DNA of 64,000 nt from Bacteroidota bacterium (lineage in GTDB: Bacteria > Bacteroidota > Bacteroidia > Flavobacteriales_E > Vicingaceae): positions 3,195 through 67,194 of the forward strand of contig JACPDX010000012.1 of assembly GCA_016183805.1 (NCBI GenBank), given 5' to 3'. Shown here piece by piece: positions 1 to 64,000 of this stretch (positions within the stretch are counted from its first letter, which is position 1; the number at the start of each line of letters is the position of its first letter). Below the pieces are notes generated by a model. That model had not been told where the DNA came from, made no database searches, and saw nothing but the letters and a program-made list of their open reading frames with translations. The position numbers were made by a program, and so were the translations under genes.

Positions 1-706
1 AGTTGTCGGGCACTTCAATTACAAATGTTTCGTAAAAAGGATGGTGCGTGTAAGAACCAATGATCACATAGTCGTCCATGTTTAACCCTAAACTTTCGGC
101 ATAGGTTTTTGGAGTGTATTTTTTTCCTTGATATTCAAATTCGGCAGGTAATTTTCCGAAATAAGCGTCTAAGATTCCATCAATGGCATTTCTCCACGAG
201 GTGGTTAGTTTTTTTTGTGGATTTTTTACAATTTCTTCAACGGTAGCTTTCAAAATAGCATCAAGTTCGGCGTGGTTGTGTTTTTCTTCGCCATAATTTA
301 ATCCTTTGTAAATTTCTTCAGGAACTATACCGTATTTTTTTATGGTATGAGGAATGTCGTGAAAAGCACCACCGGCAGCAAAATTAATAGAACCGTGCAT
401 TCTAACGTAGTTGATGGCTTTGTCTAAATAGGCGTTTCGTACAATAAACATTTCCGATAACGAAACCGGTTTTTTGCCTTTACGGATAATCTCAGACTCT
501 AAAAAAGACAAAGATGAAAACGACCAACAAGTCCCTGTCCTTCCCTGGCTTTGAACATCTAACGCTTCAATGTCTTTAACCATGGTAAAGATGTAGTGCC
601 CGTCTTTTTTATTTTTTAACGTGTCGGTTTGTGCGTTGCAATTGAAAATTAGAAATTGGAAATTTGAAATTAACGCAAGAGTAATAATCAGTTGTTTCTT
701 TTTCAT
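1..706 (-). CDS. C1-family cysteine peptidase (bleomycin hydrolase/aminopeptidase C-like), 3' part cut by window edge
   Basis: The reading frame runs from an ATG at 706 leftward out of the window, giving 235 residues with no stop. Residues 1-26 look like a signal peptide ending in NAQ. The papain-type active site is visible as QGRTGTCWSFSS, with the oxyanion Gln at 54 and the catalytic Cys at 60; the His and Asn of the triad would lie beyond the edge. The following region (ISLSEMF-type helix, then GGAFHDIPHTIKKYGIVPEE) matches the secreted C1B/bleomycin-hydrolase-like group of Bacteroidota. It probably degrades peptides in the periplasm or outside the cell. Oddly, codons for about residues 13-23 are an AT-rich simple repeat also seen in intergenic DNA near 30.28 kb. 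Confidence 0.85.
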   Translation of the reverse strand, partial: MKKKQLIITLALISNFQFLIFNCNAQTDTLKNKKDGHYIFTMVKDIEALDVQSQGRTGTCWSFSSLSFLESEIIRKGKKPVSLSEMFIVRNAYLDKAINYVRMHGSINFAAGGAFHDIPHTIKKYGIVPEEIYKGLNYGEEKHNHAELDAILKATVEEIVKNPQKKLTTSWRNAIDGILDAYFGKLPAEFEYQGKKYTPKTYAESLGLNMDDYVIIGSYTHHPFYETFVIEVPDN

Positions 707-733
707 GTATTGTTTTTTTTTAGGACTAAATTA

Positions 734-1852
734 TTAAATATTTTTTTTCCAACATCTTTTTCTTTTGTGTTGGATGTGTTCGTAGTTTTTCCAGTTTTGA
801 ATTACTTTTTGGTTGTCTTCAAAAATACCGGTTGTTTCCATTTCGGTTACTCCGTACTTTTCCATCACGTGATGTAATTCATAAAATAAAACAGCAGTAA
901 CTCCTTTTGCCTGATATTTAGGCAAAATACCTGTTAACATCAAGTCGATTACTTTCGGTTTTTTTAATGCTTTGTTAAGGTGATACCATCCGAAAGGAAA
1001 TAAACTACCTTTCGCTTTTTGGAGTGCTTCAGAAAGAGAAGGAAGCCCGATGATGAATGCGATTAGATTATTTTCCTCGTCAAATACCAATTTAACAAAC
1101 TCAGGATTTATCATCATTAAGTATCTCTTCACATAATAATCAATCATTTCTTTATCCAATTCAACAACACTGTGAAGATCTTTAAAAGCTTCGTTTAAGA
1201 TTTCAAACAATTGAACAGCATACGGTTGTAGTTCGGAGTTTTTGGTAAAAGTTTTAACAGTAACATTGCTTCGTTGTTTAACAATTTCGGCACCTCTTTT
1301 TGCTTTTTCGGGCATCCCATCAAAAAACAAACGAAATTCGATCCAATCTATTTTTTTATCGTAGCCCAATCTAACCAATTGTTCTTGATAATAGGGTAGG
1401 TGATATTCTGATGCAACCGATGGTAAATGTTCAAAACCGTCGACTAACATGCCTTGATGATCTAAATTGGTAAATCCAAGCGGACCTTGAATTTCAACCA
1501 TTCCTTTATCCTTTAACCATTTTTCGGCTACAGAAAAAAGAGCGTTTACTACTTCATCATCATTAATAAATTCTGTTCGGGTAAATCGACCGATTTTTTC
1601 GTTTAGTTTTTCGTTGTATAGTTTGTTAACAATAGCACCAATTCTACCTACACATTTCCCGTCTTTTAGTGCAATCCAAAACTTGGTATCACAAAAACGA
1701 AAAGCAGGATTAAATTCAGGTTTTAAGGCTTTTATTTCGTCTTTTTTAATGGGCGGCACCCAATAGTTATTGTTTTTATAGATGTTAAATTGTACATCAA
1801 CAAAGTTTTTAAAATCTTTTTCGGTGGTAACTTCTTTGATTTCTATTGCCAT
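734..1852 (-). CDS. GNAT-fold N-acetyltransferase-like protein, 372 aa
   Basis: The protein starts MAIEIKEVTTEKDFKNFVDV and has an N-terminal segment (NNYWVPP) and C-terminal acetyltransferase-like region (ILPKYQAKGVTAVLFYEL, then GVTEMETTGIFEDNQ) typical of a two-lobed GNAT-like family common in Bacteroidota and often left as hypothetical. The acetyl-CoA loop is visible as QAKGVTAV around residues 314-321. The substrate is not known. No signal peptide or membrane segment is seen, so it should be cytoplasmic. It lies 27 bp downstream of the C1 peptidase start and is preceded by a simple-repeat spacer. Family assignment is good, function unknown. Confidence 0.75.
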   Translation of the reverse strand: MAIEIKEVTTEKDFKNFVDVQFNIYKNNNYWVPPIKKDEIKALKPEFNPAFRFCDTKFWIALKDGKCVGRIGAIVNKLYNEKLNEKIGRFTRTEFINDDEVVNALFSVAEKWLKDKGMVEIQGPLGFTNLDHQGMLVDGFEHLPSVASEYHLPYYQEQLVRLGYDKKIDWIEFRLFFDGMPEKAKRGAEIVKQRSNVTVKTFTKNSELQPYAVQLFEILNEAFKDLHSVVELDKEMIDYYVKRYLMMINPEFVKLVFDEENNLIAFIIGLPSLSEALQKAKGSLFPFGWYHLNKALKKPKVIDLMLTGILPKYQAKGVTAVLFYELHHVMEKYGVTEMETTGIFEDNQKVIQNWKNYEHIQHKRKRCWKKNI

Positions 1853-1859
1853 TTTTTTT

Positions 1860-1912
1860 AGTTTCTGGTTTTTAGTTTCTCGCAGATTACACAGATTTCC
1901 GCAGAGTTTTTA
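1860..1912. repeat. Degenerate Bacteroidota-type intergenic repeat
   Basis: The spacer between the GNAT-like gene and the DUF6438 gene contains tandem TTTCTGGTTTTTAGTTTCT wording followed by CGCAGATTACACAGATTTC CGCAGAG, with internal near-copies (CGCAGATT / CAGATTTCCGCAG). This kind of text recurs between genes in many Bacteroidota genomes. It has no coding potential and no clear terminator shape. Confidence 0.55.
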
Positions 1913-1940
1913 TATTCCCTTTCCCCTTCACTAGTCCCTT

Positions 1941-2417
1941 TCACTTTTTTTTTAAGTTACTTTTATATACTATTTCTTCCACTAATTTCTCCAAATCTTT
2001 TAATTCCGGAGGTCCATTGTGTCGGTTGGTGATTTTTTTAAATTGCTTATTCAGTGTTACTTCAAAGATAGTAGACGGAATATCGGTTGCCGGACTATCG
2101 TATTTATCTTTTAGTTCAAAAAAGTTGATTTCGTTGATTTTAGTTTTTATCAAATCTACCTCTGATTTTGAAAGATTAGCTTCGTGTTGACCCACATAAT
2201 CAACAAACATTTTACCCAAATAACTTACCTTACCGTTGTTAAAAATTTCGACAACATAACTGGGGCATTTTCCGTAGCAAGGAGTACGCTGAATTTTCAA
2301 AAAGAGGGTAGTATCTTCAACAGCATTTGTGGTAGTTATTTTTTTCTCTTGAGGTTTACAACTTACTAATGTTGATATGAATACAATAACGAATAGAATA
2401 GAAAAAACTGCTTTCAT
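1941..2417 (-). CDS. DUF6438-type lipoprotein, 158 aa
   Basis: A lipoprotein signal is clear: a hydrophobic stretch and then STLVSCKP with the lipidated Cys at residue 20. The mature part contains LKIQRTPCYGKCPSYVV followed by IFNNGKVSYLG, the signature of DUF6438 (two close cysteines in PCYGKCP). Function is unknown. It starts 4 bp downstream of yidC and is therefore probably the last gene of a pyrG-yidC operon. The lipoprotein and family calls are secure; no role can be assigned. Confidence 0.8.
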   Translation of the reverse strand: MKAVFSILFVIVFISTLVSCKPQEKKITTTNAVEDTTLFLKIQRTPCYGKCPSYVVEIFNNGKVSYLGKMFVDYVGQHEANLSKSEVDLIKTKINEINFFELKDKYDSPATDIPSTIFEVTLNKQFKKITNRHNGPPELKDLEKLVEEIVYKSNLKKK

Positions 2418-2421
2418 CTGC

Positions 2422-4374
2422 TTATTTCTTTTTACCTCTTGCTTGTTGTATAGTTTGAGCTTCTTTCATTTTTTGCTCCAATTTAGCTGCAAACCCTGAT
2501 TTTTTTACCGGCTTAGCTTTGTGTGATTCCAGTTTTGCCAATACTTTTTTCTCATCAACAATATATTCTTTAATAATCCATTGTTGAGCAATAGTAATAA
2601 CATTAGCAATTAAATAATAATAACTTAAACCAGCAGCATAACTGTTAAAGAAAAACAACATCATTACAGGCATCAAGTACATCATTATTTTCATTTGTTG
2701 GGCCATCATACCATCCATTCCGGCACCGGCAGTCATTTGGCTGTTTGCTTTGGTGTAAAAAATCATGGAAATTGCCATCAACAAAGTAAATAAACTTACG
2801 TGGTCGCCATAAAAAGGAATGTTAAAGGGTAATTGGTAAATAGAATCGTAAGTAGATAAATCTTCAGCCCACAAGAAACTTTTTTGTCGTAATTCGAACG
2901 TTGCAGGGAAAAACCGAAACAACGCAAATAAAATAGGCATCTGTATCAACATGGGGATACATCCCGCCAAAGGATTTACCCCTGTTTGACGGTAAAGCGA
3001 CATGGTGGCTTGTTGTAATTTCATTTTGTCGCTGCCAATTTTTTCTTTCAGGGCGTCAATCTGAGGTTTTAATACCCGCATTTTGGCACTGCTCAGGTAA
3101 GTTTTCCAGGTAATCGGAAAAAGCACCAATTTGATGATAAAAGTTAACAGCAGGATAATAATTCCAATCTGCATTCCAAAGCTGTTCAGGAAATTAAAAA
3201 CAGGGCGGATTAAAATGGCATTTACCCATCCAAAAATTCCCCAACCGTAATTCATTGTTTCGTCTAAACCGTAGCCAATTTCTTTAAACGTATCGTATTG
3301 GTTTGGTCCAAAATAAAATTGTAATTCGTGTTTTTGTTTGGCATCATTAGTGAAAGGTATTGATAAATTTGTAGCCATACCTTCAACATAATTTGGTGTT
3401 TTAAATTCAGGTATTTCAATGGTTTCAATGCTTGCATCAGTTTTGTCGAAAGGTTGCGATTTTGAAATAAGGGTAGAGTTAAAATATTGTTGTTTAAACA
3501 TGACCCAATCAACCGAAGCGATTAAGTTTTCTTTTTCATACTTCATTTCGTTGATGTAATCCACATCACCTTTGTTGTATTTGTAATAAATGGTACTAAT
3601 TTGTTGTTGATTTTTAACCGTTTTCTCCTGATTTGGGGTAAACATGCTCCAATTGATAAACAAGTTGGAATGTGGTGCCAATACTTCACCGAATCCTACC
3701 GTTTCTACATCAAAATCAACTAAATAAGAGCTTCCATGTAAAGTATAATTAAAAGCAAGGTATTCGTTTTTTGAATTTCCATAAAGTTTTAAAGTAAAGG
3801 TTTTTGCATCATTTCCTGAAACTTTAAATTCGGTATTGGTGGTTTCGAAAAATAAATTTTCGGTATTTATCGAACGAATAGAGTTTCCTCCGGTAATTCC
3901 GGGTAAGGTTAATTCAATATTAAAGCGAGAAGAATCTTCGTTAAATAAAATTAAAGGTGTTTGTTGATAGGTTTTAAATTCTTTTAGTTCGACAGAAGCA
4001 ATTCTACCACCTTGGTTAGAGAGGGTTATTTTTAACTTGTCGTTTTCAATAACAAAATGTTTTTTTTCTCCTTCCGAAGCGTTTGAAAAAGGACCGAAGA
4101 CTGCAAATTGTTCAATATTTTTTAGTGAATCGTTGTCTGCAACAGCAATACTATCAGTAACTATTGTAGAATCTATGACTGGTAAAACAGTTTCAGATAA
4201 AGTGGATTTGTTGTCTGTTTGTTCAACTTTAGCTTTTTCTTTAGCTAATAACTCCTTTTTTTTAGCAGCTATCTCTGCCTCAGATGGCTGTGTTACGTAG
4301 CTAAATATTAATAAAATAGCTCCTATAATTACTAATCCTATAATTGAATTTTTGTCTAATCCTTGTTTGCTCAT
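2422..4374 (-). CDS. yidC: Membrane protein insertase YidC, 650 aa
   Basis: YidC inserts and folds inner-membrane proteins, alone or with SecYEG. The N-terminal membrane anchor (GLVIIGAILLIFSYV, residues about 13-27) is followed by a long periplasmic domain (about 90-370) and by the conserved Oxa1 core from about 395: GIIILLLTFIIKLVLFPI, then the coiled cytoplasmic hairpin (MRVLKPQIDALKEKIG) and GVNPLAGCIPMLIQMPILFALF. The C-terminus is basic, as usual for ribosome contact. Length and domain order are normal for a Gram-negative YidC. It lies 30 bp downstream of pyrG, same strand, and is likely co-transcribed with it. Confidence 0.97.
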   Translation of the reverse strand: MSKQGLDKNSIIGLVIIGAILLIFSYVTQPSEAEIAAKKKELLAKEKAKVEQTDNKSTLSETVLPVIDSTIVTDSIAVADNDSLKNIEQFAVFGPFSNASEGEKKHFVIENDKLKITLSNQGGRIASVELKEFKTYQQTPLILFNEDSSRFNIELTLPGITGGNSIRSINTENLFFETTNTEFKVSGNDAKTFTLKLYGNSKNEYLAFNYTLHGSSYLVDFDVETVGFGEVLAPHSNLFINWSMFTPNQEKTVKNQQQISTIYYKYNKGDVDYINEMKYEKENLIASVDWVMFKQQYFNSTLISKSQPFDKTDASIETIEIPEFKTPNYVEGMATNLSIPFTNDAKQKHELQFYFGPNQYDTFKEIGYGLDETMNYGWGIFGWVNAILIRPVFNFLNSFGMQIGIIILLLTFIIKLVLFPITWKTYLSSAKMRVLKPQIDALKEKIGSDKMKLQQATMSLYRQTGVNPLAGCIPMLIQMPILFALFRFFPATFELRQKSFLWAEDLSTYDSIYQLPFNIPFYGDHVSLFTLLMAISMIFYTKANSQMTAGAGMDGMMAQQMKIMMYLMPVMMLFFFNSYAAGLSYYYLIANVITIAQQWIIKEYIVDEKKVLAKLESHKAKPVKKSGFAAKLEQKMKEAQTIQQARGKKK

Positions 4375-4384
4375 TTAGTTTATT

Positions 4385-6120
<1,736 letters not shown>

Positions 6121-6262
6121 TTAAACCTTATTAAAAAGTATAAATTTTCAACAAAAAAAAGAAGTCTGAAGTTTGAATACTTAAGTCTGAAGACTACCCC
6201 TTGCTCTTGCAAGTTTAACGAAGCATAACTTGTGGTAAAATAAAACCAACAGAAAAAACATT

Positions 6263-7150
6263 CTACTTAAACTTGTTCACAAAATAAATACCCACTAAAA
6301 TAACCACAATGCCTAATACTTGAATAAGGTTGATGAGTTCTCCATCAAAAATACCCCACATGATGGCAAAAACAGGGATTAAATAAGTAACCGTAGAAGC
6401 AAACAAAGCAGAAGTTTGTTTTACCAGCATGTTAAAAATAATTAACGAAAATGCTGTCCCAAATAAAGAGAGGATAAAAATATACGATAATGCAGTTGTC
6501 GCTTCGGGATTGTTAAAAGTAGTATAAACAAAATCGGTGGCAAACAAATAAATGAGCAGGGGAGGACCAATAAATAAAAATGCAAATGAAGAAACTACAA
6601 TAGAATTTACTTCCTGTAAATATTTTTTAATGGTATTTACACTTATAGCATAACACAAGGTAGCTGCAATAACATAAAAACTGTAAGAAGTTTCTGATTC
6701 GCCAATATCAAAACCATTGCCGGTAATAAGCATTACAGCACCAATTAACCCAATAAAAACCCCAATAAATTTGAGTTTGTTGGTGGGCACTTTAAAAAAC
6801 AATACACCAAGTGTGATGGTAAACAAAGGAACTAACGAGTTTAACATTCCTGCTAACGAACTGGAAATACCGGTTTCGGCTTTGGTAAATAAAAAAGCAG
6901 GAATTCCGTTACCAAACAAACCAACAATAACGAGGTGTTTCCAGTATTTTTTATCTACTTTTTTGATATTGTAGAGGATAAAAGGCAGAAAACAAAAAAA
7001 TGCAATAACCATCCGTAAAGTAGCAACTTCACTTGAAGAATAAGCAACCAAACCTTTTTTCATTAAAATAAACGAGCTGCCCCAAATAAAAGCGAGTAAA
7101 AGAATGGCTAAAATTTGCCAAAATGGTTTGGATAAATCGAAAAATTTCAT
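6263..7150 (-). CDS. EamA/DMT-family transporter, 295 aa
   Basis: About ten hydrophobic segments arranged as two five-helix EamA halves, with LLAFIWGSSFILMKKGL at the start of the first half and the conserved second-half start (YSFYVIAATLCYAISVNTIKKY). This is the drug/metabolite transporter superfamily, typically exporting amino acids or metabolites; the substrate cannot be told. The start ATG at 7150 is supported by a TACATTTG element on the minus strand at 7168-7175. It is divergent from the heavy-metal-binding gene at 7219. Confidence 0.9.
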   Translation of the reverse strand: MKFFDLSKPFWQILAILLLAFIWGSSFILMKKGLVAYSSSEVATLRMVIAFFCFLPFILYNIKKVDKKYWKHLVIVGLFGNGIPAFLFTKAETGISSSLAGMLNSLVPLFTITLGVLFFKVPTNKLKFIGVFIGLIGAVMLITGNGFDIGESETSYSFYVIAATLCYAISVNTIKKYLQEVNSIVVSSFAFLFIGPPLLIYLFATDFVYTTFNNPEATTALSYIFILSLFGTAFSLIIFNMLVKQTSALFASTVTYLIPVFAIMWGIFDGELINLIQVLGIVVILVGIYFVNKFK

Positions 7151-7167
7151 GTTAATTTTAAAGTCGT

Positions 7168-7175
7168 CAAATGTA
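7168..7175 (-). promoter_or_regulatory. Putative -7 element for the EamA transporter gene
   Basis: Minus strand reads TACATTTG, matching TAnnTTTG, with 17 nt to the ATG at 7150. It forms a divergent pair with the plus-strand element at 7200-7207. Confidence 0.45.
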
Positions 7176-7199
7176 GGTACATTTAATTTGATTTTTTCG

Positions 7200-7207
7200 T
7201 AATTTTG
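7200..7207 (+). promoter_or_regulatory. Putative -7 element for the HMA protein gene
   Basis: TAATTTTG matches TAnnTTTG and lies only 11 nt before the ATG at 7219, so the 5' leader would be only a few nucleotides long. Confidence 0.45.
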
Positions 7208-7218
7208 ACGTATTAATT

Positions 7219-7422
7219 ATGCAAACAGAATTAAAAATAGAAGGTTTAAGTTGTGGACATTGTGTAAATGCTGTTTCCAACATTTTAAAAGACCTTAAAG
7301 GCGTAACATCTTATTCAGTAAATTTACCTGATAAAGCAGTGGTAGAGTTTGACGAAAACCTTATCTCGCTGGAAACCATAAAAAAAGAAATTAACGATTC
7401 AGAAATTTATAAAGCCATTTAA
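7219..7422 (+). CDS. Heavy-metal-associated (HMA) copper-chaperone-like protein, 67 aa
   Basis: A single HMA domain of normal length with the metal-binding loop GLSCGHC (Cys12 and Cys15, CxxC) and the expected beta-alpha-beta-beta-alpha-beta pattern (KGVTSYSVNLPDKAVVEFDE). Such proteins carry Cu(I) or another soft metal in the cytoplasm. It lies 2 bp upstream of a second HMA-domain gene that encodes a lipoprotein, so the two are probably one transcript. No copper ATPase is nearby in this window, so the partner is unknown. Confidence 0.88.
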   Translation: MQTELKIEGLSCGHCVNAVSNILKDLKGVTSYSVNLPDKAVVEFDENLISLETIKKEINDSEIYKAI

Positions 7423-7424
7423 TT

Positions 7425-7901
7425 ATGAAAACGATTGTAAAAGTAGCCCTGTTAAGTGCATTTTCTTTATTAATGGCTTGTAGTTCGAATACCGAACCTA
7501 CTGCCGAAAAAACAGAAATAAAAGCGGAAAACGTGGTAGTTGCCGATTTTGCTATTGATGGAATGGTTTGTGCCATGGGTTGTGCTAAAACCATTGAAGA
7601 TGAAGTACTAGGAATGAATGGTGTTGCTGCCAGCTCTGTAGATTATGAATCGGGTAAAGCTCATTTTGAATACGATAAAACACAACTCACCGAAGCAGAA
7701 TTGATTGCTAAAATTGAAAGCCTTGCCGATGGACAATACCACGTAAAACCTTGGACTGAACCAACCGAAGAGTCGGTAACAGAAATTTCTACCGAAGAAT
7801 CAAGCAATACTAGCACTGAAGAGGATAAAGCAAAGGTAAAAGTGAAAATACCTAATTTTCAAATACCTAACTTGTTTACTTTTTTAATTAATCAGGTTTA
7901 A
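7425..7901 (+). CDS. HMA-domain lipoprotein with CxxxC metal site, 158 aa
   Basis: The N-terminus is a lipoprotein signal (FSLLMACSS, lipidated Cys19). Residues about 38-108 form an HMA domain (VADFAIDGMVCAMGCAKTIE, then GVAASSVDYESGKAHFEY). The metal loop is CAMGC: Cys49 and Cys53 are separated by three residues instead of the usual two. A low-complexity Glu/Ser/Thr-rich tail follows (about 110-140). As a lipoprotein it should face the periplasm, while its neighbour is cytoplasmic. It probably binds a transition metal; the specificity is not readable. It ends 3 bp from a convergent gene. Confidence 0.82.
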   Translation: MKTIVKVALLSAFSLLMACSSNTEPTAEKTEIKAENVVVADFAIDGMVCAMGCAKTIEDEVLGMNGVAASSVDYESGKAHFEYDKTQLTEAELIAKIESLADGQYHVKPWTEPTEESVTEISTEESSNTSTEEDKAKVKVKIPNFQIPNLFTFLINQV

Positions 7902-7904
7902 GGC

Positions 7905-8474
7905 TTATTTCCCTGTTAATACATTTAAGTTAAAACCTAACCCAAACGAAAGGCGGAGTTCATCTAAATGGATGGTTTTTTGGTTGGAAAGATGTTTTCC
8001 TGAAACATACCTACCATCTATAAACAAGTGAAACCAACTCGAGGCATAAAAGTTAAAACCCGCAACAGCAGAAATTAATGGGCTGACTTCCACATTGTTT
8101 TCTTGGTTTATAGTTATAAAGTCGTCTTGTGTTAAAGCAATACCCGGTTGAAAACCTACATAAGGCACAAAATGGTGTTGAGTATTAAAATGGTACGAAG
8201 CTCCTGCAAACAATTGGTGGTTTAGGTTTAGCATTTGTTTTTTTCCCGATTTTAAGTAATAGTAAATGTCTCCTCGAGCAGTAATTTGGTTGCTCACAAA
8301 ATATTCAGTAACTCCATGTATGTATATATTGGTTTGTTCGTGTTTGGTCATTCCACCAAAACTAATAGTTCCTGTTGCTCGTAACAAGCCTTTTTGTGCA
8401 ATGGCATTGTCGGTTTCTTGTGCTGATAGAAACAGTGGAAATAAGAAGGTGAGTAGAATCAGTTTTTTTACCAT
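7905..8474 (-). CDS. Small outer-membrane beta-barrel protein, 189 aa
   Basis: A signal peptide (MVKKLILLTFLFPLFLSAQE) is followed by alternating amphipathic strands with GTISFGGMT, HHFVPYVGFQPGIAL and FHLFIDGRYVSG, the look of an 8-strand OmpX/OmpW-like barrel. No specific family is recognised. Its start overlaps the end of the upstream gene (8468-9109) by 7 bp, and both have the same architecture, so they are likely co-translated. Role unknown. Confidence 0.7.
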   Translation of the reverse strand: MVKKLILLTFLFPLFLSAQETDNAIAQKGLLRATGTISFGGMTKHEQTNIYIHGVTEYFVSNQITARGDIYYYLKSGKKQMLNLNHQLFAGASYHFNTQHHFVPYVGFQPGIALTQDDFITINQENNVEVSPLISAVAGFNFYASSWFHLFIDGRYVSGKHLSNQKTIHLDELRLSFGLGFNLNVLTGK

Positions 8475-9109
8475 AGCTGAGCAATTTTATAGTTTAAACT
8501 TATGGTGAACAACAAATGACCTTCGAGGCTAATATCTTCCTGATTATCTTCGAAATGAATCACTTCTTTACCGTTTTCGGTGTGTGTATGTGTGTGGATG
8601 TCATTTCCCAAATGTATCATGTATTGGCTCGAAACCGACAGGTTGAAATTCGGCGAAAGGTTGACGTGTGTTCCCAAACCAACTTGAGTTGCAGAACTCC
8701 AGCGTTCATCAAAAAGAGCCGTGGTTTTTTCTGTAGATGGTTTTAACAACGAAATTTTGGTGTAATCGAAACAATGCCCTGCCAAAATATAAGGAGTAAA
8801 CAATTGTTGTTCTCGTTTTAGCGGATAAAACATTACCGACCAACCAATGTGAGCATCATTTCGATTAGCTAAACCATTCATGTCTTCGGTAAAATAATCG
8901 GCAAACCATTCGGTATTGATGTATTTTCCAAAGCTTAAACGAAACTGACCGCCAAAACCCGTTCCAACATTACCAGAACCACTAAATGTACTAAAGGTAG
9001 AGCGAGTACCCAATTCTAAAACTCCGCTGTCTTTAAATTTACTTTCCTGTGCTTTTGTTGAAAAACAAATAAAAATAAATAAGGTAGTAATGAGATGTCT
9101 ATTTTTCAT
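8468..9109 (-). CDS. Outer-membrane beta-barrel protein, 213 aa
   Basis: A signal peptide (cut after STKAQ) precedes strand-rich sequence such as VLELGTRSTFSTFSGSG, GTGFGGQFRLSFGKYI and FTPYILAGHCFDYTKI, as in small porin-like or OmpX-type barrels. It contains a short His/Thr-rich loop (DIHTHTHTENG, near residue 172) encoded by a GT/CA-rich run. It is first of a two-gene unit with 7905-8474. A TATATTTG promoter element lies at 9138-9145 on the minus strand. Confidence 0.7.
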   Translation of the reverse strand: MKNRHLITTLFIFICFSTKAQESKFKDSGVLELGTRSTFSTFSGSGNVGTGFGGQFRLSFGKYINTEWFADYFTEDMNGLANRNDAHIGWSVMFYPLKREQQLFTPYILAGHCFDYTKISLLKPSTEKTTALFDERWSSATQVGLGTHVNLSPNFNLSVSSQYMIHLGNDIHTHTHTENGKEVIHFEDNQEDISLEGHLLFTISLNYKIAQLW

Positions 9110-9137
9110 GTAATGTGTTTTGTAACATAAAACGTAC

Positions 9138-9145
9138 CAAATATA
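9138..9145 (-). promoter_or_regulatory. Putative -7 element for the barrel gene pair
   Basis: Minus strand reads TATATTTG (TAnnTTTG), 28 nt upstream of the ATG at 9109. Confidence 0.45.
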
Positions 9146-9190
9146 ATATCATTTTAGGAAGAAGCAAATAAATACTGTTTTAATAGTTGT

Positions 9191-9198
9191 TACTTTTG
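9191..9198 (+). promoter_or_regulatory. Putative -7 element that fixes the ctaA start
   Basis: TACTTTTG matches TAnnTTTG. It overlaps an in-frame upstream TTG (9187), which therefore cannot be the translation start if this promoter is used; the ATG at 9217 follows 18 nt later. Confidence 0.5.
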
Positions 9199-9216
9199 TC
9201 GTTTAAATCTTTTTTC

Positions 9217-10236
9217 ATGGAGAATCAACAAAATAACCCCATCATTATTTGGCTTTTAACAGGCTGTTTGTTAATTTTTTTAATGGTAATTATTGGGGGA
9301 ATTACCCGCCTTACCAATTCTGGTTTATCTATGGTTGATTGGAATCCGATTATGGGATTTATACCTCCTATGAGCGATTTATCCTGGAATGAAGCTTTTG
9401 ATAAATACAAGCAATATCCTGAATACCAACTCGTAAATTATCATTTTACTTTAGATGAATTTAAATCGATATTTTTTTGGGAATATTTTCACCGCTTAAT
9501 TGGAAGGGTAATAGGAGTAGTGTTTCTACTTCCATTTATTTATTTTCTAATTAGAAAACAATTATCTAAAAAGCTTATTCTACAGTGTTTAATATTGTTT
9601 GGTATGGGTGGTTTGCAAGGTTTTATTGGTTGGTGGATGGTAAAAAGTGGTTTGGTAAAAGACCCTGATGTGAGTCATTTTAGGTTGGCGATTCATTTAA
9701 TTACCGCTTTTTTAACTTTTGCATATACTTTTTGGGTGGCTTTGGGATTAATGTATGAAGATAAAAAGACTATAGACTTTAAGAGTTTAACAGTGATTTT
9801 ATATTTCATTTTTGGAGTAACTGTTTTACAAATAATTTACGGGGCTTTTGTAGCAGGATTAAATGCAGGTTTTGTAATGAACACTTTTCCTAAAATGGGC
9901 GACCAATGGATAAGCGATTCGGTTACTGCTTTGTCGCCAACATGGTTAAATTTTGTTGAAGGAATAGGAGGTGTACAATTTATACACCGTTATTTAGCAT
10001 ACTTGGTGGTTGGATTAATTATTTATTTTGTAGTCAGAAGTCGGAAATATGAACTTTCGGTTAGACAAAAAAAATCAACAAATATTTTATTGTATGCTGT
10101 ACTTTTTCAATTTTTGTTAGGTGTTTTTACGTTGATTTTATCCGTTCCAGTTTGGTTAGGAGTTTTGCATCAATTGGGTGCTTTTTTATTGTTAACTGCA
10201 ATAGTATTTTCGATGCACGCATATAAAAAAAGTTAA
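9217..10236 (+). CDS. ctaA: Heme A synthase (COX15/CtaA family), 339 aa
   Basis: CtaA/COX15 oxidises the C8 methyl of heme O to make heme A for cytochrome oxidase. Eight hydrophobic segments are visible in two homologous four-helix halves, with family motifs IGGITRLTNSGLSMVDWNP near the N-terminus, FWEYFHRLIGRVIG (heme-ligand His), HFRLAIHLITA, FIHRYLAYLV and LGVLHQLGAF with the paired His residues. Start chosen at the ATG (MENQQNN) because a promoter element overlaps the only upstream alternative. No cytochrome oxidase or protoheme farnesyltransferase gene is next to it. It converges on an MFS transporter gene. Confidence 0.93.
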   Translation: MENQQNNPIIIWLLTGCLLIFLMVIIGGITRLTNSGLSMVDWNPIMGFIPPMSDLSWNEAFDKYKQYPEYQLVNYHFTLDEFKSIFFWEYFHRLIGRVIGVVFLLPFIYFLIRKQLSKKLILQCLILFGMGGLQGFIGWWMVKSGLVKDPDVSHFRLAIHLITAFLTFAYTFWVALGLMYEDKKTIDFKSLTVILYFIFGVTVLQIIYGAFVAGLNAGFVMNTFPKMGDQWISDSVTALSPTWLNFVEGIGGVQFIHRYLAYLVVGLIIYFVVRSRKYELSVRQKKSTNILLYAVLFQFLLGVFTLILSVPVWLGVLHQLGAFLLLTAIVFSMHAYKKS

Positions 10237-10266
10237 ACCTCAATTTCACCCGATTTTAACTTCTTT

Positions 10267-11403
10267 TCATAATCTAAAATTAATAAGAAGTACTTTAAAA
10301 ATGATGGAACTGATAAACCAACTTCCCGACCAAATAGCGGCAGTTAAAGCACTCATCATTTCCCTGTTTTTTTCTCCTACATATTTCATTACAATGTCCG
10401 AAGTCATTGGTCCGGCCATGTTCATTAAAGGTTGACGAATTATATAAGCTACTATAGCAATAATTACGGCGTATTGATAGGGAATTATTTCAGTTAAAGC
10501 GAGGACAATGAGTGCAAAAATGGCTATTAATTGTGTTAATGGAATGGCTAATTTGTAACCTAATTTTTCTTTAATGATGGGTACAAAAAGAATAACTCCA
10601 AAAACAACTAAGGTTGCAAATGCACTTAATGCAGCAAATTTATCGGAATCTAATCCATGAATTTTGTAAAAGAATAAACCAACAAAAGGAATGGTTAACC
10701 CGGCACCAATAGCAATAATCAAGGTTGGAACGAGAGCTTTAAAAATAAGTTTCCAATCAAAATCTTTTAAATCGAACCGACTTTTACTGATTTTTGGAAC
10801 ATGTTCGACATTTTTTAAATTAAAAACAAATAGCACACCAATTAAACCAAGTATTGAGATAATTTGAAGAATCAATTTTTCGTTAAACAATGTTGGATTA
10901 ATGTTTTTTAACCCAAAAATTAAAACTCCGCTTATTATTCCTGCAAAACTCCAGGTAGAGTAGCTTAAGGTGATGGCTGCTGTGTGTGTTTCTTTTTTTG
11001 CATTTCGTAAAATGTAGGGCAATGCCGTAATTTGAATCCCTGTAAAACTTACACCCCACAAAAACAAACTGGTGTAGAGTAAATGGGTAAGTTTTAAATC
11101 AATGGCATATAAAATAACCAAAGCAAGAACAGGTGTAAGTACGGATGAAGCATAAAACAGCGGTTTTAATTTTCTACCTTTAATAAACAAACCCAGTGGA
11201 AATGCAAACAACAAAACACCCAAAAATCGAAACGATACAAACGAAGCACTTTCATGATCAAGGAAACCCACCTTTGCCATATAAATAAGCATGATGGTCA
11301 TAAACGATGAATTGATGAGTTGTAGGAAAAACTCAGCAATAATGAAAAATACGATGTGTTTTTCTAGTTTTTGGTAATGCCTTATGAAAGAGATTAAATT
11401 CAA
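10267..11403 (-). CDS. MFS transporter, 378 aa
   Basis: About twelve transmembrane segments in a major-facilitator pattern (FIIAEFFLQLINSSFMTIML, then FRFLGVLLFAFPLGLFIKGRKLKPL with the basic 2-3 loop). The substrate is unknown. Its ATG at 11403 overlaps the fmt stop by 4 nt, implying translational coupling with fmt. This pairing seems to be operon convenience rather than shared function. Confidence 0.85.
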   Translation of the reverse strand: MNLISFIRHYQKLEKHIVFFIIAEFFLQLINSSFMTIMLIYMAKVGFLDHESASFVSFRFLGVLLFAFPLGLFIKGRKLKPLFYASSVLTPVLALVILYAIDLKLTHLLYTSLFLWGVSFTGIQITALPYILRNAKKETHTAAITLSYSTWSFAGIISGVLIFGLKNINPTLFNEKLILQIISILGLIGVLFVFNLKNVEHVPKISKSRFDLKDFDWKLIFKALVPTLIIAIGAGLTIPFVGLFFYKIHGLDSDKFAALSAFATLVVFGVILFVPIIKEKLGYKLAIPLTQLIAIFALIVLALTEIIPYQYAVIIAIVAYIIRQPLMNMAGPMTSDIVMKYVGEKNREMMSALTAAIWSGSWFISSIIFKVLLINFRL

Positions 11404-12356
11404 AAGAATAATAGGTATTCATTTAAATTAAAACCGTTTAATAAGGCTGGAGCATCCATTCTTTTTTTACCTTCGAGTTGAAGTTCTAACAATTGGATAA
11501 AACCACCATTTACAGCTATTAAAATGGAGTTTTTGGTGGTAGAAATAGTTCCAACTGTTTGTTGGTGAGTTCCTATCAACTTAATAGTTTTAAATATTTT
11601 TAAGGATAAAATGGTGTTGTTTTTTTTATGCTTTAATTCCGTCCAAGCAGTTGGATAAGGACTTAAACCTCTGATTTTATTGTGAATAATATCGATGGGT
11701 TGATTCCAATCAATTTTACAATCGGGTTTAAAAATTTTATAAGCCTCTTTTAAAGTTTGGTTTTCTTTCTGTGGTTGAGTTTTAATGGATCTGTTCTCAA
11801 TGGCTTGAACAGTTTTTAAAACCAACTCTCCTCCAATGTACCTTAACTTGTCATGCAATTCTCCGGCAGTTTCGTTTTCACCAATGGTTACTTTTTTTTG
11901 TTCAATAATATCGCCCGTATCTATTTTATGTTGCAGAAAAAAAGTGGTAACTCCTGTTTCTTTTTCGCCATTTATTATTGCCCAATTAATTGGTGCTGCA
12001 CCCCTATATTGTGGCAGGAGTGAGGCATGTAGGTTAAAAGTACCTAATTCCGGCATGTTCCAAACAGCTTCGGGTAACATTCGAAAAGCAACTACAATTT
12101 GTAAGTTCGCATTCAATAATTTTAACTCTTTTAAAAATTCTTCAGATTTTAGATTGGTAGGTTGTAAAATAGTTAAATGATGTTGCGTAGCAAATTGTTT
12201 TACTGCCGATTCTTGTAGTTTCTGACCACGCCCTGCAGGTTTATCCGGTGCTGTAACAACACCAACAATGTCGTAGTTGTTTTCAATCAACACTTTTAGC
12301 GACTCCACAGCAAAATCTGGAGTTCCCATAAAAACAATACGTAACTTATTTTTCAT
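11400..12356 (-). CDS. fmt: Methionyl-tRNA formyltransferase, 318 aa
   Basis: Fmt formylates Met-tRNA(fMet) with 10-formyl-tetrahydrofolate. The N-terminal domain begins RIVFMGTPDFAVESLKVL; the folate/catalytic region shows FNLHASLLPQYRGAAPINW (Asn-His) and GVTTFFLQHKIDTGDII with the catalytic Asp. The C-terminal tRNA-binding domain begins around residue 205 (IDWNQPIDIIHNKIRGLSPYPTAWT). All landmarks are present and length is normal. A TACTTTTG element lies at 12381-12388 (minus strand), 24 nt from the ATG. Confidence 0.97.
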   Translation of the reverse strand: MKNKLRIVFMGTPDFAVESLKVLIENNYDIVGVVTAPDKPAGRGQKLQESAVKQFATQHHLTILQPTNLKSEEFLKELKLLNANLQIVVAFRMLPEAVWNMPELGTFNLHASLLPQYRGAAPINWAIINGEKETGVTTFFLQHKIDTGDIIEQKKVTIGENETAGELHDKLRYIGGELVLKTVQAIENRSIKTQPQKENQTLKEAYKIFKPDCKIDWNQPIDIIHNKIRGLSPYPTAWTELKHKKNNTILSLKIFKTIKLIGTHQQTVGTISTTKNSILIAVNGGFIQLLELQLEGKKRMDAPALLNGFNLNEYLLFF

Positions 12357-12380
12357 CTAACAATGGTTTATTTGTGGTTA

Positions 12381-12388
12381 CAAAAGTA
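12381..12388 (-). promoter_or_regulatory. Putative -7 element for fmt
   Basis: Minus strand reads TACTTTTG (TAnnTTTG) upstream of the fmt ATG at 12356. Confidence 0.45.
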
Positions 12389-12515
12389 TTAATAATGATT
12401 TAGCATTAAGAATACATTTATCAAGAATATATCAAAGGTCGTACTTCCTGCTTTCGGCAAAAAAATAATTCGACAATTTATCCCTCTGTTCGTCCGGTAG
12501 GCTGGCATTTTTATT

Positions 12516-12557
12516 ATAACTATTTTTCTACGTATTTATACGTAGAAAAATAATTAT
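12516..12557. repeat. Long hairpin-forming inverted repeat between divergent genes
   Basis: Two 19-nt arms (12516-12534, containing TTTTTCTACGTA, and 12539-12557, containing TACGTAGAAAAA) are complementary with one mismatch and separated by TTTA. It lies between fmt (minus) and the sensor-kinase gene (plus), upstream of both, so it is not a normal terminator for either. It could be an operator, a 5'-leader hairpin or a mobile-element relic. The rest of the 287-bp spacer shows only a TATCTTTA near-promoter at 12601-12608. Confidence 0.7.
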
Positions 12558-12643
12558 TTTTTAAGTAGTTTCTGTTATTTAATTTTTGTTTTATTTACAT
12601 TATCTTTACTAGACTATTCTTAAGTAATTTACTTAGTTTATTT

Positions 12644-13576
12644 ATGATTGAAAACAATCCTCTTCAACTTCAAATTGTAATTAATAAATTACTGGAATTA
12701 GCTTATCAGGAAAATAATATCAAAACGATTGTAAAAAAATCTTTAAATATCATTTTAAACTCACCGATTTCATCCTCAATATCTAATAAAGGTATTATTT
12801 TTATTACTGAAGACAATTCTAAACTTAGACTTATTGCTGAAAAAAACATTGAAAAAGAGATTGCAACAAGTTGCCGTAAGGTTGATTTTAGTGAGTGTGT
12901 TTGTGGAATGGCTGCTCATACCAAACAAGTTCAATTTACTTCGTGTATTACCCATTTACATAAAAAGATATCAAAAACTAAAAATCATGGGCATTACAGT
13001 ATTCCTATTTTGTACAACGAAACCGTTTACGGTGTTTTAACACTTTATTTAAACCCCAATCATGTAAAAAATAAATTTGAAATAGAAACACTTCAAACTA
13101 TTACCAAAACACTTGGGTTAATTATTTATAAAAAACGATTAGCAAAATTTGCCAGATTTAACAGAACAAAATTAGATGTAAGTTTTGGGCAAAAATATTT
13201 TAATACACTGGCTAAATTTTTGACCAAAGAAATAGGTATGAAATATTGCGTAATAGGTAGTTACAACAAACAAGAAAATACGATAACTACCTATACATTT
13301 ACTCAAAACAATAAAGTGTTAAAAAATATTACTTACCACTTAGAAGGAACTCCTTGTAATAATGTTTTTGATGCAGCATATTGTTTTTATCCGCAAAATA
13401 TTCAACAATTGTTTCCTACGGATAAATATTTGGAACAATTAGGAGCAGAGAGTTATTTTGCCATGCCTCTTATCAACGAAAAAAAGGTTCGTATTGGAAT
13501 TGTTGCCATGTTAGGTGATAAACCGATAGGTAATGAGTTGGAGAAAAAGGAAATTCTTAACGTATTTATTCCGTAA
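12644..13576 (+). CDS. Sensor histidine kinase fragment 1: N-terminal GAF domains (frameshifted gene)
   Basis: 310 codons with two GAF-like domains (about 15-165 and 180-305): ISNKGIIFITEDNSKLRLIAEKN, the CVCGMAAHTKQ segment, and YSIPILYNETVYGVLTLYL. The frame stops just inside the end of the second GAF (KKEILNVFIP-stop). Removing one C from the CC at 13571-13572 would turn ATT CCG TAA into ATT CGT AAA ATT TTT GAG and join it directly to the next fragment (VFI-RKIFEDRIKLNE). So this is the 5' part of one gene spanning 12644-16162, broken either in nature or in the assembly. It would have sensed a small ligand or redox signal; the ligand is unknown. Confidence 0.75.
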   Translation: MIENNPLQLQIVINKLLELAYQENNIKTIVKKSLNIILNSPISSSISNKGIIFITEDNSKLRLIAEKNIEKEIATSCRKVDFSECVCGMAAHTKQVQFTSCITHLHKKISKTKNHGHYSIPILYNETVYGVLTLYLNPNHVKNKFEIETLQTITKTLGLIIYKKRLAKFARFNRTKLDVSFGQKYFNTLAKFLTKEIGMKYCVIGSYNKQENTITTYTFTQNNKVLKNITYHLEGTPCNNVFDAAYCFYPQNIQQLFPTDKYLEQLGAESYFAMPLINEKKVRIGIVAMLGDKPIGNELEKKEILNVFIP

Positions 13577-15677
13577 AATTTTTGAGGATAGGATTAAACT
13601 AAATGAAATAAAGTACAAAGATGTCTTTGATAAATTTCAGGATATTTTTATAAGAGCTACTTTGTTGCCTGATAGAGAGTCTGTTATCACTGAAGTTTCG
13701 GAATCAATTTTTAAATTTTCAGGGTACAAACCGATTGAATTAATCGGTAAACCTTCATCAATGTTTTATCACAATAAAAAAGAACGTGATGAAATGATTA
13801 AACAATTATTGAAACATAAACAGATTAAGGATTATCCATTAACCCTTATAAAGAAAAATGGAACACCTGCTTATGTTCAGGTTACTGCACAACTTGTTTT
13901 TGAAAAAGAAATCCCAAAAGAAATAAGAATTATTGCCAGAGACGTAAGCGAAAAACGAAACGAAGAAATACGAAAAGAAATAACCTACCTAATTGCCAAG
14001 AAGACCCAACGCAGAATAATAAACATAAACAGTTTAGCTGAATTTGTACACAAAATTTTGGGTAAAATTATAGATACTTCCAACTTTCATATTACCTTAA
14101 CTAATAAAGAAAACAATACGATTGATTTTATTGTCTTTTCCGATCAGAAAGTTAAAATAGAAGACGTTAGATTTTCAACACCGATTCAAAATTCTTTAAT
14201 AGAATACATTATTGAAACAAAGGCTATTTTTATAAAAAATGAGGAAGAATTAAAGAGTATCATTAAAAATAACAATCTAACCTATAAATCGCCAATTCCT
14301 AAAATTTTAATCAGTTTTCCATTAAAAAACGAAGGTGTAGTTGTAGGGCTCTTAACTGTAAAATCGTATAAAAATGAAAATGTCTTTACAAAAAGTGATA
14401 TTGATTTATTAGATTTTACGGCAACACAATTGTCGAATATTATTGAAAAAGATCAATGGCAAAAAAGTTTAATCAACAAAGAAAAATATTTCCGTTCGTT
14501 GGTAGAGAGTTCGTTAGAAGTAATTGGTATGGTTGATGAAAATGGTAAAATTAATTACATCTCGGAATCGGTAAAAACTATTTTAGGATATCCTGCCCAT
14601 TATTTAATAGGCAAGTATTTTTACGATTTTATTCCTGAAAAGTATTACGAACAGTCAATAGAGCAATTAGAAAGAATTGTTTACGGAAAAACACACTTTA
14701 ATCCCTTTATGGTAAAAGTAATTACTAAAAATAAAGACACAAGAATAATACAATATACCATAAACAACCAGCTTAAAAATAAAGAAATAAAGGGTATCAT
14801 ATTTAATGCAAGCGATATTACAGAAAAACATCAGAATGAAAAAAAACTACGATACTCGCAGGAAGAATTAATTAAACAACAAGAAAATTACAAAACCATT
14901 TTTGACAATGCCAATGAGGGTATTATCAGATTTACCAAAGATTTTAAAATTGTAGATGTTAATAAACGAATGATAGGTATTATTGGTTATTCTAAGAATG
15001 AATTGCTTAGCAAAACTGTTTTTGATTTAACCGAAAAAAGTAATGACGGATTGGTAAAAAATGACCTAAAAGATTTACTTACCAAAAAAATCACAAAAAT
15101 ACTTCTTGAAAAAAAGATGGTTCATAAAAATGGTAAAAATATTATTTGTAAAATATTTATTAAACCCATTTTTACTGACAATAATAAATTTGAATATTTT
15201 ATTGCTTTTATTACTGATATTACTAAACGTAATGAGGCTATTTTAAAAGCTTTGGAGATAGAACACGCACTACATTTTTCCAGTAATGTTTTGTATGTTG
15301 ATATACACGGAAACTTACTTAACGCAAGTATAAATTTAACAAATTTAAACGGTTATACCCGTAAAGAACTAATAGGAAAAAATATAAGAATATTAAACTC
15401 CGGTTATCATTCTAAAGAATTTTTTAAAGATTTATGGAATACTGTTTTAGCAGGTAAAGTGTGGAAAGGAGAAATAAGAAATAAAAGAAAAGACGGCTCT
15501 TTTTATTGGATTTTTTCATCAGTTATTCCTATAAAGGATTTGAACAATAAGGTTAATTATTTTATTGTTGTTCAAAATGATATGACTGCATTAAAACTAT
15601 CAAAAACCGAACGAATCAGGGAACAGAAATTAACCAACTTGATGAATCGACACAAGATATTTATAACAATTCATTAA
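13533..15677 (+). CDS. Sensor histidine kinase fragment 2: PAS-GAF-PAS-PAS-PAS (frameshifted gene)
   Basis: Authentic sequence starts near 13573 (RKIFEDRIKLNE); the first codons are a different-frame overlap. Domains by eye: PAS about 25-140 (SIFKFSGYKPIELIGK), GAF about 150-300, PAS about 315-430 (SSLEVIGMVDENGKINYISES), PAS about 440-570 (DNANEGIIRFTKDFKIVDVN), and an Aer-like PAS about 580-695 (LNGYTRKELIGKNIRILNSG, KRKDGSFYWIFSS). It ends with KTERIREQKLTNLMNRHK and a stop. The dimerisation/phosphoacceptor H-box that should follow in this kinase family is absent and the reading frame changes near 15630-15645. Confidence 0.75.
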   Translation: MSWRKRKFLTYLFRKIFEDRIKLNEIKYKDVFDKFQDIFIRATLLPDRESVITEVSESIFKFSGYKPIELIGKPSSMFYHNKKERDEMIKQLLKHKQIKDYPLTLIKKNGTPAYVQVTAQLVFEKEIPKEIRIIARDVSEKRNEEIRKEITYLIAKKTQRRIININSLAEFVHKILGKIIDTSNFHITLTNKENNTIDFIVFSDQKVKIEDVRFSTPIQNSLIEYIIETKAIFIKNEEELKSIIKNNNLTYKSPIPKILISFPLKNEGVVVGLLTVKSYKNENVFTKSDIDLLDFTATQLSNIIEKDQWQKSLINKEKYFRSLVESSLEVIGMVDENGKINYISESVKTILGYPAHYLIGKYFYDFIPEKYYEQSIEQLERIVYGKTHFNPFMVKVITKNKDTRIIQYTINNQLKNKEIKGIIFNASDITEKHQNEKKLRYSQEELIKQQENYKTIFDNANEGIIRFTKDFKIVDVNKRMIGIIGYSKNELLSKTVFDLTEKSNDGLVKNDLKDLLTKKITKILLEKKMVHKNGKNIICKIFIKPIFTDNNKFEYFIAFITDITKRNEAILKALEIEHALHFSSNVLYVDIHGNLLNASINLTNLNGYTRKELIGKNIRILNSGYHSKEFFKDLWNTVLAGKVWKGEIRNKRKDGSFYWIFSSVIPIKDLNNKVNYFIVVQNDMTALKLSKTERIREQKLTNLMNRHKIFITIH

Positions 15678-15727
15678 AACTTTTAACTCAGGCGATACAA
15701 GAAGCCCGTAATATTTCACATGGTTTA

Positions 15728-16162
15728 ATGAGCAGAGCACTTGTTCAGTTTGGTTTATCTTATGCCATAAGTGATATGATAAAAAATATTCAAAACACAC
15801 ATGCTACAATTAAAATCACCTACAAACAAAATATTAACAATAAACGTTTCGATAGTGAAATAGAAAAAGGATTGTATAGGGTTCTTCAGGAACTATTAAG
15901 CAATATTGTTAAACATGCTGAAGCAACAACAGCAGAAATTGAATTGGTAAAAAATTCGAATGTATTAAACGTAAAAATAAAAGACAATGGTGTTGGGTTA
16001 GTTCATAATATTTTAGAAGGAAAACAATCTTTGGGAATAGGATTAAAAAATGTTGAAACCAGAATTAATTACTTGTCGGGTTCTTTTATTATTAATGAAA
16101 GTGTAAAAAAAGGAACAGAAATATTAATAGCTATACCCACCAACAAATTATTAAATGCGTGA
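15728..16162 (+). CDS. Sensor histidine kinase fragment 3: HATPase domain (frameshifted gene)
   Basis: In-frame similarity begins upstream of the ATG, at about 15632 (NQLDESTQDIYNNS, then QAIQEARNISHGLM), so the ATG at 15728 is internal to the former gene. The ATP-binding domain has the N box (RVLQELLSNIVKHAEA), G1 (KIKDNGVGLV) and G2 (SLGIGLKNVETRI), as in the HisKA_3/NarX-type family. No phosphoacceptor His motif of the RxxIAxDLHDxLGQ type is found in any frame between fragments 2 and 3. The partner response regulator follows at 16304. If expressed alone, this fragment could bind ATP but not autophosphorylate in the normal way. Confidence 0.75.
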   Translation: MSRALVQFGLSYAISDMIKNIQNTHATIKITYKQNINNKRFDSEIEKGLYRVLQELLSNIVKHAEATTAEIELVKNSNVLNVKIKDNGVGLVHNILEGKQSLGIGLKNVETRINYLSGSFIINESVKKGTEILIAIPTNKLLNA

Positions 16163-16189
16163 AAGGAGGCTGAAGATTAGTTATTTGGG

Positions 16190-16257
16190 ATTTTTGATTG
16201 ACGATTGACGATTTTTAATTTGATAACTGACAACTAGAAACTAAAAACTTAAAACCA
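16190..16257. repeat. Degenerate intergenic simple repeat
   Basis: Words such as GATTGACGATTGACGATTTTT and ACTGACAACTAGAAACTAAAA A-type runs fill the spacer between the broken kinase and its response regulator. Same class of filler as near 4.4, 6.2 and 30.3 kb. No gene or clear hairpin seen. Confidence 0.5.
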
Positions 16258-16303
16258 TGAACTGCGTAGCACTCATGAATACTTTAACCTAAAATAAAAA
16301 ACC

Positions 16304-16954
16304 ATGAATAAAAAAGAAATAAGATTGATGATTGTTGATGATCATAAAATGATTAGAGACGGAATAAAATTGATGTTAAAAAGTAATCCGGAAATTAAAT
16401 TGATTGCAGAGGCAGAAAATGGTTTAGAAGCTGTAAAGTATATCGATAATAATCCCAAAGCTTTAGATGTGGTGTTAATGGATATAAGTATGCCAAAATT
16501 AAATGGTATTGATGCTACAAAAGATATTAAAGCTCATCATAAACATATTAATATACTTGCTATTACTATGCATTTAGAAGAATCGTATATTACTGATATG
16601 ATGAAAGCAGGAGCAAGTGGTTATATTTTAAAAGAATCAGGAAAAGAAGATTTGATTGAAGCTATCCTAAAAGTTGCTGAGGGTAAATTGTATTTTACTT
16701 CAGAAGTTTCTTCAATTATTATTGGAAATATGATGAATAACGATTCAACAAATCATACGAAAAGTATTATTTCTGATAGAGAAAAAGAGGTGATAAAATA
16801 TGTCGCACAAGGTATTTCAAATATAGAAATTGGCGAAAAATTAAACTTAAGTGCAAGAACCATAGAATCTCATAGAAGAAATATTTTGCAAAAATTAGAT
16901 TTAAAAAATACAGCCGAAATGATTTCCTATGCTATTAAACATCATTGGGTTTAG
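16304..16954 (+). CDS. NarL/FixJ-family response regulator, 216 aa
   Basis: A receiver domain (about 5-125) with the acidic pair (VDDHKM), phospho-acceptor Asp60 in VVLMDISMPKLNG, the switch Thr in ITMHLEES and Lys in GYILKESG, followed by a LuxR-type helix-turn-helix (about 150-212: LSDREKEVIKYVAQGISNIEI, then LSARTIESHRRNILQKL). All receiver residues are intact. It sits downstream of the broken PAS/GAF kinase and is almost certainly its cognate regulator. With the kinase damaged it may be orphaned or use another kinase. A TACTTTAA near-promoter occurs in the leader. Confidence 0.93.
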   Translation: MNKKEIRLMIVDDHKMIRDGIKLMLKSNPEIKLIAEAENGLEAVKYIDNNPKALDVVLMDISMPKLNGIDATKDIKAHHKHINILAITMHLEESYITDMMKAGASGYILKESGKEDLIEAILKVAEGKLYFTSEVSSIIIGNMMNNDSTNHTKSIISDREKEVIKYVAQGISNIEIGEKLNLSARTIESHRRNILQKLDLKNTAEMISYAIKHHWV

Positions 16955-16966
16955 TTTCCTAAGTTT

Positions 16967-17734
16967 CTAAAAAATAAACTCAAAACTATTATTAACAGCG
17001 TTGTATTTAACAGTTTTTTTATCGAATAGTTGATCGATTTTTTTACTATCAACCGTATTTTTTGGAGTATCGCAATGGCACGATTCATTATTAACCAAAC
17101 ATATTTTATCGGCTAATTGCAAAGCAAGTTCAATATAGTGAGTTGAAAAAATGATGGTTTTGTTGTAATCATTAGCAAGTACCTTTAGTAATTTAAAAAT
17201 TTCCATATTATTTACTAAATCTAAATGAGCAGTTGGTTCATCCAAGATAATAATCGGAGTATTTTGAGCAATAGCTCTTGCAATGTTTACTTTTTGCTTT
17301 TCGCCATCACTTAACGAACTAAAATCGCGATTTGTCAATGAATTAATTCCACACATTTCAACAGCAGTTTCTACCTGTATTTCATCTTCTTCAGTTAATT
17401 TTCCCAACCAATTGGTATAAGGATATCTTCCAAAAGCAACGAACTCTTTTACGGATATATTGGTAATGGTAATTTTTGAAGTTAAAACAACACTTATCAG
17501 GTTTGCAAAATCTTTATCGGCTAATTTAAACAAATCATTATTTTTAACAGAAATTGAACCTGAAATAGGAGGGATGAGCCTACATAATGTTTTGATTAAT
17601 GTTGATTTGCCTTCACCATTTCTACCAATTATACAAATTAACTCACCCGAATTAAACGATGTGGTCATATTTTTTACAACAGTACATTTATTGTACCCAA
17701 TGGTTAAACCGGATATGTGTATTAACGATTCCAT
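16967..17734 (-). CDS. FecE/BtuD-type ABC importer ATPase, 255 aa
   Basis: ATPase of a siderophore, heme or cobalamin importer. Walker A GRNGEGKSTLIK (about 37-48), signature LSDGEKQKVNIARA, Walker B IIILDEPTAHLD and switch His (STHYIELALQLAD) are all present. The start overlaps the permease stop by one base (TAATG). No periplasmic binding protein or TonB receptor gene is nearby, so the substrate is uncertain; iron-siderophore or vitamin B12 is the family expectation. Confidence 0.92.
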   Translation of the reverse strand: MESLIHISGLTIGYNKCTVVKNMTTSFNSGELICIIGRNGEGKSTLIKTLCRLIPPISGSISVKNNDLFKLADKDFANLISVVLTSKITITNISVKEFVAFGRYPYTNWLGKLTEEDEIQVETAVEMCGINSLTNRDFSSLSDGEKQKVNIARAIAQNTPIIILDEPTAHLDLVNNMEIFKLLKVLANDYNKTIIFSTHYIELALQLADKICLVNNESCHCDTPKNTVDSKKIDQLFDKKTVKYNAVNNSFEFIF

Positions 17735-18792
17735 TATCCGACATTGGTTATTCGTTTGTTTTTAAAAATTATCCAAATAATTATTGGAATTCCAATAAAC
17801 GAAGTAATAGCATTTATAGGTAAAATAGTATCTGAATTTGGTAAAATAGAAATAATATCTGCAAACAACAATACATTAATACCAATTAAAATGGAAAGAG
17901 GAATTAATATTTTATGGTTCGATGTTTTTGACAACATTCGTGATAAATGAGGAACAATAATTCCAATAAAACCTATTGGACCACAATAGGCAGTAACTAA
18001 ACCGGTTAATAAAGCTGTTATTACAACAACAGTTAATTGAAAATTTTTAACATTTAAACCTAAGGTCTTAGCATAATCTTCACCCAATAAATACAGGTTT
18101 AATTGTTTTGAAATTAAAAACGACCAGACTAATCCTAAAATTAAAAATGGGCTAATTACAAGCAATTGTGTATTAGAAATTGAATTTAAATTTCCCATCG
18201 TCCACATAATAAATGATTTTAATTGACTGTCGTAACTAAAGTATTGAATAATACTGATAAAAGCAGTTGTAATACTTCCAAGCATTATTCCTAAAATCAG
18301 CACCGTCATCATATCTTTTAAACGATAAATAGAGGCTAGTAGAATTAGTAAAACCAATAGAGAGCCTATAAAAGACGAAATTACAATTCCATAACTGCCA
18401 AAAAAGCTTAACGAATTAGCAGAAATTCCAAACATGGATAAACCCATTATAAAAATGGCAACTCCTAGTCCGGCACCGGCACTTATTCCTAAAATATATG
18501 GTCCGGCTAATGGGTTTCTGAACAACGTTTGCATTTGCAAACCACTTACTGACAGGGCTGCACCACATAGTATTGCGGCTAAAGCTTTCGGTAAACGATT
18601 ATTTAAAATGATAATTTGCCAGCTTTCTTTTTCATTTACGGTGTTGGTTAAGATGTTTAAAATCGAATGAAAAGGAATTTGAACAGAACCAAGAAACAAA
18701 TCCAATAGAAAAAGGATAACTAATGAAATCAATAAGGAAAACATCAATATTTTATTTCCGGTAAGGATTTTAGGCATTAATTTTTTGGTCAC
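17734..18792 (-). CDS. FecCD-family ABC importer permease, 352 aa
   Basis: About ten transmembrane helices with family motifs RLPKALAAILCGAALSVSGLQMQTLFRNPLAGPYILGIS-type region (N-terminal third), GIMLGSITTAFI and GPIGFIGIIVPHLSRML near the C-terminus. Such permeases carry iron-siderophore, heme or cobalamin across the inner membrane. It is upstream of, and coupled to, the ATPase gene. It begins 32 bp after the end of the patatin-like gene on the same strand. Confidence 0.92.
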   Translation of the reverse strand: MTKKLMPKILTGNKILMFSLLISLVILFLLDLFLGSVQIPFHSILNILTNTVNEKESWQIIILNNRLPKALAAILCGAALSVSGLQMQTLFRNPLAGPYILGISAGAGLGVAIFIMGLSMFGISANSLSFFGSYGIVISSFIGSLLVLLILLASIYRLKDMMTVLILGIMLGSITTAFISIIQYFSYDSQLKSFIMWTMGNLNSISNTQLLVISPFLILGLVWSFLISKQLNLYLLGEDYAKTLGLNVKNFQLTVVVITALLTGLVTAYCGPIGFIGIIVPHLSRMLSKTSNHKILIPLSILIGINVLLFADIISILPNSDTILPINAITSFIGIPIIIWIIFKNKRITNVG

Positions 18793-18824
18793 TTGTTGTT
18801 GGTTATTTCCGTCTTCGGACTTTT

Positions 18825-21053
18825 CTATTCCTCTAACAATTTTATTAATCGAACAGTTGATTTTTGATTATTCTTCGAATACATTGAATTGACGGTATTT
18901 TCTTTTTCTTTACTTGTCAAGTGCCAACTTAATGAAATTCTGTCGTTGACATTGTCCAATTCAAAATCAATAATATCAATTGTGCTGTTAAAATCTTCAC
19001 TTAAATACTGCATCATATCATCTAAGTTATAATCCTGTATATAGAATAAGTTGCTATATAAACTACCAATTGGTAAGCTTATCGATTCAACTATTGATTG
19101 AAGAGGGTTGTTGTCAATTTTATGTTCTTTTGGTTTATCTCTAAAAGTTAAAATAATTACTCCGCTAGTATTTTCCTCAATCCAATTTTTAAAAGTATGT
19201 ATGTATTTATAAGTGGTAACAGCACCGTAATTATCCCTTAATCCGGCATCTAACACATTAACTTGAGGCGTTGTAGGTAACGAAACACTTGGCATAATGT
19301 AGGGAAATGTTGCACTCATTCTAATAACACTTGAAAAACGTACATTATTTGCATCTTGATTTTTAAATAAACTGGAAAATTCAACATTTTCAGTTGTAGG
19401 TTGTGTATAAACATTATTACGGGGTATGTTATTACTTAAAAATGATATTGGCTGAGGAGATATTAATAATCGTCGTGCATCATTGGTAATAACGGGAGAA
19501 AAAATCATCATAGGTATTTGAGCATTTTCTTCAGGTATTTTATAATCTTTTAATGTCTTATCAAACAGGTTATGAGTATTTAATAGTAATTGCCGTTCAA
19601 AGGCATACCCTCTGTCTTTTAAATAAATTTGATTGTTGTAGGTAAATTTTTTGGTTCGGATAAAAAAATCATTGGTTGCCAAATAAAATGCAATGGGGTT
19701 TAATAAATCGTTAGAAATATCGGTTCTATAGGATTGATTATATAAGTCATTTATTAAACCTTCAGATTGGCGTAAATACAACTCTCTAAAATAGGCAGCC
19801 CCAATCATTCCTCCAGAAGAACCTGTAATTAAATGGGTATGTTTAAACATGTTTCCGTTGGTTATACTATCTAAAAACTGTAGCGAATAAAATGTCCAAA
19901 GCGATGACCGAGAACCACCTCCACTTGTATTTATCAGAATCAATTTTGGTTTATGATGCCGATCAAAATTAGTTGTCCATTTATTTAAAATGGATAATTG
20001 ATTTAATTTATCTGCTTCTATGTCTTCTATGCTAAATCTCAACGAATCAAGAATTTTGTTGGAGTATTCAGTTTTTTTAAGGCCGTAATTTAAACCATAT
20101 GCTTGGTTGGTATAACTAAATTTTTGATTTTTAGATAGTAGGTTGACAACTAGAAATAAAGCAATAAAAGCAAATGGAGACCATGCTTTTAACCAAGTAT
20201 GCACCGCACTAAAAAGAATTAATACTGTGGTAAAGAGCAAAACAATACTAGCCGCAGCAGGTATCATAAAGAGTGGTTTTGCATTTAAAAAACCAAGTCC
20301 AATGAAGGTGGCAAAAAGTACAATTTCAAAAATGGTAGCATTAATGTTGTTTTGCTTAAAAATAGATTTAAGCATATTTAAATCATAGTGTGAGATATCT
20401 CTGGCTGGTCTTATAGAGAAAGGATTATATAAATAATATTCGACATGCCATTTTTGTTTGTTTTTAAAAATGGAGTACCAATTTTTATCTCTCAAAACTA
20501 ACGAGTTAATAGCTCTTTTGTCAGTTTCACTATTTTCTGAAATCCCAAGTAATTTAAAAATATGTTGATTGGTAGAAAAAAAGTAGCTTAAAGAAATGGT
20601 TATAAAAATAACATAACCCGATAAAAATGCAAGGTTATATATAATAATATTAAATGTAGAAATATTTTCATTCTCATGCAAAAACATTGACATTTTGTAG
20701 CAATAAAATAAAACGAACAAGAAAGGGAGTAAAGAGTTATTGATACAATATCGTGTAAAAGGGTATTTTAATGCGGCCAAGAATGGAAATTTACTGCTGT
20801 TTATTACATATCCGGTAATATTAAAAGCCATTACAAAGCCACCTATTGAAACCCCAAAAATAGCATAAGCCCAAAAACTTAGTTCATTTAAATATTCGGG
20901 AGCAAGAAAAAGATTAGGAATTCCGTATTTAACAAATAAATTTTGATTAACAACCCCAAAAAGAATTATCCAAAGTATTAGGATAATATGATTTCTTTTT
21001 AAATTGGTAAGTAAAAGTTGTGTTGGTAAAAAATATATTAATTTTCTAATCAT
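18825..21053 (-). CDS. Membrane-anchored patatin-like phospholipase, 742 aa
   Basis: The N-terminal half (about 25-310) has roughly seven to eight hydrophobic segments. The C-terminal half (about 365-700) is patatin-like: oxyanion GGGSRSS near residue 378, nucleophile elbow GSSGG near 412 (GxSxG), and catalytic Asp in VLDAGLRDNYG near 602, giving the Ser-Asp dyad. It would hydrolyse acyl lipids at the inner membrane, probably on its cytoplasmic side. The family is known; this membrane-plus-patatin arrangement is seen in Bacteroidota but has no established role. It lies in a same-strand run between a FecCD importer and an ABCG-like transporter. Confidence 0.8.
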   Translation of the reverse strand: MIRKLIYFLPTQLLLTNLKRNHIILILWIILFGVVNQNLFVKYGIPNLFLAPEYLNELSFWAYAIFGVSIGGFVMAFNITGYVINSSKFPFLAALKYPFTRYCINNSLLPFLFVLFYCYKMSMFLHENENISTFNIIIYNLAFLSGYVIFITISLSYFFSTNQHIFKLLGISENSETDKRAINSLVLRDKNWYSIFKNKQKWHVEYYLYNPFSIRPARDISHYDLNMLKSIFKQNNINATIFEIVLFATFIGLGFLNAKPLFMIPAAASIVLLFTTVLILFSAVHTWLKAWSPFAFIALFLVVNLLSKNQKFSYTNQAYGLNYGLKKTEYSNKILDSLRFSIEDIEADKLNQLSILNKWTTNFDRHHKPKLILINTSGGGSRSSLWTFYSLQFLDSITNGNMFKHTHLITGSSGGMIGAAYFRELYLRQSEGLINDLYNQSYRTDISNDLLNPIAFYLATNDFFIRTKKFTYNNQIYLKDRGYAFERQLLLNTHNLFDKTLKDYKIPEENAQIPMMIFSPVITNDARRLLISPQPISFLSNNIPRNNVYTQPTTENVEFSSLFKNQDANNVRFSSVIRMSATFPYIMPSVSLPTTPQVNVLDAGLRDNYGAVTTYKYIHTFKNWIEENTSGVIILTFRDKPKEHKIDNNPLQSIVESISLPIGSLYSNLFYIQDYNLDDMMQYLSEDFNSTIDIIDFELDNVNDRISLSWHLTSKEKENTVNSMYSKNNQKSTVRLIKLLEE

Positions 21054-21125
21054 AACTCAATGAAAACTCATGCTTTATAAAAACTGATTACGAGAATAGT
21101 TAGAAATTGTTTGATAATGTGATGG

Positions 21126-24100
21126 TTATTTTTTTATTCGTTCTATAATTTTCTCAAGATTTAAAATAAAGTTTTTCAATACGTCAAAATACAGCGTAAA
21201 AGCAAGAAAAATAGACATTAACCAGATTACAGCTATGTTTACCCAATAAGTATCAATATAAACTCCAAAAACTTTTTTCTCTGGAGCATAAAAATGAGCT
21301 CTAAAACCATCAGGGCTTAAATATACAGGGTCAGCTTTTTGAATGAGTTGATTATCTAATTCAATAATTTTATTCATTTCGTTTTTATCCTTCACAAAAT
21401 CGCTCAAAGCATCATTTGTGTAGCTATCTTTCATTTTAATAAACAAATCTTTCGATTCTTTATCTTTATTAAGTTTAGATGCTAATGCATCACGTTTAGC
21501 ATTTGCTTTTTTATATTTCTGTAAATAGTAATTATTTAAGTCTTGTAAGTAATTTTTTGTATTTAAAAATACAGTAGAATTTATTTTATCAATAGTAAGA
21601 AGCTCTATATCATTGAATACTATTTTTTGATTTCTATCTAATTCTTTAGTAAGTTCATTTTTTAGCAATAAAAGGTTGTTGGCTATTTCTTCTTTTTTTG
21701 TCGCATCGTTAATATTATTTTGAGCAGTACTCAACTTTTCTCTCAACTTAGCCAACCAAAAGTTCTTTTTAAACTCAACTACTTTAAGTTCTTTATCTAA
21801 TTTGTAAAATTGTTTTTCAAACTTATTGTCCTTAAACTGATGAACAGCTAAAGCCTCATAAGCCCATCTGGAAGCCATTACTTCTCCAACGAAAGGTACT
21901 TTATCTTGTAAAGTAATGGTAGGATTTAGCTTGTTAAACTTAACAATAACACCACTTAATAGTAATTGAGGAATTACCAAAAATGGTATTAAAATATAAA
22001 TGGTAACAGCAGAACTAAAACTTGCAGAAATATTGAGCCCCAACATGTTTGCAAAACAGGAAGTGGTAAAAAGTACTATCCAATAAGTGATGTTCATACT
22101 ATCAATATCCAAAATGGTATTACCAACCAGTACAAAAGAGATTGTTTGAATGGCAGAAATAGCAAACATGATAGAGATTTTAGAAAACAAATAACTTCCC
22201 TTACTTAAGTTGAGGAATTTTTCACGTTTCCTGATTTTCTGATCGCGTATAATTTCTTCGGCACTCACCGTTAAACCTATAAAAAGGGCGACAATAACCG
22301 ACATGAAAATATAAGCAGGAACGTTTTCATTTTCTCTTAAAATATATCCTAAAGTATTGTTTACATCAGAATTGAAATAACGAACCAAATAAGCTAAGAT
22401 AAAAGCTAAAATAGGAGCCTCTAAAAAATTAATTAATAGATATTGTTTATTGGTAAGTTTTGATAATACGTCTCTGATAATAAAAACCTTAAACTGCTTA
22501 AATTTATTTGGAATACTAAATGTAATATTCGGCTTTTCAAACAATCGTTTAAAAGTAGAAGATGATTTTTCAATTTTCTCTAAATAAAATTTATACCATT
22601 CTGTTGGTAATATTTTTCGATGTGTTGTAGTATTTCCATACTCATCAACAACCCTGGATTCTATAATGTTAAAAATTTGTTCGGAGTTTACGTTACCGCA
22701 CGTAATACATTCACTTTCACTACTGTTGACATGATGCACCAATTCTTTAAAATAAACTACTGCATCAACAGGATTTCCGTTATAAATTGGATAACCACCA
22801 GTATCTAAAATCAACAGGTTGTCAAACATCTTAAAGATTTCTGATGATGGCTGATGAATTACTACAAAAACCAATTTGCCTTTTAAAGCTAATTCTTTAA
22901 GTAAATCCATTATATTTTCAGAATCTCTTGAAGATAATCCAGAAGTAGGTTCATCAACAAACAGAACTGCTGGTTCTCTAATCAATTCTAAAGCAATGTT
23001 TAAACGTTTTCGTTGTCCGCCACTTATTGTTTTTTCTAGCGGGCTACCAACTTTTAAATCTTTAGCTTGGTCTAAACCTATGCTAATTAAAACATCTAAA
23101 ACCCGTTTAGAAATTTGTTCATCGTTTAAATTATCGAAACACAATTTAGCATTGTAAAATAAGTTTTGAAAAACGGTCAATTCTTCAATCAATAAATCGT
23201 CTTGAGAAACGTACCCAATTACCCCTTCAATTTTTTCAGGCTCACGATGGATATCAATTCCATTTATCGTAATTTGCCCTGTTGTAGGAACATATGCACC
23301 GTTTAATAAATTCAACAAGGTAGATTTTCCTGCTCCACTGGCACCCATAATTCCGACCATTCTGCCCGATTCTTCAGAAAAGTTGAAATGGTGCATCCCC
23401 ATGTTTCCACCCTTAAATTTGTAAGTAAGGTTTTCTACATTAAATACTATCTTTTCTGCATTATCATCTTTAAAAAATGAACTGATAATATCACTGTAAT
23501 AAATAGGTTGTACTTTAGAACTTCGTATAGATGAACCTTGATTTAAGATATGGGAACGACTTTTGTTTAATAAAATTCCGTTTAGGTAAAGTGCAGAATC
23601 TCCAAAATAGCGAACAAAAAACATGTTTACTGTTTCGATTTTAATAACTCTAAGAACACCTAAGATACTTTCGGAGTAAATATGTCTGCTATGTTGTAAG
23701 CTATTTTCTTTGTTGTTGTCAATAACTAAAACATTATGCGAATCTATTGGGTTTTCAATAGAATTATGAACAAAACTTAAACATAAATCGTATTCTTCTT
23801 TCGGAATATTAAAAGTTTCAGAAACAGTAGTTACAAATTCAAGTTCTTGTTCAGAAGCTTCTTTGTTGGCATAAATAAATTCGAGTAAACGAACTAAAAC
23901 AATAACTTTTTGTTTTTGGGCAAGTTCTTCATTAATTTGTGTACAGATTAAAAGAACTTTAACAGAATTTACAGAAGTTCTTTTTCTTTTTTTCTCACTA
24001 TCAGATTTTTGGGTTTTAATAGCAATATATTCATCATATAATGCGAGGTATTCATCAACCAATTGTTGATTTAGTTGTTGTTTTAAAAAAGATTCTACAA

Positions 24101-24185
24101 TTACTCTGCTGTTATCAGAAATCTCGTTTGCTTCGGAAACAATAGAGAACAATTGCATTAAGGCTTTTAAAATTCTTTCACTCAT
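21126..24185 (-). CDS. ABCG-like ABC transporter with N-terminal TerB-like and FHA-like regions, 1019 aa
   Basis: Order by eye: helical TerB-like segment (about 1-145), beta-rich possibly FHA-like segment (about 155-240, LYLNGILLNKSRSHILNQGS), ABC ATPase (about 245-480: Walker A GASGAGKSTLLN near 280, signature ISGGQRKRLNIA, Walker B VLFVDEPTSGLSS, His in VVIHQPSSE), ABC2-type membrane helices (about 600-790), a long charged coiled-coil (about 810-960) and a last helix near 990. The reverse NBD-TMD order and lone half-transporter size resemble ABCG proteins. Substrate unknown. The insertion of a coiled-coil before the last helix is unusual relative to eukaryotic ABCG. Confidence 0.85.
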   Translation of the reverse strand: MSERILKALMQLFSIVSEANEISDNSRVIVESFLKQQLNQQLVDEYLALYDEYIAIKTQKSDSEKKRKRTSVNSVKVLLICTQINEELAQKQKVIVLVRLLEFIYANKEASEQELEFVTTVSETFNIPKEEYDLCLSFVHNSIENPIDSHNVLVIDNNKENSLQHSRHIYSESILGVLRVIKIETVNMFFVRYFGDSALYLNGILLNKSRSHILNQGSSIRSSKVQPIYYSDIISSFFKDDNAEKIVFNVENLTYKFKGGNMGMHHFNFSEESGRMVGIMGASGAGKSTLLNLLNGAYVPTTGQITINGIDIHREPEKIEGVIGYVSQDDLLIEELTVFQNLFYNAKLCFDNLNDEQISKRVLDVLISIGLDQAKDLKVGSPLEKTISGGQRKRLNIALELIREPAVLFVDEPTSGLSSRDSENIMDLLKELALKGKLVFVVIHQPSSEIFKMFDNLLILDTGGYPIYNGNPVDAVVYFKELVHHVNSSESECITCGNVNSEQIFNIIESRVVDEYGNTTTHRKILPTEWYKFYLEKIEKSSSTFKRLFEKPNITFSIPNKFKQFKVFIIRDVLSKLTNKQYLLINFLEAPILAFILAYLVRYFNSDVNNTLGYILRENENVPAYIFMSVIVALFIGLTVSAEEIIRDQKIRKREKFLNLSKGSYLFSKISIMFAISAIQTISFVLVGNTILDIDSMNITYWIVLFTTSCFANMLGLNISASFSSAVTIYILIPFLVIPQLLLSGVIVKFNKLNPTITLQDKVPFVGEVMASRWAYEALAVHQFKDNKFEKQFYKLDKELKVVEFKKNFWLAKLREKLSTAQNNINDATKKEEIANNLLLLKNELTKELDRNQKIVFNDIELLTIDKINSTVFLNTKNYLQDLNNYYLQKYKKANAKRDALASKLNKDKESKDLFIKMKDSYTNDALSDFVKDKNEMNKIIELDNQLIQKADPVYLSPDGFRAHFYAPEKKVFGVYIDTYWVNIAVIWLMSIFLAFTLYFDVLKNFILNLEKIIERIKK

Positions 24186-24222
24186 TTTATCATGTAAAAA
24201 TTTTGGATGTTAAAATACAAAA

Positions 24223-24244
24223 AACCCCGATAATTATCGGGGTT
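24223..24244 (-). terminator. Rho-independent terminator after the 141-aa gene
   Basis: On the minus strand AACCCCGAT AATT ATCGGGGTT forms a near-perfect stem and is followed by a T run (24224-24219). It sits between the gene at 24265-24690 and the downstream ABC gene, so the latter has its own promoter or depends on read-through. Confidence 0.85.
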
Positions 24245-24264
24245 AAATATTCTGCAAAAAACAA

Positions 24265-24690
24265 TTATTGCTTAAAACCTACTAACAATACGGCACAACC
24301 AGATGCTAAACTATTTGGATCAAGTGAAGCTTCTATAATGCAATCAATAGTGTTGGTGATTTTAAAATCCCAATAAGGAGCATTTGCATAATCCTTATTG
24401 GTAAACAATAAGTTTCTTTCTTTGTCGAATACCGAAAATATTAAATTACCATCGGTTAAACCGCTACATGCAGCAAAACGGTAGGTACTGTTGCCATATA
24501 AAACCATATTAAATTCAGCAATTTCATCATCCAATAATAATGAACGATAATCTTGACCATCAGAAATAAATCCTTTTTTCAAATGTTTATCACACATACT
24601 CGCAATAGAATCGCATTGTGCAAATGTTGAATTTACAGCAACAAAACCAATTAATAAGATAATTATTTTGATTAGTTTAAAATTTTTCAT
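24265..24690 (-). CDS. Secreted/periplasmic protein of unknown function, 141 aa
   Basis: A signal peptide ends at AVNSTFAQ. The mature part has four cysteines (CDSIASMC, FAACSG, TIDC and SGC) and a strand-rich pattern (YRFAACSGLTDGNLIFSVFD, YWDFKITNTIDCIIEASL), like a small beta-sandwich. I do not recognise the family. It follows the 301-aa lipoprotein gene by 31 bp on the same strand and ends at a strong terminator, so these two envelope proteins form a unit. Confidence 0.65.
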   Translation of the reverse strand: MKNFKLIKIIILLIGFVAVNSTFAQCDSIASMCDKHLKKGFISDGQDYRSLLLDDEIAEFNMVLYGNSTYRFAACSGLTDGNLIFSVFDKERNLLFTNKDYANAPYWDFKITNTIDCIIEASLDPNSLASGCAVLLVGFKQ

Positions 24691-24721
24691 TTTTCGTTTT
24701 ATTATAATTTCTTAATTAAAA

Positions 24722-25627
24722 TTAATTGATTAATTCAGCTCTGATTTTATTTACTTTATCCGTAATAGCAGTTAATTGTTCAGGAGTAATGCTTACAGAT
24801 GTTGTACTATTAATAGTAGTTACTTTGTTTTTTGCATCAACTGTTGGTTTAACATAGGTATAAGTAATTTCTATTTTAGAAAAAAGCTCATCCAATTCAA
24901 TTAAACTATCCACAAAACCTGTAAATTCTGATTTGCTATAATAAGGGGTCAATAATTTTATTAAATTATTAACGGTAGTTTTTTGTTCGCCGATTCTTTT
25001 AATGATTTCTTTGTTGTTGGTCATTTTTGCGGCATTGGTTGCAAAATATAAGCTTTCAATCCATCCGCCGGCTAAAATCAATCCACCAACATCGTTTTGT
25101 TGGGTATTTTTTAAATAACGGTCGCTTGATTTGTAAGCATCAGAAACTAAAGAAAGTATAGAGTCTTGATTTCCAATATTTTTTTCGAAACGTTGAACCA
25201 ATTCCATGTCAAATGCACTACTAACACCTAAATCATCGCCAATTGATTTAATAGCTGTTAAAAATGAAATAGCATCTTGTGTTTGTTCGTACAAAGTTAC
25301 ATAACCTAAATCAGCACCATAAACTCCAAGGTTGATTGCTTTTTTAAAGTTAGTAGAATATTTAGTAACATTTGAAGGAACATTTAATATTTCTTTGTTG
25401 TAATTCGTCCCCGAATTTTTAATTAATGCCGCTGTTTGAATAGGGGAAGGGATACTAAATACCTTTCCATCAATTTCCATTAACTGCGATTGTTTAGGAT
25501 CAGCGTCCTGTTCCTGTACTTCATCACCTTCATTTGTAGTAGGTTCACCACCACATCCATAAGATATTAAAGCGATGGTTGACAACGCTATCAATTGATT
25601 TCTGAAGTTAAAAATGTTCTTTGCCAT
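24722..25627 (-). CDS. Lipoprotein of unknown function, 301 aa
   Basis: Lipobox ISYGCGGE with lipidated Cys25, then an acidic linker (TNEGDEVQEQDADP) and a mostly helical mature domain (KKAINLGVYGADLGYVTLYEQ, FVDSLIELDELFSKIEI). No known domain is recognised. The gene is upstream of the 141-aa secreted protein and downstream of the SSS symporter gene with 98 bp between. Likely periplasmic and tethered to a membrane; role unknown. Confidence 0.65.
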   Translation of the reverse strand: MAKNIFNFRNQLIALSTIALISYGCGGEPTTNEGDEVQEQDADPKQSQLMEIDGKVFSIPSPIQTAALIKNSGTNYNKEILNVPSNVTKYSTNFKKAINLGVYGADLGYVTLYEQTQDAISFLTAIKSIGDDLGVSSAFDMELVQRFEKNIGNQDSILSLVSDAYKSSDRYLKNTQQNDVGGLILAGGWIESLYFATNAAKMTNNKEIIKRIGEQKTTVNNLIKLLTPYYSKSEFTGFVDSLIELDELFSKIEITYTYVKPTVDAKNKVTTINSTTSVSITPEQLTAITDKVNKIRAELIN

Positions 25628-25725
25628 TATATTTTTTTTAAAAACGATTTTTCATTAATGCAAATAAACAAAAAAATCTTTAAACCAACAGAATAAAATT
25701 TTCGATAAATCTTAACCATTTGATG

Positions 25726-27504
25726 TTAATTGTTAAAAATATTAGTACGAATTAAAAAATACCGCAAAACAACGAACGAAATAATAGCAGAAAATAAGAA
25801 AATAATACTTTGTGTATATTCCAGTAAAATAAATTTTCCTGTGAAGAATAATAACGAATAAGTGAGCGAAATTGAGCTAATCCAACAAATAAAAAGTTTA
25901 AAAAGATTAGAATTATTTTTCTTTCCAGATTGAAATGGTTTCCAATTTCCATCAGGTTTAACCAAATTATAAAAACTTAATAAAGTGGTATGTTCTGAAG
26001 GTTTTGTTAAAAATGTTACTAAAAGCCAGGAAATGGTAGTAAATAAAACTGTAAAAATAAAAGGACCTCTGTTTTCGATAAAAGCAACATCGAATAAATC
26101 CACTAAATAATAATGACCAATAATGTAACCAATAAAAGGAGCAAGAGTTGCTACAATCTCACTCCAAGCATTGATTCTCCACCAATACCATCGTAAAATT
26201 AATACTAATCCTAAACCGGCACCACATTCCATAATAAATTCCCAAACAGCAGATATTGAATTGATTTGTGTGGTAACAAATGCTCCAATTATCATAATAA
26301 AAACAGTGGTAAGTTTAGATACTTTTACATAATGTTTTTCTTCTTTTATAGTCGAAACCTTGTCAACAGATTTTTTAATAAAACGTTTGTATAAATCATT
26401 TACTAAATAACTGGCACCCCAATTTAGTTGGGTTGAAATAGTACTCATATAAGCTGCCAAAAAAGCTACAAATAGTAGTCCTTTTAAACCCATGGGTAAA
26501 AAATCTTTCATGGCCATCACAAACCCCAATTTTTTATCAACTAAATCTGGATATAGAACTAAAGAGCATAAACCTACCAAAATCCATGGCCAAGGACGAA
26601 TACAATAATGAGCTATTTGAAAAAATAAGGTAGCGAAAACAGCATCTTTTTCATTTTTTGTACTCATCATTCGTTGGGCAATGTAGCCACCACCACCTGG
26701 TTCAGCTCCGGGATACCAACTTGCCCACCATTGTATAGCTGCAAATGAGAAAAATGCACCAATACTAATAGTTAGAGTTGACAAACTTGTTCCTTCTTTT
26801 CCTCCAATTTGAGGTAAAAAATTTAAAGAGCCTTCCGGTAATTTTGTTTTTAAAGCTTCAATACCTCCAATTTTATCTGAATTAACAACAATAACTGCTA
26901 AAATGATACAACCCACCATGGCAATAACAAATTGTATAGTATCAGTGATGGCAACACCCAATAAGCCCGAAAGCGATGAATAAATCATGGCTATAACCAT
27001 AACCACCACCATATACCAAAATGCTATTGATGGAGGCACATCAAAAAATATTTGAATGATAGAAACCATGGCAAGATTAACCCAACCAATAATCAAAACA
27101 TTCATAAACAAACCAAGGTAAATAGATTTGAATCCTCTTAAAATTGCAGCAGGTTTTCCGCTATAACGAAGTTCTATTAATTCTAATTCTGTTAAAACAT
27201 TTGCTCTTCTCCATAAATTGGCAAAAAAGAACGTGGTTAACATACCACCAATTAAAAAATTCCACCATATCCAGTTTGATGAAATACCATCTTTTGCAAC
27301 CAGTTCGGTTACAGCTAAAGGTGTATCGGCTGCAAAAGTGGTAGCTACCATCGACATTCCGGCAATGTACCAAGGCAGATTTCTTCCGCCAAGGAAAAAA
27401 TTAGCCAAACTACTGCTTGCTTTATTCTTATATTTTAAACCAATATAAAGTGATAACAAAAGAAAAGAGGCAATTATAATCCAATCGATAGTTCCTAATA
27501 TCAT
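25726..27504 (-). CDS. Sodium:solute symporter (SSS family), 592 aa
   Basis: About thirteen to fourteen transmembrane helices with SSS signatures: FFLGGRNLPWYIAGMSMVATTF near the N-terminus (Na-site helix 1), SSLSGLLGVAITDTIQFVIA, and AAYMSTISTQLNWGASYLVND (helix 8, Na2-site serines/threonines). These carry sugars, amino acids or other small solutes with sodium; the substrate is not evident. A TACTTTTC near-promoter (27520-27527, minus strand) precedes it. It is divergent from the DUF58 gene. Confidence 0.9.
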   Translation of the reverse strand: MILGTIDWIIIASFLLLSLYIGLKYKNKASSSLANFFLGGRNLPWYIAGMSMVATTFAADTPLAVTELVAKDGISSNWIWWNFLIGGMLTTFFFANLWRRANVLTELELIELRYSGKPAAILRGFKSIYLGLFMNVLIIGWVNLAMVSIIQIFFDVPPSIAFWYMVVVMVIAMIYSSLSGLLGVAITDTIQFVIAMVGCIILAVIVVNSDKIGGIEALKTKLPEGSLNFLPQIGGKEGTSLSTLTISIGAFFSFAAIQWWASWYPGAEPGGGGYIAQRMMSTKNEKDAVFATLFFQIAHYCIRPWPWILVGLCSLVLYPDLVDKKLGFVMAMKDFLPMGLKGLLFVAFLAAYMSTISTQLNWGASYLVNDLYKRFIKKSVDKVSTIKEEKHYVKVSKLTTVFIMIIGAFVTTQINSISAVWEFIMECGAGLGLVLILRWYWWRINAWSEIVATLAPFIGYIIGHYYLVDLFDVAFIENRGPFIFTVLFTTISWLLVTFLTKPSEHTTLLSFYNLVKPDGNWKPFQSGKKNNSNLFKLFICWISSISLTYSLLFFTGKFILLEYTQSIIFLFSAIISFVVLRYFLIRTNIFNN

Positions 27505-27602
27505 GAGTTTAATTTTTAGTGAAAAGTACTAAGATTAACAGGTTGTAAATTGATGTTTAAAAATGATTATTAACAACAATTAGTAAATAAACCTTTTTAT
27601 GA

Positions 27603-28556
27603 ATGAAGAATAAAACTAACTTTGAATCCATGAGTTTTAATATTGACTTACATATTATTCAACAATATACCAAATTGGAGTTGATTGCCAAACAGGTGGT
27701 GGAAGGCTTTATAACCGGTTTGCACAAAAGCCCTTTTCACGGTTTTTCGGTAGAATTTGCCGAACACCGATTATATAATAGTGGAGAATCAACTCGTCAT
27801 GTAGATTGGAAATTGTATGGTAGAACCGATAAATTGTTTTTAAAACGATATGAAGAAGAAACCAATTTGCGTTGCCAATTAGTGATTGATGCTTCCTCTT
27901 CGATGTACTTTCCTGAAATAGATTACAATTCAGATAAGTTTAACAAGTTAAAATTTTCTATTTATGCAGCAGCGGCTATCATGAATTTGCTTAAAAAACA
28001 ACGTGATGCTGTAGGTTTAAGTATTTTTAGTGATAAATTAGATGTGCATACACCTTCAAAGTCGAGTACTGTTCATCATAAATTTTTGTATCACGAATTA
28101 GAAAAACTTATCAACCTGCCCAATGTAAATACAAGTACATTTGCCATAAAATCGTTACATACCATTGCTGAGAGTGTTCATAAACGCTCACTGGTTATTA
28201 TTTTTAGCGATATGATGGAAAATACAGGTAGTCATGATGAGTTGTTTTCGGCTTTACAGCATTTAAAACACAATAAGCATGAGGTTATTTTATTTCATAC
28301 CATAGACAAAGATAAAGAAGTTGACTTTAATTTCGAAAACAGACCATATCAATTTATTGATTTAGAAAGTGGAGAGGAAGTTAAACTTCATCCTAATGAA
28401 ATTAAAGAAAGCTATATTGAGCAAATACGAACACAAACTAATCAATTAAAACTAAAATGTTTACAATACGGGATTGAATTTGTGGAAGTAGATATTAACG
28501 AAGGATTTCATCACGTTTTATTGGCATATTTGATAAAAAGGAAAAAAATGCAATAA
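27603..28556 (+). CDS. DUF58/vWA-domain protein, 317 aa
   Basis: DUF58 signature FAEHRLYNSGESTRHVDWKLYGR is followed by a von Willebrand A-like domain with a MIDAS-type DASSSM motif (residues about 97-102). Related proteins work with MoxR AAA+ ATPases, but no MoxR gene is beside it. Two starts are possible: ATG 27603, or ATG 27630 (MSFNIDLHI), which is favoured if the TAACTTTG element at 27617-27624 is the promoter, giving a near-leaderless 308-aa product. Predicted cytoplasmic. Confidence 0.85.
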   Translation: MKNKTNFESMSFNIDLHIIQQYTKLELIAKQVVEGFITGLHKSPFHGFSVEFAEHRLYNSGESTRHVDWKLYGRTDKLFLKRYEEETNLRCQLVIDASSSMYFPEIDYNSDKFNKLKFSIYAAAAIMNLLKKQRDAVGLSIFSDKLDVHTPSKSSTVHHKFLYHELEKLINLPNVNTSTFAIKSLHTIAESVHKRSLVIIFSDMMENTGSHDELFSALQHLKHNKHEVILFHTIDKDKEVDFNFENRPYQFIDLESGEEVKLHPNEIKESYIEQIRTQTNQLKLKCLQYGIEFVEVDINEGFHHVLLAYLIKRKKMQ

Positions 28557-28593
28557 AATTTTTTAAAAAATTTTAGAACAACAAAAAAACCTT

Positions 28594-28601
28594 TATATTT
28601 G
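28594..28601 (+). promoter_or_regulatory. Putative -7 element for tRNA-Asp
   Basis: TATATTTG matches TAnnTTTG, 20 nt upstream of the mature tRNA 5' end at 28622. Confidence 0.55.
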
Positions 28602-28621
28602 CACTCCTTTAACAGGAAAAC

Positions 28622-28695
28622 GGTTTGGTAGTTCAGTTGGTTAGAATACCTGCCTGTCACGCAGGGGGTCGCGGGTTCGAGTCCCGTCCAGACCG
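28622..28695 (+). tRNA. tRNA-Asp (GTC)
   Basis: A 74-nt cloverleaf: acceptor GGTTTGG pairs with CCAGACC and has discriminator G; anticodon stem CCTGC/GCAGG encloses CTGTCAC with anticodon GTC at 28656-28658; T loop GTTCGAGTC. CCA is not encoded. Confidence 0.95.
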
Positions 28696-28701
28696 CAAAA
28701 C

Positions 28702-28737
28702 AAAAGCTCTTCAGAAATGAGGAGCTTTTTGTTTTTT
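28702..28737 (+). terminator. Rho-independent terminator after tRNA-Asp
   Basis: AAAAGCTC (28702-28709) pairs with GAGCTTTT (28722-28729), 12-nt loop, then a T-rich tail. It may also act on the minus strand for the upstream end of nothing obvious; the convergent gene ends at 28755. Confidence 0.75.
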
Positions 28738-28754
28738 ATTTCATACTATTTATG

Positions 28755-30218
28755 CTATTGATACTCGTAAGCCCCGGCATCTGGAAAACCATTTCTTGGG
28801 TTTTCATCATGGTCGAGAATTACACTACTTGCAATACCTATATTAATGGCAGGAGACCCGGATGTTAAATGATAATTGTGGGTGGTATAATCAGCAAAAA
28901 TAGAGGTGTTACCTGGATTTATAATGTTATTACTCACATTACCCGTTATGCCATAAGATGTTTTTATAACACAGTAGTTTATGGCATAATTAATAAAACC
29001 AACTGGTGGTTGAGCTATGTCAAATTCGTTATCTACATTTCCATAAATAATGGAGTTTAAAAAGTTTAACGAATCGATATTTCGTACTTGAATAGCTCCG
29101 TTAATATCCTGATAATAGTTTTGGGCAAAAACAGCAGGAGTTTGACGAACCCCATCGGGCCAATAGTTGGCAATGGTAGCATGACTAAAAATGTATTTTC
29201 CTCCACCAGTAACCAACAAGTTGTATTGTCCACAATTAGTGATTAAAGTATTTTCGCTTTCAATAATAAAATTGGTGGCCAAAATACCAACCGCAGAAGC
29301 ATTGTGTATTTCGCAATTGTTTAGAATTAATTTATTGGAGCTAATAGCAGTATTGGGTTCAAAAGGCAAGGTTTCTGCTTGTATGCCAACGTAGGCATTT
29401 TTTATAACGGCATAATTAAATACATTGTTTACACTGCCTTCGTTTATCCAAATTCTATCCCATTGCCCCGGAACATCCTTAAAACTAAAATCCAAACGAG
29501 TTCCTTGAAAGGTAACAGGGTCGGTTTTTGTGCCATTAACGTTTAGGTTTCCGCCTTTATACACCCATATACCTGAGTTGTTGTACAAATGAATTTTTAC
29601 GCCGGGGTTAATATTCAACACATCAGCAGAATCGATAACTAAATAACCATAAATTACATAAGGTTTGTCGTTTATCCAAGTTTGGTTAATAGGAGGGATG
29701 GAACCATTACAATCACCATCTAAACAAGAATATTTTGGCAAACCATTGGTAGGGAATACTTTTGGAGTAAAATAATGTGCATTTTGCCCCCAAGCAGCTA
29801 AATGAACATTTTGTTGATTTCCGTTGGTAACAAAAACAATATCATCTTCAACCACAAATGGCGATAATACATTATTGGGGTCGATGGTAACTTCTATAAA
29901 AATAAACAAACTGTCGTTGGCTTCAATTTCAACATTTGAATGAGTATTTCCGGCAACGCCATCCACATTTATTCGAAATTGAGAGCTTGAGCCTTTTGCA
30001 ACAGCAATAGTAGAAATGTTTACCGTTTTATCGTTACGGTTATAAACAGTAATTCTTCGGGTGGTGGAGCCTATGGTTGCAAAAACAGTATCGACAATTA
30101 ACGTATCGGTCGAAAACGACAGTCGAGCCGAACTATCGGTAATAATATCGTCCTTTCTACACGAAAATGTAGTTAAAATAATGATTAGTAATGATATGGT
30201 GGAAATATATTTTATCAT
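28755..30218 (-). CDS. Beta-helix lipoprotein with choice-of-anchor Q-type C-terminus, 487 aa
   Basis: Lipobox ILTTFSCRKDD (Cys20) is followed by an Ig-like segment (SFSTDTLIVDTVFATIGSTTRRITVYNRN, about 33-115) and a right-handed parallel beta-helix region (about 180-440) with repeated short strands such as VFNYAVIKNAYVGIQ and LILNNCEIHNASAVGILA. The end NPRNGFPDAGAYEYQ is the choice-of-anchor Q signature of Bacteroidota surface proteins. Probably an outer-membrane or surface lipoprotein that binds or acts on polysaccharide; no catalytic residues can be assigned. Confidence 0.78.
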   Translation of the reverse strand: MIKYISTISLLIIILTTFSCRKDDIITDSSARLSFSTDTLIVDTVFATIGSTTRRITVYNRNDKTVNISTIAVAKGSSSQFRINVDGVAGNTHSNVEIEANDSLFIFIEVTIDPNNVLSPFVVEDDIVFVTNGNQQNVHLAAWGQNAHYFTPKVFPTNGLPKYSCLDGDCNGSIPPINQTWINDKPYVIYGYLVIDSADVLNINPGVKIHLYNNSGIWVYKGGNLNVNGTKTDPVTFQGTRLDFSFKDVPGQWDRIWINEGSVNNVFNYAVIKNAYVGIQAETLPFEPNTAISSNKLILNNCEIHNASAVGILATNFIIESENTLITNCGQYNLLVTGGGKYIFSHATIANYWPDGVRQTPAVFAQNYYQDINGAIQVRNIDSLNFLNSIIYGNVDNEFDIAQPPVGFINYAINYCVIKTSYGITGNVSNNIINPGNTSIFADYTTHNYHLTSGSPAINIGIASSVILDHDENPRNGFPDAGAYEYQ

Positions 30219-30227
30219 GTTTGGTAA

Positions 30228-30300
30228 AATTAATGATTAGAGATTGGAAATTAGAGATTAATCTCCAATTGCCGATTTCAAATTTCTAATTTCAAATTTT
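30228..30300. repeat. Degenerate AT-rich simple repeat overlapping an ABC gene 3' end
   Basis: Alternating AGAGATTGGAAATTAGAGATT and GATTTCAAATTTCTAATTTC words. The part from 30278 encodes the last residues (KNLKLEI) of the ABC exporter. Related text encodes part of the signal peptide of the C1 peptidase at about 635-672. Confidence 0.55.
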
Positions 30301-32044
30301 TAAATTGATAATCGTATAATTTTTTATAATAACCTGATTTATTGATGAGTTCGTTATGGCTTCCTTCTTCAACAATTTGTCCCTTATCAATTACCAAAAT
30401 TTTTGTTGCATTTTTAATGGTTGATAAACGGTGTGCAACAATTATTGATGTTCTGCCTTTTGTCAGTACTTCTGTAGCGTGTTGTATCAGTGCTTCCGAT
30501 TCGCTATCAATGGAAGAGGTGGCTTCATCTAAAATTAAAATTTCGGGTTGATGAACATAGGCACGGATGAATGATATTAATTGTCGTTGACCAGCCGATA
30601 ATAATGCTCCACGTTCTTTTACATTATATTGATAACCACCGGGCAGTTGGCTAATAAAATGATGTGAGCCTACTTTTTTTGCTGCGTCAATTACTTGGCT
30701 TTCTGTTATATCAGGGCTGTAAAGTGTAATGTTGTTGTAAATGGTATCTGAAAATAAAAATACGTCTTGCAACACGACCGAAATGTGTTTACGTAAAAGA
30801 TTAATTTCTATGTCTTTAATGTTTATACCATCAATTAAAATTTCCCCTTTGTTTATTTCGTAATACCTGCCAATTAAATTAATAATAGAAGATTTACCTG
30901 CCCCGGTGGCACCAACCAGAGCCAAGGCTTCTCCTTTTTTTATGTTAAACGAAATGTCTTTTAATACCCATTCTTCATCAGTATAGGCAAACCACACATT
31001 TTTAAATTCAATATCTCCGTTTAAGTTTTGAGCAGTGAGAGTTCCGTTGTTTTCAATGGTAGCATCGGTATCGAGTAATCTAAAAACACGCTCAGAGCTT
31101 ACCATTCCTAATTGTAAGGTGTTGAAACGGTCTGCCAATTGACGAATTGGTCGATAAAGCATATAAATAAACAGGATGAAGGAAAAAATAACACCGGGAG
31201 TGGTATGTTGTACAATCACTTCTTTAAAACCATACCAAACCATTAAAGCAATGGAGGCTGCCGATAAAATCTCGACTACAGGAAAAAATACCGAATATGC
31301 CCAAACGGTTTTAATGTTTGCGTCTCTATGATTTTTATTGATTTCGGCAAATTTATTCATTTCAACCTGTTCACGGTTAAATACCTGAACAATTGACATT
31401 CCGGTAACATGTTCCTGAACAAAGGTGTTGAGTTTTGCAACTTCTTCACGCACTTCCTGAAAAGCCTTTTTAATCACTTTTTTAAATACGGATGTTGCCA
31501 AAAATAACAGTGGAATAGGGATGAGGGTTATTAATGCTAAATCCCATTGTTTGTATAGCATGTAGCAAATGATGGTAAAAATTTTAAGTAAATCGCCAAT
31601 AATAACTAAAATACCACCTGAAAACATTTCAGCAATGGTTTCAATATCTGAAACAGTTCTGGTTACTAATTGTCCGATAGGCGTTTTGTCGAAATGTTGT
31701 AATTTGAATTCCAGCACATGTTTAAATACTTGATTTCTTAAATCCCGAATGACATTCTGACCCAATAAATTTCCCAAATAATTAAAAACGTATTCAAAAG
31801 TTGATTCTATCAATAAAAATCCGATTAAAATAATGGTCATGACTAACAAACCTTGTGCATCAAAATTTTTAATGTTTTCGTCGATGGTTTTTTGTATCAA
31901 TACTGGTCGGACTAAAGCCACAAATGCTAACACAATACCGATAAAAGCTGTAAAATAAAACACTCCTTTGTATGGATTGATGTATTTCATTATTCGTTTA
32001 AATAATGAAAAATCGAAAGCTTTTCCTGATACGCTGTTTGCCAA
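30278..32044 (-). CDS. ABC exporter (MsbA/multidrug-type half-transporter), 588 aa
   Basis: Six transmembrane helices (about 20-310) fused to an ATPase: Walker A GATGAGKSSIINLIG (about 373-387), Q loop VVLQDVFLFSD, signature LLSAGQRQLISFIRA (LSAGQ in place of LSGGQ, an accepted variant), Walker B ILILDEATSSID and the switch His in VAHRLSTI. Works as a dimer exporting lipids, peptides or drugs; substrate unknown. It starts 6 bp downstream of truA and may be co-transcribed with it. Confidence 0.92.
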   Translation of the reverse strand: MANSVSGKAFDFSLFKRIMKYINPYKGVFYFTAFIGIVLAFVALVRPVLIQKTIDENIKNFDAQGLLVMTIILIGFLLIESTFEYVFNYLGNLLGQNVIRDLRNQVFKHVLEFKLQHFDKTPIGQLVTRTVSDIETIAEMFSGGILVIIGDLLKIFTIICYMLYKQWDLALITLIPIPLLFLATSVFKKVIKKAFQEVREEVAKLNTFVQEHVTGMSIVQVFNREQVEMNKFAEINKNHRDANIKTVWAYSVFFPVVEILSAASIALMVWYGFKEVIVQHTTPGVIFSFILFIYMLYRPIRQLADRFNTLQLGMVSSERVFRLLDTDATIENNGTLTAQNLNGDIEFKNVWFAYTDEEWVLKDISFNIKKGEALALVGATGAGKSSIINLIGRYYEINKGEILIDGINIKDIEINLLRKHISVVLQDVFLFSDTIYNNITLYSPDITESQVIDAAKKVGSHHFISQLPGGYQYNVKERGALLSAGQRQLISFIRAYVHQPEILILDEATSSIDSESEALIQHATEVLTKGRTSIIVAHRLSTIKNATKILVIDKGQIVEEGSHNELINKSGYYKKLYDYQFKNLKLEI

Positions 32045-32050
32045 TTTTAA

Positions 32051-32794
32051 TTACTTTTTTAAGAATGGATAGTTCACTTCGGTTAAATATAATCCATGTG
32101 CCGGAACACTTGCTCCTGCACTTGAACGATTTTTTGAAGCTATTATTTTGTGTATGGAGTTTACGGGAATTTTTTCTTGCCCAATTTCAATCAAAGTACC
32201 AACAATTGCCCGTACCATGTTGCGTAAAAAACGATTGGCAGTTATGGTAAATATGAGTACATCGTTTTTCATTTCCCACTTCGCAAAACTTATCTCACAA
32301 ATGTTGGTGGTGGTACCGGTTCTGCTTTTGCTGAAACTCGAAAAATCGGTTTGTTGAATCAATAAATCGGCTGCTTTGTTCATCAAATCAATACTTAGTT
32401 TTGAGGGCAAATAATAGGCACTATCAGTAAAAAAAGGATTTTTATGCTGAATAATCCAATATTCGTAAGTGCGTGAAGTGGCAGAATAACGAGCATGTTT
32501 TTTATCGGGAACCTGAAAAACCGATGAGCAGGAAATATCTTTTGGTAAAAGACTATTTAATTTATACACCAGTTGATTTTCTTCAAATAAAATTTCAGTA
32601 TCAAAATGAGCAACATAATGTTTGGCATGAACACCAGTATCGGTTCTCCCACAACCTAAAACTAAAATTTCTTCTTGTAAAAATATAGACAACGCTTTAT
32701 TTATTTCTGCCTGAACGCTGTGTGCATTTTCCTGAATTTGCCAGCCGTGATAGTTGGTGCCATTGTACTGTATTTCTAAAAAAAATCTACTCAT
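32051..32794 (-). CDS. truA: tRNA pseudouridine(38-40) synthase TruA, 247 aa
   Basis: TruA converts uridines 38-40 of tRNA anticodon arms to pseudouridine. Motifs: N-terminal LEIQYNGTNYHGWQIQ, catalytic GCGRTDTGVHAKHYVAHFD with the nucleophilic Asp, and FLRNMVRAIVGTLIEIG near the C-terminus. The ATG at 32794 (MSRFFLEIQ) is chosen over an upstream TTG at 32806, which overlaps a TAATTTTG promoter element (32804-32811, minus strand). Length is typical. Confidence 0.95.
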   Translation of the reverse strand: MSRFFLEIQYNGTNYHGWQIQENAHSVQAEINKALSIFLQEEILVLGCGRTDTGVHAKHYVAHFDTEILFEENQLVYKLNSLLPKDISCSSVFQVPDKKHARYSATSRTYEYWIIQHKNPFFTDSAYYLPSKLSIDLMNKAADLLIQQTDFSSFSKSRTGTTTNICEISFAKWEMKNDVLIFTITANRFLRNMVRAIVGTLIEIGQEKIPVNSIHKIIASKNRSSAGASVPAHGLYLTEVNYPFLKK

Positions 32795-32803
32795 AACGAA
32801 TGG

Positions 32804-32811
32804 CAAAATTA
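32804..32811 (-). promoter_or_regulatory. Putative -7 element for truA
   Basis: Minus strand reads TAATTTTG (TAnnTTTG), 9 nt before the truA ATG at 32794; decides against the upstream TTG start. Confidence 0.45.
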
Positions 32812-33050
32812 AACATTATCAGTTAGAAAATTTGTCGCAAAACATTTTGCCTTAGAAAGAAACACGAATTATTATCACGTCTTAAATGAGCAAGGTTTAA
32901 CAGGTTTTAGTTGGTAAACAATCCATAAGTTTCAAATTTTCTCATCTAAACAAACGTCTGAATACTCATCAGTCTTATGCTGTAAAATAAAGACCTGCTG
33001 ATTTTAGGTAACTTAAAATAGTGTAATTTTAGCCCATAAATAAAGTATCC

Positions 33051-34829
33051 TTGGATTTAAAAAAAAATACATCTCTTATAAATGTTGAAATTCAGCAACA
33101 ACAAGAAATTCAGGATTTAATAAAACAATCGGAAGAAATACTTGCTACCCAATTTACAAAAGCTGTAGAATGTGCCGAACAGGCAAAAGAACTTGCTCAA
33201 AAACATTTTTTTACCAAAGAACTGGCAGATAGCTTAAAGCAGTTGTCGTTGTGTTATGCCTATATTTCTGATTATGGAAAGGTAATGCGTACAGCTTTAG
33301 AGGCGATGGATTTATACATAAGTTGTAACAATTATGGGGGAGAAGCCGAATGTTTAAATATTTTGGGTGGGGTTTATAATTTTTTACAAGATTATAACAA
33401 GCGTTTGGAGTGTAACCTTAAATGTTTAGTACTTAGAAAAAAAGCAAACGACGAAAAAGGTCAAATTACTACTTACAATAATATTGGCGATACTTATACC
33501 GTAATGCAGGATTATGAAAATGCATTAAAATATTTTAATATTTGTTTAACATTCGACTTAACCAATCGAATGAAAGCTATTGTTTATTATAATATTGGCG
33601 AGGTTAATTATTTTAAAAAAGAGTATAAAATTGCTCAAGAATTTATACAAAAAGGATTGGCATTTGGTATTGAAACCGACTATTGGCAAATTATTATTGC
33701 TGCCTACCAAATGCAAGCCAATATTTTGTTGCTCGATAAAAAGTACAACGAAGCCATAGAAATACTAACTAAAGCTTTTGAAATTTCTAAACTAAAAAAA
33801 TCGAAAGAAGATCAATATCCTTTGTTTGAGTTGTTTTCGAAAGCATATTCGGGGTTAAAAGATTATAAAAATGCATATCAATATTTAAATAAATACAATA
33901 ACCTTAAAAATGAGTTGCACAGTTTAAACAATGCCCAAAAACTCAAGAAAATTGAATTTGAACATCAGCTTCGAAGCTTAACTTCAGAAACCGATGAGAT
34001 AAAGAAAAAAAACACACAAATTGTTGCTGCATTTAAAAAAATTGAAATTCAGCGAAACGAAATTGAAAGTAAAAATATTGCGATAACCGATAGTATTCAT
34101 TATGCTAAACGTATTCAGTTTGCCATTTTACCTTCCGATAAAAAAGTGAAAACCCATTTAAAAAACTGTTTTGTTTTTTATCAGCCCAAAGACATTGTTA
34201 GCGGAGATTTTTATTGGGTAGAGCAGGTAAACGACGAAATTATTTTTTCGGTTATAGATTGCACCGGACATGGTGTGCCAGGTGCTTTTGTAAGTTTAAT
34301 AGCTTACAACATGATTAATAAAGTGGTGCTTGAAAATCAGATAACGAAGCCCGCAGAAATTTTAAATAAAATGGACGAATTGATGCAAAGTTTGTTTAAA
34401 AATTCGGAGGAAAATATTAGAGATGGGGTGGACATGGGAATCTGTTCTTACAATATAAAAACCAACGAACTTAATTTTGCCGGAGCTTTTCATTCGTTAT
34501 TTGTTTGTGAAGGTAATGAGTTAAACGAAATAAAAGGAAACAGAGAATCGATTGGCTTTTCTATTTATGAAAAGAAAAAGGATTTTGTAAATCATAAAAT
34601 AACGCTTAAAAAAGGGACTACTTTATATTTATGTACCGATGGGTTGCCCGATCAATTTGGAGGAATAAAAGGTAAAAAATTAAAGTGGAAAGGAGTAAAA
34701 GAAAAACTAATGGAATGGCATAAGCAACCTATTAGCCAACAAAAAAATGCCGTAAAAACATTTTTTAATGTTTGGAAAAACGACCTCGAACAATTGGACG
34801 ATGTTTGTATCATAGGCGTTAGAATATGA
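33051..34829 (+). CDS. TPR-domain SpoIIE/PP2C-type serine phosphatase, 592 aa
   Basis: N-terminal TPR repeats (about 20-290: ANDEKGQITTYNNIGDTYTVMQDY, then LDKKYNEAIEILTKAFEI), a coiled-coil linker (about 290-345, LRSLTSETDEIKKKN) and a SpoIIE phosphatase domain (about 350-592) with metal-binding motifs DIVSGDFYW, VIDCTGHGVPGAFVS and LCTDGLPDQF, ending QLDDVCIIGVRI. Such proteins regulate anti-sigma-factor antagonists or other phosphoproteins. The start is TTG with no in-frame ATG nearby; a TAATTTTA near-promoter is just upstream. The final ten codons and the DNA after them are duplicated at 37172-37282. Confidence 0.88.
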   Translation: MDLKKNTSLINVEIQQQQEIQDLIKQSEEILATQFTKAVECAEQAKELAQKHFFTKELADSLKQLSLCYAYISDYGKVMRTALEAMDLYISCNNYGGEAECLNILGGVYNFLQDYNKRLECNLKCLVLRKKANDEKGQITTYNNIGDTYTVMQDYENALKYFNICLTFDLTNRMKAIVYYNIGEVNYFKKEYKIAQEFIQKGLAFGIETDYWQIIIAAYQMQANILLLDKKYNEAIEILTKAFEISKLKKSKEDQYPLFELFSKAYSGLKDYKNAYQYLNKYNNLKNELHSLNNAQKLKKIEFEHQLRSLTSETDEIKKKNTQIVAAFKKIEIQRNEIESKNIAITDSIHYAKRIQFAILPSDKKVKTHLKNCFVFYQPKDIVSGDFYWVEQVNDEIIFSVIDCTGHGVPGAFVSLIAYNMINKVVLENQITKPAEILNKMDELMQSLFKNSEENIRDGVDMGICSYNIKTNELNFAGAFHSLFVCEGNELNEIKGNRESIGFSIYEKKKDFVNHKITLKKGTTLYLCTDGLPDQFGGIKGKKLKWKGVKEKLMEWHKQPISQQKNAVKTFFNVWKNDLEQLDDVCIIGVRI

Positions 34830-34883
34830 TGCGAAGTTTGCCCTGAGCGAAGCCGAATGGGTGTTATCGGTGTGAGAGTTTGA
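34797..34883 (+). repeat. Direct repeat, left copy: 3' end of the SpoIIE phosphatase gene and flank
   Basis: The first 34 nt (34797-34830), coding for DDVCIIGVRI and the stop, are identical to 37172-37205; similarity continues through AAGTTT.CCCTGAG and ends at GGTGTGAGAGTTTGA. The two copies bracket the HipBST-like module. The remainder of the 292-bp spacer (34884-35121) shows nothing recognisable. Confidence 0.85.
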
Positions 34884-35121
34884 TATAAAGAATAAACACC
34901 TTATCTGATTAGGCATAGAACACGAACTTGACCTACAGCCTAACTAAAAATCCATAAACAGTAGCCATAGCAGTCTAAAAAACAACGGTGGAAAAACAAC
35001 AAATATGGTTTTTTTAAAGTCTTTTTTCAAACTTCAAAACAAGCTTTTAGCCAATTAAATTTTAAAGTAAAGTGTTACTAAAAATCTCCTTGAAATTCTT
35101 TTATTTAGGGGGAAGATTTCT

Positions 35122-36090
35122 TTATTTTAATTCTAAAGCAGATGCTCTTTGTCTAATCAATTGAATGTATTGTTCCTTTAATTCATCATTTAAAAAACTT
35201 ATCTGAATTAGTTCTTCAAATTGATTTAATAGAGATCCATATTTTGAAAATATTTTCTCAGTTATGGTTGAAGCAATTTTCAAGTTGGTTGCAAGTGCAA
35301 TAAAATCCTTTTTTCTGATTTTATTTTTCTTACCGTTTAAATGTAATGCCATCTGTTCTATGTCGTATTTTCCCATTACCAAATTGCTTGAAATTAAATC
35401 ATAGGCAGGTGATAACCGATATTGATGGTCTTCATTCTTAATCATCGAGAAGTTCTTCAAGTGCAAATCAGAATTGCCGATTAAAAAAGAAAAAACTGAT
35501 ATATCGAAGAATGTAATTAAATCTATACCAGGTGCTGAAGAATACTTTGCAATAGTTTTTCCAACTTGTTCCATGGTACTGCTATCGTATTTGCTTCTGC
35601 CTGTACTTGGCACTTCCATTAACTGGCAAAAATCCTCCATTGGAATTTTCTTTCCTTTCACCCTATCAAATCTTTTTGTTACATAGGTCAATTGACCTGA
35701 TGTTATTCTTAATAATGAATGTGAAGCTGTTTTTATTCTTGCCAGTTCAGCTAAATGCATGGTTAAGTCTTCATTTTCGGGAAGCGATGGATACAATTCT
35801 GATTGCGGTTTTAAAATATATTGTCCCCACAGACCTACTATTGTTAATCTTGATTTTTTCGGATCGTTGGGATCTACGTGAAGATTCAATGATAATTTTG
35901 GCTGAACTCCAGGTATGGTTACACTTAGTTCCGTAATTTGTTTTGCCATTTCCATTAACTCCTTTTTACTCAATGAGAGTATTGGTGGTGTTTCTAAACC
36001 AAAAAACTGCTTACTGCATGGAGGATGAAAATCAATTTGACCATCACTCAATGGTTTATAACAATATAAACATTGCTTATTTGCTTTCAT
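35122..36090 (-). CDS. HipT-like serine/threonine kinase toxin (C-terminal HipA part), 322 aa
   Basis: The protein carries the HipA kinase core without the N-terminal subdomain. Motifs: a Cys/His cluster CLYC...FHPPC at 7-25 (possible Zn site), Gly-rich loop SVTIPGVQPKLS (56-67), ATP Lys in QYILKP (about 94), catalytic loop IGNSDLHLKNF (Asp208, Asn213) and metal-binding SPAYDLI (Asp231). HipA-family toxins phosphorylate aminoacyl-tRNA synthetases. Ser56 and Thr58 sit where HipA/HipT loops are autophosphorylated. Its ATG overlaps the end of the HipS-like gene by 14 nt, indicating coupled translation. Target unknown. Confidence 0.87.
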   Translation of the reverse strand: MKANKQCLYCYKPLSDGQIDFHPPCSKQFFGLETPPILSLSKKELMEMAKQITELSVTIPGVQPKLSLNLHVDPNDPKKSRLTIVGLWGQYILKPQSELYPSLPENEDLTMHLAELARIKTASHSLLRITSGQLTYVTKRFDRVKGKKIPMEDFCQLMEVPSTGRSKYDSSTMEQVGKTIAKYSSAPGIDLITFFDISVFSFLIGNSDLHLKNFSMIKNEDHQYRLSPAYDLISSNLVMGKYDIEQMALHLNGKKNKIRKKDFIALATNLKIASTITEKIFSKYGSLLNQFEELIQISFLNDELKEQYIQLIRQRASALELK

Positions 36091-36433
36091 TACTTTCTAT
36101 TCTTTTAATGCTAATCGCACCAATGCAGTTACCACAAACACTTAATAATAATTCCATTCTGTCTTTCTCATTCAACTTCCAATTCTTTAAAGCAACATTT
36201 AAAAGAAATCCTTCTGGAATTAATCCGTCAAAAAACGGGATTAAATTTTCTTCATTGCGATATGGTTCTTCACGAACCGGTAAGGTTTGACTTATCGGGC
36301 CGTGAATAGGATTTTTAATATACTCTTTATTGTATTCAAAAAAATATCCGTTCTTATTCTTATCATCGTTACCAATAATCTGATAAACCATACCAACTGT
36401 TGCATCGTGAAATTTTACTATCCCTTTTTTCAT
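36077..36433 (-). CDS. HipS-like protein (HipA N-terminal subdomain), 118 aa
   Basis: Matches the N-terminal (Couple_hipA) subdomain of HipA: VGMVYQIIGNDDKNKNGYFF, ISQTLPVREEPY, and NLIPFFDGLIPEGFLLNVALKNWKL. In tripartite HipBST systems this piece is a separate protein that acts as the antitoxin. It lies between the HipB-like and HipT-like genes in B-S-T order on the minus strand, overlapping the toxin start. The split looks ancestral rather than a recent frameshift, because the toxin has its own start codon and an extra Cys/His N-terminus. Confidence 0.82.
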   Translation of the reverse strand: MKKGIVKFHDATVGMVYQIIGNDDKNKNGYFFEYNKEYIKNPIHGPISQTLPVREEPYRNEENLIPFFDGLIPEGFLLNVALKNWKLNEKDRMELLLSVCGNCIGAISIKRIESNESK

Positions 36434-36570
36434 GTGTAGATATTTATTATTCGTTCATTTTTGTTGTTAATTAATGTACTCATGAGCTCATTTCGTTCGG
36501 TTGTTTTTTTATGTCAGATGGAATACGCCATATTCTCATTTCTGTTTGTATGCTATGGTATATGGCTATT

Positions 36571-37014
36571 TCATAATGTTTGAAGATTAATGTCAGCGAT
36601 TTCATTTTGTTTTACTTCAACGAATAAAGAGTCGTCTTTTTTTTCTTTCCATTCAAGTGCTTTTGGATTAGGAAGTACTTTCCAGGCAATGATATTGCTT
36701 TTTTCATCTCTAACTTCACTCATCAAAAATCCTACAACTTGTTTTTTATCTGTCTTTGTAATTGTAACCGCCTTATTGATAAAGGTGTACCAAATTTGCC
36801 ATGGATCATTTGCATTAACGTTGGGACCAAGATGAAAACCAAAAAAAGAAAGCACTTCATTTACCTTATCGAGACGTAATTTTGAACGACCTTGTTCCAA
36901 ATCACGAATAAAATGAATACCTAAGCCAGTCATTTCTGCCAGTTGTTCTTGTGTTAACTTTTGCTTTTCCCTGTGGTACTTAACAAAAGCTGCTATGTTG
37001 CTTATTGTTTTCAT
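36571..37014 (-). CDS. HipB-like antitoxin/regulator with XRE helix-turn-helix, 147 aa
   Basis: An XRE helix-turn-helix (about 8-62: YHREKQKLTQEQLAEMTGLG, HFIRDLEQGRSKLRLDKVNEVL) precedes an 80-residue C-terminal extension with no recognised domain. It should bind DNA as a dimer and repress its own operon with the HipS/HipT proteins. Two 17-bp palindromes of one type lie directly upstream (37015-37031 and 37054-37070), the proximal one abutting the ATG. A 137-bp gap follows before hipS, with a GCCATAT/ATATGGC inverted repeat. Confidence 0.85.
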   Translation of the reverse strand: MKTISNIAAFVKYHREKQKLTQEQLAEMTGLGIHFIRDLEQGRSKLRLDKVNEVLSFFGFHLGPNVNANDPWQIWYTFINKAVTITKTDKKQVVGFLMSEVRDEKSNIIAWKVLPNPKALEWKEKKDDSLFVEVKQNEIADINLQTL

Positions 37015-37031
37015 TATACAAAAATTGTATA
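37015..37031. promoter_or_regulatory. Proximal operator-like palindrome of the HipBST module
   Basis: TATACAAAAATTGTATA, TATACA/TGTATA half sites, immediately upstream of the HipB-like ATG. Same layout as the distal copy at 37054-37070 (39-bp spacing). Confidence 0.7.
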
Positions 37032-37053
37032 TTATTTTAGTTAATCGGTATTA

Positions 37054-37070
37054 TATACAAAAATAGTATA
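37054..37070. promoter_or_regulatory. Distal operator-like palindrome containing the promoter element
   Basis: TATACAAAAATAGTATA, TATAC/GTATA half sites. On the minus strand it contains TATTTTTG (37065-37058), a perfect TAnnTTTG element, so a repressor bound here would block the promoter. Confidence 0.7.
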
Positions 37071-37171
37071 AATTATTAATATATTGAATAATTATACGAA
37101 ATTTACACATTACTCTGACAGAAACTGTTTCAAATCAAACTTTTCGGATTTAAGATTTGCTGGAAACTTTA

Positions 37172-37282
37172 GACGATGTTTGTATCATAGGCGTTAGAAT
37201 ATGATACAAAGTTTACCCTGAGTAATGTCTCACTGAGCATGTCGAAGTGTTACCGAATGGTATTACCGGTGTGAGAGTTTGA
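37172..37282 (+). repeat. Direct repeat, right copy: duplicated 3' end of the SpoIIE phosphatase gene
   Basis: GACGATGTTTGTATCATAGG and the following 14 nt match 34797-34830 exactly. The upstream codons read D-L-L-E-T-L before DDVCIIGVRI, similar but not identical to the intact gene (NDLEQL), with an in-frame stop just before. An extra 24 nt (CTCACTGAGCATGTCGAAGTG type palindromic word) separates the two conserved blocks. It may be the remnant of a tandem paralogue or a duplicated insertion target. Confidence 0.82.
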
Positions 37283-37372
37283 CGGAGTCAATTCTCGTGT
37301 AAGTCAAAATATTGAAATATTTATTTTTTTACCTATTTATAGTATTACTTATGTAGCTGCCATAACGTTTTG

Positions 37373-37404
37373 AATAAAGCACGCTTCAATGCACTTTATT
37401 TTTT
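37373..37404 (+). terminator. Possible plus-strand terminator beyond the right repeat
   Basis: AATAAAGCA pairs with TGC(A)CTTTATT and is followed by TTTT. No plus-strand gene now lies directly before it, so it may be the old terminator of the phosphatase locus. The rest of 37015-37417 holds the operators and the right repeat. Confidence 0.4.
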
Positions 37405-37417
37405 GTTGGGAGAAGTA

Positions 37418-37852
37418 TTATTCGTTTTTCATTAAATCAAATGAAAACATTCTTAAATCATTTCGTTGAGACCATCCATTCTTGCTCCAAAATAATTGAG
37501 CCTTGTAATTCGTTTCTTTGACCATAACCATACATCTTTTAATGCCAATTTTATATAGTTTTTCTAAGCTTCTCGCAATAAGTTCTTGAGCAATTTGCTT
37601 ATTCCTGTATTTTTCGGATACTGCCAAATGATAGATAAAACCTCTTCTTCCATCATGACCACAGAGAATGGAGCCAATCAATTGATTTTTTTCTGAGTCT
37701 AAGCCAATAAAACTAAATCCTGTATTTCTAATCAAGTACTTTTTTATTTCATCCTCAGAATCACCAATGGTTAAATCAATACCTCTGGTATTTGCCCATA
37801 AATTTATGGCAGACTTAATATGGCTTTCGTTCATTTCAAAATACTGAATCAT
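37418..37852 (-). CDS. GNAT-family N-acetyltransferase, 144 aa
   Basis: Standard single-domain GNAT: beta strand SILCGHDGRRGFIYHLAVSE, acetyl-CoA loop KYRNKQIAQELIARSL (an R/Q-x-x-x-x-A variant), and the C-terminal NYKAQLFWSKNGW. The ATG at 37852 (MIQYFEMNES) is chosen; an upstream in-frame TTG at 37873 has no support. Substrate unknown. An inverted repeat (37886-37945) lies upstream. Confidence 0.85.
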   Translation of the reverse strand: MIQYFEMNESHIKSAINLWANTRGIDLTIGDSEDEIKKYLIRNTGFSFIGLDSEKNQLIGSILCGHDGRRGFIYHLAVSEKYRNKQIAQELIARSLEKLYKIGIKRCMVMVKETNYKAQLFWSKNGWSQRNDLRMFSFDLMKNE

Positions 37853-37885
37853 TCTTTCTTTTATTTCTACCAACTTATTTATACT

Positions 37886-37945
37886 CCTGATTTTGTCAGG
37901 CTAATCTATATGATTTTTTGGGGATTAGCCTGAAAAACTATCAGG
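37886..37945. repeat. Two-level inverted repeat upstream of the GNAT gene
   Basis: CAGGCTAATC (37897-37906) is complementary to GATTAGCCTG (37923-37932), and outside them CCTGA (37886-37890) pairs with TCAGG (37941-37945). It would fold in the 5' leader of the GNAT transcript. It lacks a T tract after either arm. The rest of the 205-bp spacer has nothing else recognisable. Confidence 0.65.
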
Positions 37946-38078
37946 GTTTATATTTCAAAAATAGAAAAAAATATACTACAAATCATCAAAAGAGCTTCTT
38001 ATTAGTTGATTACTTTTGTACTTTCGTGTGTATAAAATTACCTTTGAGGTAAGCTATGGCAAATGCAATGGTAGTGGT

Positions 38079-40079
38079 TTATTTACCAACAATTACAAAT
38101 TCGGTTCTACGATTTTTTGCTTTTCCTTCTTCTGTTTTGTTGTTGGCTATGGGTTTGCTTGAGCCAAAACCTTTGTATGATAATCGTTTGGGTTCGATGT
38201 CTTCCAGTATTAAATAATTATATACTTCTTTTGCTCTGTTTTGCGATAAGATTAGGTTTTCTTTTGCATCACCAACATTATCGGTGTGTCCGTGTATAGC
38301 AATTTTAACAGTAGGGTTTTCTTTTAAAAAAGTGATAAATTCATTCAATACCAACGTAATTTTCGGTGTGATTTCGAACGAATTGGTAGCAAAATTAATA
38401 TTATTGATACGGTAAGCTTCGCCCACTGCAATAGGTTTTATTTCTAATTTTTCTGTTTTTACAGGTTTTCCAATTACAATTTCGTTTGAACTGATTAACT
38501 GAGAACTAAATGCATAACCTTTCTTTTTTGCGGTAAGCATAATATCTTCATCTTTATCCACAGTCATTACAGCTACATATTCCCCTGTTTTTTGGTCAAT
38601 TACTCCTTCAACTTCACGGTTGGTTTTGGTATTTTTCAACATCACTTGAGCTCCTTCAGGAACTTCTCCTTTATTATTTAACATTTCTCCATTTACAAAC
38701 ACTACTTTTTGTGGTCGTGCTTTTTCGTATAAATCGAACGAATAAATATTCAAATCTTTGGTTTCGGGGTCAGATGAACCAAAATAGGCCTTGTCGCCAT
38801 CTCTGTTTACAATAAAACCATGTTCATCGTTTTCAGTATTTATTGGATAACCAATGTTTACCGGTTTAGAGAACTGATTCGTTTGAGGGTCAATTTTTGA
38901 ATAAAAAATATCGTAACCACCTAAACCCAAATGTCCGGTTGATGAAAAATACAAGGTGTAACTATCGGAATGTATAAAAGGTGATTTTTCATCGCCTAAA
39001 GGAGTATTGATGGTTTCTCCAAGATTTATCGGGTCGCCCCATAACCCATTTGGTTGTCGTTCACTTTTGTAAATGTCCATGTTTGGTGCAAAAGGGTCGG
39101 TAACTCTGGTGAAAAACAGCGTTTTGTTATCTGCCGAAATAGAAGGTTGTGCTTCCCAAGTAATTTCGGTATTGATGTTGCTGCCAATAGATTGAAGCTT
39201 AGTCCACTCCCCATCAATTAATTCCGAAAAATAAATGTCAGCGTTATCAAACATTTTGCCTCTTCCGTAAGGATTATTACCACGATAAGGAATCACTTCA
39301 ACAATGGTAATAAATATTATTTTGTTGTTTACCGATATGCTTACTCCTCCTTGAAATTGACCCAAATTAAAAGGACTAGGCATAGGGATTCCGCCACTGA
39401 ACTTGTCTTTGGCTATTTGGCGACTAACCACAAACAATTCTTTATCACCACCATCTAATGAACCTTTTGTTTCATCAGGCATTTTACGGGTAAAATACAA
39501 GAATTTGTTGTCGGGCGAAAGCATGGGTAAATATTCATCTCGTTGAGTGGCAGGGCCCACAACCAGTTCAGGATTGAAGGGTACGGTATCTTTTAATAAA
39601 TTAAAATAAGCATCAATGTTTTGAATTCTATCAAAAGCTTTTCGTTCGTCTTTTTTATAAGCTTTTGGAGAACTTAATATGGTTTGATAATAAGGTTTTG
39701 CTTTACCATATTCTTTTAAACTGTAGTAATAATCGCCCAAATGCATAGGAACATAAAACCCTCTGTATTCAGGGCATATTTCTATAATTTTATTAAAATA
39801 TTCTAATGCTCTATTGATGTGTTGTTGAGCATCCCGTTGGTTATTCGATGTGGCAACCTTACGTTCGTTGATACTTGCTAATTCGTCATATACTTCTAAA
39901 TAATCAGGGTCAACTTTTATAGCTTCAATCAGTGCTTTGTAATAGGTATTGGCATCCGTATTTTTAGCATCATCAACAATTTTCACAGCCTTTTTTTTAG
40001 GTTCAGGACAAGCCTCTTCCTGAGCAAACCCCAAAAAAGAACAAAGTAAAAAACTACCTACAAAAAAACATTTCTTCAT
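38079..40079 (-). CDS. OmpA-family protein with TPR-like and PD40 repeats, 666 aa
   Basis: Signal peptide (ends GFAQ); TPR-like helices (about 25-150); WD40-like PD40 beta-propeller repeats (about 170-470: DEYLPMLSPDNKFLYFTRKM, EAQPSISADNKTLFFTR); a small Ig-like/CarboxypepD-type segment; and a C-terminal OmpA peptidoglycan-binding domain (HGHTDNVGDAKENLILSQNRA, SYKGFGSSKPIANN, NRRTEFVIV). This is the outer-membrane/peptidoglycan anchor type common in gliding and T9SS-bearing Bacteroidota. Start placed at the ATG (MKKC), because the upstream TTG/GTG codons are less likely. Confidence 0.88.
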   Translation of the reverse strand: MKKCFFVGSFLLCSFLGFAQEEACPEPKKKAVKIVDDAKNTDANTYYKALIEAIKVDPDYLEVYDELASINERKVATSNNQRDAQQHINRALEYFNKIIEICPEYRGFYVPMHLGDYYYSLKEYGKAKPYYQTILSSPKAYKKDERKAFDRIQNIDAYFNLLKDTVPFNPELVVGPATQRDEYLPMLSPDNKFLYFTRKMPDETKGSLDGGDKELFVVSRQIAKDKFSGGIPMPSPFNLGQFQGGVSISVNNKIIFITIVEVIPYRGNNPYGRGKMFDNADIYFSELIDGEWTKLQSIGSNINTEITWEAQPSISADNKTLFFTRVTDPFAPNMDIYKSERQPNGLWGDPINLGETINTPLGDEKSPFIHSDSYTLYFSSTGHLGLGGYDIFYSKIDPQTNQFSKPVNIGYPINTENDEHGFIVNRDGDKAYFGSSDPETKDLNIYSFDLYEKARPQKVVFVNGEMLNNKGEVPEGAQVMLKNTKTNREVEGVIDQKTGEYVAVMTVDKDEDIMLTAKKKGYAFSSQLISSNEIVIGKPVKTEKLEIKPIAVGEAYRINNINFATNSFEITPKITLVLNEFITFLKENPTVKIAIHGHTDNVGDAKENLILSQNRAKEVYNYLILEDIEPKRLSYKGFGSSKPIANNKTEEGKAKNRRTEFVIVGK

Positions 40080-40102
40080 CACCAAATCTTAGTCTCTTTA
40101 AT

Positions 40103-41695
40103 TTATTTTTGGGCTTCAGCTTTTGCAATTAATTTATTAGCTTCTTCTTGTGCTTTAGCATCTATTTGGTCAGCTTTTGCATTGGCTTCATTTTCCACTT
40201 TTTGAGCGTTTGTTTCAGCAGAACTTTTTAATTTTTTTCCGGCTTCTTCAGCTAGTTTTTTCTTAATAAAATTACCACCGGCTTCATCAAGCAATTTTTG
40301 TGCCTGTTTAGCAGCTTCTGTTCGAACCAGATTTGCAGCATTTTTTCCTTCTGTTCTCACTTTATTGGATTGATTTTTAGCTTCAGCAACCAATTTAGCA
40401 GCTTCTTCTTTTGCTTTGGCAATAGCTTGTTCTTTGGCTTTATCAATTTCTTCGTTAATTTTCTCTTTTACTTGTTCTTTTACATCATTTACAATACTAC
40501 CTGCAGCACCTTTCAAGCTGGTTGATATTTTTGGGTCAGTAAACGTACCACCAATCAACACATCAATATTTACAAATTCGGCTGCTTTCAAGTTTAATCC
40601 TAAACCGGAAGCTTGTGTATTTAATTTGTTGTATGCATCACTCATCCCTAAATCTTTACTTGGGATTTTTAATGCCATTTTATAATCAATGGTTTGGTCT
40701 AATCCATTAGAACCCGACATGGTTCCGACAGCATTTCCAAGTTTTATGTCAAAAGGTTGGGTGTAAACTCTTCCTTCTTTAATTTCGTAGGTGATGTTGG
40801 TATTGTTTAAGCTGTAATTTTTCAACTTGTCGTTTTTCAGTAGATCAGCCAATTTAACCATCGGTTTAAATTCTCTCACTTCAATATTTTGGGTTTGCAT
40901 GAAACCGCCACCATTTAAGGTTTTTAAATCGGGTTCCATTTTATCGTTTAAAACCCCTTTTACAGCCAGCTTGGTATTAAATTTACCATGGGTGTTTTTT
41001 ACAATTGGTGCCATTTCGGTAACCGAAGTAAAGGTCGATCCAACGGTTTGAACATCAAAATCTTTAATGTTCATATCAAATTTAATTCCCGGAATTTTTG
41101 GGTTGGTAGTTTCGTAATAACCATCCATAACCATACTTCCACCCATTAAATTCATGCTCAGGTTTTGCATGTCAATTTTTTGATCTCTCACTACCAATAA
41201 ACCTTTGGTATTATCAATTTGAATGTTATCGTATATAATTTTTGTAAAAGCTGATGTTAAAGTAAAGTCAATGTTTTTTGGTACTTCAACAACCGAAAGA
41301 GGTTCTTCAGTTTCAGTTGTGCTTGTCGTTGTTGCAGCAGATTCGGTATCACTCATAAATTCGTTAACATCGAGTAGGGTAGAGGTTACATTAAATTTAC
41401 CAGTTAATACTTGGTCGTCGGCAAAAACATACGATAAAATATTATCAATTCTACCGTTGGCTTGTAAATCAGTTTTACCAATTTTCGCATCAAAAGCAGC
41501 CAATTCAACATGTTGTGGCGAAAAGTTTAAACTCATTACATTCAACATCACATCATAAGGAAGCGAATCTGACTTGTACAACATGTTTTCTAATTTCATG
41601 TTTCCTTCGGCATTAAAATCTTGGTATTGTTCTTTTTCAATCGACGACATTTTTCCTTTAATGCTTACGTCAGAAGTAAAAACACCCAACACCAT
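40103..41695 (-). CDS. AsmA-like protein, C-terminal fragment of a split gene
   Basis: From TSDVSIKGKMSSIEKEQYQDFNA onward this matches the C-terminal AsmA-like region (FTLTSAFTKIIYDNIQIDNTKG, GVLNDKMEPDLKTLNGGGFMQT). The last about 120 residues are an Ala/Lys/Glu-rich coiled-coil tail. The ATG used (MVLGVF) is in the junction region and is not a natural start. Reading frame and continuity with 41670-42731 are lost at about 41680, where DNA reads GGTGTTGGGTGTT. Confidence 0.75.
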   Translation of the reverse strand: MVLGVFTSDVSIKGKMSSIEKEQYQDFNAEGNMKLENMLYKSDSLPYDVMLNVMSLNFSPQHVELAAFDAKIGKTDLQANGRIDNILSYVFADDQVLTGKFNVTSTLLDVNEFMSDTESAATTTSTTETEEPLSVVEVPKNIDFTLTSAFTKIIYDNIQIDNTKGLLVVRDQKIDMQNLSMNLMGGSMVMDGYYETTNPKIPGIKFDMNIKDFDVQTVGSTFTSVTEMAPIVKNTHGKFNTKLAVKGVLNDKMEPDLKTLNGGGFMQTQNIEVREFKPMVKLADLLKNDKLKNYSLNNTNITYEIKEGRVYTQPFDIKLGNAVGTMSGSNGLDQTIDYKMALKIPSKDLGMSDAYNKLNTQASGLGLNLKAAEFVNIDVLIGGTFTDPKISTSLKGAAGSIVNDVKEQVKEKINEEIDKAKEQAIAKAKEEAAKLVAEAKNQSNKVRTEGKNAANLVRTEAAKQAQKLLDEAGGNFIKKKLAEEAGKKLKSSAETNAQKVENEANAKADQIDAKAQEEANKLIAKAEAQK

Positions 41696-42731
41696 CTTTG
41701 TTATCGATCCGTAAATCCACCTGAATATTATTTACTGATTTTGGCACATCAGGATATTTAAACATGGCGTTCTCGATAATCAGTTTTAATGCAAATGCAG
41801 GTAATTTATTTTCGGCATATACTCCTTTTGCAAAACCGTCTAACGCTAATTTTCCAGAAGTTTTTACACTTTTAAAATCAGTCATATAAACAGCAGGAAC
41901 CATCGAAAGAATATTTTTAAAGTCTGTTTTCTTCGCATTAAATTTAATGTCCATATCAATATCGTCGGTTGGCATAGCCACCCAACCATCTAAACCAAGA
42001 ATTAACTCATTGATAGTAAATTCGTTTTCTTTAAAAGTGTATTTTGAGTTAGCTAAATCAGCATCTATATCAGCTTTAGCCTCAATTTTTGCATTTTTCA
42101 TGTAATTAACGCCGTCCATTTGAAGGTTTAAGGTATCAATAGTAGTAATCGTTTTTAATGTTGTAAAATAAGCAGTCATATCACCACTTAAATTAAAGTT
42201 TAATCCAATAATTTCCGTCAGTAAATTCATGGTTTCGTCTTTATAAATGATACGAGCATTGGTAATGGTTAAATCTTTTAAACCCAATTTAAAGTTAGAT
42301 GGTTCTTCAACTGTTGTAACCGTATCTTCCTCCGTTGCTTTCATGATGTCCCAGTTGGCGGTACTATCGGCTAAAACTATAGCATTAATAGTTGGATTAG
42401 AAATATTGATTGTTTTTACATTAATTTCTGAACCACTTATTACACTCATGATATCAACTCTTAAGGTCAAATTTTTAATGTCTGCCAATGCAATTCCTTC
42501 AAATTTATCAACACCAACCACAGAAACATCATTGATAGAAAAATTAAAATCAGGAAATGTGCTGAGTAAACCCATATCAAAATCGCCAAAATCGACTTTT
42601 GCATTCAACATGTTATTGGTTTCTTCTTTAACCATTTCTATGATTTTTCCTTTAAAAATAAAAGGGAGTGAAATGATAATTAATAATAATGCAAGGAAAG
42701 TGAATCCAAATATTTTAAGTGCTTTTTTCAT
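41670..42731 (-). CDS. AsmA-like protein, N-terminal fragment of a split gene
   Basis: Starts with a membrane anchor (FTFLALLLIIISLPFIFKG) and continues with the AsmA N-terminal pattern (LNAKVDFGDFDMGLLSTFPDF, LTLRVDIMSVISGSEINVKTI). AsmA-like proteins bridge the periplasm and are linked to lipid transport and outer-membrane homeostasis. It ends IDNKDGVGCFYF-stop where the family normally continues with a segment before the SVSFKGKMS-like block. A DNA deletion of perhaps 60 codons with a frame change is inferred. Together the fragments cover 40103-42731. Confidence 0.75.
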   Translation of the reverse strand: MKKALKIFGFTFLALLLIIISLPFIFKGKIIEMVKEETNNMLNAKVDFGDFDMGLLSTFPDFNFSINDVSVVGVDKFEGIALADIKNLTLRVDIMSVISGSEINVKTINISNPTINAIVLADSTANWDIMKATEEDTVTTVEEPSNFKLGLKDLTITNARIIYKDETMNLLTEIIGLNFNLSGDMTAYFTTLKTITTIDTLNLQMDGVNYMKNAKIEAKADIDADLANSKYTFKENEFTINELILGLDGWVAMPTDDIDMDIKFNAKKTDFKNILSMVPAVYMTDFKSVKTSGKLALDGFAKGVYAENKLPAFALKLIIENAMFKYPDVPKSVNNIQVDLRIDNKDGVGCFYF

Positions 42732-42876
42732 TTGTATAAGGTTTTAGTCTTTATTTAAACGTGTGATAAAATTAATGTTTTTTTGAGTTAATAAATGGTG
42801 ATTATTTTTTCCGTTTTGAAAAAAAACCACATAAAAACGAATCATTCAACAATAAAGTAAATGTACTTGAATAAAA

Positions 42877-44184
42877 TTAATTTGTTCGATGATAATTATC
42901 ACTCCAATTTTTCACTTTTGGTTGGTGTAATTTTCCTACCGAATTTGCCACTATCATTGCAACAGCAGCATCACCAGTTACATTAACCGTTGTTCTACAC
43001 ATGTCTAATGGTCGGTCGATGGCAAAAATTAATGCCAATCCTGCCTCAGGAATTCCTGCCTGACCAAGAACAATAACCAACATAACCATTCCTGCACCAG
43101 GAACAGCAGCCGAACCAATAGAAGCCAAGGTTGCGGTAACAATAATGCCGAGCTGAGCCGTAAAACTTAAATCCATTCCAAAGGTTTGAGCAATAAAAAC
43201 AGCAGCAACAGCTTGGTATAAACTGGTTCCATCCATGTTTATGGTAGCTCCGATGGGTAAAACAAAACTTGCCACTTCTTCATCAACTCCTAAATGTTCT
43301 TGAACTCTTTCCATGGTAACGGGTAAAGTAGCAGCACTCGAACTGGTCGAAAAAGCTAATAATTGTGCTGGTGCAATTCCTTTAAAAAAGAAACTAGGCG
43401 ATTTTTTAGCAAATACCTTAACAATAATTGCATAAACTGCCATCATAATCACTAATCCTAAAACAACAGAAAAGGCATACCACAATAAAGCTTTAAATAA
43501 ATCTATACTTGGCGATTCTGCTACCAATGTGGCCAACAATGCAAAAACTCCAAAAGGTGCAGCTAACATAATTAAATCGATAAGTTTTAGAATCACTTCA
43601 TTTAACCCATCAAAAAAATCTTTTACCGGTTTCGATTTATCAGCAGGAATTAAAATCAAACCGATGCCAAAAAATATAGCAAAGACAATAATTTGCAGCA
43701 TGTTTCCATTATCAGAAGCTGCTGAAATAATATTATCAGGGACTAAATCTTGTAATGCTTGGAGTGGTCCAGCATCTTGTTGTTTTAATGCAGCTTCTTT
43801 TTTCTGAGCAGCATCTTCTTTATAATTTTCTAATAATTCTGTTCTGGTTTGTTCGGAAATACTGTTGCCAGGCTGAACAATGTTAACTATCGCTAAACCG
43901 ATAGAAACGGCTAAAACTGTTGTTGTGATGTAAATTAAAATGGTTCTTCCTCCAATTTTAGATAATTTAGAAATGTCTTTTAAATCGGAGACTCCTTTTA
44001 TTAATGAAGCTAAGATTAGAGGAACTGCAATCAATTTAAGAGCATTGATAAATATTTTTCCGAAAGGTTTAATCCAGTCTTTAATAAACTCAGCTCCCCA
44101 AGAGAATTGAATCAAAAAAATAGCAAGTAGTACCCCCAACACCATTCCTATTAATATTTTCCAATGTAAAGCTAGTTTTTTCAT
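42877..44184 (-). CDS. Dicarboxylate/amino acid:cation symporter (DAACS/SDF family), 435 aa
   Basis: Eight helices plus two re-entrant hairpins: the serine-rich HP1 FSTSSSAATLPVTMERV, the helix 7 motif GATINMDGTSLYQ (NMDGT, Na/substrate site), and the HP2/helix 8 end PLDMCRTTVNVTGDAAVAM. Likely transports C4-dicarboxylates or glutamate/aspartate with Na or H. It is 16 bp downstream of aroC on the same strand. Confidence 0.93.
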   Translation of the reverse strand: MKKLALHWKILIGMVLGVLLAIFLIQFSWGAEFIKDWIKPFGKIFINALKLIAVPLILASLIKGVSDLKDISKLSKIGGRTILIYITTTVLAVSIGLAIVNIVQPGNSISEQTRTELLENYKEDAAQKKEAALKQQDAGPLQALQDLVPDNIISAASDNGNMLQIIVFAIFFGIGLILIPADKSKPVKDFFDGLNEVILKLIDLIMLAAPFGVFALLATLVAESPSIDLFKALLWYAFSVVLGLVIMMAVYAIIVKVFAKKSPSFFFKGIAPAQLLAFSTSSSAATLPVTMERVQEHLGVDEEVASFVLPIGATINMDGTSLYQAVAAVFIAQTFGMDLSFTAQLGIIVTATLASIGSAAVPGAGMVMLVIVLGQAGIPEAGLALIFAIDRPLDMCRTTVNVTGDAAVAMIVANSVGKLHQPKVKNWSDNYHRTN

Positions 44185-44200
44185 TTTTGGGTTGATGAGT

Positions 44201-45280
44201 TTATAATTTTACAGTTCTGTTTAATAAAAGATGATCGACAATAACCAAAGCAGCCATTGCTTCAACAATGGGAACAGCACGAGGCAAAACACAAGGGTCG
44301 TGGCGACCTTTACCCATTATCTCTGTTTCGTTCAAATCAACATCAACAGTTTGTTGTTTTTGCATAATAGTGGCAATAGGTTTGAATGCTACTCTAAAAA
44401 AAATATCTTCGCCATTACTTATCCCACCTTGAATTCCACCTGAATTATTGGTTTTGGTTTTCACCTTTTTATTGTCCACATAAAAAGCATCGTTATGCTC
44501 AGAGCCCTTTTGAGTAGTGCCAGAAAACCCAGAACCAAACTCAAAACCTTTACTTGCATTGATGCTTAACATGGCTTTTGCCAAATCAGCTTCCAATCTA
44601 TCAAAAATAGGGCTACCCAAACCAACAGGAACTTTTTGAATCACACAACTAACAACTCCACCAATAGTATCGCCTTCTTTTCTGATTTTATCGATAAAAT
44701 TAAACATGGCATCTACCACGTTTTCATCGGCACACCTTACCGGGTTTTTATAAGTTTGTTCTAAATTTAATTGTTGATAATTTTTTAGAGAAACAATTTC
44801 TCCAACTTGCGAAACATAAGCGTTAACTGAAATTCCATAATGTTTTAACATCAATTGAGCTATAGCACCACCAACCACTCTACAAGCAGTTTCTCGAGCA
44901 GAACTTCTTCCACCACCTCGATAATCTCTTATTCCATATTTTGATTGATAAGTATAATCGGCATGAGAGGGTCTAAATTTATCTTTAATGTGTTCATAAT
45001 CATTCGATTTTTGGTCGTCATTTTTTATGATAAATCCAATGGGTGTACCGGTTGTAACCCCTTCAAAAATTCCGCTAAAAAATTCTATGGTATCGCTTTC
45101 TTTGCGTTGAGTGGTAATTTTTGATTGCCCAGGTTTTCTTCTGTCTAATTGTAGTTGTATAAAATCAGCATCCAATGTCAATCCTGCAGGACAGCCGTCA
45201 ATAACACCTCCAATGGCAACACCATGTGATTCCCCAAAAGTGGTTAATTTAAAGATATGTCCAAAAGAATTTCCGCTCAT
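44201..45280 (-). CDS. aroC: Chorismate synthase, 359 aa
   Basis: AroC makes chorismate from EPSP using reduced FMN. Signature motifs: N-terminal [18 protein letters not shown], then [33 protein letters not shown], and the C-terminal [18 protein letters not shown]. Length is normal. A TATTTTTG element at 45291-45298 (minus strand) lies 10 nt from the ATG. It is divergent from hutI and upstream of a dicarboxylate symporter gene. Confidence 0.97.
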
Positions 45281-45290
45281 AAAAGTATTT

Positions 45291-45298
45291 CAAAAATA
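45291..45298 (-). promoter_or_regulatory. Putative -7 element for aroC
   Basis: Minus strand reads TATTTTTG (TAnnTTTG), 10 nt before the aroC ATG at 45280. Confidence 0.4.
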
Positions 45299-45368
45299 AG
45301 GCTAAAAAAGGAACATTTATAAGGCTCTTTCATTTTTTTACTAACTTCGAAGCATCAAAGTAAATGTA

Positions 45369-46628
45369 ATGGGAAAAATACTCATCAAAAATATTAAAGA
45401 ACTGGTACAGGTTTTAGAACCAACAGTAAAAAAGCTTTCAGGAAAAGAAATGGCAACTCTATCTACCATTAAAGATGCTTGGTTAGCTATTGAAGATAAT
45501 TTGATTGTAGGATATGGTAAAATGGAAAGTTGGGAGGGTGTTTCGGATTGGACAAATCTTGAAGTGATTGATGCAACAGGGAAAATGGTTTTTCCAACTT
45601 GGTGCGATTCGCATACTCATTTGGTTTTTGCAGCAAGCAGGGAAGAAGAATTTGTAGATAGAATTAAAGGATTAACTTACCAAGAAATTGCAGCAAAAGG
45701 TGGTGGAATATTAAATTCTGCAAAAAAACTTCAAAATACATCCGAAGAAGAACTGTATCAAAATGCTTTAATAAGAATAAAAGAGATTCAGTTAATGGGG
45801 ACTGGAGCTGTTGAAATTAAAAGTGGTTACGGGCTTTCGATAGAAGCTGAATTAAAAATGTTACGAGTAATAAAACGATTAAAAGAAACTTGTAATTTAA
45901 CCATAAAATCAACTTTTTTGGGAGCTCATGCCATTCCTGTTGAATACGCAGCAAACAGAACAGCTTACATTGATTTAATTATCAATGAGATGTTACCGAA
46001 GATAAAGGAAGAAAAACTGGCTGATTATATTGATGTGTTTTGTGAAACCAACTATTATACACCCGAAGAAACCAATCGGATTTTGGAAGCTGGAGCAAAA
46101 ATTGGGCTTTTACCAAAAATACACGTTAACCAATTTACTAGTATTGGTGGCATTCAGGTTGGGATTAAAAACAAAGCTCGTTCGGTTGACCATTTAGAAG
46201 TAATGACAGCACAAGACATTTTAGATTTATCCAAATCAGATGTTATGCCAACGTTATTACCTTCGTGTTCATTCTTTTTAAACATTCCTTATGCTCCGGC
46301 AAGAGAATTAATTAATAATGGTTTGCCCATAGCTTTAGCAACCGATTTTAATCCTGGTTCAACGCCTTCAGGTAACATGAATTTCGTATTATCTCTTGCT
46401 TGCATATATCTGAAATTAACTCCCGAAGAAGCTATTAACGCAGCAACTATTAACGCTGCTTATGCAATGGGGTTAGAAAATACTCATGGCAGCATTACCA
46501 TTGGCAAAAAAGCAAACATCTTTATTACAAAAGAAATTTCGAGTATTTCTTTTGTACCTTATTACTTTGGAAATAATAGGGTTGAACAGGTATTTATAAA
46601 TGGAAAAAATACTAGCCTAATTGTCTAG
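45369..46628 (+). CDS. hutI: Imidazolonepropionase, 419 aa
   Basis: HutI hydrolyses imidazolone-5-propionate in histidine degradation. Metal-dependent amidohydrolase motifs: CDSHTHLVFAASREEEF (HxH), TGAVEIKSGYGLS, FLGAHAIPVEY, KIHVNQFTSIGGI with the metal His, and ATDFNPGSTPS (metal Asp). Length is normal. No other hut genes are present here. A TAACTTCG near-promoter (45341-45348) is upstream. Its 3' end overlaps that of the convergent lipoprotein gene by 12 bp. Confidence 0.95.
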   Translation: MGKILIKNIKELVQVLEPTVKKLSGKEMATLSTIKDAWLAIEDNLIVGYGKMESWEGVSDWTNLEVIDATGKMVFPTWCDSHTHLVFAASREEEFVDRIKGLTYQEIAAKGGGILNSAKKLQNTSEEELYQNALIRIKEIQLMGTGAVEIKSGYGLSIEAELKMLRVIKRLKETCNLTIKSTFLGAHAIPVEYAANRTAYIDLIINEMLPKIKEEKLADYIDVFCETNYYTPEETNRILEAGAKIGLLPKIHVNQFTSIGGIQVGIKNKARSVDHLEVMTAQDILDLSKSDVMPTLLPSCSFFLNIPYAPARELINNGLPIALATDFNPGSTPSGNMNFVLSLACIYLKLTPEEAINAATINAAYAMGLENTHGSITIGKKANIFITKEISSISFVPYYFGNNRVEQVFINGKNTSLIV

Positions 46629-47018
46629 TATTCTATAAACGACAATATATTCTCCGGAACGACCTTTTATAGATTGGCTTTTATCTATTATTGAACCAGA
46701 TTTATTAGCCTCCCAAGAACCATTCTTAATTTCTCCTTTAATTTTTATCTTTTTATTAAGGTATTTTAGTAATTTTTCTTCGGAAACGTACCCTTCATCA
46801 AACTTTACAAAATATTTCTTTTCACCTATTAATAAAATCGTTTCTTTTAAACTACTGTCCGTTCTAGTCTTTCTTCTTTGTCCGACAACTACAAAGAATT
46901 CATTCTTCTTTAGATTGTTTTCAACAGTTTGTTTTGTTTCAGAATTAGTTAATACATCTGCCTGAGTTTTGCAAGAAAACAATAGAATTGAAAGTGTTAT
47001 AATTTGAATTATTCTCAT
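46617..47018 (-). CDS. Small lipoprotein of unknown function, 133 aa
   Basis: Lipobox LLFSCKTQ with Cys16, then a basic/charged middle (VVVGQRRKTRTDSSLKETILLIG) and a short beta pattern resembling an OB-type segment (NKKIKIKGEIKNGSWEANKSG). No family is recognised. It follows the T9SS gene upstream on the same strand but a strong terminator separates them, so it likely has its own promoter. Confidence 0.65.
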   Translation of the reverse strand: MRIIQIITLSILLFSCKTQADVLTNSETKQTVENNLKKNEFFVVVGQRRKTRTDSSLKETILLIGEKKYFVKFDEGYVSEEKLLKYLNKKIKIKGEIKNGSWEANKSGSIIDKSQSIKGRSGEYIVVYRILDN

Positions 47019-47032
47019 AAATAATACATATA

Positions 47033-47060
47033 AAAAGGCTCTACATTTGTAGAGCCTTTT
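47033..47060 (-). terminator. Strong, potentially bidirectional terminator
   Basis: AAAAGGCTCTACA (47033-47045) pairs perfectly with TGTAGAGCCTTTT (47048-47060). On the minus strand the stem is followed by TTTTATAT and lies... upstream of 47018, i.e. after the gene that ends at 47086 when read leftward. It terminates the T9SS gene. Confidence 0.85.
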
Positions 47061-47085
47061 CTTTATAATCGAAAAAGATTATGAA

Positions 47086-48642
47086 TTATTGTTTAACAAA
47101 TGTATTAGTAATTACTTCGTTACCGTTAGTAATTCTAATCATATATAAACCATTGTTGAAGTTAGCAACATTAACGTTTGATTTAGTATTATTTATTACT
47201 TCTGAATAAACAACTTGTCCTAAAGTATTAACTACTTCTAAAGAAGATCCTTTAACTACATTATTTACTAAAATATTTTCAGTAGCTGGATTTGGATATA
47301 TTGTAAAGTTTGTATTAGCAACTTCAGAAATACCAGTAGGTAATGGAGGAACACCAAAATTTGGTCTTAAAACAAAAGGTTTAGAAAAACCTGCACCAAA
47401 AGTTTCTACAGTAGTCCAAGCACCACCTGCATTACCATCCCATTTAACATAAATAGCATTATTAGTAAAAACTTTAGTGGTATTACCTATCGTTATATTA
47501 GAATCATTTTCTTCTACAGCAACAGCAAACATACCTGCTGGTAAAACTAAACCATTAGAAATAGGTAAATTCCATAAAGTATTTGTTGTTGTATCCATAG
47601 TAAATGGATCAGTACTACCTAATAAAGTAGTTGGCACACCTGCAGCAGTAGCATAAATATGAACCTGTAAAGGTTGTCCGGCTAAATCTCCACCGCCATT
47701 TCCAATATAAATATCAACAGATGTCAATGTGTCGGTATTTAATAAATTAAATGTTTGACCTAATCTAGCATTTTGACCACCACCAGCTCCAATACCTAAT
47801 AATCCGGTAACTCCATCAACATTTGCATAATCTCTTGCGTAAGTTGAATCATCAACTTGAACTAAGTATCCAGCAGTATCATTGGCAGCATTAGCATCAC
47901 CAGCATCAGTTGATGAGATATATTCTACCCAATAATTACCAACCACAGTTGGAGTGTAACCAGCAACTGTAAAATTAGTATTAGCACTAACAGCTACTGT
48001 TGAAGCAGTCGAAGAGTCCATATAAACAAGGGTAGAAGGTAATTGATAAACAGCAACATACATTTTAGTATTTGTTGCATCTAAAGCACCAATATTTGCG
48101 ATATTACCCGCACTTACAATATTTGCGACTTGAGATAATGGATATATTGTATACTCAGGTTGTGTAGTAGTCATTACTAAATCTGGACCTGTTGGAGGTG
48201 CCAATGCAGTAAATGTTACTGTCAAATTGGAAGCTGATCCTCCCATACATGCATTCACAGACTGATTCACATTATTCACACAGTTACCACCATCACCCCA
48301 ATCATCAACCATAATAATATCGTACTGAGATCCAATAGTTAAACAAAAAGGACCTTCTGTTACAGTTGTATTGTTTGCATAACCACCAGGTGCTTGTGCT
48401 TGAAGACCTCCACCACCACAGCCAACAGCCGTATTACCACCTGCAAAAATAGTTCCAACGCCACAAGCATTTCCAGTTGGAACTAGTTCCCAATATAGTT
48501 CGTAGCCATAAGCATCGGTTACTACATCAAAAGAAACTGCTACTTCACCAGCAAGACATTGTGCATTAGCACGATTTACAAAGCCTAGAAACGCTAAGAC
48601 TGCAAATGTAATTTTAGTAAAAATTTGTAATGTTTTTTTCAT
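47086..48642 (-). CDS. Secreted T9SS cargo protein, 518 aa
   Basis: Signal peptide (ends RANAQ), a Gly-rich N-terminal domain with several cysteines (about 30-145: MVDDWGDGGNCVNN), middle beta-sandwich modules and a type A T9SS C-terminal sorting domain (from about 445: FTIYPNPATENILV, VNVANFNNGLYMIRITNGNEVI, ending FVKQ). Probably exported and attached to or released from the cell surface. A TACGTTTG element (48695-48702, minus strand) precedes it with an AT-rich leader containing TAATTTATTAATTTATTAAT repeats. Confidence 0.82.
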   Translation of the reverse strand: MKKTLQIFTKITFAVLAFLGFVNRANAQCLAGEVAVSFDVVTDAYGYELYWELVPTGNACGVGTIFAGGNTAVGCGGGGLQAQAPGGYANNTTVTEGPFCLTIGSQYDIIMVDDWGDGGNCVNNVNQSVNACMGGSASNLTVTFTALAPPTGPDLVMTTTQPEYTIYPLSQVANIVSAGNIANIGALDATNTKMYVAVYQLPSTLVYMDSSTASTVAVSANTNFTVAGYTPTVVGNYWVEYISSTDAGDANAANDTAGYLVQVDDSTYARDYANVDGVTGLLGIGAGGGQNARLGQTFNLLNTDTLTSVDIYIGNGGGDLAGQPLQVHIYATAAGVPTTLLGSTDPFTMDTTTNTLWNLPISNGLVLPAGMFAVAVEENDSNITIGNTTKVFTNNAIYVKWDGNAGGAWTTVETFGAGFSKPFVLRPNFGVPPLPTGISEVANTNFTIYPNPATENILVNNVVKGSSLEVVNTLGQVVYSEVINNTKSNVNVANFNNGLYMIRITNGNEVITNTFVKQ

Positions 48643-48694
48643 AATAATTTGTTTAGTTAATAATTTATTAATTTATTAATTTATAATTGAATTA

Positions 48695-48702
48695 CAAACG
48701 TA
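48695..48702 (-). promoter_or_regulatory. Putative -7 element for the 518-aa T9SS cargo gene
   Basis: Minus strand reads TACGTTTG (TAnnTTTG), about 52 nt before the ATG at 48642. Confidence 0.45.
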
Positions 48703-48830
48703 GTTAATTTTAAAATAAGTTTACAATTTTTAGAAAATTAATTAATAACAATTTAGATTAATTTAGAGTTTATATCAATTTGACTTTACATAATTTTTGA
48801 GTATTTTCCCAAAAAATTTAACACTACAAA

Positions 48831-49946
48831 ATGAGAGATAATTTAATTTTTGTTCATATTCCAAAAACTGGAGGGACTACTATTAGTACTGCTATGACTA
48901 ATCAATATTGGGCAAGCACACCTGATTTCCACTATCGCCATGTTATCGAAAAAACTAAAACTTCAAATGCAGGGGATATTTTTGATCCTCAACATTTTGA
49001 AAAATACAAAGCCTTTACAATTTTTATGATGTTGAGACACCCTATTGATAAATTAATTTCTGAATACTATTTTTTTAAAGAAAGGGAAGTGTTAATGAAT
49101 TTTTTTCGTAAAAAACCTACGTGTTTTATTGACTACATTAAAGATAGACAAACACAAAATTCAACAATAAATTTTTTAAAAGGGAGAAGGCTTTATGATA
49201 CAAAAATACCAACAGTTTCAGATTTAGATGATGTTCTTGATGCAATAGAACAAATCCCTGTTTATGTTGGGATTTTTGAAGAATATGAAAAATCTATGCA
49301 ATATTTTTCAGACATTACTGATATAAAATGGAAGAAAGAGATGGAGGTTAAACGAATTACGTTTAAAAGACCTTCAATTTCTGAATTAAATGAAGAAACT
49401 AAAGAATTAATTCTTGAACATAATAAATTGGATATAGAATTGTATCAATTTAGTTTAGAAAAATTTAATGCTCTAAAAAATGGATTAAAAGATCCTAAAA
49501 TAAGCTTTACAAAAGATAAATATACACACATTGTCCCTTATGTTGCAAAAACATGTTTATTCGAATTTTGTATGGATAATAAGAAATTTATTAAACAAAA
49601 TTTTGAATTTTTTAAAAACCTCACTTTCTTTCTTTTAAAGAAGAAACAGATAAAAGATGGAAAATTATTTACAAATATTTGGAATCAAACTTTTATCAAT
49701 TCAATATCTAATTATTTTCCGGAGACTGAGTTTTATAGAAAAATAACAATTGATTCTTTTAATACTGAAGATCCTCTTGAAGATACAATTAAAATAGCAC
49801 ATAATTTAGATTTGTTTTTTAAAGAAAACCCACACAATAGTCACGTATATTACACTCCAATGCAATTTACAGAATCATTAGTGGTAGAAATTAAACCTAC
49901 AAATAGTCATAAAACAGGGTTTTTTAGTCAATTTTTTAAAAAATAA
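48831..49946 (+). CDS. Sulfotransferase-family protein, 371 aa
   Basis: N-terminal PAPS-binding loop IFVHIPKTGGTTIS (Lys12, Thr16/17) and 3'-phosphate motif FMMLRHPIDKLISEYYFF around 65-80, as in Sulfotransfer_2-type enzymes. The C-terminal half is unrecognised, rich in Lys/Phe. Likely transfers sulfate from PAPS to a carbohydrate or similar acceptor in the cytoplasm. It is divergent from a T9SS cargo gene and upstream of a T9SS metallopeptidase, with no PAPS synthesis genes here. Confidence 0.78.
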   Translation: MRDNLIFVHIPKTGGTTISTAMTNQYWASTPDFHYRHVIEKTKTSNAGDIFDPQHFEKYKAFTIFMMLRHPIDKLISEYYFFKEREVLMNFFRKKPTCFIDYIKDRQTQNSTINFLKGRRLYDTKIPTVSDLDDVLDAIEQIPVYVGIFEEYEKSMQYFSDITDIKWKKEMEVKRITFKRPSISELNEETKELILEHNKLDIELYQFSLEKFNALKNGLKDPKISFTKDKYTHIVPYVAKTCLFEFCMDNKKFIKQNFEFFKNLTFFLLKKKQIKDGKLFTNIWNQTFINSISNYFPETEFYRKITIDSFNTEDPLEDTIKIAHNLDLFFKENPHNSHVYYTPMQFTESLVVEIKPTNSHKTGFFSQFFKK

Positions 49947-50040
49947 ATTCAACATTCCAATAATATAAGATATGAAGCATTTTTTTTAAACCCAGAAACA
50001 TTAATTTTAGGCTTCTTAAACTAACTAAAACTATAAAATA

Positions 50041-53000
50041 ATGATTAAAAAACTAATTGCATTAGCTGGATGTTGCTTAATAATATTTACAGCAAACTCA
50101 GCTACTCATGAACTTTATGGAAAAAAAGCTGATGAAAAAATCCCGGGGAGTGAGGTTGTTCGATACAAAGATTTTACAACTGTTCCTAATTATGTGAAAT
50201 TCAAATCCGGATTTGAATTACCATTCGATAAGTTAGAAAATTGGCTTACTAAACATTACAACTCTGATATACAATTTGGGCTAACTTTATTAAATGTTGA
50301 TAAAGACCAACTTGGATACGTTCATTATAGATATCAACAAACCATTAATAATGTTCCAGTAAAATTTGGGATGTTTATTGTTCATGTTAAAAATGGATTA
50401 ATAATTTCCATGAATGGTGAATTGTTAAATCAAAATATTAGTCAAACAACAGCTTCAATAACAGAATCAATTGCTTTATCTAAGGCATTAACTTTTGTGG
50501 GTGCTGCAAAATATAAGTGGGAATCAGCATCAGAGGAAACTCATTTAAAATGGGAACAAAATGATGTTAATGCAACATATTTTCCTAACGCTGATTTGGT
50601 TTATATAAACAAAGATGGAAAAATAAGTAATGAATTAAATTTAGCTTATTCTTTTAATATTTATGCACAAGAACCTTTATCTAGACAAGTAGTTTATGTA
50701 GATGCTAATACCGGGGAAGTATTGTTCTCAGAAAACAAGATACAACACGTTGATGAAGTTGGAACAGCTACAACCGGATATAGTGGAGTTCAAACCATGA
50801 CCAGTGATAAAGTTGGAGCAGGAAATTATCGTTTGCAAGAAACTGGCAGAGGTAATGGCATCCGAACTTTTAATAGCGGAACCACTACCAATTATACCAA
50901 TACTGATTTTACAAACACTTCAAATGTTTGGAATCTTGCAGGTGTTGATAAATATGCCACCGATGCACATTGGGGAGCTGAAATGACTTACGATTATTAT
51001 TTTATTAAACATGGTAGAAACAGCATTAACAATGCCGGTTTTAGATTAGATAGTTATGTACATTATGATGTGAATTTTGGAAATGCCTTTTGGGATGGTC
51101 AACGGATGACTTATGGTGATGGTAGTAGCGGAAATAGCCCTTTTACTGCACTTGACATTGCTGGCCATGAAATAACCCACGGACTAACAACTTTTACTGC
51201 CGATTTAGTTTATCAAGATGAATCCGGAGCATTAAACGAATCATTTAGCGACATTTTTGGAGTTTCGGTAGAATTTGTAGCACGACCAGGTAATGCTAAT
51301 TGGTTAATGGGCGAAGATTTAGGTTTTACCATTCGTAACATGTCTAATCCAAATGCACTTGGCGACCCCGATACTTATTTTGGAACCAATTGGGCTGCAC
51401 TTGGTGGTGGCGATAATGGTGGAGTTCATACCAACAGTGGTGTTCAAAATTTTTGGTATTATTTGTTAACCATGGGCGGTTCAGGTACTAATGATAATGG
51501 CGATGCTTATACTGTTAATGGTTTAGGTTTAGATTTAGCAGGACAAGTTGCTTTTAGAAATTTAACCGTTTATTTAACTACAAGTTCACAATATGCTGAT
51601 GCTCGATTCTTTGCCATACAATCAGCGGTAGATTTATTTGGAGCTTGTACTTCGCAAGTTGAATCGGTAACCAATGCATGGTATGCGGTAGGTGTTGGCA
51701 GTATGTATCAGCCCTTTACAGTTAGTGATTTTGAAACTTGTATAACTACCTCATGTTCTGTACCTTTTACTGTCAATTTTAATAATTTGAGTGTTAATGG
51801 CGGTACTTTTTCGTGGGATTTTGGTGATGCTACAACTAGTACTACCATGAATCCATCTCATACCTATACCAATTATGGGACTTATACTGTTGAGCTTTTT
51901 GCTGATGGTGGAGCTAGTTGTGGATCTGATACCGAAACTAAAGTAGCATACATTACCATTGACTCTACATTAGCCTGTAATACGATTATGCCAACGTCAG
52001 GTTCTACAGTTTTAACCAGTTGCTCAGGAACTTTATTCGATAGTGGCGGACCATGTTCTATTTATGGTGCTAATCAAACAGCTCAGGTTACTATTTCTCC
52101 AACTTTGGCCGGACAAGTGCACTTAAACTTTACCATGTTTGATGTAGAAGCCGGTGATCAAGGCGGAACCATTTGTAATTATGATAACATGAAAATTTAT
52201 GATGGACCAAACACTGCTTCACCATTAATTGGTACATATTGTAACAATAATTTACCACCTTCAACCATTTCATCTTCCAGTAGTTCTATCACCATTTGGT
52301 TCATGTCGGATCCCGGTTTAGAAGAATCCGGTTTTCAAATTGATTGGACATGTGATCTTGCAACTGCTGCTCCTACTGTTGATTTTTCTGTAGATGCAGA
52401 CACTACTTGTACCGGAATAGTTAATTTTCAAGATCTTTCAACAAATGGTCCATCTGTTTGGTCATGGGATTTTGGTGACGGAAACATATCTTCAACACAA
52501 CACCCTTCACATACCTATACACAACCAGGGTTTTATACCGTACAACTAACAGCAACTAATGCAATTGGTTCAGATACTGAAATTAAAACTAATTTAATTT
52601 ATGTTAACATGCCTGATGTTACCGTTGTTCAAGGAGATAGCATTTGTACAAACAATGTGGCAAATTTATCTGCAACCGGTGTTGGAGCATTGAAATGGTA
52701 CTCAGATCCAATAGGAGGAAGTGTATTATATACCGGAAGTAATTATACAACACCTGTTTTAACAAATACTACTACTTATTATGTTGAAGATTTTATTGCA
52801 GCTACCCTACAAAAATTAGGTAAAACCGACAATACTGGTGGCGGAGGTTATTTAAGTGCAGAGCAATATTTAATTTTTGATGCTTATGAGCAACTATTTA
52901 TTCAATCAGTAAAAGTTTATGCTCAAACTACAGGTTCAAGAACCATACAATTACAAGATAATAATGGAGTAGTATTAAACACTCGGACAAGTAATATTAC

Positions 53001-53535
53001 AGCAGGAGTAAAAGTTGTTACTTTGGCTTTTTTAGTAAGCCCTGGAACTGATTATAGACTGGTATTAACTGATGCATCAGCAGTACAAGACCTGTATAGA
53101 AATAACGCAGGTGTAAGTTATCCTTATACCCTAAATGGAATCGGCTCCGTAAAAAATAGTAGTGCAGGTTCTTCTTTCTATTATTATTTCTACGATTGGG
53201 ATGTAAAAGGAGCTAATTGTACCAGCCCGAGAGAACCAGTTGATGCAATTGTAAACATGTGTACAGGTATAGATGCGATAACTAACGAAAATGGCTGGTC
53301 TGTTTTTTACAACAATTCAAACGGAAGCTTAGAATTATCAATCAATGGATTGGCTAAAGGCGAATATGCTTTAACTATCTTTAACTCCTTAGGACAATCT
53401 ATCTTGAATGATAAATTAACCATTTCTAATGATTTTTCTAAAGAAAGAATAAATTTATCCAACTCATCTCACGGAGTTTATTTTATTCAATTAAGTAATG
53501 GAACAACTACTTTTACTGAAAAATTTGTAAAGTAA
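50041..53535 (+). CDS. Secreted M4 (thermolysin-family) metallopeptidase with PKD and CUB domains, 1164 aa
   Basis: Signal peptide; propeptide (about 25-230, FTP/PepSY type); M4 catalytic domain (about 240-560) with zinc motif HEITH (376-380) and Glu400 in GALNESFSD, spacing exact for M4, plus the GGVHTNSGVQNFWYY His; PKD (about 580-650, SWDFGDATTSTTMNPSHTYT); CUB-like (about 655-780); second PKD (about 785-855); an Ig-like/FlgD region; and a degenerate T9SS sorting domain at the end (GVYFIQLSNGTTTFTEKFVK). It should act outside the cell on proteins. A rho-independent terminator follows at 53557-53594. Confidence 0.93.
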   Translation: MIKKLIALAGCCLIIFTANSATHELYGKKADEKIPGSEVVRYKDFTTVPNYVKFKSGFELPFDKLENWLTKHYNSDIQFGLTLLNVDKDQLGYVHYRYQQTINNVPVKFGMFIVHVKNGLIISMNGELLNQNISQTTASITESIALSKALTFVGAAKYKWESASEETHLKWEQNDVNATYFPNADLVYINKDGKISNELNLAYSFNIYAQEPLSRQVVYVDANTGEVLFSENKIQHVDEVGTATTGYSGVQTMTSDKVGAGNYRLQETGRGNGIRTFNSGTTTNYTNTDFTNTSNVWNLAGVDKYATDAHWGAEMTYDYYFIKHGRNSINNAGFRLDSYVHYDVNFGNAFWDGQRMTYGDGSSGNSPFTALDIAGHEITHGLTTFTADLVYQDESGALNESFSDIFGVSVEFVARPGNANWLMGEDLGFTIRNMSNPNALGDPDTYFGTNWAALGGGDNGGVHTNSGVQNFWYYLLTMGGSGTNDNGDAYTVNGLGLDLAGQVAFRNLTVYLTTSSQYADARFFAIQSAVDLFGACTSQVESVTNAWYAVGVGSMYQPFTVSDFETCITTSCSVPFTVNFNNLSVNGGTFSWDFGDATTSTTMNPSHTYTNYGTYTVELFADGGASCGSDTETKVAYITIDSTLACNTIMPTSGSTVLTSCSGTLFDSGGPCSIYGANQTAQVTISPTLAGQVHLNFTMFDVEAGDQGGTICNYDNMKIYDGPNTASPLIGTYCNNNLPPSTISSSSSSITIWFMSDPGLEESGFQIDWTCDLATAAPTVDFSVDADTTCTGIVNFQDLSTNGPSVWSWDFGDGNISSTQHPSHTYTQPGFYTVQLTATNAIGSDTEIKTNLIYVNMPDVTVVQGDSICTNNVANLSATGVGALKWYSDPIGGSVLYTGSNYTTPVLTNTTTYYVEDFIAATLQKLGKTDNTGGGGYLSAEQYLIFDAYEQLFIQSVKVYAQTTGSRTIQLQDNNGVVLNTRTSNITAGVKVVTLAFLVSPGTDYRLVLTDASAVQDLYRNNAGVSYPYTLNGIGSVKNSSAGSSFYYYFYDWDVKGANCTSPREPVDAIVNMCTGIDAITNENGWSVFYNNSNGSLELSINGLAKGEYALTIFNSLGQSILNDKLTISNDFSKERINLSNSSHGVYFIQLSNGTTTFTEKFVK

Positions 53536-53556
53536 ATTGATTTTTGAATTTTTTAT

Positions 53557-53594
53557 AAAAACAGCATCCTTATTACTTTATGGATGCTGTTTTT
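53557..53594 (+). terminator. Rho-independent terminator after the M4 peptidase
   Basis: AAAAACAGCATCC (53557-53569) pairs with GGATGCTGTTTTT (53582-53594), 12-nt loop, then T-rich DNA. Confidence 0.85.
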
Positions 53595-53661
53595 TATTTT
53601 AAAATCATGGTACGGAAACGTGGTAGTTTAAAAATTACCCTTAATTTCGTAAAACTAAAAA

Positions 53662-53746
53662 AGAAGAGTGGCCGAGTGGCTTAAGGCGCACGCTTGGAAA
53701 GCGTGTATACAGCAATGTATCGGGGGTTCGAATCCCTTCTCTTCTG
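53662..53746 (+). tRNA. tRNA-Ser (GGA)
   Basis: An 85-nt class II tRNA: acceptor AGAAGAG pairs with CTCTTCT (discriminator G), anticodon loop TTGGAAA with anticodon GGA at 53696-53698 and stem ACGC/GCGT, variable arm GTATACAGCAATGTATC, T loop TTCGAAT. The 3' end (53737-53750) recurs at 56258-56271. Confidence 0.94.
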
Positions 53747-53750
53747 CAAA
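53737..53750 (+). repeat. att-like direct repeat, left copy (tRNA-Ser 3' end)
   Basis: TTCTCTTCTGCAAA, which includes the acceptor-stem 3' strand and discriminator, occurs exactly again at 56258-56271, just beyond the LRR gene. No integrase gene lies between. Confidence 0.6.
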
Positions 53751-53783
53751 TAATTTGACTTTAAAATGATGGAAAATATCATT

Positions 53784-53872
53784 TTTTTGAAACCTAAAAA
53801 ACACAAAAAGTAGCTTTTTTTGCACAAAACTACCCCAAAACATACCGTTTAACCTAAAAAACGTAACATCGA
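53784..53872 (+). repeat. Dispersed upstream repeat, copy 1
   Basis: Core 53815-53868: T-run, GCACAAAAC, then CAAAACATACCGTTTAACC and AAAAACGTAACA. It matches the minus strand of 61324-61412 with a few substitutions. It lies 62 nt upstream of the T9SS LRR gene start, and before its promoter element. Confidence 0.8.
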
Positions 53873-53895
53873 GTAAACTCTAACAAGTTTTTAGG

Positions 53896-53903
53896 TACAT
53901 TTG
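53896..53903 (+). promoter_or_regulatory. Putative -7 element for the LRR gene
   Basis: TACATTTG (TAnnTTTG), 30 nt before the ATG at 53934. It overlaps an in-frame TTG at 53901 that would otherwise extend the protein by 11 residues. Confidence 0.5.
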
Positions 53904-53933
53904 TTTGTATATCAACAAACAAAATGTTTTTCG

Positions 53934-56237
53934 ATGAAAACAAGGCTACTTTCTTTAATCCTACTATTACTTACGGCGTTTAATTTTAATGCACAAACAA
54001 CAGCAATACCTGATCCAAACTTTGAACAGGCGTTAATTAATTTGGGTTACGATAGTGGCTCACCAAATGGAACCGTTCCTACGTCTAATATTAGTAATAT
54101 TCAAAATTTATATGTTTCGAATAAGCAGATAATTAATTTTTCAGGAATACAAGACTTTACTGCTCTAAAAACGTTTGATTGCTCTGAGCAAAATGCAACG
54201 TCTTTTCCATTGAATAGTCTAAATCTTTCTAATAATTTAAACCTAACTAAGTTAATTTGTGATCACAATGGCTCACTAAGCACATTAATATTTCCCTCAA
54301 ACAACATTCTAAATTATTTGGATTGTAGTAGTACTTTGGTGCGTAATTTTGATTATTCTCAATTACCAAACTTAACTTACTTAAACTGTCAAAATACCAA
54401 TAGTAATAGTTTAGATGTTTCTAATAATATATTTTTAACAACCTTAATTAGTAGTGTTAATGGTATAATTAATCTTAATGTTACTCAAAATACAGCTTTA
54501 CAAACTTTAGAATGTTATTTTAACTTAATTAGTGATATTGATCTTTCACAAAATGTAGATTTAACATATTTACATATTGGAAGTAACAAACTGACGAGTA
54601 TAAATCTTTCTCAAAATATTTTATTAGAATATTTTAATTGTTATGGTAATCAATTAAATTACTTGGATATTTCACAAAATATAATGTTAAAGGACTTAAT
54701 ATGTAACAATAATCAAATAACTAGTGGGTTAAATCTTTCTCAACATGTTAGTTTAAGAAATTTAAAATGTCATAACAACCTGCTTTATAGTTTAAATGTT
54801 AAAAATGGAAACAATTTAAATTTTTACACATCTGGAGGTGGGTTTGATGCGAGAAATAATCCGAATTTAACTTGTATAGAAGTTGATGATTCTACTTGGG
54901 CTACGACAAACTTATCAACTAGAGTTGATGGAATTGCTTCATTCAGCACTAATTGTAATAATAATGCTGTTTCAATTGTACTCCCTACTTTACCAGTATG
55001 TTTAGGTGATAGTGCTTTAATTTTTGGTAATTATCAATCAAATTCTGGTAATTATTACAATGTTATGACTAGCGTATTAGGGTATGATAGTATTGTTATT
55101 CAACCATTGATAACATTGTCACCGTACCTCAATAATCAAAATACCTCTATCTGTTCAGGAGATAGCCTTCTTATTTATGGAAATTATCAAAGTATAGCAG
55201 GAGTTTATTATGATTCTTTACAAACTACATTTGGATGCGATAGCATATTGTCTACTACCCTTACTATAAATCCTGTTTTCTATTCTAATGTAAACCAATC
55301 CATATGGCAAGGAGATAGTACTCTTATTTACGGTAATTATGAAAGTATGGCTGGAATTTATTATGACTCTTTGCAAACATATTTAGGTTGTGATAGCGTT
55401 TTATCAACAACTCTCACCATCTGCTCTCTCACTTCAAATTATTCTTACATTAATAACGGTAGCGGCAATTATACTTTTACCAATACATCTACAGGAAATT
55501 ATAATAAAAACCATTGGGCTTTTGGTGATGGTACAATTTCTACGGTAGCTAACCCAAACCATACCTTTAGCTCTAATGGCACTTATGTTGTTATTCTTAC
55601 TGTAAACGATTCTACTGTTGGTAGCTCTTGTGTAGATTATTATATAGATACAATTGTTGTTACTGGAGTACCTAGCCCTTTACAATGTGTTGCCGGCTTC
55701 GTAGTATATCCCGATACGGTAATTAATAATATAACTGTTGTAAATAGTTCTACTGGCTCTAATTTGACCTATTTTTGGGATTTTGGTGATGGGAATACTT
55801 CAACACTACAGACTACTAGTCATACTTATTCAAGTTCAGGCTCGGATGAATCTTTTCTCCTTTGTTTAACCGTTGATGATGGAGTAGGCTGTAATAATAC
55901 GTTTTGCGATTCTATTGGACAATATGGCGTCGTATTTAACAAGCAAAAAGGCTTTACTATTAATGTTATTGCACCACCAATTGTTACAGGGTTAGAGAAT
56001 AATCCAGTAATGAATACATTGGTGAGGATATACCCAAATCCAACATCTACTCTATTAACAATAGATACTGAACTAGTTATAAAAGAAGTAGTTGTAATTG
56101 ATATTGCTGGTCAAATTATAAAATCGGTTGTTCCTAAAGCAAATAAAATAGATGTAAGTAATTTATCGAATGGTATTTACTTTATAAAAGTAGTAGGAGA
56201 GGAGCAAACTATTATCCAGAAGTTTGTGAAACAGTAA
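53934..56237 (+). CDS. Secreted T9SS leucine-rich-repeat protein with PKD domains, 767 aa
   Basis: Start at ATG 53934 (MKTRLLSLILLLL) gives a clean signal peptide ending NFNAQ. LRRs of a BspA/internalin-like kind span about 60-300 (NLTYLNCQNTNSNSLDVSNN, TALQTLECYFNLISDIDLSQN). Three tandem modules follow (about 355-500), each with GDS.LI.GNY.S..G.YY and GCDS/GYDS. Two PKD-like domains (about 510-660; HWAFGDGTISTVANPNHTF, FWDFGDGNTSTL) and a type A sorting domain (IYPNPTSTLLTID... ending FVKQ) complete it. Likely a cell-surface adhesion protein. It lies between tRNA-Ser and a copy of the tRNA 3' end. Confidence 0.87.
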   Translation: MKTRLLSLILLLLTAFNFNAQTTAIPDPNFEQALINLGYDSGSPNGTVPTSNISNIQNLYVSNKQIINFSGIQDFTALKTFDCSEQNATSFPLNSLNLSNNLNLTKLICDHNGSLSTLIFPSNNILNYLDCSSTLVRNFDYSQLPNLTYLNCQNTNSNSLDVSNNIFLTTLISSVNGIINLNVTQNTALQTLECYFNLISDIDLSQNVDLTYLHIGSNKLTSINLSQNILLEYFNCYGNQLNYLDISQNIMLKDLICNNNQITSGLNLSQHVSLRNLKCHNNLLYSLNVKNGNNLNFYTSGGGFDARNNPNLTCIEVDDSTWATTNLSTRVDGIASFSTNCNNNAVSIVLPTLPVCLGDSALIFGNYQSNSGNYYNVMTSVLGYDSIVIQPLITLSPYLNNQNTSICSGDSLLIYGNYQSIAGVYYDSLQTTFGCDSILSTTLTINPVFYSNVNQSIWQGDSTLIYGNYESMAGIYYDSLQTYLGCDSVLSTTLTICSLTSNYSYINNGSGNYTFTNTSTGNYNKNHWAFGDGTISTVANPNHTFSSNGTYVVILTVNDSTVGSSCVDYYIDTIVVTGVPSPLQCVAGFVVYPDTVINNITVVNSSTGSNLTYFWDFGDGNTSTLQTTSHTYSSSGSDESFLLCLTVDDGVGCNNTFCDSIGQYGVVFNKQKGFTINVIAPPIVTGLENNPVMNTLVRIYPNPTSTLLTIDTELVIKEVVVIDIAGQIIKSVVPKANKIDVSNLSNGIYFIKVVGEEQTIIQKFVKQ

Positions 56238-56257
56238 TTTTTAGTAGTTATTAGGTG

Positions 56258-56271
56258 TTCTCTTCTGCAAA
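56258..56271 (+). repeat. att-like direct repeat, right copy
   Basis: Exact copy of 53737-53750 (tRNA-Ser 3' end), 21 nt after the LRR gene stop. The rest of a tRNA is not present here. Confidence 0.6.
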
Positions 56272-56290
56272 AAAGCTTCAATTTTTTTGT

Positions 56291-56304
56291 CCGTCAGCTG
56301 ACGG
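56291..56304. repeat. Perfect 14-bp palindrome
   Basis: CCGTCAGCTGACGG, between the LRR gene and the convergent exonuclease III gene. A similar CCGTC/GACGG word occurs in the element at 62862-62879. Could serve as a weak bidirectional terminator. Confidence 0.6.
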
Positions 56305-56312
56305 ATTAGTTT

Positions 56313-57074
56313 TTAAATCTCAATACTCACCGGACAATGGTCAGAACCATATTCTTCAGGATGAATGGCTGCTTTTTTTACGTTTTTTATCAACGACTGA
56401 CTCACTAAAAAATAATCAATTCTCCAGCCCACGTTTCGGTCTCTTGCTCCACCTCTAAAACTCCACCAACTGTACGCTTTTTCTTTATCGGGATAGAAAT
56501 ACCTAAACGTATCAACAAAACCGGCTTTTATATAATTGTCCATGCCATCAATTTCTTCCTGCATAAAACCTGCATATTTGTTGTAGTTGGCTTTTGGATG
56601 GGCTAAATCTATCGGTTTATGAGCCACGTTTAAATCGCCACAAACGATTACAGGTTTTTTTTCTTCCAGTTTTTTTAAATACCTTAAAAACTCTGCATCC
56701 CATGCTTGACGGTAATCCAAACGTTTTAACTCGCTGCCCGAGTTGGGTACATAAACTACGGTTAAATAAAAATCTTCAAATTCAGCAGTTAATACCCGTC
56801 CTTCCTGATCGTATTCATGATTATTGATGTCGGAAAAAACAGTTAAAGGTTTTGTTTTACTGATGATTGCCGTACCTGAATATCCTTTTTTTACCGCCGA
56901 ATTGGAATAAACGTGGTATCCTTCTAGGTCTTTTAAAGCTTCTGCAACTTGGTCGTCCTGTGCTTTGGTTTCTTGCAGACAAAGTACATCGGGATTTAAC
57001 CGTTTAATTTGTTCAAAAAAATCTTTTTTAGCAACTGCTCTGATGCCGTTTACATTCCAGGAAATTAATTTCAT
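56313..57074 (-). CDS. Exodeoxyribonuclease III (Xth/ExoA family), 253 aa
   Basis: AP endonuclease/3' exonuclease of base excision repair. Catalytic motifs: SWNVNGIRA (Asn7), CLQETKAQ (Glu35), GDLNVAH (Asp/Asn), GWRIDYFLVS and GSDHCPV (Asp-His). Length is normal for the ExoA/Xth group. Convergent with the LRR T9SS gene. Confidence 0.95.
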   Translation of the reverse strand: MKLISWNVNGIRAVAKKDFFEQIKRLNPDVLCLQETKAQDDQVAEALKDLEGYHVYSNSAVKKGYSGTAIISKTKPLTVFSDINNHEYDQEGRVLTAEFEDFYLTVVYVPNSGSELKRLDYRQAWDAEFLRYLKKLEEKKPVIVCGDLNVAHKPIDLAHPKANYNKYAGFMQEEIDGMDNYIKAGFVDTFRYFYPDKEKAYSWWSFRGGARDRNVGWRIDYFLVSQSLIKNVKKAAIHPEEYGSDHCPVSIEI

Positions 57075-57126
57075 AGTCTATTATTTTAAAAAATCCAAAA
57101 TACTATTTTTTATTCAATTTTAAACA

Positions 57127-57273
57127 AAACCACATAGATACATAGTTTATTATTAAACGTAAATTAAAAAGTTATATTAAGTTTTACAGTAGTTTATCCC
57201 AATGAATTGGGATAACTATGATGCTCTTTAAAAAATAAATTGGAGTAAATTAGTCTATGTTTCTATGTGGTTT
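57127..57273. repeat. MITE-like element with 19-bp terminal inverted repeats and an inner palindrome
   Basis: AAACCACATAGATACATAG (57127-57145) is complementary, with one mismatch, to CTATGTTTCTATGTGGTTT (57255-57273). Inside, TTATCCCAAT-GA-ATTGGGATAA (57194-57215) forms a second perfect hairpin. No ORF. Fills most of the 233-bp spacer between exonuclease III and the DUF4268 gene. Confidence 0.8.
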
Positions 57274-57312
57274 AATTATTTGTATAAAAGTAATTTAATG
57301 GTAGTGTTTGGT

Positions 57313-57320
57313 TATCTTTG
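57313..57320 (+). promoter_or_regulatory. Putative -7 element for the DUF4268 gene
   Basis: TATCTTTG (TAnnTTTG), 23 nt before the ATG at 57344. It excludes an in-frame TTG at 57308. Confidence 0.5.
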
Positions 57321-57343
57321 GAGCATACAAGTTCTATATAATA

Positions 57344-57802
57344 ATGTATTCCAAAGAAGAAAAAAAGAACATAAAAGTTGAATTCTGGAACAAGTTTTCG
57401 GTTTACATGCGTAAACACACTCAAAGACATGGTACCGTGAATTGGAGCAATTACAAAACCAAAATCAAGGATTTGTATTTTAGGTTAGATTTTAACGAAA
57501 CCGAAGCTCGTTTTTCTATTGAATTACAACACCCTGATAGCATTCGTGAACTTTTTTACGAGCAATTTACCGAACTAAAAGTTTTGCTCGAAAAGGCTTT
57601 AGGCAATAATTTGGTTTGGGAAGAATTGTACATTAACGAATACGATAAACCGATTTGTAGAATTTATGTGATTTTACCCGATGTAAACCTGTTTAACAAA
57701 GAAGACTGGACTAAAGTGATTGATTTTTTTGAAAAAAAGATGATAAAACTGCACGTGTTTTGGTTGGAATATAAAGAGATTTTTAAAAATCTTGAAAAGT
57801 AA
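57344..57802 (+). CDS. DUF4268 protein, 152 aa
   Basis: Stand-alone DUF4268 domain (EFWNKFSVYMRKHTQRHGTVNWSNYKTKIKDLYFRLDFNETEARFSIELQH-type pattern, seen at residues about 10-60, and YDKPICRIYVILPDVN). In other proteins the domain is often attached to a PD-(D/E)XK-like nuclease part, which is missing here. Its stop overlaps the next gene's ATG by one base (TAATG), so the two are coupled. Start at ATG 57344 is set by the promoter element. Function unknown. Confidence 0.8.
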   Translation: MYSKEEKKNIKVEFWNKFSVYMRKHTQRHGTVNWSNYKTKIKDLYFRLDFNETEARFSIELQHPDSIRELFYEQFTELKVLLEKALGNNLVWEELYINEYDKPICRIYVILPDVNLFNKEDWTKVIDFFEKKMIKLHVFWLEYKEIFKNLEK

Positions 57803-58557
57803 TGATTAACGATTTTATTCATGAATTAGAAACGTTAACTAATCAACAACTCTCAACAGAAACTACCGAAATAGGTAGTTTAATTCGACTTAATTCAATA
57901 GTGGTTATTCATTTTATTGAATTAAATAAATTAACCCAAAACCTTGATTTACCAGCTTGGAAAGCAAAAAATAAGTTGGAAAACACCATTTCTATTTTTG
58001 AAAACGAATGGCGAGATAAAAAGGCTGGGGTTCTTTCTCGAATAAAATCGAAGTTGGGGTTGAACAACAAAATTTATGCGAGAAAAACTACCGTTAAAAA
58101 ACTCAATAGGAGTGAAGCATTCGATTTCTTAGCTCAAAACCACATCAACGATGCATTAAAAACCAAATACAATTTTGGATTAATCTACAATAATGAACTT
58201 GTTGCCATTGCTTGTTTCGGACCAATTATGCACAAAAAAACAGAAGGAAAAGGAGAACTATCAGGCGAATTGATTCGATTTTGCAATAAGCTTGATTATA
58301 CGGTAGTGGGTGGTTTAAGTAAATTGCTCAAGTATTTTATTACCCAATACCAAGTGGATGATGTAATGACGTATATCGACAAAGACTGGTCGGACGGAAA
58401 AAGTTTTATACAGTTGGGTTTTGAGGTGGTGGGCGAAAAACACCAATTTCCTCATTATGTTGACTTAAACCAAAAACAGTTTACTCAAGAAAGCAACGAA
58501 ACCGTTACCATTTACAAATCGGGGCTGATGAAGTTGTTGTTAAAGGTTGGAAAATAA
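57802..58557 (+). CDS. GNAT/Mom-like protein of unknown function, 251 aa
   Basis: N-terminal segment (about 1-85) is unrecognised. From KIYARKTTVKKLNRSEAFDFL it resembles the domain found next to homing endonucleases and in phage Mom-like, GNAT-related proteins: LIYNNELVAIACFG, GELIRFCNKLDYTVVGGLSKLLKYF, VMTYIDKDWSDGKSFIQLGFE. No nuclease motif is visible. It is translationally coupled to the DUF4268 gene. Molecular function is not established; DNA-associated chemistry is a guess from relatives. Confidence 0.6.
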   Translation: MINDFIHELETLTNQQLSTETTEIGSLIRLNSIVVIHFIELNKLTQNLDLPAWKAKNKLENTISIFENEWRDKKAGVLSRIKSKLGLNNKIYARKTTVKKLNRSEAFDFLAQNHINDALKTKYNFGLIYNNELVAIACFGPIMHKKTEGKGELSGELIRFCNKLDYTVVGGLSKLLKYFITQYQVDDVMTYIDKDWSDGKSFIQLGFEVVGEKHQFPHYVDLNQKQFTQESNETVTIYKSGLMKLLLKVGK

Positions 58558-58583
58558 TAGGTTCCTGTTTCCGCTGCACTACA

Positions 58584-58651
58584 CAGGAATGACGCAAACT
58601 CAAATTTTTGTCTCACATCTTATTATTCCTACTTCCTCTACGTCATTCCTG
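58584..58651. repeat. Inverted repeat of REP/MITE type
   Basis: CAGGAATGACG (58584-58594) is complementary to CGTCATTCCTG (58641-58651), 46-nt loop, with CTGCGTAGGCAG beside it. Nothing else recognisable in the 437-bp gap 58558-58994. Confidence 0.75.
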
Positions 58652-58994
58652 CGTAGGCAGAAATCTATATAGTTTAATTATTATCTACAAGGTTTACTTC
58701 TTAAAATAAAATGTTGAGAAACGAAATATATCGTTTTAAAACTAAGCTAACTGGAGTTAAACGAGAAATAGTTTGTAAGTTTAACGAATAAGCTATGGTG
58801 GAATAGATATGTGATGGTTTTCAATTTCGCATGGAGCTAAATCTTTGTGTTTTGTTTGTAACTTATTTTCTCTTTAAAAGTTAAATCAAAGATTTATTGT
58901 TGTTTATTAATTGCTTCCAATTTTCAGTTTACGACTGACCCCTACATTTAATAAAGCCATTGTTGGCAAATCGTTATTTATTTTTTATACGAAA

Positions 58995-60983
58995 TTATCT
59001 TTTAATGATTTTTTTTGTATAAGTATAGCCAGAATGATGTATTTTTAAAATATAAGTTCCAGCTTTTAATGGTATTAAATTTATTTTAGTGTTATGGTTG
59101 CTTAACTCAAAGGTGTTAATTAATCTACCATCAATTGAAGTTATCTCAACAGTCCCTTTAAAAATGGATTTAGATTCAATATTAAGTGAGCTTGTAAAAG
59201 GGTTAGGGTAAATATTAAAATCAGTAATTAACTCATCGTTTGGTTGGTCAATTCCAATTGCATTGGTAGAGTAATATCCATATCCCTTAATTTCAAGCAA
59301 ATATCTATAAAAGCCTTCTACTTTACTGACTTCAAACCATCCTATTAGAGTGTCGGTTGTGGTGTAAACGATAAAAGGAACATATCTTCTTTTTAAATCC
59401 CAATCTCCATAGTTATATGATGTACCGGTGTATATGTAATAGTTATATTCTAAAAGAATTAGTTCGTTTGTTGTCCATGTTAGTTGTGAATTAAATTGAC
59501 GACCAGTATCTGCTACTATCTCTGTTAAATTAGCTATTTTATTGTTTTGTAATGGCTCAATAGCTAACTTATTATTTCTATACATAGGCGATCCGAAGTC
59601 ATGAGAAAGGAAGAAAAAATCCAATATTCCATCGTTGTTCACATCTAATTTTACTTCATAATTAATAGTGCTATCTATTTCGTGGTAATGGAAACTAGGA
59701 TAATTATAATGTCCAGTATATAAATAATCGGGGTTATTTAAATAATATTTACCTGCCATCATTCCAAACGATGAGGAGTCAGTAAGAACCGAGTCACACA
59801 CACTAACAACATACACATCATAAGGAATGCTGTCAGTCATAAAATTTCCATCTATGTCCGTTAGGTTACCTGGTAGAATAATACTATCCAATATTGAAGC
59901 CGTACTAATTGTAAAATAGTTACTTGAATTAACAGCTAATAATTGCGTAAGGTTTAATAATCCATTAGTAGATGAATTTGAAAATATTAGTCTATATTCA
60001 GTAACTCCTAAACCATTAGCAAGATCATGAAAATATAAAGTTGCATCAGCACTATTGTTGTTGCTATCATTGTCGATTAGATAAATAGAGTTTGGTTTGG
60101 TGGTGGGATTTGATATCTTAACAGGATTACTGAACGTTGAAATATACCAAGTGGTATCAATAGTATTGTCTACCATACTTAAAACTACCGCCTGATAATA
60201 TTTTGAATTATCAACAATATCACCATTTACATCAGTAGTAGTTTGGGTAAACTGAATATTGTATTGAAATGAGGTAGGATCATTTATTACATAATTAGTT
60301 GGGTTTATTAATATGGCCGAATCAACTGTAAAAGTTGGAACTTCGGTTTCGTTAATTAACATACACCTATACTCTATAATATTAGAAGGGAAGGGATGTG
60401 GTTCCATGTATAATTTTAAAGACCGCCCGTCCAAGAATACGTTGTTATCAGCAAGTTGTAACTTGGTTGCAACCAGAGGTACGTTTTCGCCAGCTTTTAT
60501 AGGTGTATTGGGGATTGAATTAAGATAATAATCTTTAAGAATAACATAATAATTGTCAATATAATCAAAACGAACCCATCCATAATAAATATCAGTTCCT
60601 TGAGTTACTTGTATTCCTAAAAATACATTTGGAGCATATAAATTGTATGAAGGATACTGGGGAATAAAATCAGTAATTGTCGATTTATATCCTTGTGAAG
60701 AATCAATAGTGTCTCCGTAATTAAAAAAAATAGTAGTAGAATTGACAAAAGCAAATTTAGTTTGTGTAGTGCCTGTTATTTTATAAGGATGTAACGGAGG
60801 GTCGTCAGCAATTGCACGGTCACTAAAAGTTAGATCATTTGTTCCATCATTATTTATATCAATGTACTCATAATCTGTAACGGAAGTAGTACCTTGTAAT
60901 TGTTTGTCTGGATTAATATCTGTATACTGGCTAAAACAAGTAAAAGTGCTTAGGAGCAATAGTAAGGAGAGTAAGTTTTTCAT
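58995..60983 (-). CDS. Secreted T9SS cargo protein, 662 aa
   Basis: Signal peptide (ends TCFSQ), two related modules with Asp/Asn-rich calcium-loop-like text (EYIDINNDGTNDLTFSD near 40-56; KLDVNNDGILDFFF near 440), beta-rich middle, and a type A sorting domain (from about 590: FNIYPNPFTSSLNIES, GTYILKIHHSGYTYTKKIIKR). Probably displayed on or released from the cell surface; no enzymatic motif is seen. Copy 2 of the dispersed upstream repeat lies about 340 bp before its start in the same relative orientation as in the LRR gene. Confidence 0.8.
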   Translation of the reverse strand: MKNLLSLLLLLSTFTCFSQYTDINPDKQLQGTTSVTDYEYIDINNDGTNDLTFSDRAIADDPPLHPYKITGTTQTKFAFVNSTTIFFNYGDTIDSSQGYKSTITDFIPQYPSYNLYAPNVFLGIQVTQGTDIYYGWVRFDYIDNYYVILKDYYLNSIPNTPIKAGENVPLVATKLQLADNNVFLDGRSLKLYMEPHPFPSNIIEYRCMLINETEVPTFTVDSAILINPTNYVINDPTSFQYNIQFTQTTTDVNGDIVDNSKYYQAVVLSMVDNTIDTTWYISTFSNPVKISNPTTKPNSIYLIDNDSNNNSADATLYFHDLANGLGVTEYRLIFSNSSTNGLLNLTQLLAVNSSNYFTISTASILDSIILPGNLTDIDGNFMTDSIPYDVYVVSVCDSVLTDSSSFGMMAGKYYLNNPDYLYTGHYNYPSFHYHEIDSTINYEVKLDVNNDGILDFFFLSHDFGSPMYRNNKLAIEPLQNNKIANLTEIVADTGRQFNSQLTWTTNELILLEYNYYIYTGTSYNYGDWDLKRRYVPFIVYTTTDTLIGWFEVSKVEGFYRYLLEIKGYGYYSTNAIGIDQPNDELITDFNIYPNPFTSSLNIESKSIFKGTVEITSIDGRLINTFELSNHNTKINLIPLKAGTYILKIHHSGYTYTKKIIKR

Positions 60984-61323
60984 AATAAAGAAGTTAAAAA
61001 GACGAATTCAAATAAAGAGTGCTTTATATTATTAATAAATTAAGTTATTTATATACAATTAGAAAATTAAATAATGGTATTTTATTTTCTTAACAGTCAC
61101 TTTTGGTAATTTGAGTTTTTTTATACGTAATAAACAAATATTAGTGTCGACATTTTACAGATAATAATTGAATATGATACATATGCATCATATCCTCACT
61201 ATATGCTTGTTTTATATTATTAACCGTAGATTAAACTTGTAATTATCCGTTTAATAAATTAAAAGCTAACAAACGACTACAAACTTTTTCAGTAAATGTA
61301 ATATTTCATTTAATACAAAATGC

Positions 61324-61412
61324 CGAGTGTTACGTTTTTTTGGTTAAACGGTATGTTTTGAGGTGGTTTTGTGCAAAAAATGCGTATTTTTTGGTTTTTG
61401 AGGTTCAAATAA
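61324..61412 (-). repeat. Dispersed upstream repeat, copy 2
   Basis: Minus-strand match to 53784-53872; core 61328-61380 shares CAAAACATACCGTTTAACC and the flanking GCACAAAAC and CGTAACA words. It lies in the 483-bp gap 60984-61466, upstream of the 662-aa T9SS gene. The remainder of the gap is AT-rich without a recognisable gene. Confidence 0.8.
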
Positions 61413-61466
61413 AATTTTATAATATTTTATAATTCTTCTAATTATTTAAAAAATACTAAACAATGT

Positions 61467-62687
61467 TTATCTCGCAATCTCCTGTGCCGCAATCCACCCA
61501 GTAGTCCATGCTGCTTGAAAGTTAAAACCACCCGTTAGGGCATCAACATCCAGTACTTCTCCTGCAAAATAGAGGTGAGGTACTTTTTTGCTTTCCATGG
61601 TTTTAAAGTTTACTTCGTTTAGTTTAACTCCGCCGCAGCTTACAAACTCACTTTTAAAAGTAGTTTTTCCGCTGGAGTGGTAAGTGTCACGTATCAATGC
61701 TTCGGTAAGTTTGTTCAATTGCTTTTTCGAAACATCGGCCCATTTGTCGTCGTCGCCAATGCCTGCTTTGTTAATAAGGTAAGCAGCCAATTTTTTGGGT
61801 AATCCAAATTCAAATTGGTTCATCACTTTTTTGCTGCCGTATTGTTGTTTGTTTTGTTGGTATATCTCGTTTAGGTCGTCGTCTTTTTTATCCAACAGCC
61901 AGTTGACCATAAAATCAAATTCGTAGTTTTTTTCGTTCAACACCCTCGATGCCCATGCCGAAAGTTTTAAAATTACGGGGCAGCTCATTCCCCAATGTGT
62001 AATCAATAAAGCTCCTTGTTCTTCAAACTTGGTACTTATAATTTTAACTTTTGCAGCAACAGCAATACCTTGCAATTCGGTAATGGGGTTGTTAGGCAGG
62101 TTAAACGTAAACAACGATGGAGTAGGAGGTTCTACCTCAATGCCCAATTGAGTAATAAAGTGGTATTGTTCCAATTTGTTAAAACCGCCGGTGGTAATCA
62201 ATAATTTTTTGGTTTTAAAAGTATTTTGGTTGGTTTGCAGTTCAAATCCATCATCTGTTTTTTGAATGGATTCTACTTTGGTACTGTAAAGCACTTCAAT
62301 GCTGTAGTTTACCAATTCTTTGGTAAAGCAATCGATAATGGTTTGCGAGTTGTCGGTTGTCGGAAACATACGCCCGTCGGCTTCTGTTTTTAGTTCAACC
62401 CCACGTTCATTAAACCAATTGATGGTATCGGTGGGTTGAAACTGGTAAAAAGCACTCAGCAATTCTTTGTTGCCACGCGGATAAAATTTCACCAATTCTT
62501 TGGGATCAAAACAAGCGTGGGTTACGTTGCATCGTCCGCCACCCGAAACTTTTACTTTTGAAAGCAATTGAGTGGTTTTTTCAAGAATAGCGATGTTTAG
62601 TTGTGAGTTATTTTTAGCCATGTTGATGGCTGCAAAAACACCTGCAGCGCCACCTCCAATAATAATAACATCGAATGTTTTGTTCAT
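61467..62687 (-). CDS. NAD(P)/FAD-dependent oxidoreductase, BaiN/HI0933 family, 406 aa
   Basis: Flavoprotein with N-terminal dinucleotide fold (VIIIGGGAAGVFAAINMAK), the family motif KVKVSGGGRCNVTHAC, GRMFPTTDNSQTI, and the C-terminal GGVKLNEVNFKTMESK...LYFAGEVLDVDALTGGFNFQAAW block. Length is normal. Reaction unknown for most members; BaiN-like relatives reduce unsaturated substrates. A TAGCTTTG element (62692-62699, minus strand) is only 4 nt from the ATG, suggesting a leaderless transcript. Confidence 0.92.
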   Translation of the reverse strand: MNKTFDVIIIGGGAAGVFAAINMAKNNSQLNIAILEKTTQLLSKVKVSGGGRCNVTHACFDPKELVKFYPRGNKELLSAFYQFQPTDTINWFNERGVELKTEADGRMFPTTDNSQTIIDCFTKELVNYSIEVLYSTKVESIQKTDDGFELQTNQNTFKTKKLLITTGGFNKLEQYHFITQLGIEVEPPTPSLFTFNLPNNPITELQGIAVAAKVKIISTKFEEQGALLITHWGMSCPVILKLSAWASRVLNEKNYEFDFMVNWLLDKKDDDLNEIYQQNKQQYGSKKVMNQFEFGLPKKLAAYLINKAGIGDDDKWADVSKKQLNKLTEALIRDTYHSSGKTTFKSEFVSCGGVKLNEVNFKTMESKKVPHLYFAGEVLDVDALTGGFNFQAAWTTGWIAAQEIAR

Positions 62688-62691
62688 AAAA

Positions 62692-62699
62692 CAAAGCTA
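62692..62699 (-). promoter_or_regulatory. Putative -7 element of a near-leaderless BaiN-like gene
   Basis: Minus strand reads TAGCTTTG (TAnnTTTG) with 4 nt to the ATG at 62687; transcription would begin at or near the A of ATG. Confidence 0.45.
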
Positions 62700-62733
62700 C
62701 ATAAAACGGATGACTTTATCTTGCAGACCCTTT

Positions 62734-62904
62734 TGTCATTCTGAATGAAATTTGTCCCTAAATCGTTTTTCGATTTAGGTTGACAAATGAAATGAAGAAT
62801 CTTGTTATATTATTATGCGGGTTTTAATAATAAACAAGATTCTTCACTTCGTTTTATTACCAACCGTCAACCGACGGTTGAATAAAACATCGTTCAGAAT
62901 GACA
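62734..62904. repeat. Composite palindromic element (nested inverted repeats)
   Basis: Outer arms TGTCATTCTGAA (62734-62745) and TTCAGAATGACA (62893-62904); inner arms GAAGAATCTTGTT (62794-62806) and AACAAGATTCTTC (62833-62845); plus two inserted hairpins, CCTAAATCG-TTTTT-CGATTTAGG (62757-62779) and AACCGTC-AACC-GACGGTT (62862-62879). No ORF. It dominates the 389-bp gap 62688-63076. Confidence 0.85.
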
Positions 62905-63076
62905 GTCTGATAAAAAAAACGATGTGTTAAATTTTTTTAAATAAACTTTATCAATATTTTGTATTAAAAATAAAGGAATCTACTTTAATATTCAAAACAA
63001 TATTTTATCTAAATAGTTAGATTATTATTTCGATTATAATGAAATTTGCAGAATAATATTTTAATAAGTTACAATT

Positions 63077-64000
63077 ATGAATAATTTTAAACCAGCAGAC
63101 CAAATACAGGATTTACAGTATTTTGGCGAATTTGGAGGTGTAAACCCCTCTATTACAGATTCTTCAACATTTACTTTTTTACAAGCAGGCAAAATGGAAG
63201 AGGTTTTTGAAAAAGAAATTGAAGGTTGTTACCTATATTCCCGCCACTGGAATCCAATGAATCGTTACTTATCTCAAGCCATTGCAAAAATGGAAGGCAC
63301 GGAGAATGCTTCGGTAACAGGTTCCGGTATGGCAGCCATTACCAATGCTATTTTACAAATTTGCTCGGCTGGAGATGAAATTGTGTCGAGCCGAACCATT
63401 TACGGCGGTACGTATGCTTTTTTCAAAAACTTTTTACCACGGTTTGGTATAAAAACAACGTTTGTTGATTCAACCAACATGGACAAAGTGAAAGCGGCAA
63501 TTACCAATAAAACCAAAGTAATTTATTGCGAAAGTATCAGTAACCCCATGTTAGAAGTTGCTGATTTACCCAACCTTGCTAAGATAGCCAAACAATTTAA
63601 CTGCAAATTGGTGGTGGATAATACGTTTTCACCATTAATGATTTCGCCCTCCATTTTAGGTGCTGATGTGGTGGTTCATAGCATGACTAAATTTATCAAT
63701 GGTTCCAGCGACTGTGTGGCAGGAGTAGTTTGTGGTAAAAAAGATTTTATCGATTCACTTTCTGATGTAAATAATGGTGCGAGTATGTTGTTGGGTCCAG
63801 TTTTAGATAGTTTTCGCTCTGCAAGTATTCTTAAAAACCTTAGAACTTTGCATGTACGTATGAAACAGCATAGTTCAAATGCGTTGCATATCGCCACTAA
63901 ATTAAGTGAAGATGGTCATAAAGTTATTTATCCGGGCTTACCAAAACACCCTCAACATCAATTGTTAAAAACCTTATGGAATGAAGAATATGGCTTTGGA
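63077..64000 (+). CDS. PLP-dependent trans-sulfuration-family enzyme (methionine gamma-lyase-like), 3' end outside window
   Basis: 308 codons from ATG 63077 to the window edge, frame open. Cys/Met-metabolism PLP fold: PLP-phosphate region SVTGSGMAAITNAIL, GDEIVSSRTIYGGTYAFF, cofactor Asp in KLVVDNTFSP, and the Schiff-base Lys205 in VVHSMTKFINGSSDCVAG. An aromatic YSRHWNP segment near residue 55 fits gamma-lyase-type members. Likely a methionine gamma-lyase or cystathionine lyase; the distinction needs the missing C-terminus. Confidence 0.88.
   Translation, partial: MNNFKPADQIQDLQYFGEFGGVNPSITDSSTFTFLQAGKMEEVFEKEIEGCYLYSRHWNPMNRYLSQAIAKMEGTENASVTGSGMAAITNAILQICSAGDEIVSSRTIYGGTYAFFKNFLPRFGIKTTFVDSTNMDKVKAAITNKTKVIYCESISNPMLEVADLPNLAKIAKQFNCKLVVDNTFSPLMISPSILGADVVVHSMTKFINGSSDCVAGVVCGKKDFIDSLSDVNNGASMLLGPVLDSFRSASILKNLRTLHVRMKQHSSNALHIATKLSEDGHKVIYPGLPKHPQHQLLKTLWNEEYGFG

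Follow-up and report, generated by a model that had tools for sequence, protein, structure and literature searches.

The HipBST toxin-antitoxin operon described here most likely lies side by side with two members of a repeat family that occupies the 3' ends of SpoIIE-type phosphatase genes, the right-hand member being an orphan, rather than between two copies of a target that its own insertion duplicated.

The repeated block and the HipBST module

In the window, that is, the whole 64,000-nucleotide stretch that was analyzed, positions 34797-34829 and 37172-37204 are the same without a mismatch (GAC GAT GTT TGT ATC ATA GGC GTT AGA ATA TGA, encoding DDVCIIGVRI and a stop). The exact repeat reported in the earlier note (34797-34830 and 37172-37205) was thus borne out, with 34 nt exact and 87% identity over 63 nt. 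Such a match was never reached in shuffled sequence, with 0 matches expected, an excess over chance with a plain source, since a large gene family shares this block as its conserved end. The degenerate similarity that the same note had seen beyond the block is real and more structured than was claimed, as it resumes past an insert of different length in the form of a second, shorter tail (GGTGTTATCGGTGTGAGAGTTTGA, 34860-34883, versus GGTATTACCGGTGTGAGAGTTTGA, 37259-37282; 92% identity). A plus-strand terminator, proposed to lie just outside the right copy, was not found near that copy in a terminator scan. The features are collected in Table 1; the phosphatase, whose last codons and stop belong to the left composite, also matches the NCBIfam SiaA-like model (2e-58), under that model's cut-off.

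Table 1. Features of the phosphatase-HipBST locus (window coordinates)
Feature	Position	Strand	Evidence and remarks
TPR-SpoIIE (PP2C-type) serine phosphatase gene	33051..34829	+	Pfam SpoIIE 6.4e-17 and TPR
Left composite	34797..34883	+	tail 1 34797-34829 (DDVCIIGVRI, stop), REP-like insert, displaced tail 2 34860-34883 (...VIGVRV, stop); repeats and family-wide pattern
11-bp hairpin over stop codon, left copy	34804..34836	+	TTTGTATCATA / TATGATGCGAA, two G-U pairs
hipT-like toxin kinase, 322 aa, no N-subdomain 1	35122..36090	-	HipA_C 1.9e-46; PDB 7vkb/8ezr (HipT of Legionella), E about 1e-54
hipS-like antitoxin, 118 aa	36077..36433	-	14-nt overlap with hipT; Couple_hipA 1.2e-19; TIGR03071
hipB-like HTH protein, 147 aa	36571..37014	-	HTH_3 9e-8; TIGR03070 couple_hipB 1e-18, just under cut-off
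Two near-identical inverted repeats	37015..37070		TATACAAAAATTGTATA (37015), TATACAAAAATAGTATA (37054); candidate HipB operators, function inferred
Right composite, without gene	37172..37282	+	tail 1 37172-37204, REP-like insert with longer middle, tail 2 37259-37282
Perfect 11-bp hairpin over stop codon, right copy	37179..37211	+	TTTGTATCATA / TATGATACAAA
Post-tail stretch	37283..37297	+	CGGAGTCAATTCTCG; common to C91 composite, missing from left copy

The three reading frames between the repeats, whose coordinates are as given earlier, had been called HipBST-like from the letters alone, and this call agrees with Pfam, NCBIfam, the solved Legionella HipT, and relatives. The gene order is hipB, hipS, hipT. 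HipA_C matches only HipT and Couple_hipA only HipS, so that HipT corresponds to the HipA-type kinase core without N-subdomain 1 and HipS resembles the missing subdomain; the catalytic and metal-binding motifs of HipT (GN.D.HLKNFS and SPAYDL) show no variation among six HipT sequences. Among 80 HipBST relatives on genome contigs, hipS is present in every one and hipB lies upstream, in the B-S-T order, in 78.

By its sequence, the module is an ordinary HipBST of the type known from Legionella and Bacteroidota, a branch that, including its Bacteroidota homologues, is widespread in the FCB group (PMC10653801). It shares with the Legionella pneumophila system (lpg2368-70) and Bacteroidota homologues (PMC10653801, PMC9325769) the B-S-T order, the split HipA, a HipT of about 310-320 aa that lacks N-subdomain 1, and inverted-repeat sites upstream of hipB, which are candidate operators here, similar to those of Legionella (PMC10653801). 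The best solved matches are Legionella HipT itself. In contrast to Legionella, the module has Thr where the P-loop serine S54 aligns, a state found in 31 of 51 scorable loci (Ser in 8); the scored Bacteroidota loci have mostly Thr or Ala. Autophosphorylation of this serine does not inhibit Legionella HipT (PMC10653801). Compared with its relatives, hipB is longer than in several of them and is separated from hipS by a 137-nt gap. By homology, HipB probably represses its own promoter at the two inverted repeats, HipS should keep the HipT kinase inactive, and HipT, once free, should arrest growth by phosphorylating a target.

Tail-REP-tail composites at SpoIIE gene ends

The block DDVCIIGVRI with its stop is a conserved C-terminus common to about 30 SpoIIE-type phosphatase paralogues of this genome, where the SpoIIE domain gives 33 matches, some of which are parts of the same gene. 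A search pattern built on the final eleven codons detects 18 SpoIIE tails, 16 at SpoIIE ORF ends or a contig edge; 15 of the 18 close frames with at least 292 open codons, and one (C69:51) extends past the edge of its contig. Only two tails stand apart, namely the right copy, with 6 open codons, and C67:778, with 11 (GSNEQVDDVCIIGVRV before the stop), and the latter shows that a SpoIIE tail can exist without its gene.

The arrangement of tail 1, a REP-like segment, and a shorter second tail in the same sense recurs on contigs C91, C101, and C69 of this genome and on C34 of the congener G001. When 46 genomes of the family, the same ones that an order-level scan covered, were scanned for two SpoIIE tails 20-50 nt apart, the degenerate pattern gave 23 matches in 11 genomes and 0 in a reversed-pattern control; since it requires a SpoIIE tail, related inserts at other genes stay compatible with this count, and the right copy is absent from it because of its longer middle. 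The frame upstream of the matches is open for at least 459 codons, save at nested copies and contig edges, and in all of the 20 units compared, tail 1 keeps the reading frame up to its stop. The clearest unit, at G055:C157, reads GAT GAT GTT TGT (GTC ATA GGC GTT AGA ATA TGA TACAAAGTTTATCCTGAGCTTGTCGAAGGAC) GTA ATT GGT GTA AGA ATT TAA, and deletion of the part in parentheses leaves a normal tail. Each composite therefore looks like a clean insertion within the last codons, one that provides the C-terminus and stop anew and leaves the old tail further downstream. Near-identical units stand behind divergent paralogue gene bodies and in different genera, so movement or copying between paralogues has taken place. 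Units also form arrays, nested at G001:C34, with three tails in a row, or in tandem with a 59-bp period in G051 (C65 and C133). A limited literature search found no description of repeats at SpoIIE ends.

In the main type of unit, tail 1 pairs with the bases past the stop in an 11-bp stem (TTTGYRTCATA...TATGAYRCAAA). Over 12 aligned copies, 97.7% of the hairpin cells pair, compensatory changes on both sides occur at three pairs, and the covariation score is reached by none of 500 shuffles; when the arms are shifted, pairing falls to 27-53%. The copies were picked by sequence type and related rows can inflate covariation counts, and the covariation is taken as good but not independent proof of the hairpin. 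Other types carry a different stem across the stop codon (G005, G051:C24, and G055:C75) or only a weak stem there (G051:C65).

Whether these repeats are REP elements was judged from their form, tag, and transposase. As short palindromes at or beyond gene 3' ends that recur in the genome, the composites resemble REPs, which lie just downstream of or overlap gene ends (PMC3733652, PMC6006769), some even supplying the stop codon (PMC3733652). The 12-copy alignment, however, has no constant GTAG or CGTC tag at the stem foot. The only Y1_Tnp gene in the genome, the candidate for a cognate transposase (RAYT), has different flanking repeats and no composite in its flanks, and RAYT was accordingly rejected as the mover of the unit. 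Because both tests failed, the SpoIIE-end family is called REP-like and not filed as REP. It appears to differ from REP/RAYT systems also in its few copies per genome, in having been found at one gene family, and in restoring that family's C-terminal codons while displacing the old tail. Counted for one spelling, the core GTTTAYCYTGAG occurs 6 times in the genome, and SpoIIE-tail composites account for 3 of these sites. With the Rickettsia palindromic elements and other intragenic REPs (PMC3733652) the unit shares a palindromic repeat in frame within coding sequence; unlike these elements, it sits at the extreme 3' end, replaces the tail instead of interrupting it, and, within what was searched, is seen only in paralogues of one family.

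Origin of the two flanks

The view that no element is involved, and that the hairpin and the second tail merely combine conserved coding sequence with chance similarity, deserves almost no credence. The tail is indeed conserved at the protein level, and tail 1 alone would therefore match among paralogues, but conservation extends past the stop, a second tail comes 20-50 nt later where the control count is 0, and the hairpin covaries. The earlier note's first suggestion, that a HipBST cassette went in where the phosphatase gene ends and that its target was duplicated into two flanking copies, draws on the exact 34-nt direct repeat on both sides and on second tails that are 92% alike. The exact identity is less telling because C69 carries 27 nt (GTTTGTATCATAGGCGTTAGAATATGA) identical to part of the block. 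The block is itself one of 18 SpoIIE tails in the genome, and both flanks carry a composite of a kind that recurs at SpoIIE ends across the family. Local alignment further pairs each flank with a composite elsewhere at a higher score than with the opposite flank (right/C91 120, left/G001:C34 113, left/right 110, left/C91 106). The right copy is thus closer to C91 and the left slightly closer to the congener composite, as expected of two family members and not of a target duplication; since these scores are separated by modest margins, it is the pattern as a whole that carries the conclusion. The middles are also unequal in length, and the sequence past the second tail differs, CGRAGTYAATTCTCG being common to the right copy and C91 and not to the left copy. 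No recombinase, transposase, or integrase ORF lies between the repeats, where the three Hip genes are the only recognized ones, and no SpoIIE gene or tail occurs in the examined flanks of the 80 related HipBST loci, many of which are on short contigs. Duplication of a target is hence very improbable, and the flanking repeats were probably not made by HipBST insertion. The identical tail 1 in both flanks could reflect a recent copying event from one to the other, although these 27 nt are present in C69 too. The flanking genes on the OmpA and TruA sides are not adjacent in the three congeners G001-G003.

The most fitting reading of the right copy is an orphaned end, either of a SpoIIE gene that was lost or of a repeat array that was split. 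The first of these origins is close to the alternative offered in the earlier note, a replaced tandem paralogue whose tail survived, and part of it stands: tandem SpoIIE genes exist in the genome, with 2118 nt between tails on C5 and 5446 on C69 (the two window tails are 2375 nt apart), and C67 provides a second orphan tail. The codons said to continue the likeness upstream of the right tail did not hold up, as the 60 nt there match SpoIIE at chance level (the score is reached by 153 of 1000 shuffles and by 352 of 3000 random window pieces). A SpoIIE 3'-end profile and alignment search beside the right tail scored only the 35-nt tail, and a translated SpoIIE search of 34884-37171 gave nothing convincing (two matches at E about 0.7). 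Because the upstream bases are at chance level and the interval holds no body fragment, a lost gene is unproven. The absence of a body fragment fits the other origin allowed by the best explanation, in which HipBST landed in a composite array at the 3' end of a single gene and moved the older composite 2.3 kb downstream, so that there never was a second gene. Nested and tandem arrays are known (the three tails of G001:C34 and the 59-bp units of G051), but displaced tails elsewhere begin with ATG.TTT or GTA.ATT, whereas in the right copy the complete GACGAT codons are preserved as well, which makes this course of events rather unlikely, if a real candidate. Another proposal is that the right composite is a small mobile repeat that entered an intergenic site independently of any gene. 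The composites are mobile in effect, judging from near-identical units behind divergent paralogues and in different genera; against this, all other non-nested composites examined lie where a SpoIIE gene or a contig ends, and gene codons outside the unit (GACGATG) are part of the right copy, so that such a move appears improbable.

A probable tail-restoring insert and its meaning

In the preferred reading, two family members beside a HipBST operon, a unit of roughly 50-60 nt would insert inside the last codons of a SpoIIE-type phosphatase gene and supply the final codons (V/I-I-G-V-R/K-I/V) and the stop, usually with a hairpin across the stop codon. The unit would also carry the REP-like segment (CCCTGAG..TCGAAGGG or CCTGTCCCGAACTTGATTCGGGA) and leave the old tail displaced downstream. 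Its final position between two tails could allow it to spread to further SpoIIE genes through tail-to-tail recombination. At the present locus, the living phosphatase gene closes with the left unit, and the right unit is an orphan, most likely the 3' remnant of a second SpoIIE gene or of an array that the HipBST segment replaced or split.

A more general proposal, put forward tentatively and at somewhat less than even odds, is that this is a palindromic repeat family specialized for the 3' ends of one expanded phosphatase family, which inserts in the last codons, restores the C-terminus, the stop codon, and the stop-spanning hairpin, spreads from paralogue to paralogue through tail recombination, and forms arrays that sometimes trap genes such as HipBST. 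Exact repeats around a toxin-antitoxin module need not be the footprint of its insertion, and the part of interest at this locus is the tail-restoring insert that spans the stop codon, the HipBST being ordinary. If confirmed, the family would be a clear example of a selfish or recombinational element that evades selection by restoring the protein end that its insertion disrupts, and its about 20 insertions, the nested ones ordered in time, would offer a natural series for the study of gene conversion, stop-codon hairpins, and paralogue evolution in this group.

Expansion of SpoIIE phosphatase genes and their altered ends

In the source genome (G000) and its relatives, a 3.5-Mb genome carries about 25-30 SpoIIE phosphatase genes, and a tandem arrangement is frequent. 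This is a large expansion, of which no published account was found in a limited literature search.

Between its two tails, the right composite holds a second REP-like core and looks as if one repeat had been inserted within another. In one G000 gene, on contig C69, the usual stop is lost and the protein ends in GVRIC. Three tails occur in succession on contig C1 of a relative (G005), the newest of which alters the protein end to DDVCVIGICI and forms another palindrome, ATAGGGATTTGC..GCAAATTCCTAT.

Features and their positions
Feature	Location	Strand	Sequence or period
Second REP-like core, right composite	window 37222-37258		TCACTGAGCATGTCGAAGTG
SpoIIE gene without usual stop	G000:C69:5497-5529		ATATGT TGA
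Tandem arrays	G051:C65, C133		59 bp
hipS-hipB gap	window 36434-36570		
HipT P-loop	window 35895-35925	minus	
Orphan SpoIIE tail, second in G000	G000:C67:757-810		GSNEQVDDVCIIGVRV, stop

Arrayed and orphan tails

In both arrays of G051, another genome of the family, the final six codons of a SpoIIE gene come first, and the repeated unit comprises the tail and a REP-like segment. The orphan tail on C67, about 16 codons long, lies between unrelated genes, and the stretch after its stop is similar to the sequence following the window's left tail 2.

The HipBST operon

A 32-nt piece of the hipS-hipB gap is 87.5% like a site on contig C91 (positions 2323-2354 of locus L040). HipT has Thr at the P-loop site that corresponds to S54 of the Legionella protein; among 51 scorable related loci this residue is T in 31, A in 10, S in 8, and V and G in one each, suggesting that autophosphorylation may have been lost or altered in this HipT branch.

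Follow-up and report, generated by a model that had tools for sequence, protein, structure and literature searches.

Whether a toxin-antitoxin operon controls its own expression can sometimes be read from the DNA immediately upstream of its first gene. Here the question concerns a HipB-like gene in a 64,000-nucleotide stretch of a Bacteroidota genome (the whole of which we call the window), in front of which an earlier note had seen two matching palindromes and an autoregulatory layout. We consider it highly probable (roughly 0.86), from comparison of related sequences, that these palindromes are operators through which a HipBST-type operon represses itself. Autoregulation through operators is a known kind of control, and the operators here have their own sequence, length and spacing. 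Features discussed below are collected in Table 1.

Table 1. Features of the hipB locus, in window coordinates
Feature	Coordinates	Strand	Description
hipB-like gene	36571..37014	-	147 aa; HTH at residues ~1-62, C-terminal domain at ~70-147
hipS-like gene	36077..36433	-	118 aa; Couple_hipA domain alone
hipT-like gene	35122..36090	-	322 aa; HipA_C kinase domain alone
Putative operator O1	37015..37031	-	TATACAATTTTTGTATA on coding strand; touches hipB ATG
Putative operator O2	37054..37070	-	TATACTATTTTTGTATA on coding strand; holds -7 element
Putative operator O3, decayed	37093..37109	-	39 bp past O2; 3 of 10 core positions differ (by eye)
-7 promoter element TAnnTTTG	37058..37065	-	TATTTTTG; wholly within O2
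141-bp insertion, copy of a dispersed structured element	36434..36574	-	In the ATGA overlap of hipB stop and hipS start

A tripartite operon with a split kinase

The three genes lie on one strand in the order hipB-hipS-hipT. Among Pfam families, Couple_hipA was found only in the 118-residue protein (E 1.2e-19) and HipA_C only in the 322-residue protein (E 1.9e-46); HipS is thus the N-terminal domain of HipA on its own and HipT the kinase without it, the same division as in Legionella-type HipBST. The product of the first gene matched Pfam HTH_3 (PF01381) with 32.4 bits, above the gathering score of 23, along with weaker HTH models, and reached 66.8 bits against the NCBIfam model TIGR03070 (couple_hipB, Y4mF antitoxin), below its curated cut-off of 71.65. 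For all three proteins the best solved relatives by sequence belong to Legionella HipBST, namely HipB(Lp) 8ezt (E 1.2e-05), HipS(Lp) 7vkb_B (E 6.8e-10) and HipT(Lp) 7vkb_A (E 1.8e-54, with other HipT structures from E 7.1e-15). The alignment to solved HipT retains the DxHLKNFS and SPAYDL segments, which are presumably catalytic. In the window and at all 14 distinct orthologous loci, hipB is succeeded by both hipS and hipT. Judged by these sequence relations, the first gene encodes the HipB of a three-gene, HipBST-type system closest to that of Legionella rather than the HipB of a hipBA pair; the earlier assignment to the HipB family stands, with the amendments that the operon has three genes and that the protein carries an extra C-terminal domain.

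More general collections placed HipB among general regulators and HipS and HipT in families of unknown function (PHROGs), or returned HTH controllers for HipB and PDC-M03A for HipT (PADLOC; E 5.3e-10, 37.3 bits for the latter). A gene for a GNAT-type acetyltransferase (37418-37873, minus strand) lies about 400 bp upstream of hipB and runs in the same direction.

Palindromes upstream of hipB

The proximal palindrome, O1 (TATACAAAAATTGTATA), is a 17-mer with 7-bp arms and a 3-bp centre that adjoins the hipB ATG, whose complement occupies 37012-37014, and the distal one, O2 (TATACAAAAATAGTATA), follows after 39 bp, start to start. Each is a perfect match to TATAC-N7-GTATA. The earlier note was therefore right as to the two palindromes, their places, the abutment of the first on the start codon and the distance to the second, and its count of two operators needs enlarging: both are real, and the row has a third, decayed member, O3 (TATACGAAATTTACACA), which keeps the 39-bp step beyond O2. 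An independent repeat search returned O3 as a 77% copy of O1 over 22 nt, 78 bp away.

That such palindromes arose by chance in AT-rich DNA might be argued from a scan of the window alone allowing three mismatches, which found 5 operator-like sites against 4.22 expected and has no significance. Two perfect copies within the 140 bp upstream of hipB were nevertheless reached in none of 20,000 dinucleotide shuffles (at least one copy in 25), and a looser test that accepted any repeated palindrome with the same 5-nt arm and the same spacer of 4-10 was satisfied by 72 of 5,000. Since, in addition, relatives whose HipB is 55-90% identical keep the sites at the same place and spacing, this leaves chance a negligible probability, and we rejected it. 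Across the 3.47-Mb genome, TATAC-N7-GTATA occurs at four places, two of them upstream of hipB and the others at C49 and C54, a genomic total at the level of the reversed-pattern control, which occurs at five. The weight of the palindrome evidence lies in exactness, position and conservation.

The hipB upstream region also holds a perfect inverted repeat of 11 bp with a 10-nt loop at 37179-37210 (TTTGTATCATA / TATGATACAAA), which is followed by no T-run on the minus strand and was not among the pairs returned by the repeat search.

Rows of putative operators in relatives

HipB homologues came from 11 loci in genome contigs, from 9 of 46 genomes of the family and from 10 of 395 genomes of the class (counts that overlap and include the window); the order-level draw comprised the same 46 genomes as the family draw, and a phylum draw of 395 genomes gave no HipB relative beyond the window. 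Operator rows were drawn from the best matches found and are no census of relatives. With three loci dropped as repeats (L025-L027, of L014, L017 and L016, respectively), the full-length relatives of 143-152 aa yielded 15 distinct upstream regions including that of the window, which fall into an N7 clade of five (the window and L014-L017) and a second group of ten (L028, L006-L010 and L029-L032).

When up to 2 mismatches and a spacer of 7 or 8 are allowed, two or more TATAC/GTATA sites are present in every one of the 14 upstream regions other than the window's, which lends support to the autoregulatory layout proposed earlier from the window sequence. With up to one mismatch, the N7 clade has 12 sites of spacer 7 against a mean of 0.38 and a maximum of 3 in 200 shuffles (other spacers, 0-2), and the second group has 12 sites of spacer 8 against a mean of 0.34 and a maximum of 3 (other spacers, 0-3), although the upstream regions are related sequences and the shuffles overstate the significance of these counts. 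Within the N7 clade, counterparts of O1 at -17 and of O2 at -56/-57 are present in all five upstream regions (two mismatches in L015 for the former, one each in L014 and L015 for the latter). The counterpart of O3 at -97 has 0, 0 and 1 mismatches in L015, L016 and L017, being intact or nearly so in these three; in the window and, judged by eye, L014 the site has decayed. Rows thus stand at -97/-57/-17 in L015-L017, and at -104/-64/-24 in L030 of the second group. The division by spacer is imperfect, the middle site of L006, L029, L031 and L032 (4 of 10 in the second group) fitting N7 with 1-2 mismatches.

Shorter HipB-like genes have similar sites. Seven of them (L011, L012, L018-L021 and L024) carry N8 sites, spaced 36-41 bp apart except at L019, which has a single site; a stop interrupts the frame of L012. 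A single N8 site stands at L013 and none with up to one mismatch at L022, in a scan of the short-HipB loci that left out L023. Relatives of both HipS and HipT follow at L011, L013 and L018, a HipT relative alone follows at L019 and L020, and neither was present in the flanking DNA examined at L012 and L021-L024. At L021, three perfect TATAC-N8-GTATA sites lie exactly 36 bp apart and unusually far out, 145-217 bases upstream of the hipB-like match.

These distributions bear on the possibility that the palindromes serve a different DNA-binding protein as operators, with HipB regulating elsewhere or not at all. In favour of this, HipB is no more than the presumed reader of the TATAC half-sites, short AT-rich palindromes would suit many regulators, and hip operators vary by system, passages of one report describing the Legionella hipBST promoter as having neither known hipBA operator motif (PMC10653801). 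Rows of TATAC/GTATA sites nevertheless precede hipB-like genes in hosts as distant as a Nitrospirae metagenome-assembled genome (L018) and Chlorobium (L024), and in the window's own genome the perfect pattern recurs at only two other places, its total no higher than that of the reversed control, which makes a foreign regulator quite unlikely.

Among the loci examined, the common arrangement is thus a row in which 18-bp sites recur about every 40 bp, and in the window's clade each site has become one base shorter, with the gap still about 22-23 bp. The five N7 members group together (support 0.997) in a tree built from 21 HipB rows, their sister being L028, an N8 member (0.864), and it is simplest to suppose that the contraction from N8 to N7 happened once, in the ancestor of the N7 clade. 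The HipB segment GVGIHFIRDLEQG, which from HTH anatomy presumably holds the recognition helix, is identical in the N7 members L015-L017 and the N8 members L019 and L020. The change is therefore more likely to lie in the way the pair of HipB subunits is positioned than in the reading of bases. The N7 and N8 groups, one base apart and in some members sharing the same presumed recognition helix, form a natural pair with which it becomes testable how an Xre-family dimer changes the length of its operator.

Predicted promoter and expected start site

The distal palindrome holds a perfect TAnnTTTG on the coding strand (read from 37065 to 37058), as the earlier note had observed. For Bacteroides and Flavobacterium, passages of one report give TAnnTTTG as the -7 consensus and, for Flavobacterium, identify no -33 motif (PMC7366714). 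The hipB promoter is like a Bacteroidota sigma-A promoter in its perfect -7 element and differs from it in that no -33 TTTG was seen upstream of that element. TAnnTTTG recurs at -51/-52, within the middle operator, in all five N7-clade upstream regions, and at -29 to -42, its last bases overlapping the proximal operator, in eight of the ten of the second group, the exceptions being L008 (TATATTTA) and L028 (TATCTTTA); neither count, taken over the last 70 nt, was reached in any of 500 shuffles. An operator thus overlaps the -7 element in 13 of 15 upstream regions, which is the position that a repressor needs. The same recurrence supports the earlier prediction of a start site at about 37050. 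A scan for the sigma-70 consensus was set aside, since it stood at chance level (14 found, 13.3 expected); its best pair, TTAATA-18-TATAAT (10 of 12 positions, 37079-37050), overlaps O2 and is retained as a caveat.

As an alternative, the proximal palindrome might act chiefly through an RNA hairpin next to the start codon of hipB, controlling translation, rather than as a DNA site. The leader does fold into a 7-bp stem just before the AUG (-4.8 kcal/mol in the window, -5.2 in L014), and in L016 and L017 the AUG is itself part of another fold (-4.6). The stem is, however, weak and nearly all A-U, any perfect DNA palindrome would yield one, and the motif is repeated at O2 and O3, which overlap the expected start site or lie upstream of it. 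We regard translation control as highly improbable and retain the DNA operators.

Proposed autoregulation and comparison with known systems

HipB dimers would bind up to three 17-bp TATAC-N7-GTATA operators 39-40 bp apart. Since O2 covers the -7 element, HipB bound there would block the housekeeping sigma factor; O1, which spans the region from the expected start site to the ATG, and O3 upstream would both strengthen repression. By analogy with Legionella in vitro, the complex of HipB with its DNA probably also takes in HipT and HipS. What the sequences show directly is the sites in their even row, conserved along with the -7 element, together with the operon and its gene families; HipB binding, repression, cooperativity and the participation of HipT and HipS are inferred.

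Passages on Legionella pneumophila HipBST offer the nearest comparison (PMC10653801). There HipB binds an evenly spaced set of three operators, one of which (O1) covers the predicted promoter, and addition of HipT, by itself or together with HipS, gives another shift in vitro. The window system is alike in gene order, domain split and three evenly spaced putative operators with one over the promoter, the third being decayed in the window, but the Legionella operators are described as 18 nt long with 53-bp gaps, against 17 nt and 22-bp gaps in the window, and the HipB(Lp) chain in 8ezt has 76 aa, against 147 aa with an extra domain. Legionella O1 was still shifted by HipB once its symmetry had been abolished (PMC10653801, passages cited), so symmetry need not be what HipB reads.

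HipBST of Escherichia coli O127, in which HipT targets TrpS, shares the split kinase with HipS, and HipB is reported in the passages cited to be required and sufficient for repression of its promoter (PMC10627512). Its relation by sequence is much weaker (HipT E 7.1e-15), and the Legionella operator motifs are described as absent from it in the relevant passages of PMC10653801. The hipBA operon of E. coli K-12 also has an Xre-type HTH repressor and several palindromic operators before the operon. Its four cooperatively bound sites are given as TATCC-N8-GGATA in the passages cited (PMC3376134, PMC3920265), and an operator of that type was rejected for the window, where the sequence is TATAC-N7-GTATA. 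The earlier note was accordingly correct that the operator sequence is unlike that of classic HipB and mistaken that the half-site spacing is like it, the two spacers being one base apart. O1 and O2 of K-12 lie 28 bp apart, start to start, when counted from the oligonucleotide printed in PMC3376134, against 39 bp here, and the window kinase is split into two genes. Caulobacter hipBA1 and hipBA2 are alike in having three palindromic operator sites per promoter (PMC8545095, passages cited) and differ in being two-gene systems.

The literature searched described no operator for a Bacteroidota HipBST. The rows reported here offer a conserved operator model for HipBST in that phylum, where such systems are reported to be widespread, the Legionella type being described as widely distributed and particularly so in the FCB superphylum (PMC10653801, in part).

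The C-terminal domain of HipB

A model of the whole HipB reached pLDDT 80.5 and pTM 0.48, its HTH part best matching HipB(Lp) (Foldseek E 1.4e-3), and the added domain modelled alone from five sequences reached pLDDT 89.5 and pTM 0.76, with a helix, three strands, a helix and two strands in that order. Foldseek matched the added domain mainly to Sm, LSm and Hfq chains (best E only 0.011). VIA-align of these matches gave a best Z of 8.7 (Hfq 3hfo_B, rmsd 2.3, 62 residues aligned), a modest lead given that Z below 8 may reflect a mere common arrangement; by title, 48 of the 50 rows listed are Hfq, the rest being Gemin6 and YaeO. From these models, the domain (36574-36819, residues about 66/70-147) is likely to have an Sm/Hfq-like fold. 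Among 12 members scanned, Pfam returned five families up to E 10, none of them Sm, LSm or Hfq (its filters drop most weak matches), and a profile of the domain gave no PDB match up to E 10. The profile matched 11 of 395 genomes, ten of them, partly by construction, through the full-length HipBs from which it was built; the eleventh match is a weak one to a stand-alone 73-aa frame (L148, E 2.3e-05), for which neither Pfam nor the PDB gave an Sm match.

If the fold is as modelled, HipB might be an HTH repressor with a built-in Hfq/Sm-like domain that multimerises, clamping the three operators at their 39-40-bp spacing, or that binds RNA and acts on the operon's own AU-rich mRNA leader. The confidence with which the domain is modelled is in its favour; short HipBs that lack the domain nevertheless keep a similar row, so the row can do without it, and sequence searches give no link to Sm or Hfq. 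We hold this reading to be rather unlikely. Were it true, a single repressor would connect the autoregulation of a toxin-antitoxin operon at the level of DNA with that at the level of RNA. The literature searched gave no fitting case of an HTH antitoxin that carries an Sm- or Hfq-like domain; the zinc-finger-Hfq fusions of archaeal plasmids (PMC3543421, passages cited) are a different thing.

A dispersed element between hipB and hipS

Like the Sm-like domain, the DNA between hipB and hipS is a question of its own. At all 14 distinct orthologous loci the hipS match starts between -3 and +13 nt from the hipB stop, as against a gap of 137 nt in the window, and compared with L014, whose hipB stop and hipS start share an ATGA, the window is longer by 141 bp. 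The insertion is a copy, with extra sequence in the middle, of an element of about 95 nt (ATGAAATAGCC...TTCCATNTGAC...AATAAATATCTACANATGAA) that opens with ATGAAATAG and closes at ATGAA, usually a start codon, other copies being those of L033-L048 and L053-L099. With it in place the hipB stop and the hipS start no longer overlap, and translation of HipS, presumed to be the antitoxin, would therefore have to proceed from the element's own leader.

A covariance model found 20 matches in this genome (E up to 0.01), 112 matches in 12 of 46 family genomes (E up to 0.001) and the element in 22 of 395 class genomes (E up to 1e-6). The ATG at the right end opens a frame of at least 50 aa at 38 of 47 fetched element loci, the window copy being scored as a miss because its match to the model stops early. 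Of the 506 remaining ATGAA sites at these loci, 112 open such a frame. In an alignment of 47 distinct rows that was fitted to the model, 89.0% of cells form pairs (25-39% when the pairing is slid), and both sides change at 13 of 20 pairs. The right end, start codon included, is paired with a CATNTG inside the element, with one mismatch (by eye) in the window copy.

The element is likely a small mobile element with ATGAA as its target; ATGA is also a target of HEARO/IscB elements. As regards a non-autonomous element of IS200/IS605 type, a Y1 transposase is not supported as the partner, the paired ends being found beside none of 30 fetched Y1_Tnp matches (of 31; flanks up to 1.5 kb), and a Y1 match (E up to 1e-8) was absent from 6 of the 12 element-bearing genomes, which are drafts and in which non-autonomous copies would need no gene of their own. 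Rfam had no family for the insertion or in eight element loci, its sole match up to E 1 being a sub-threshold snoRNA at 36685-36738, outside the insertion, and nothing fitting the element was found in the literature searched. In one genome, three element matches stand in tandem with 5-base overlaps (G012:C104:58134-58411), as if inserted into each other's ATGAA end.
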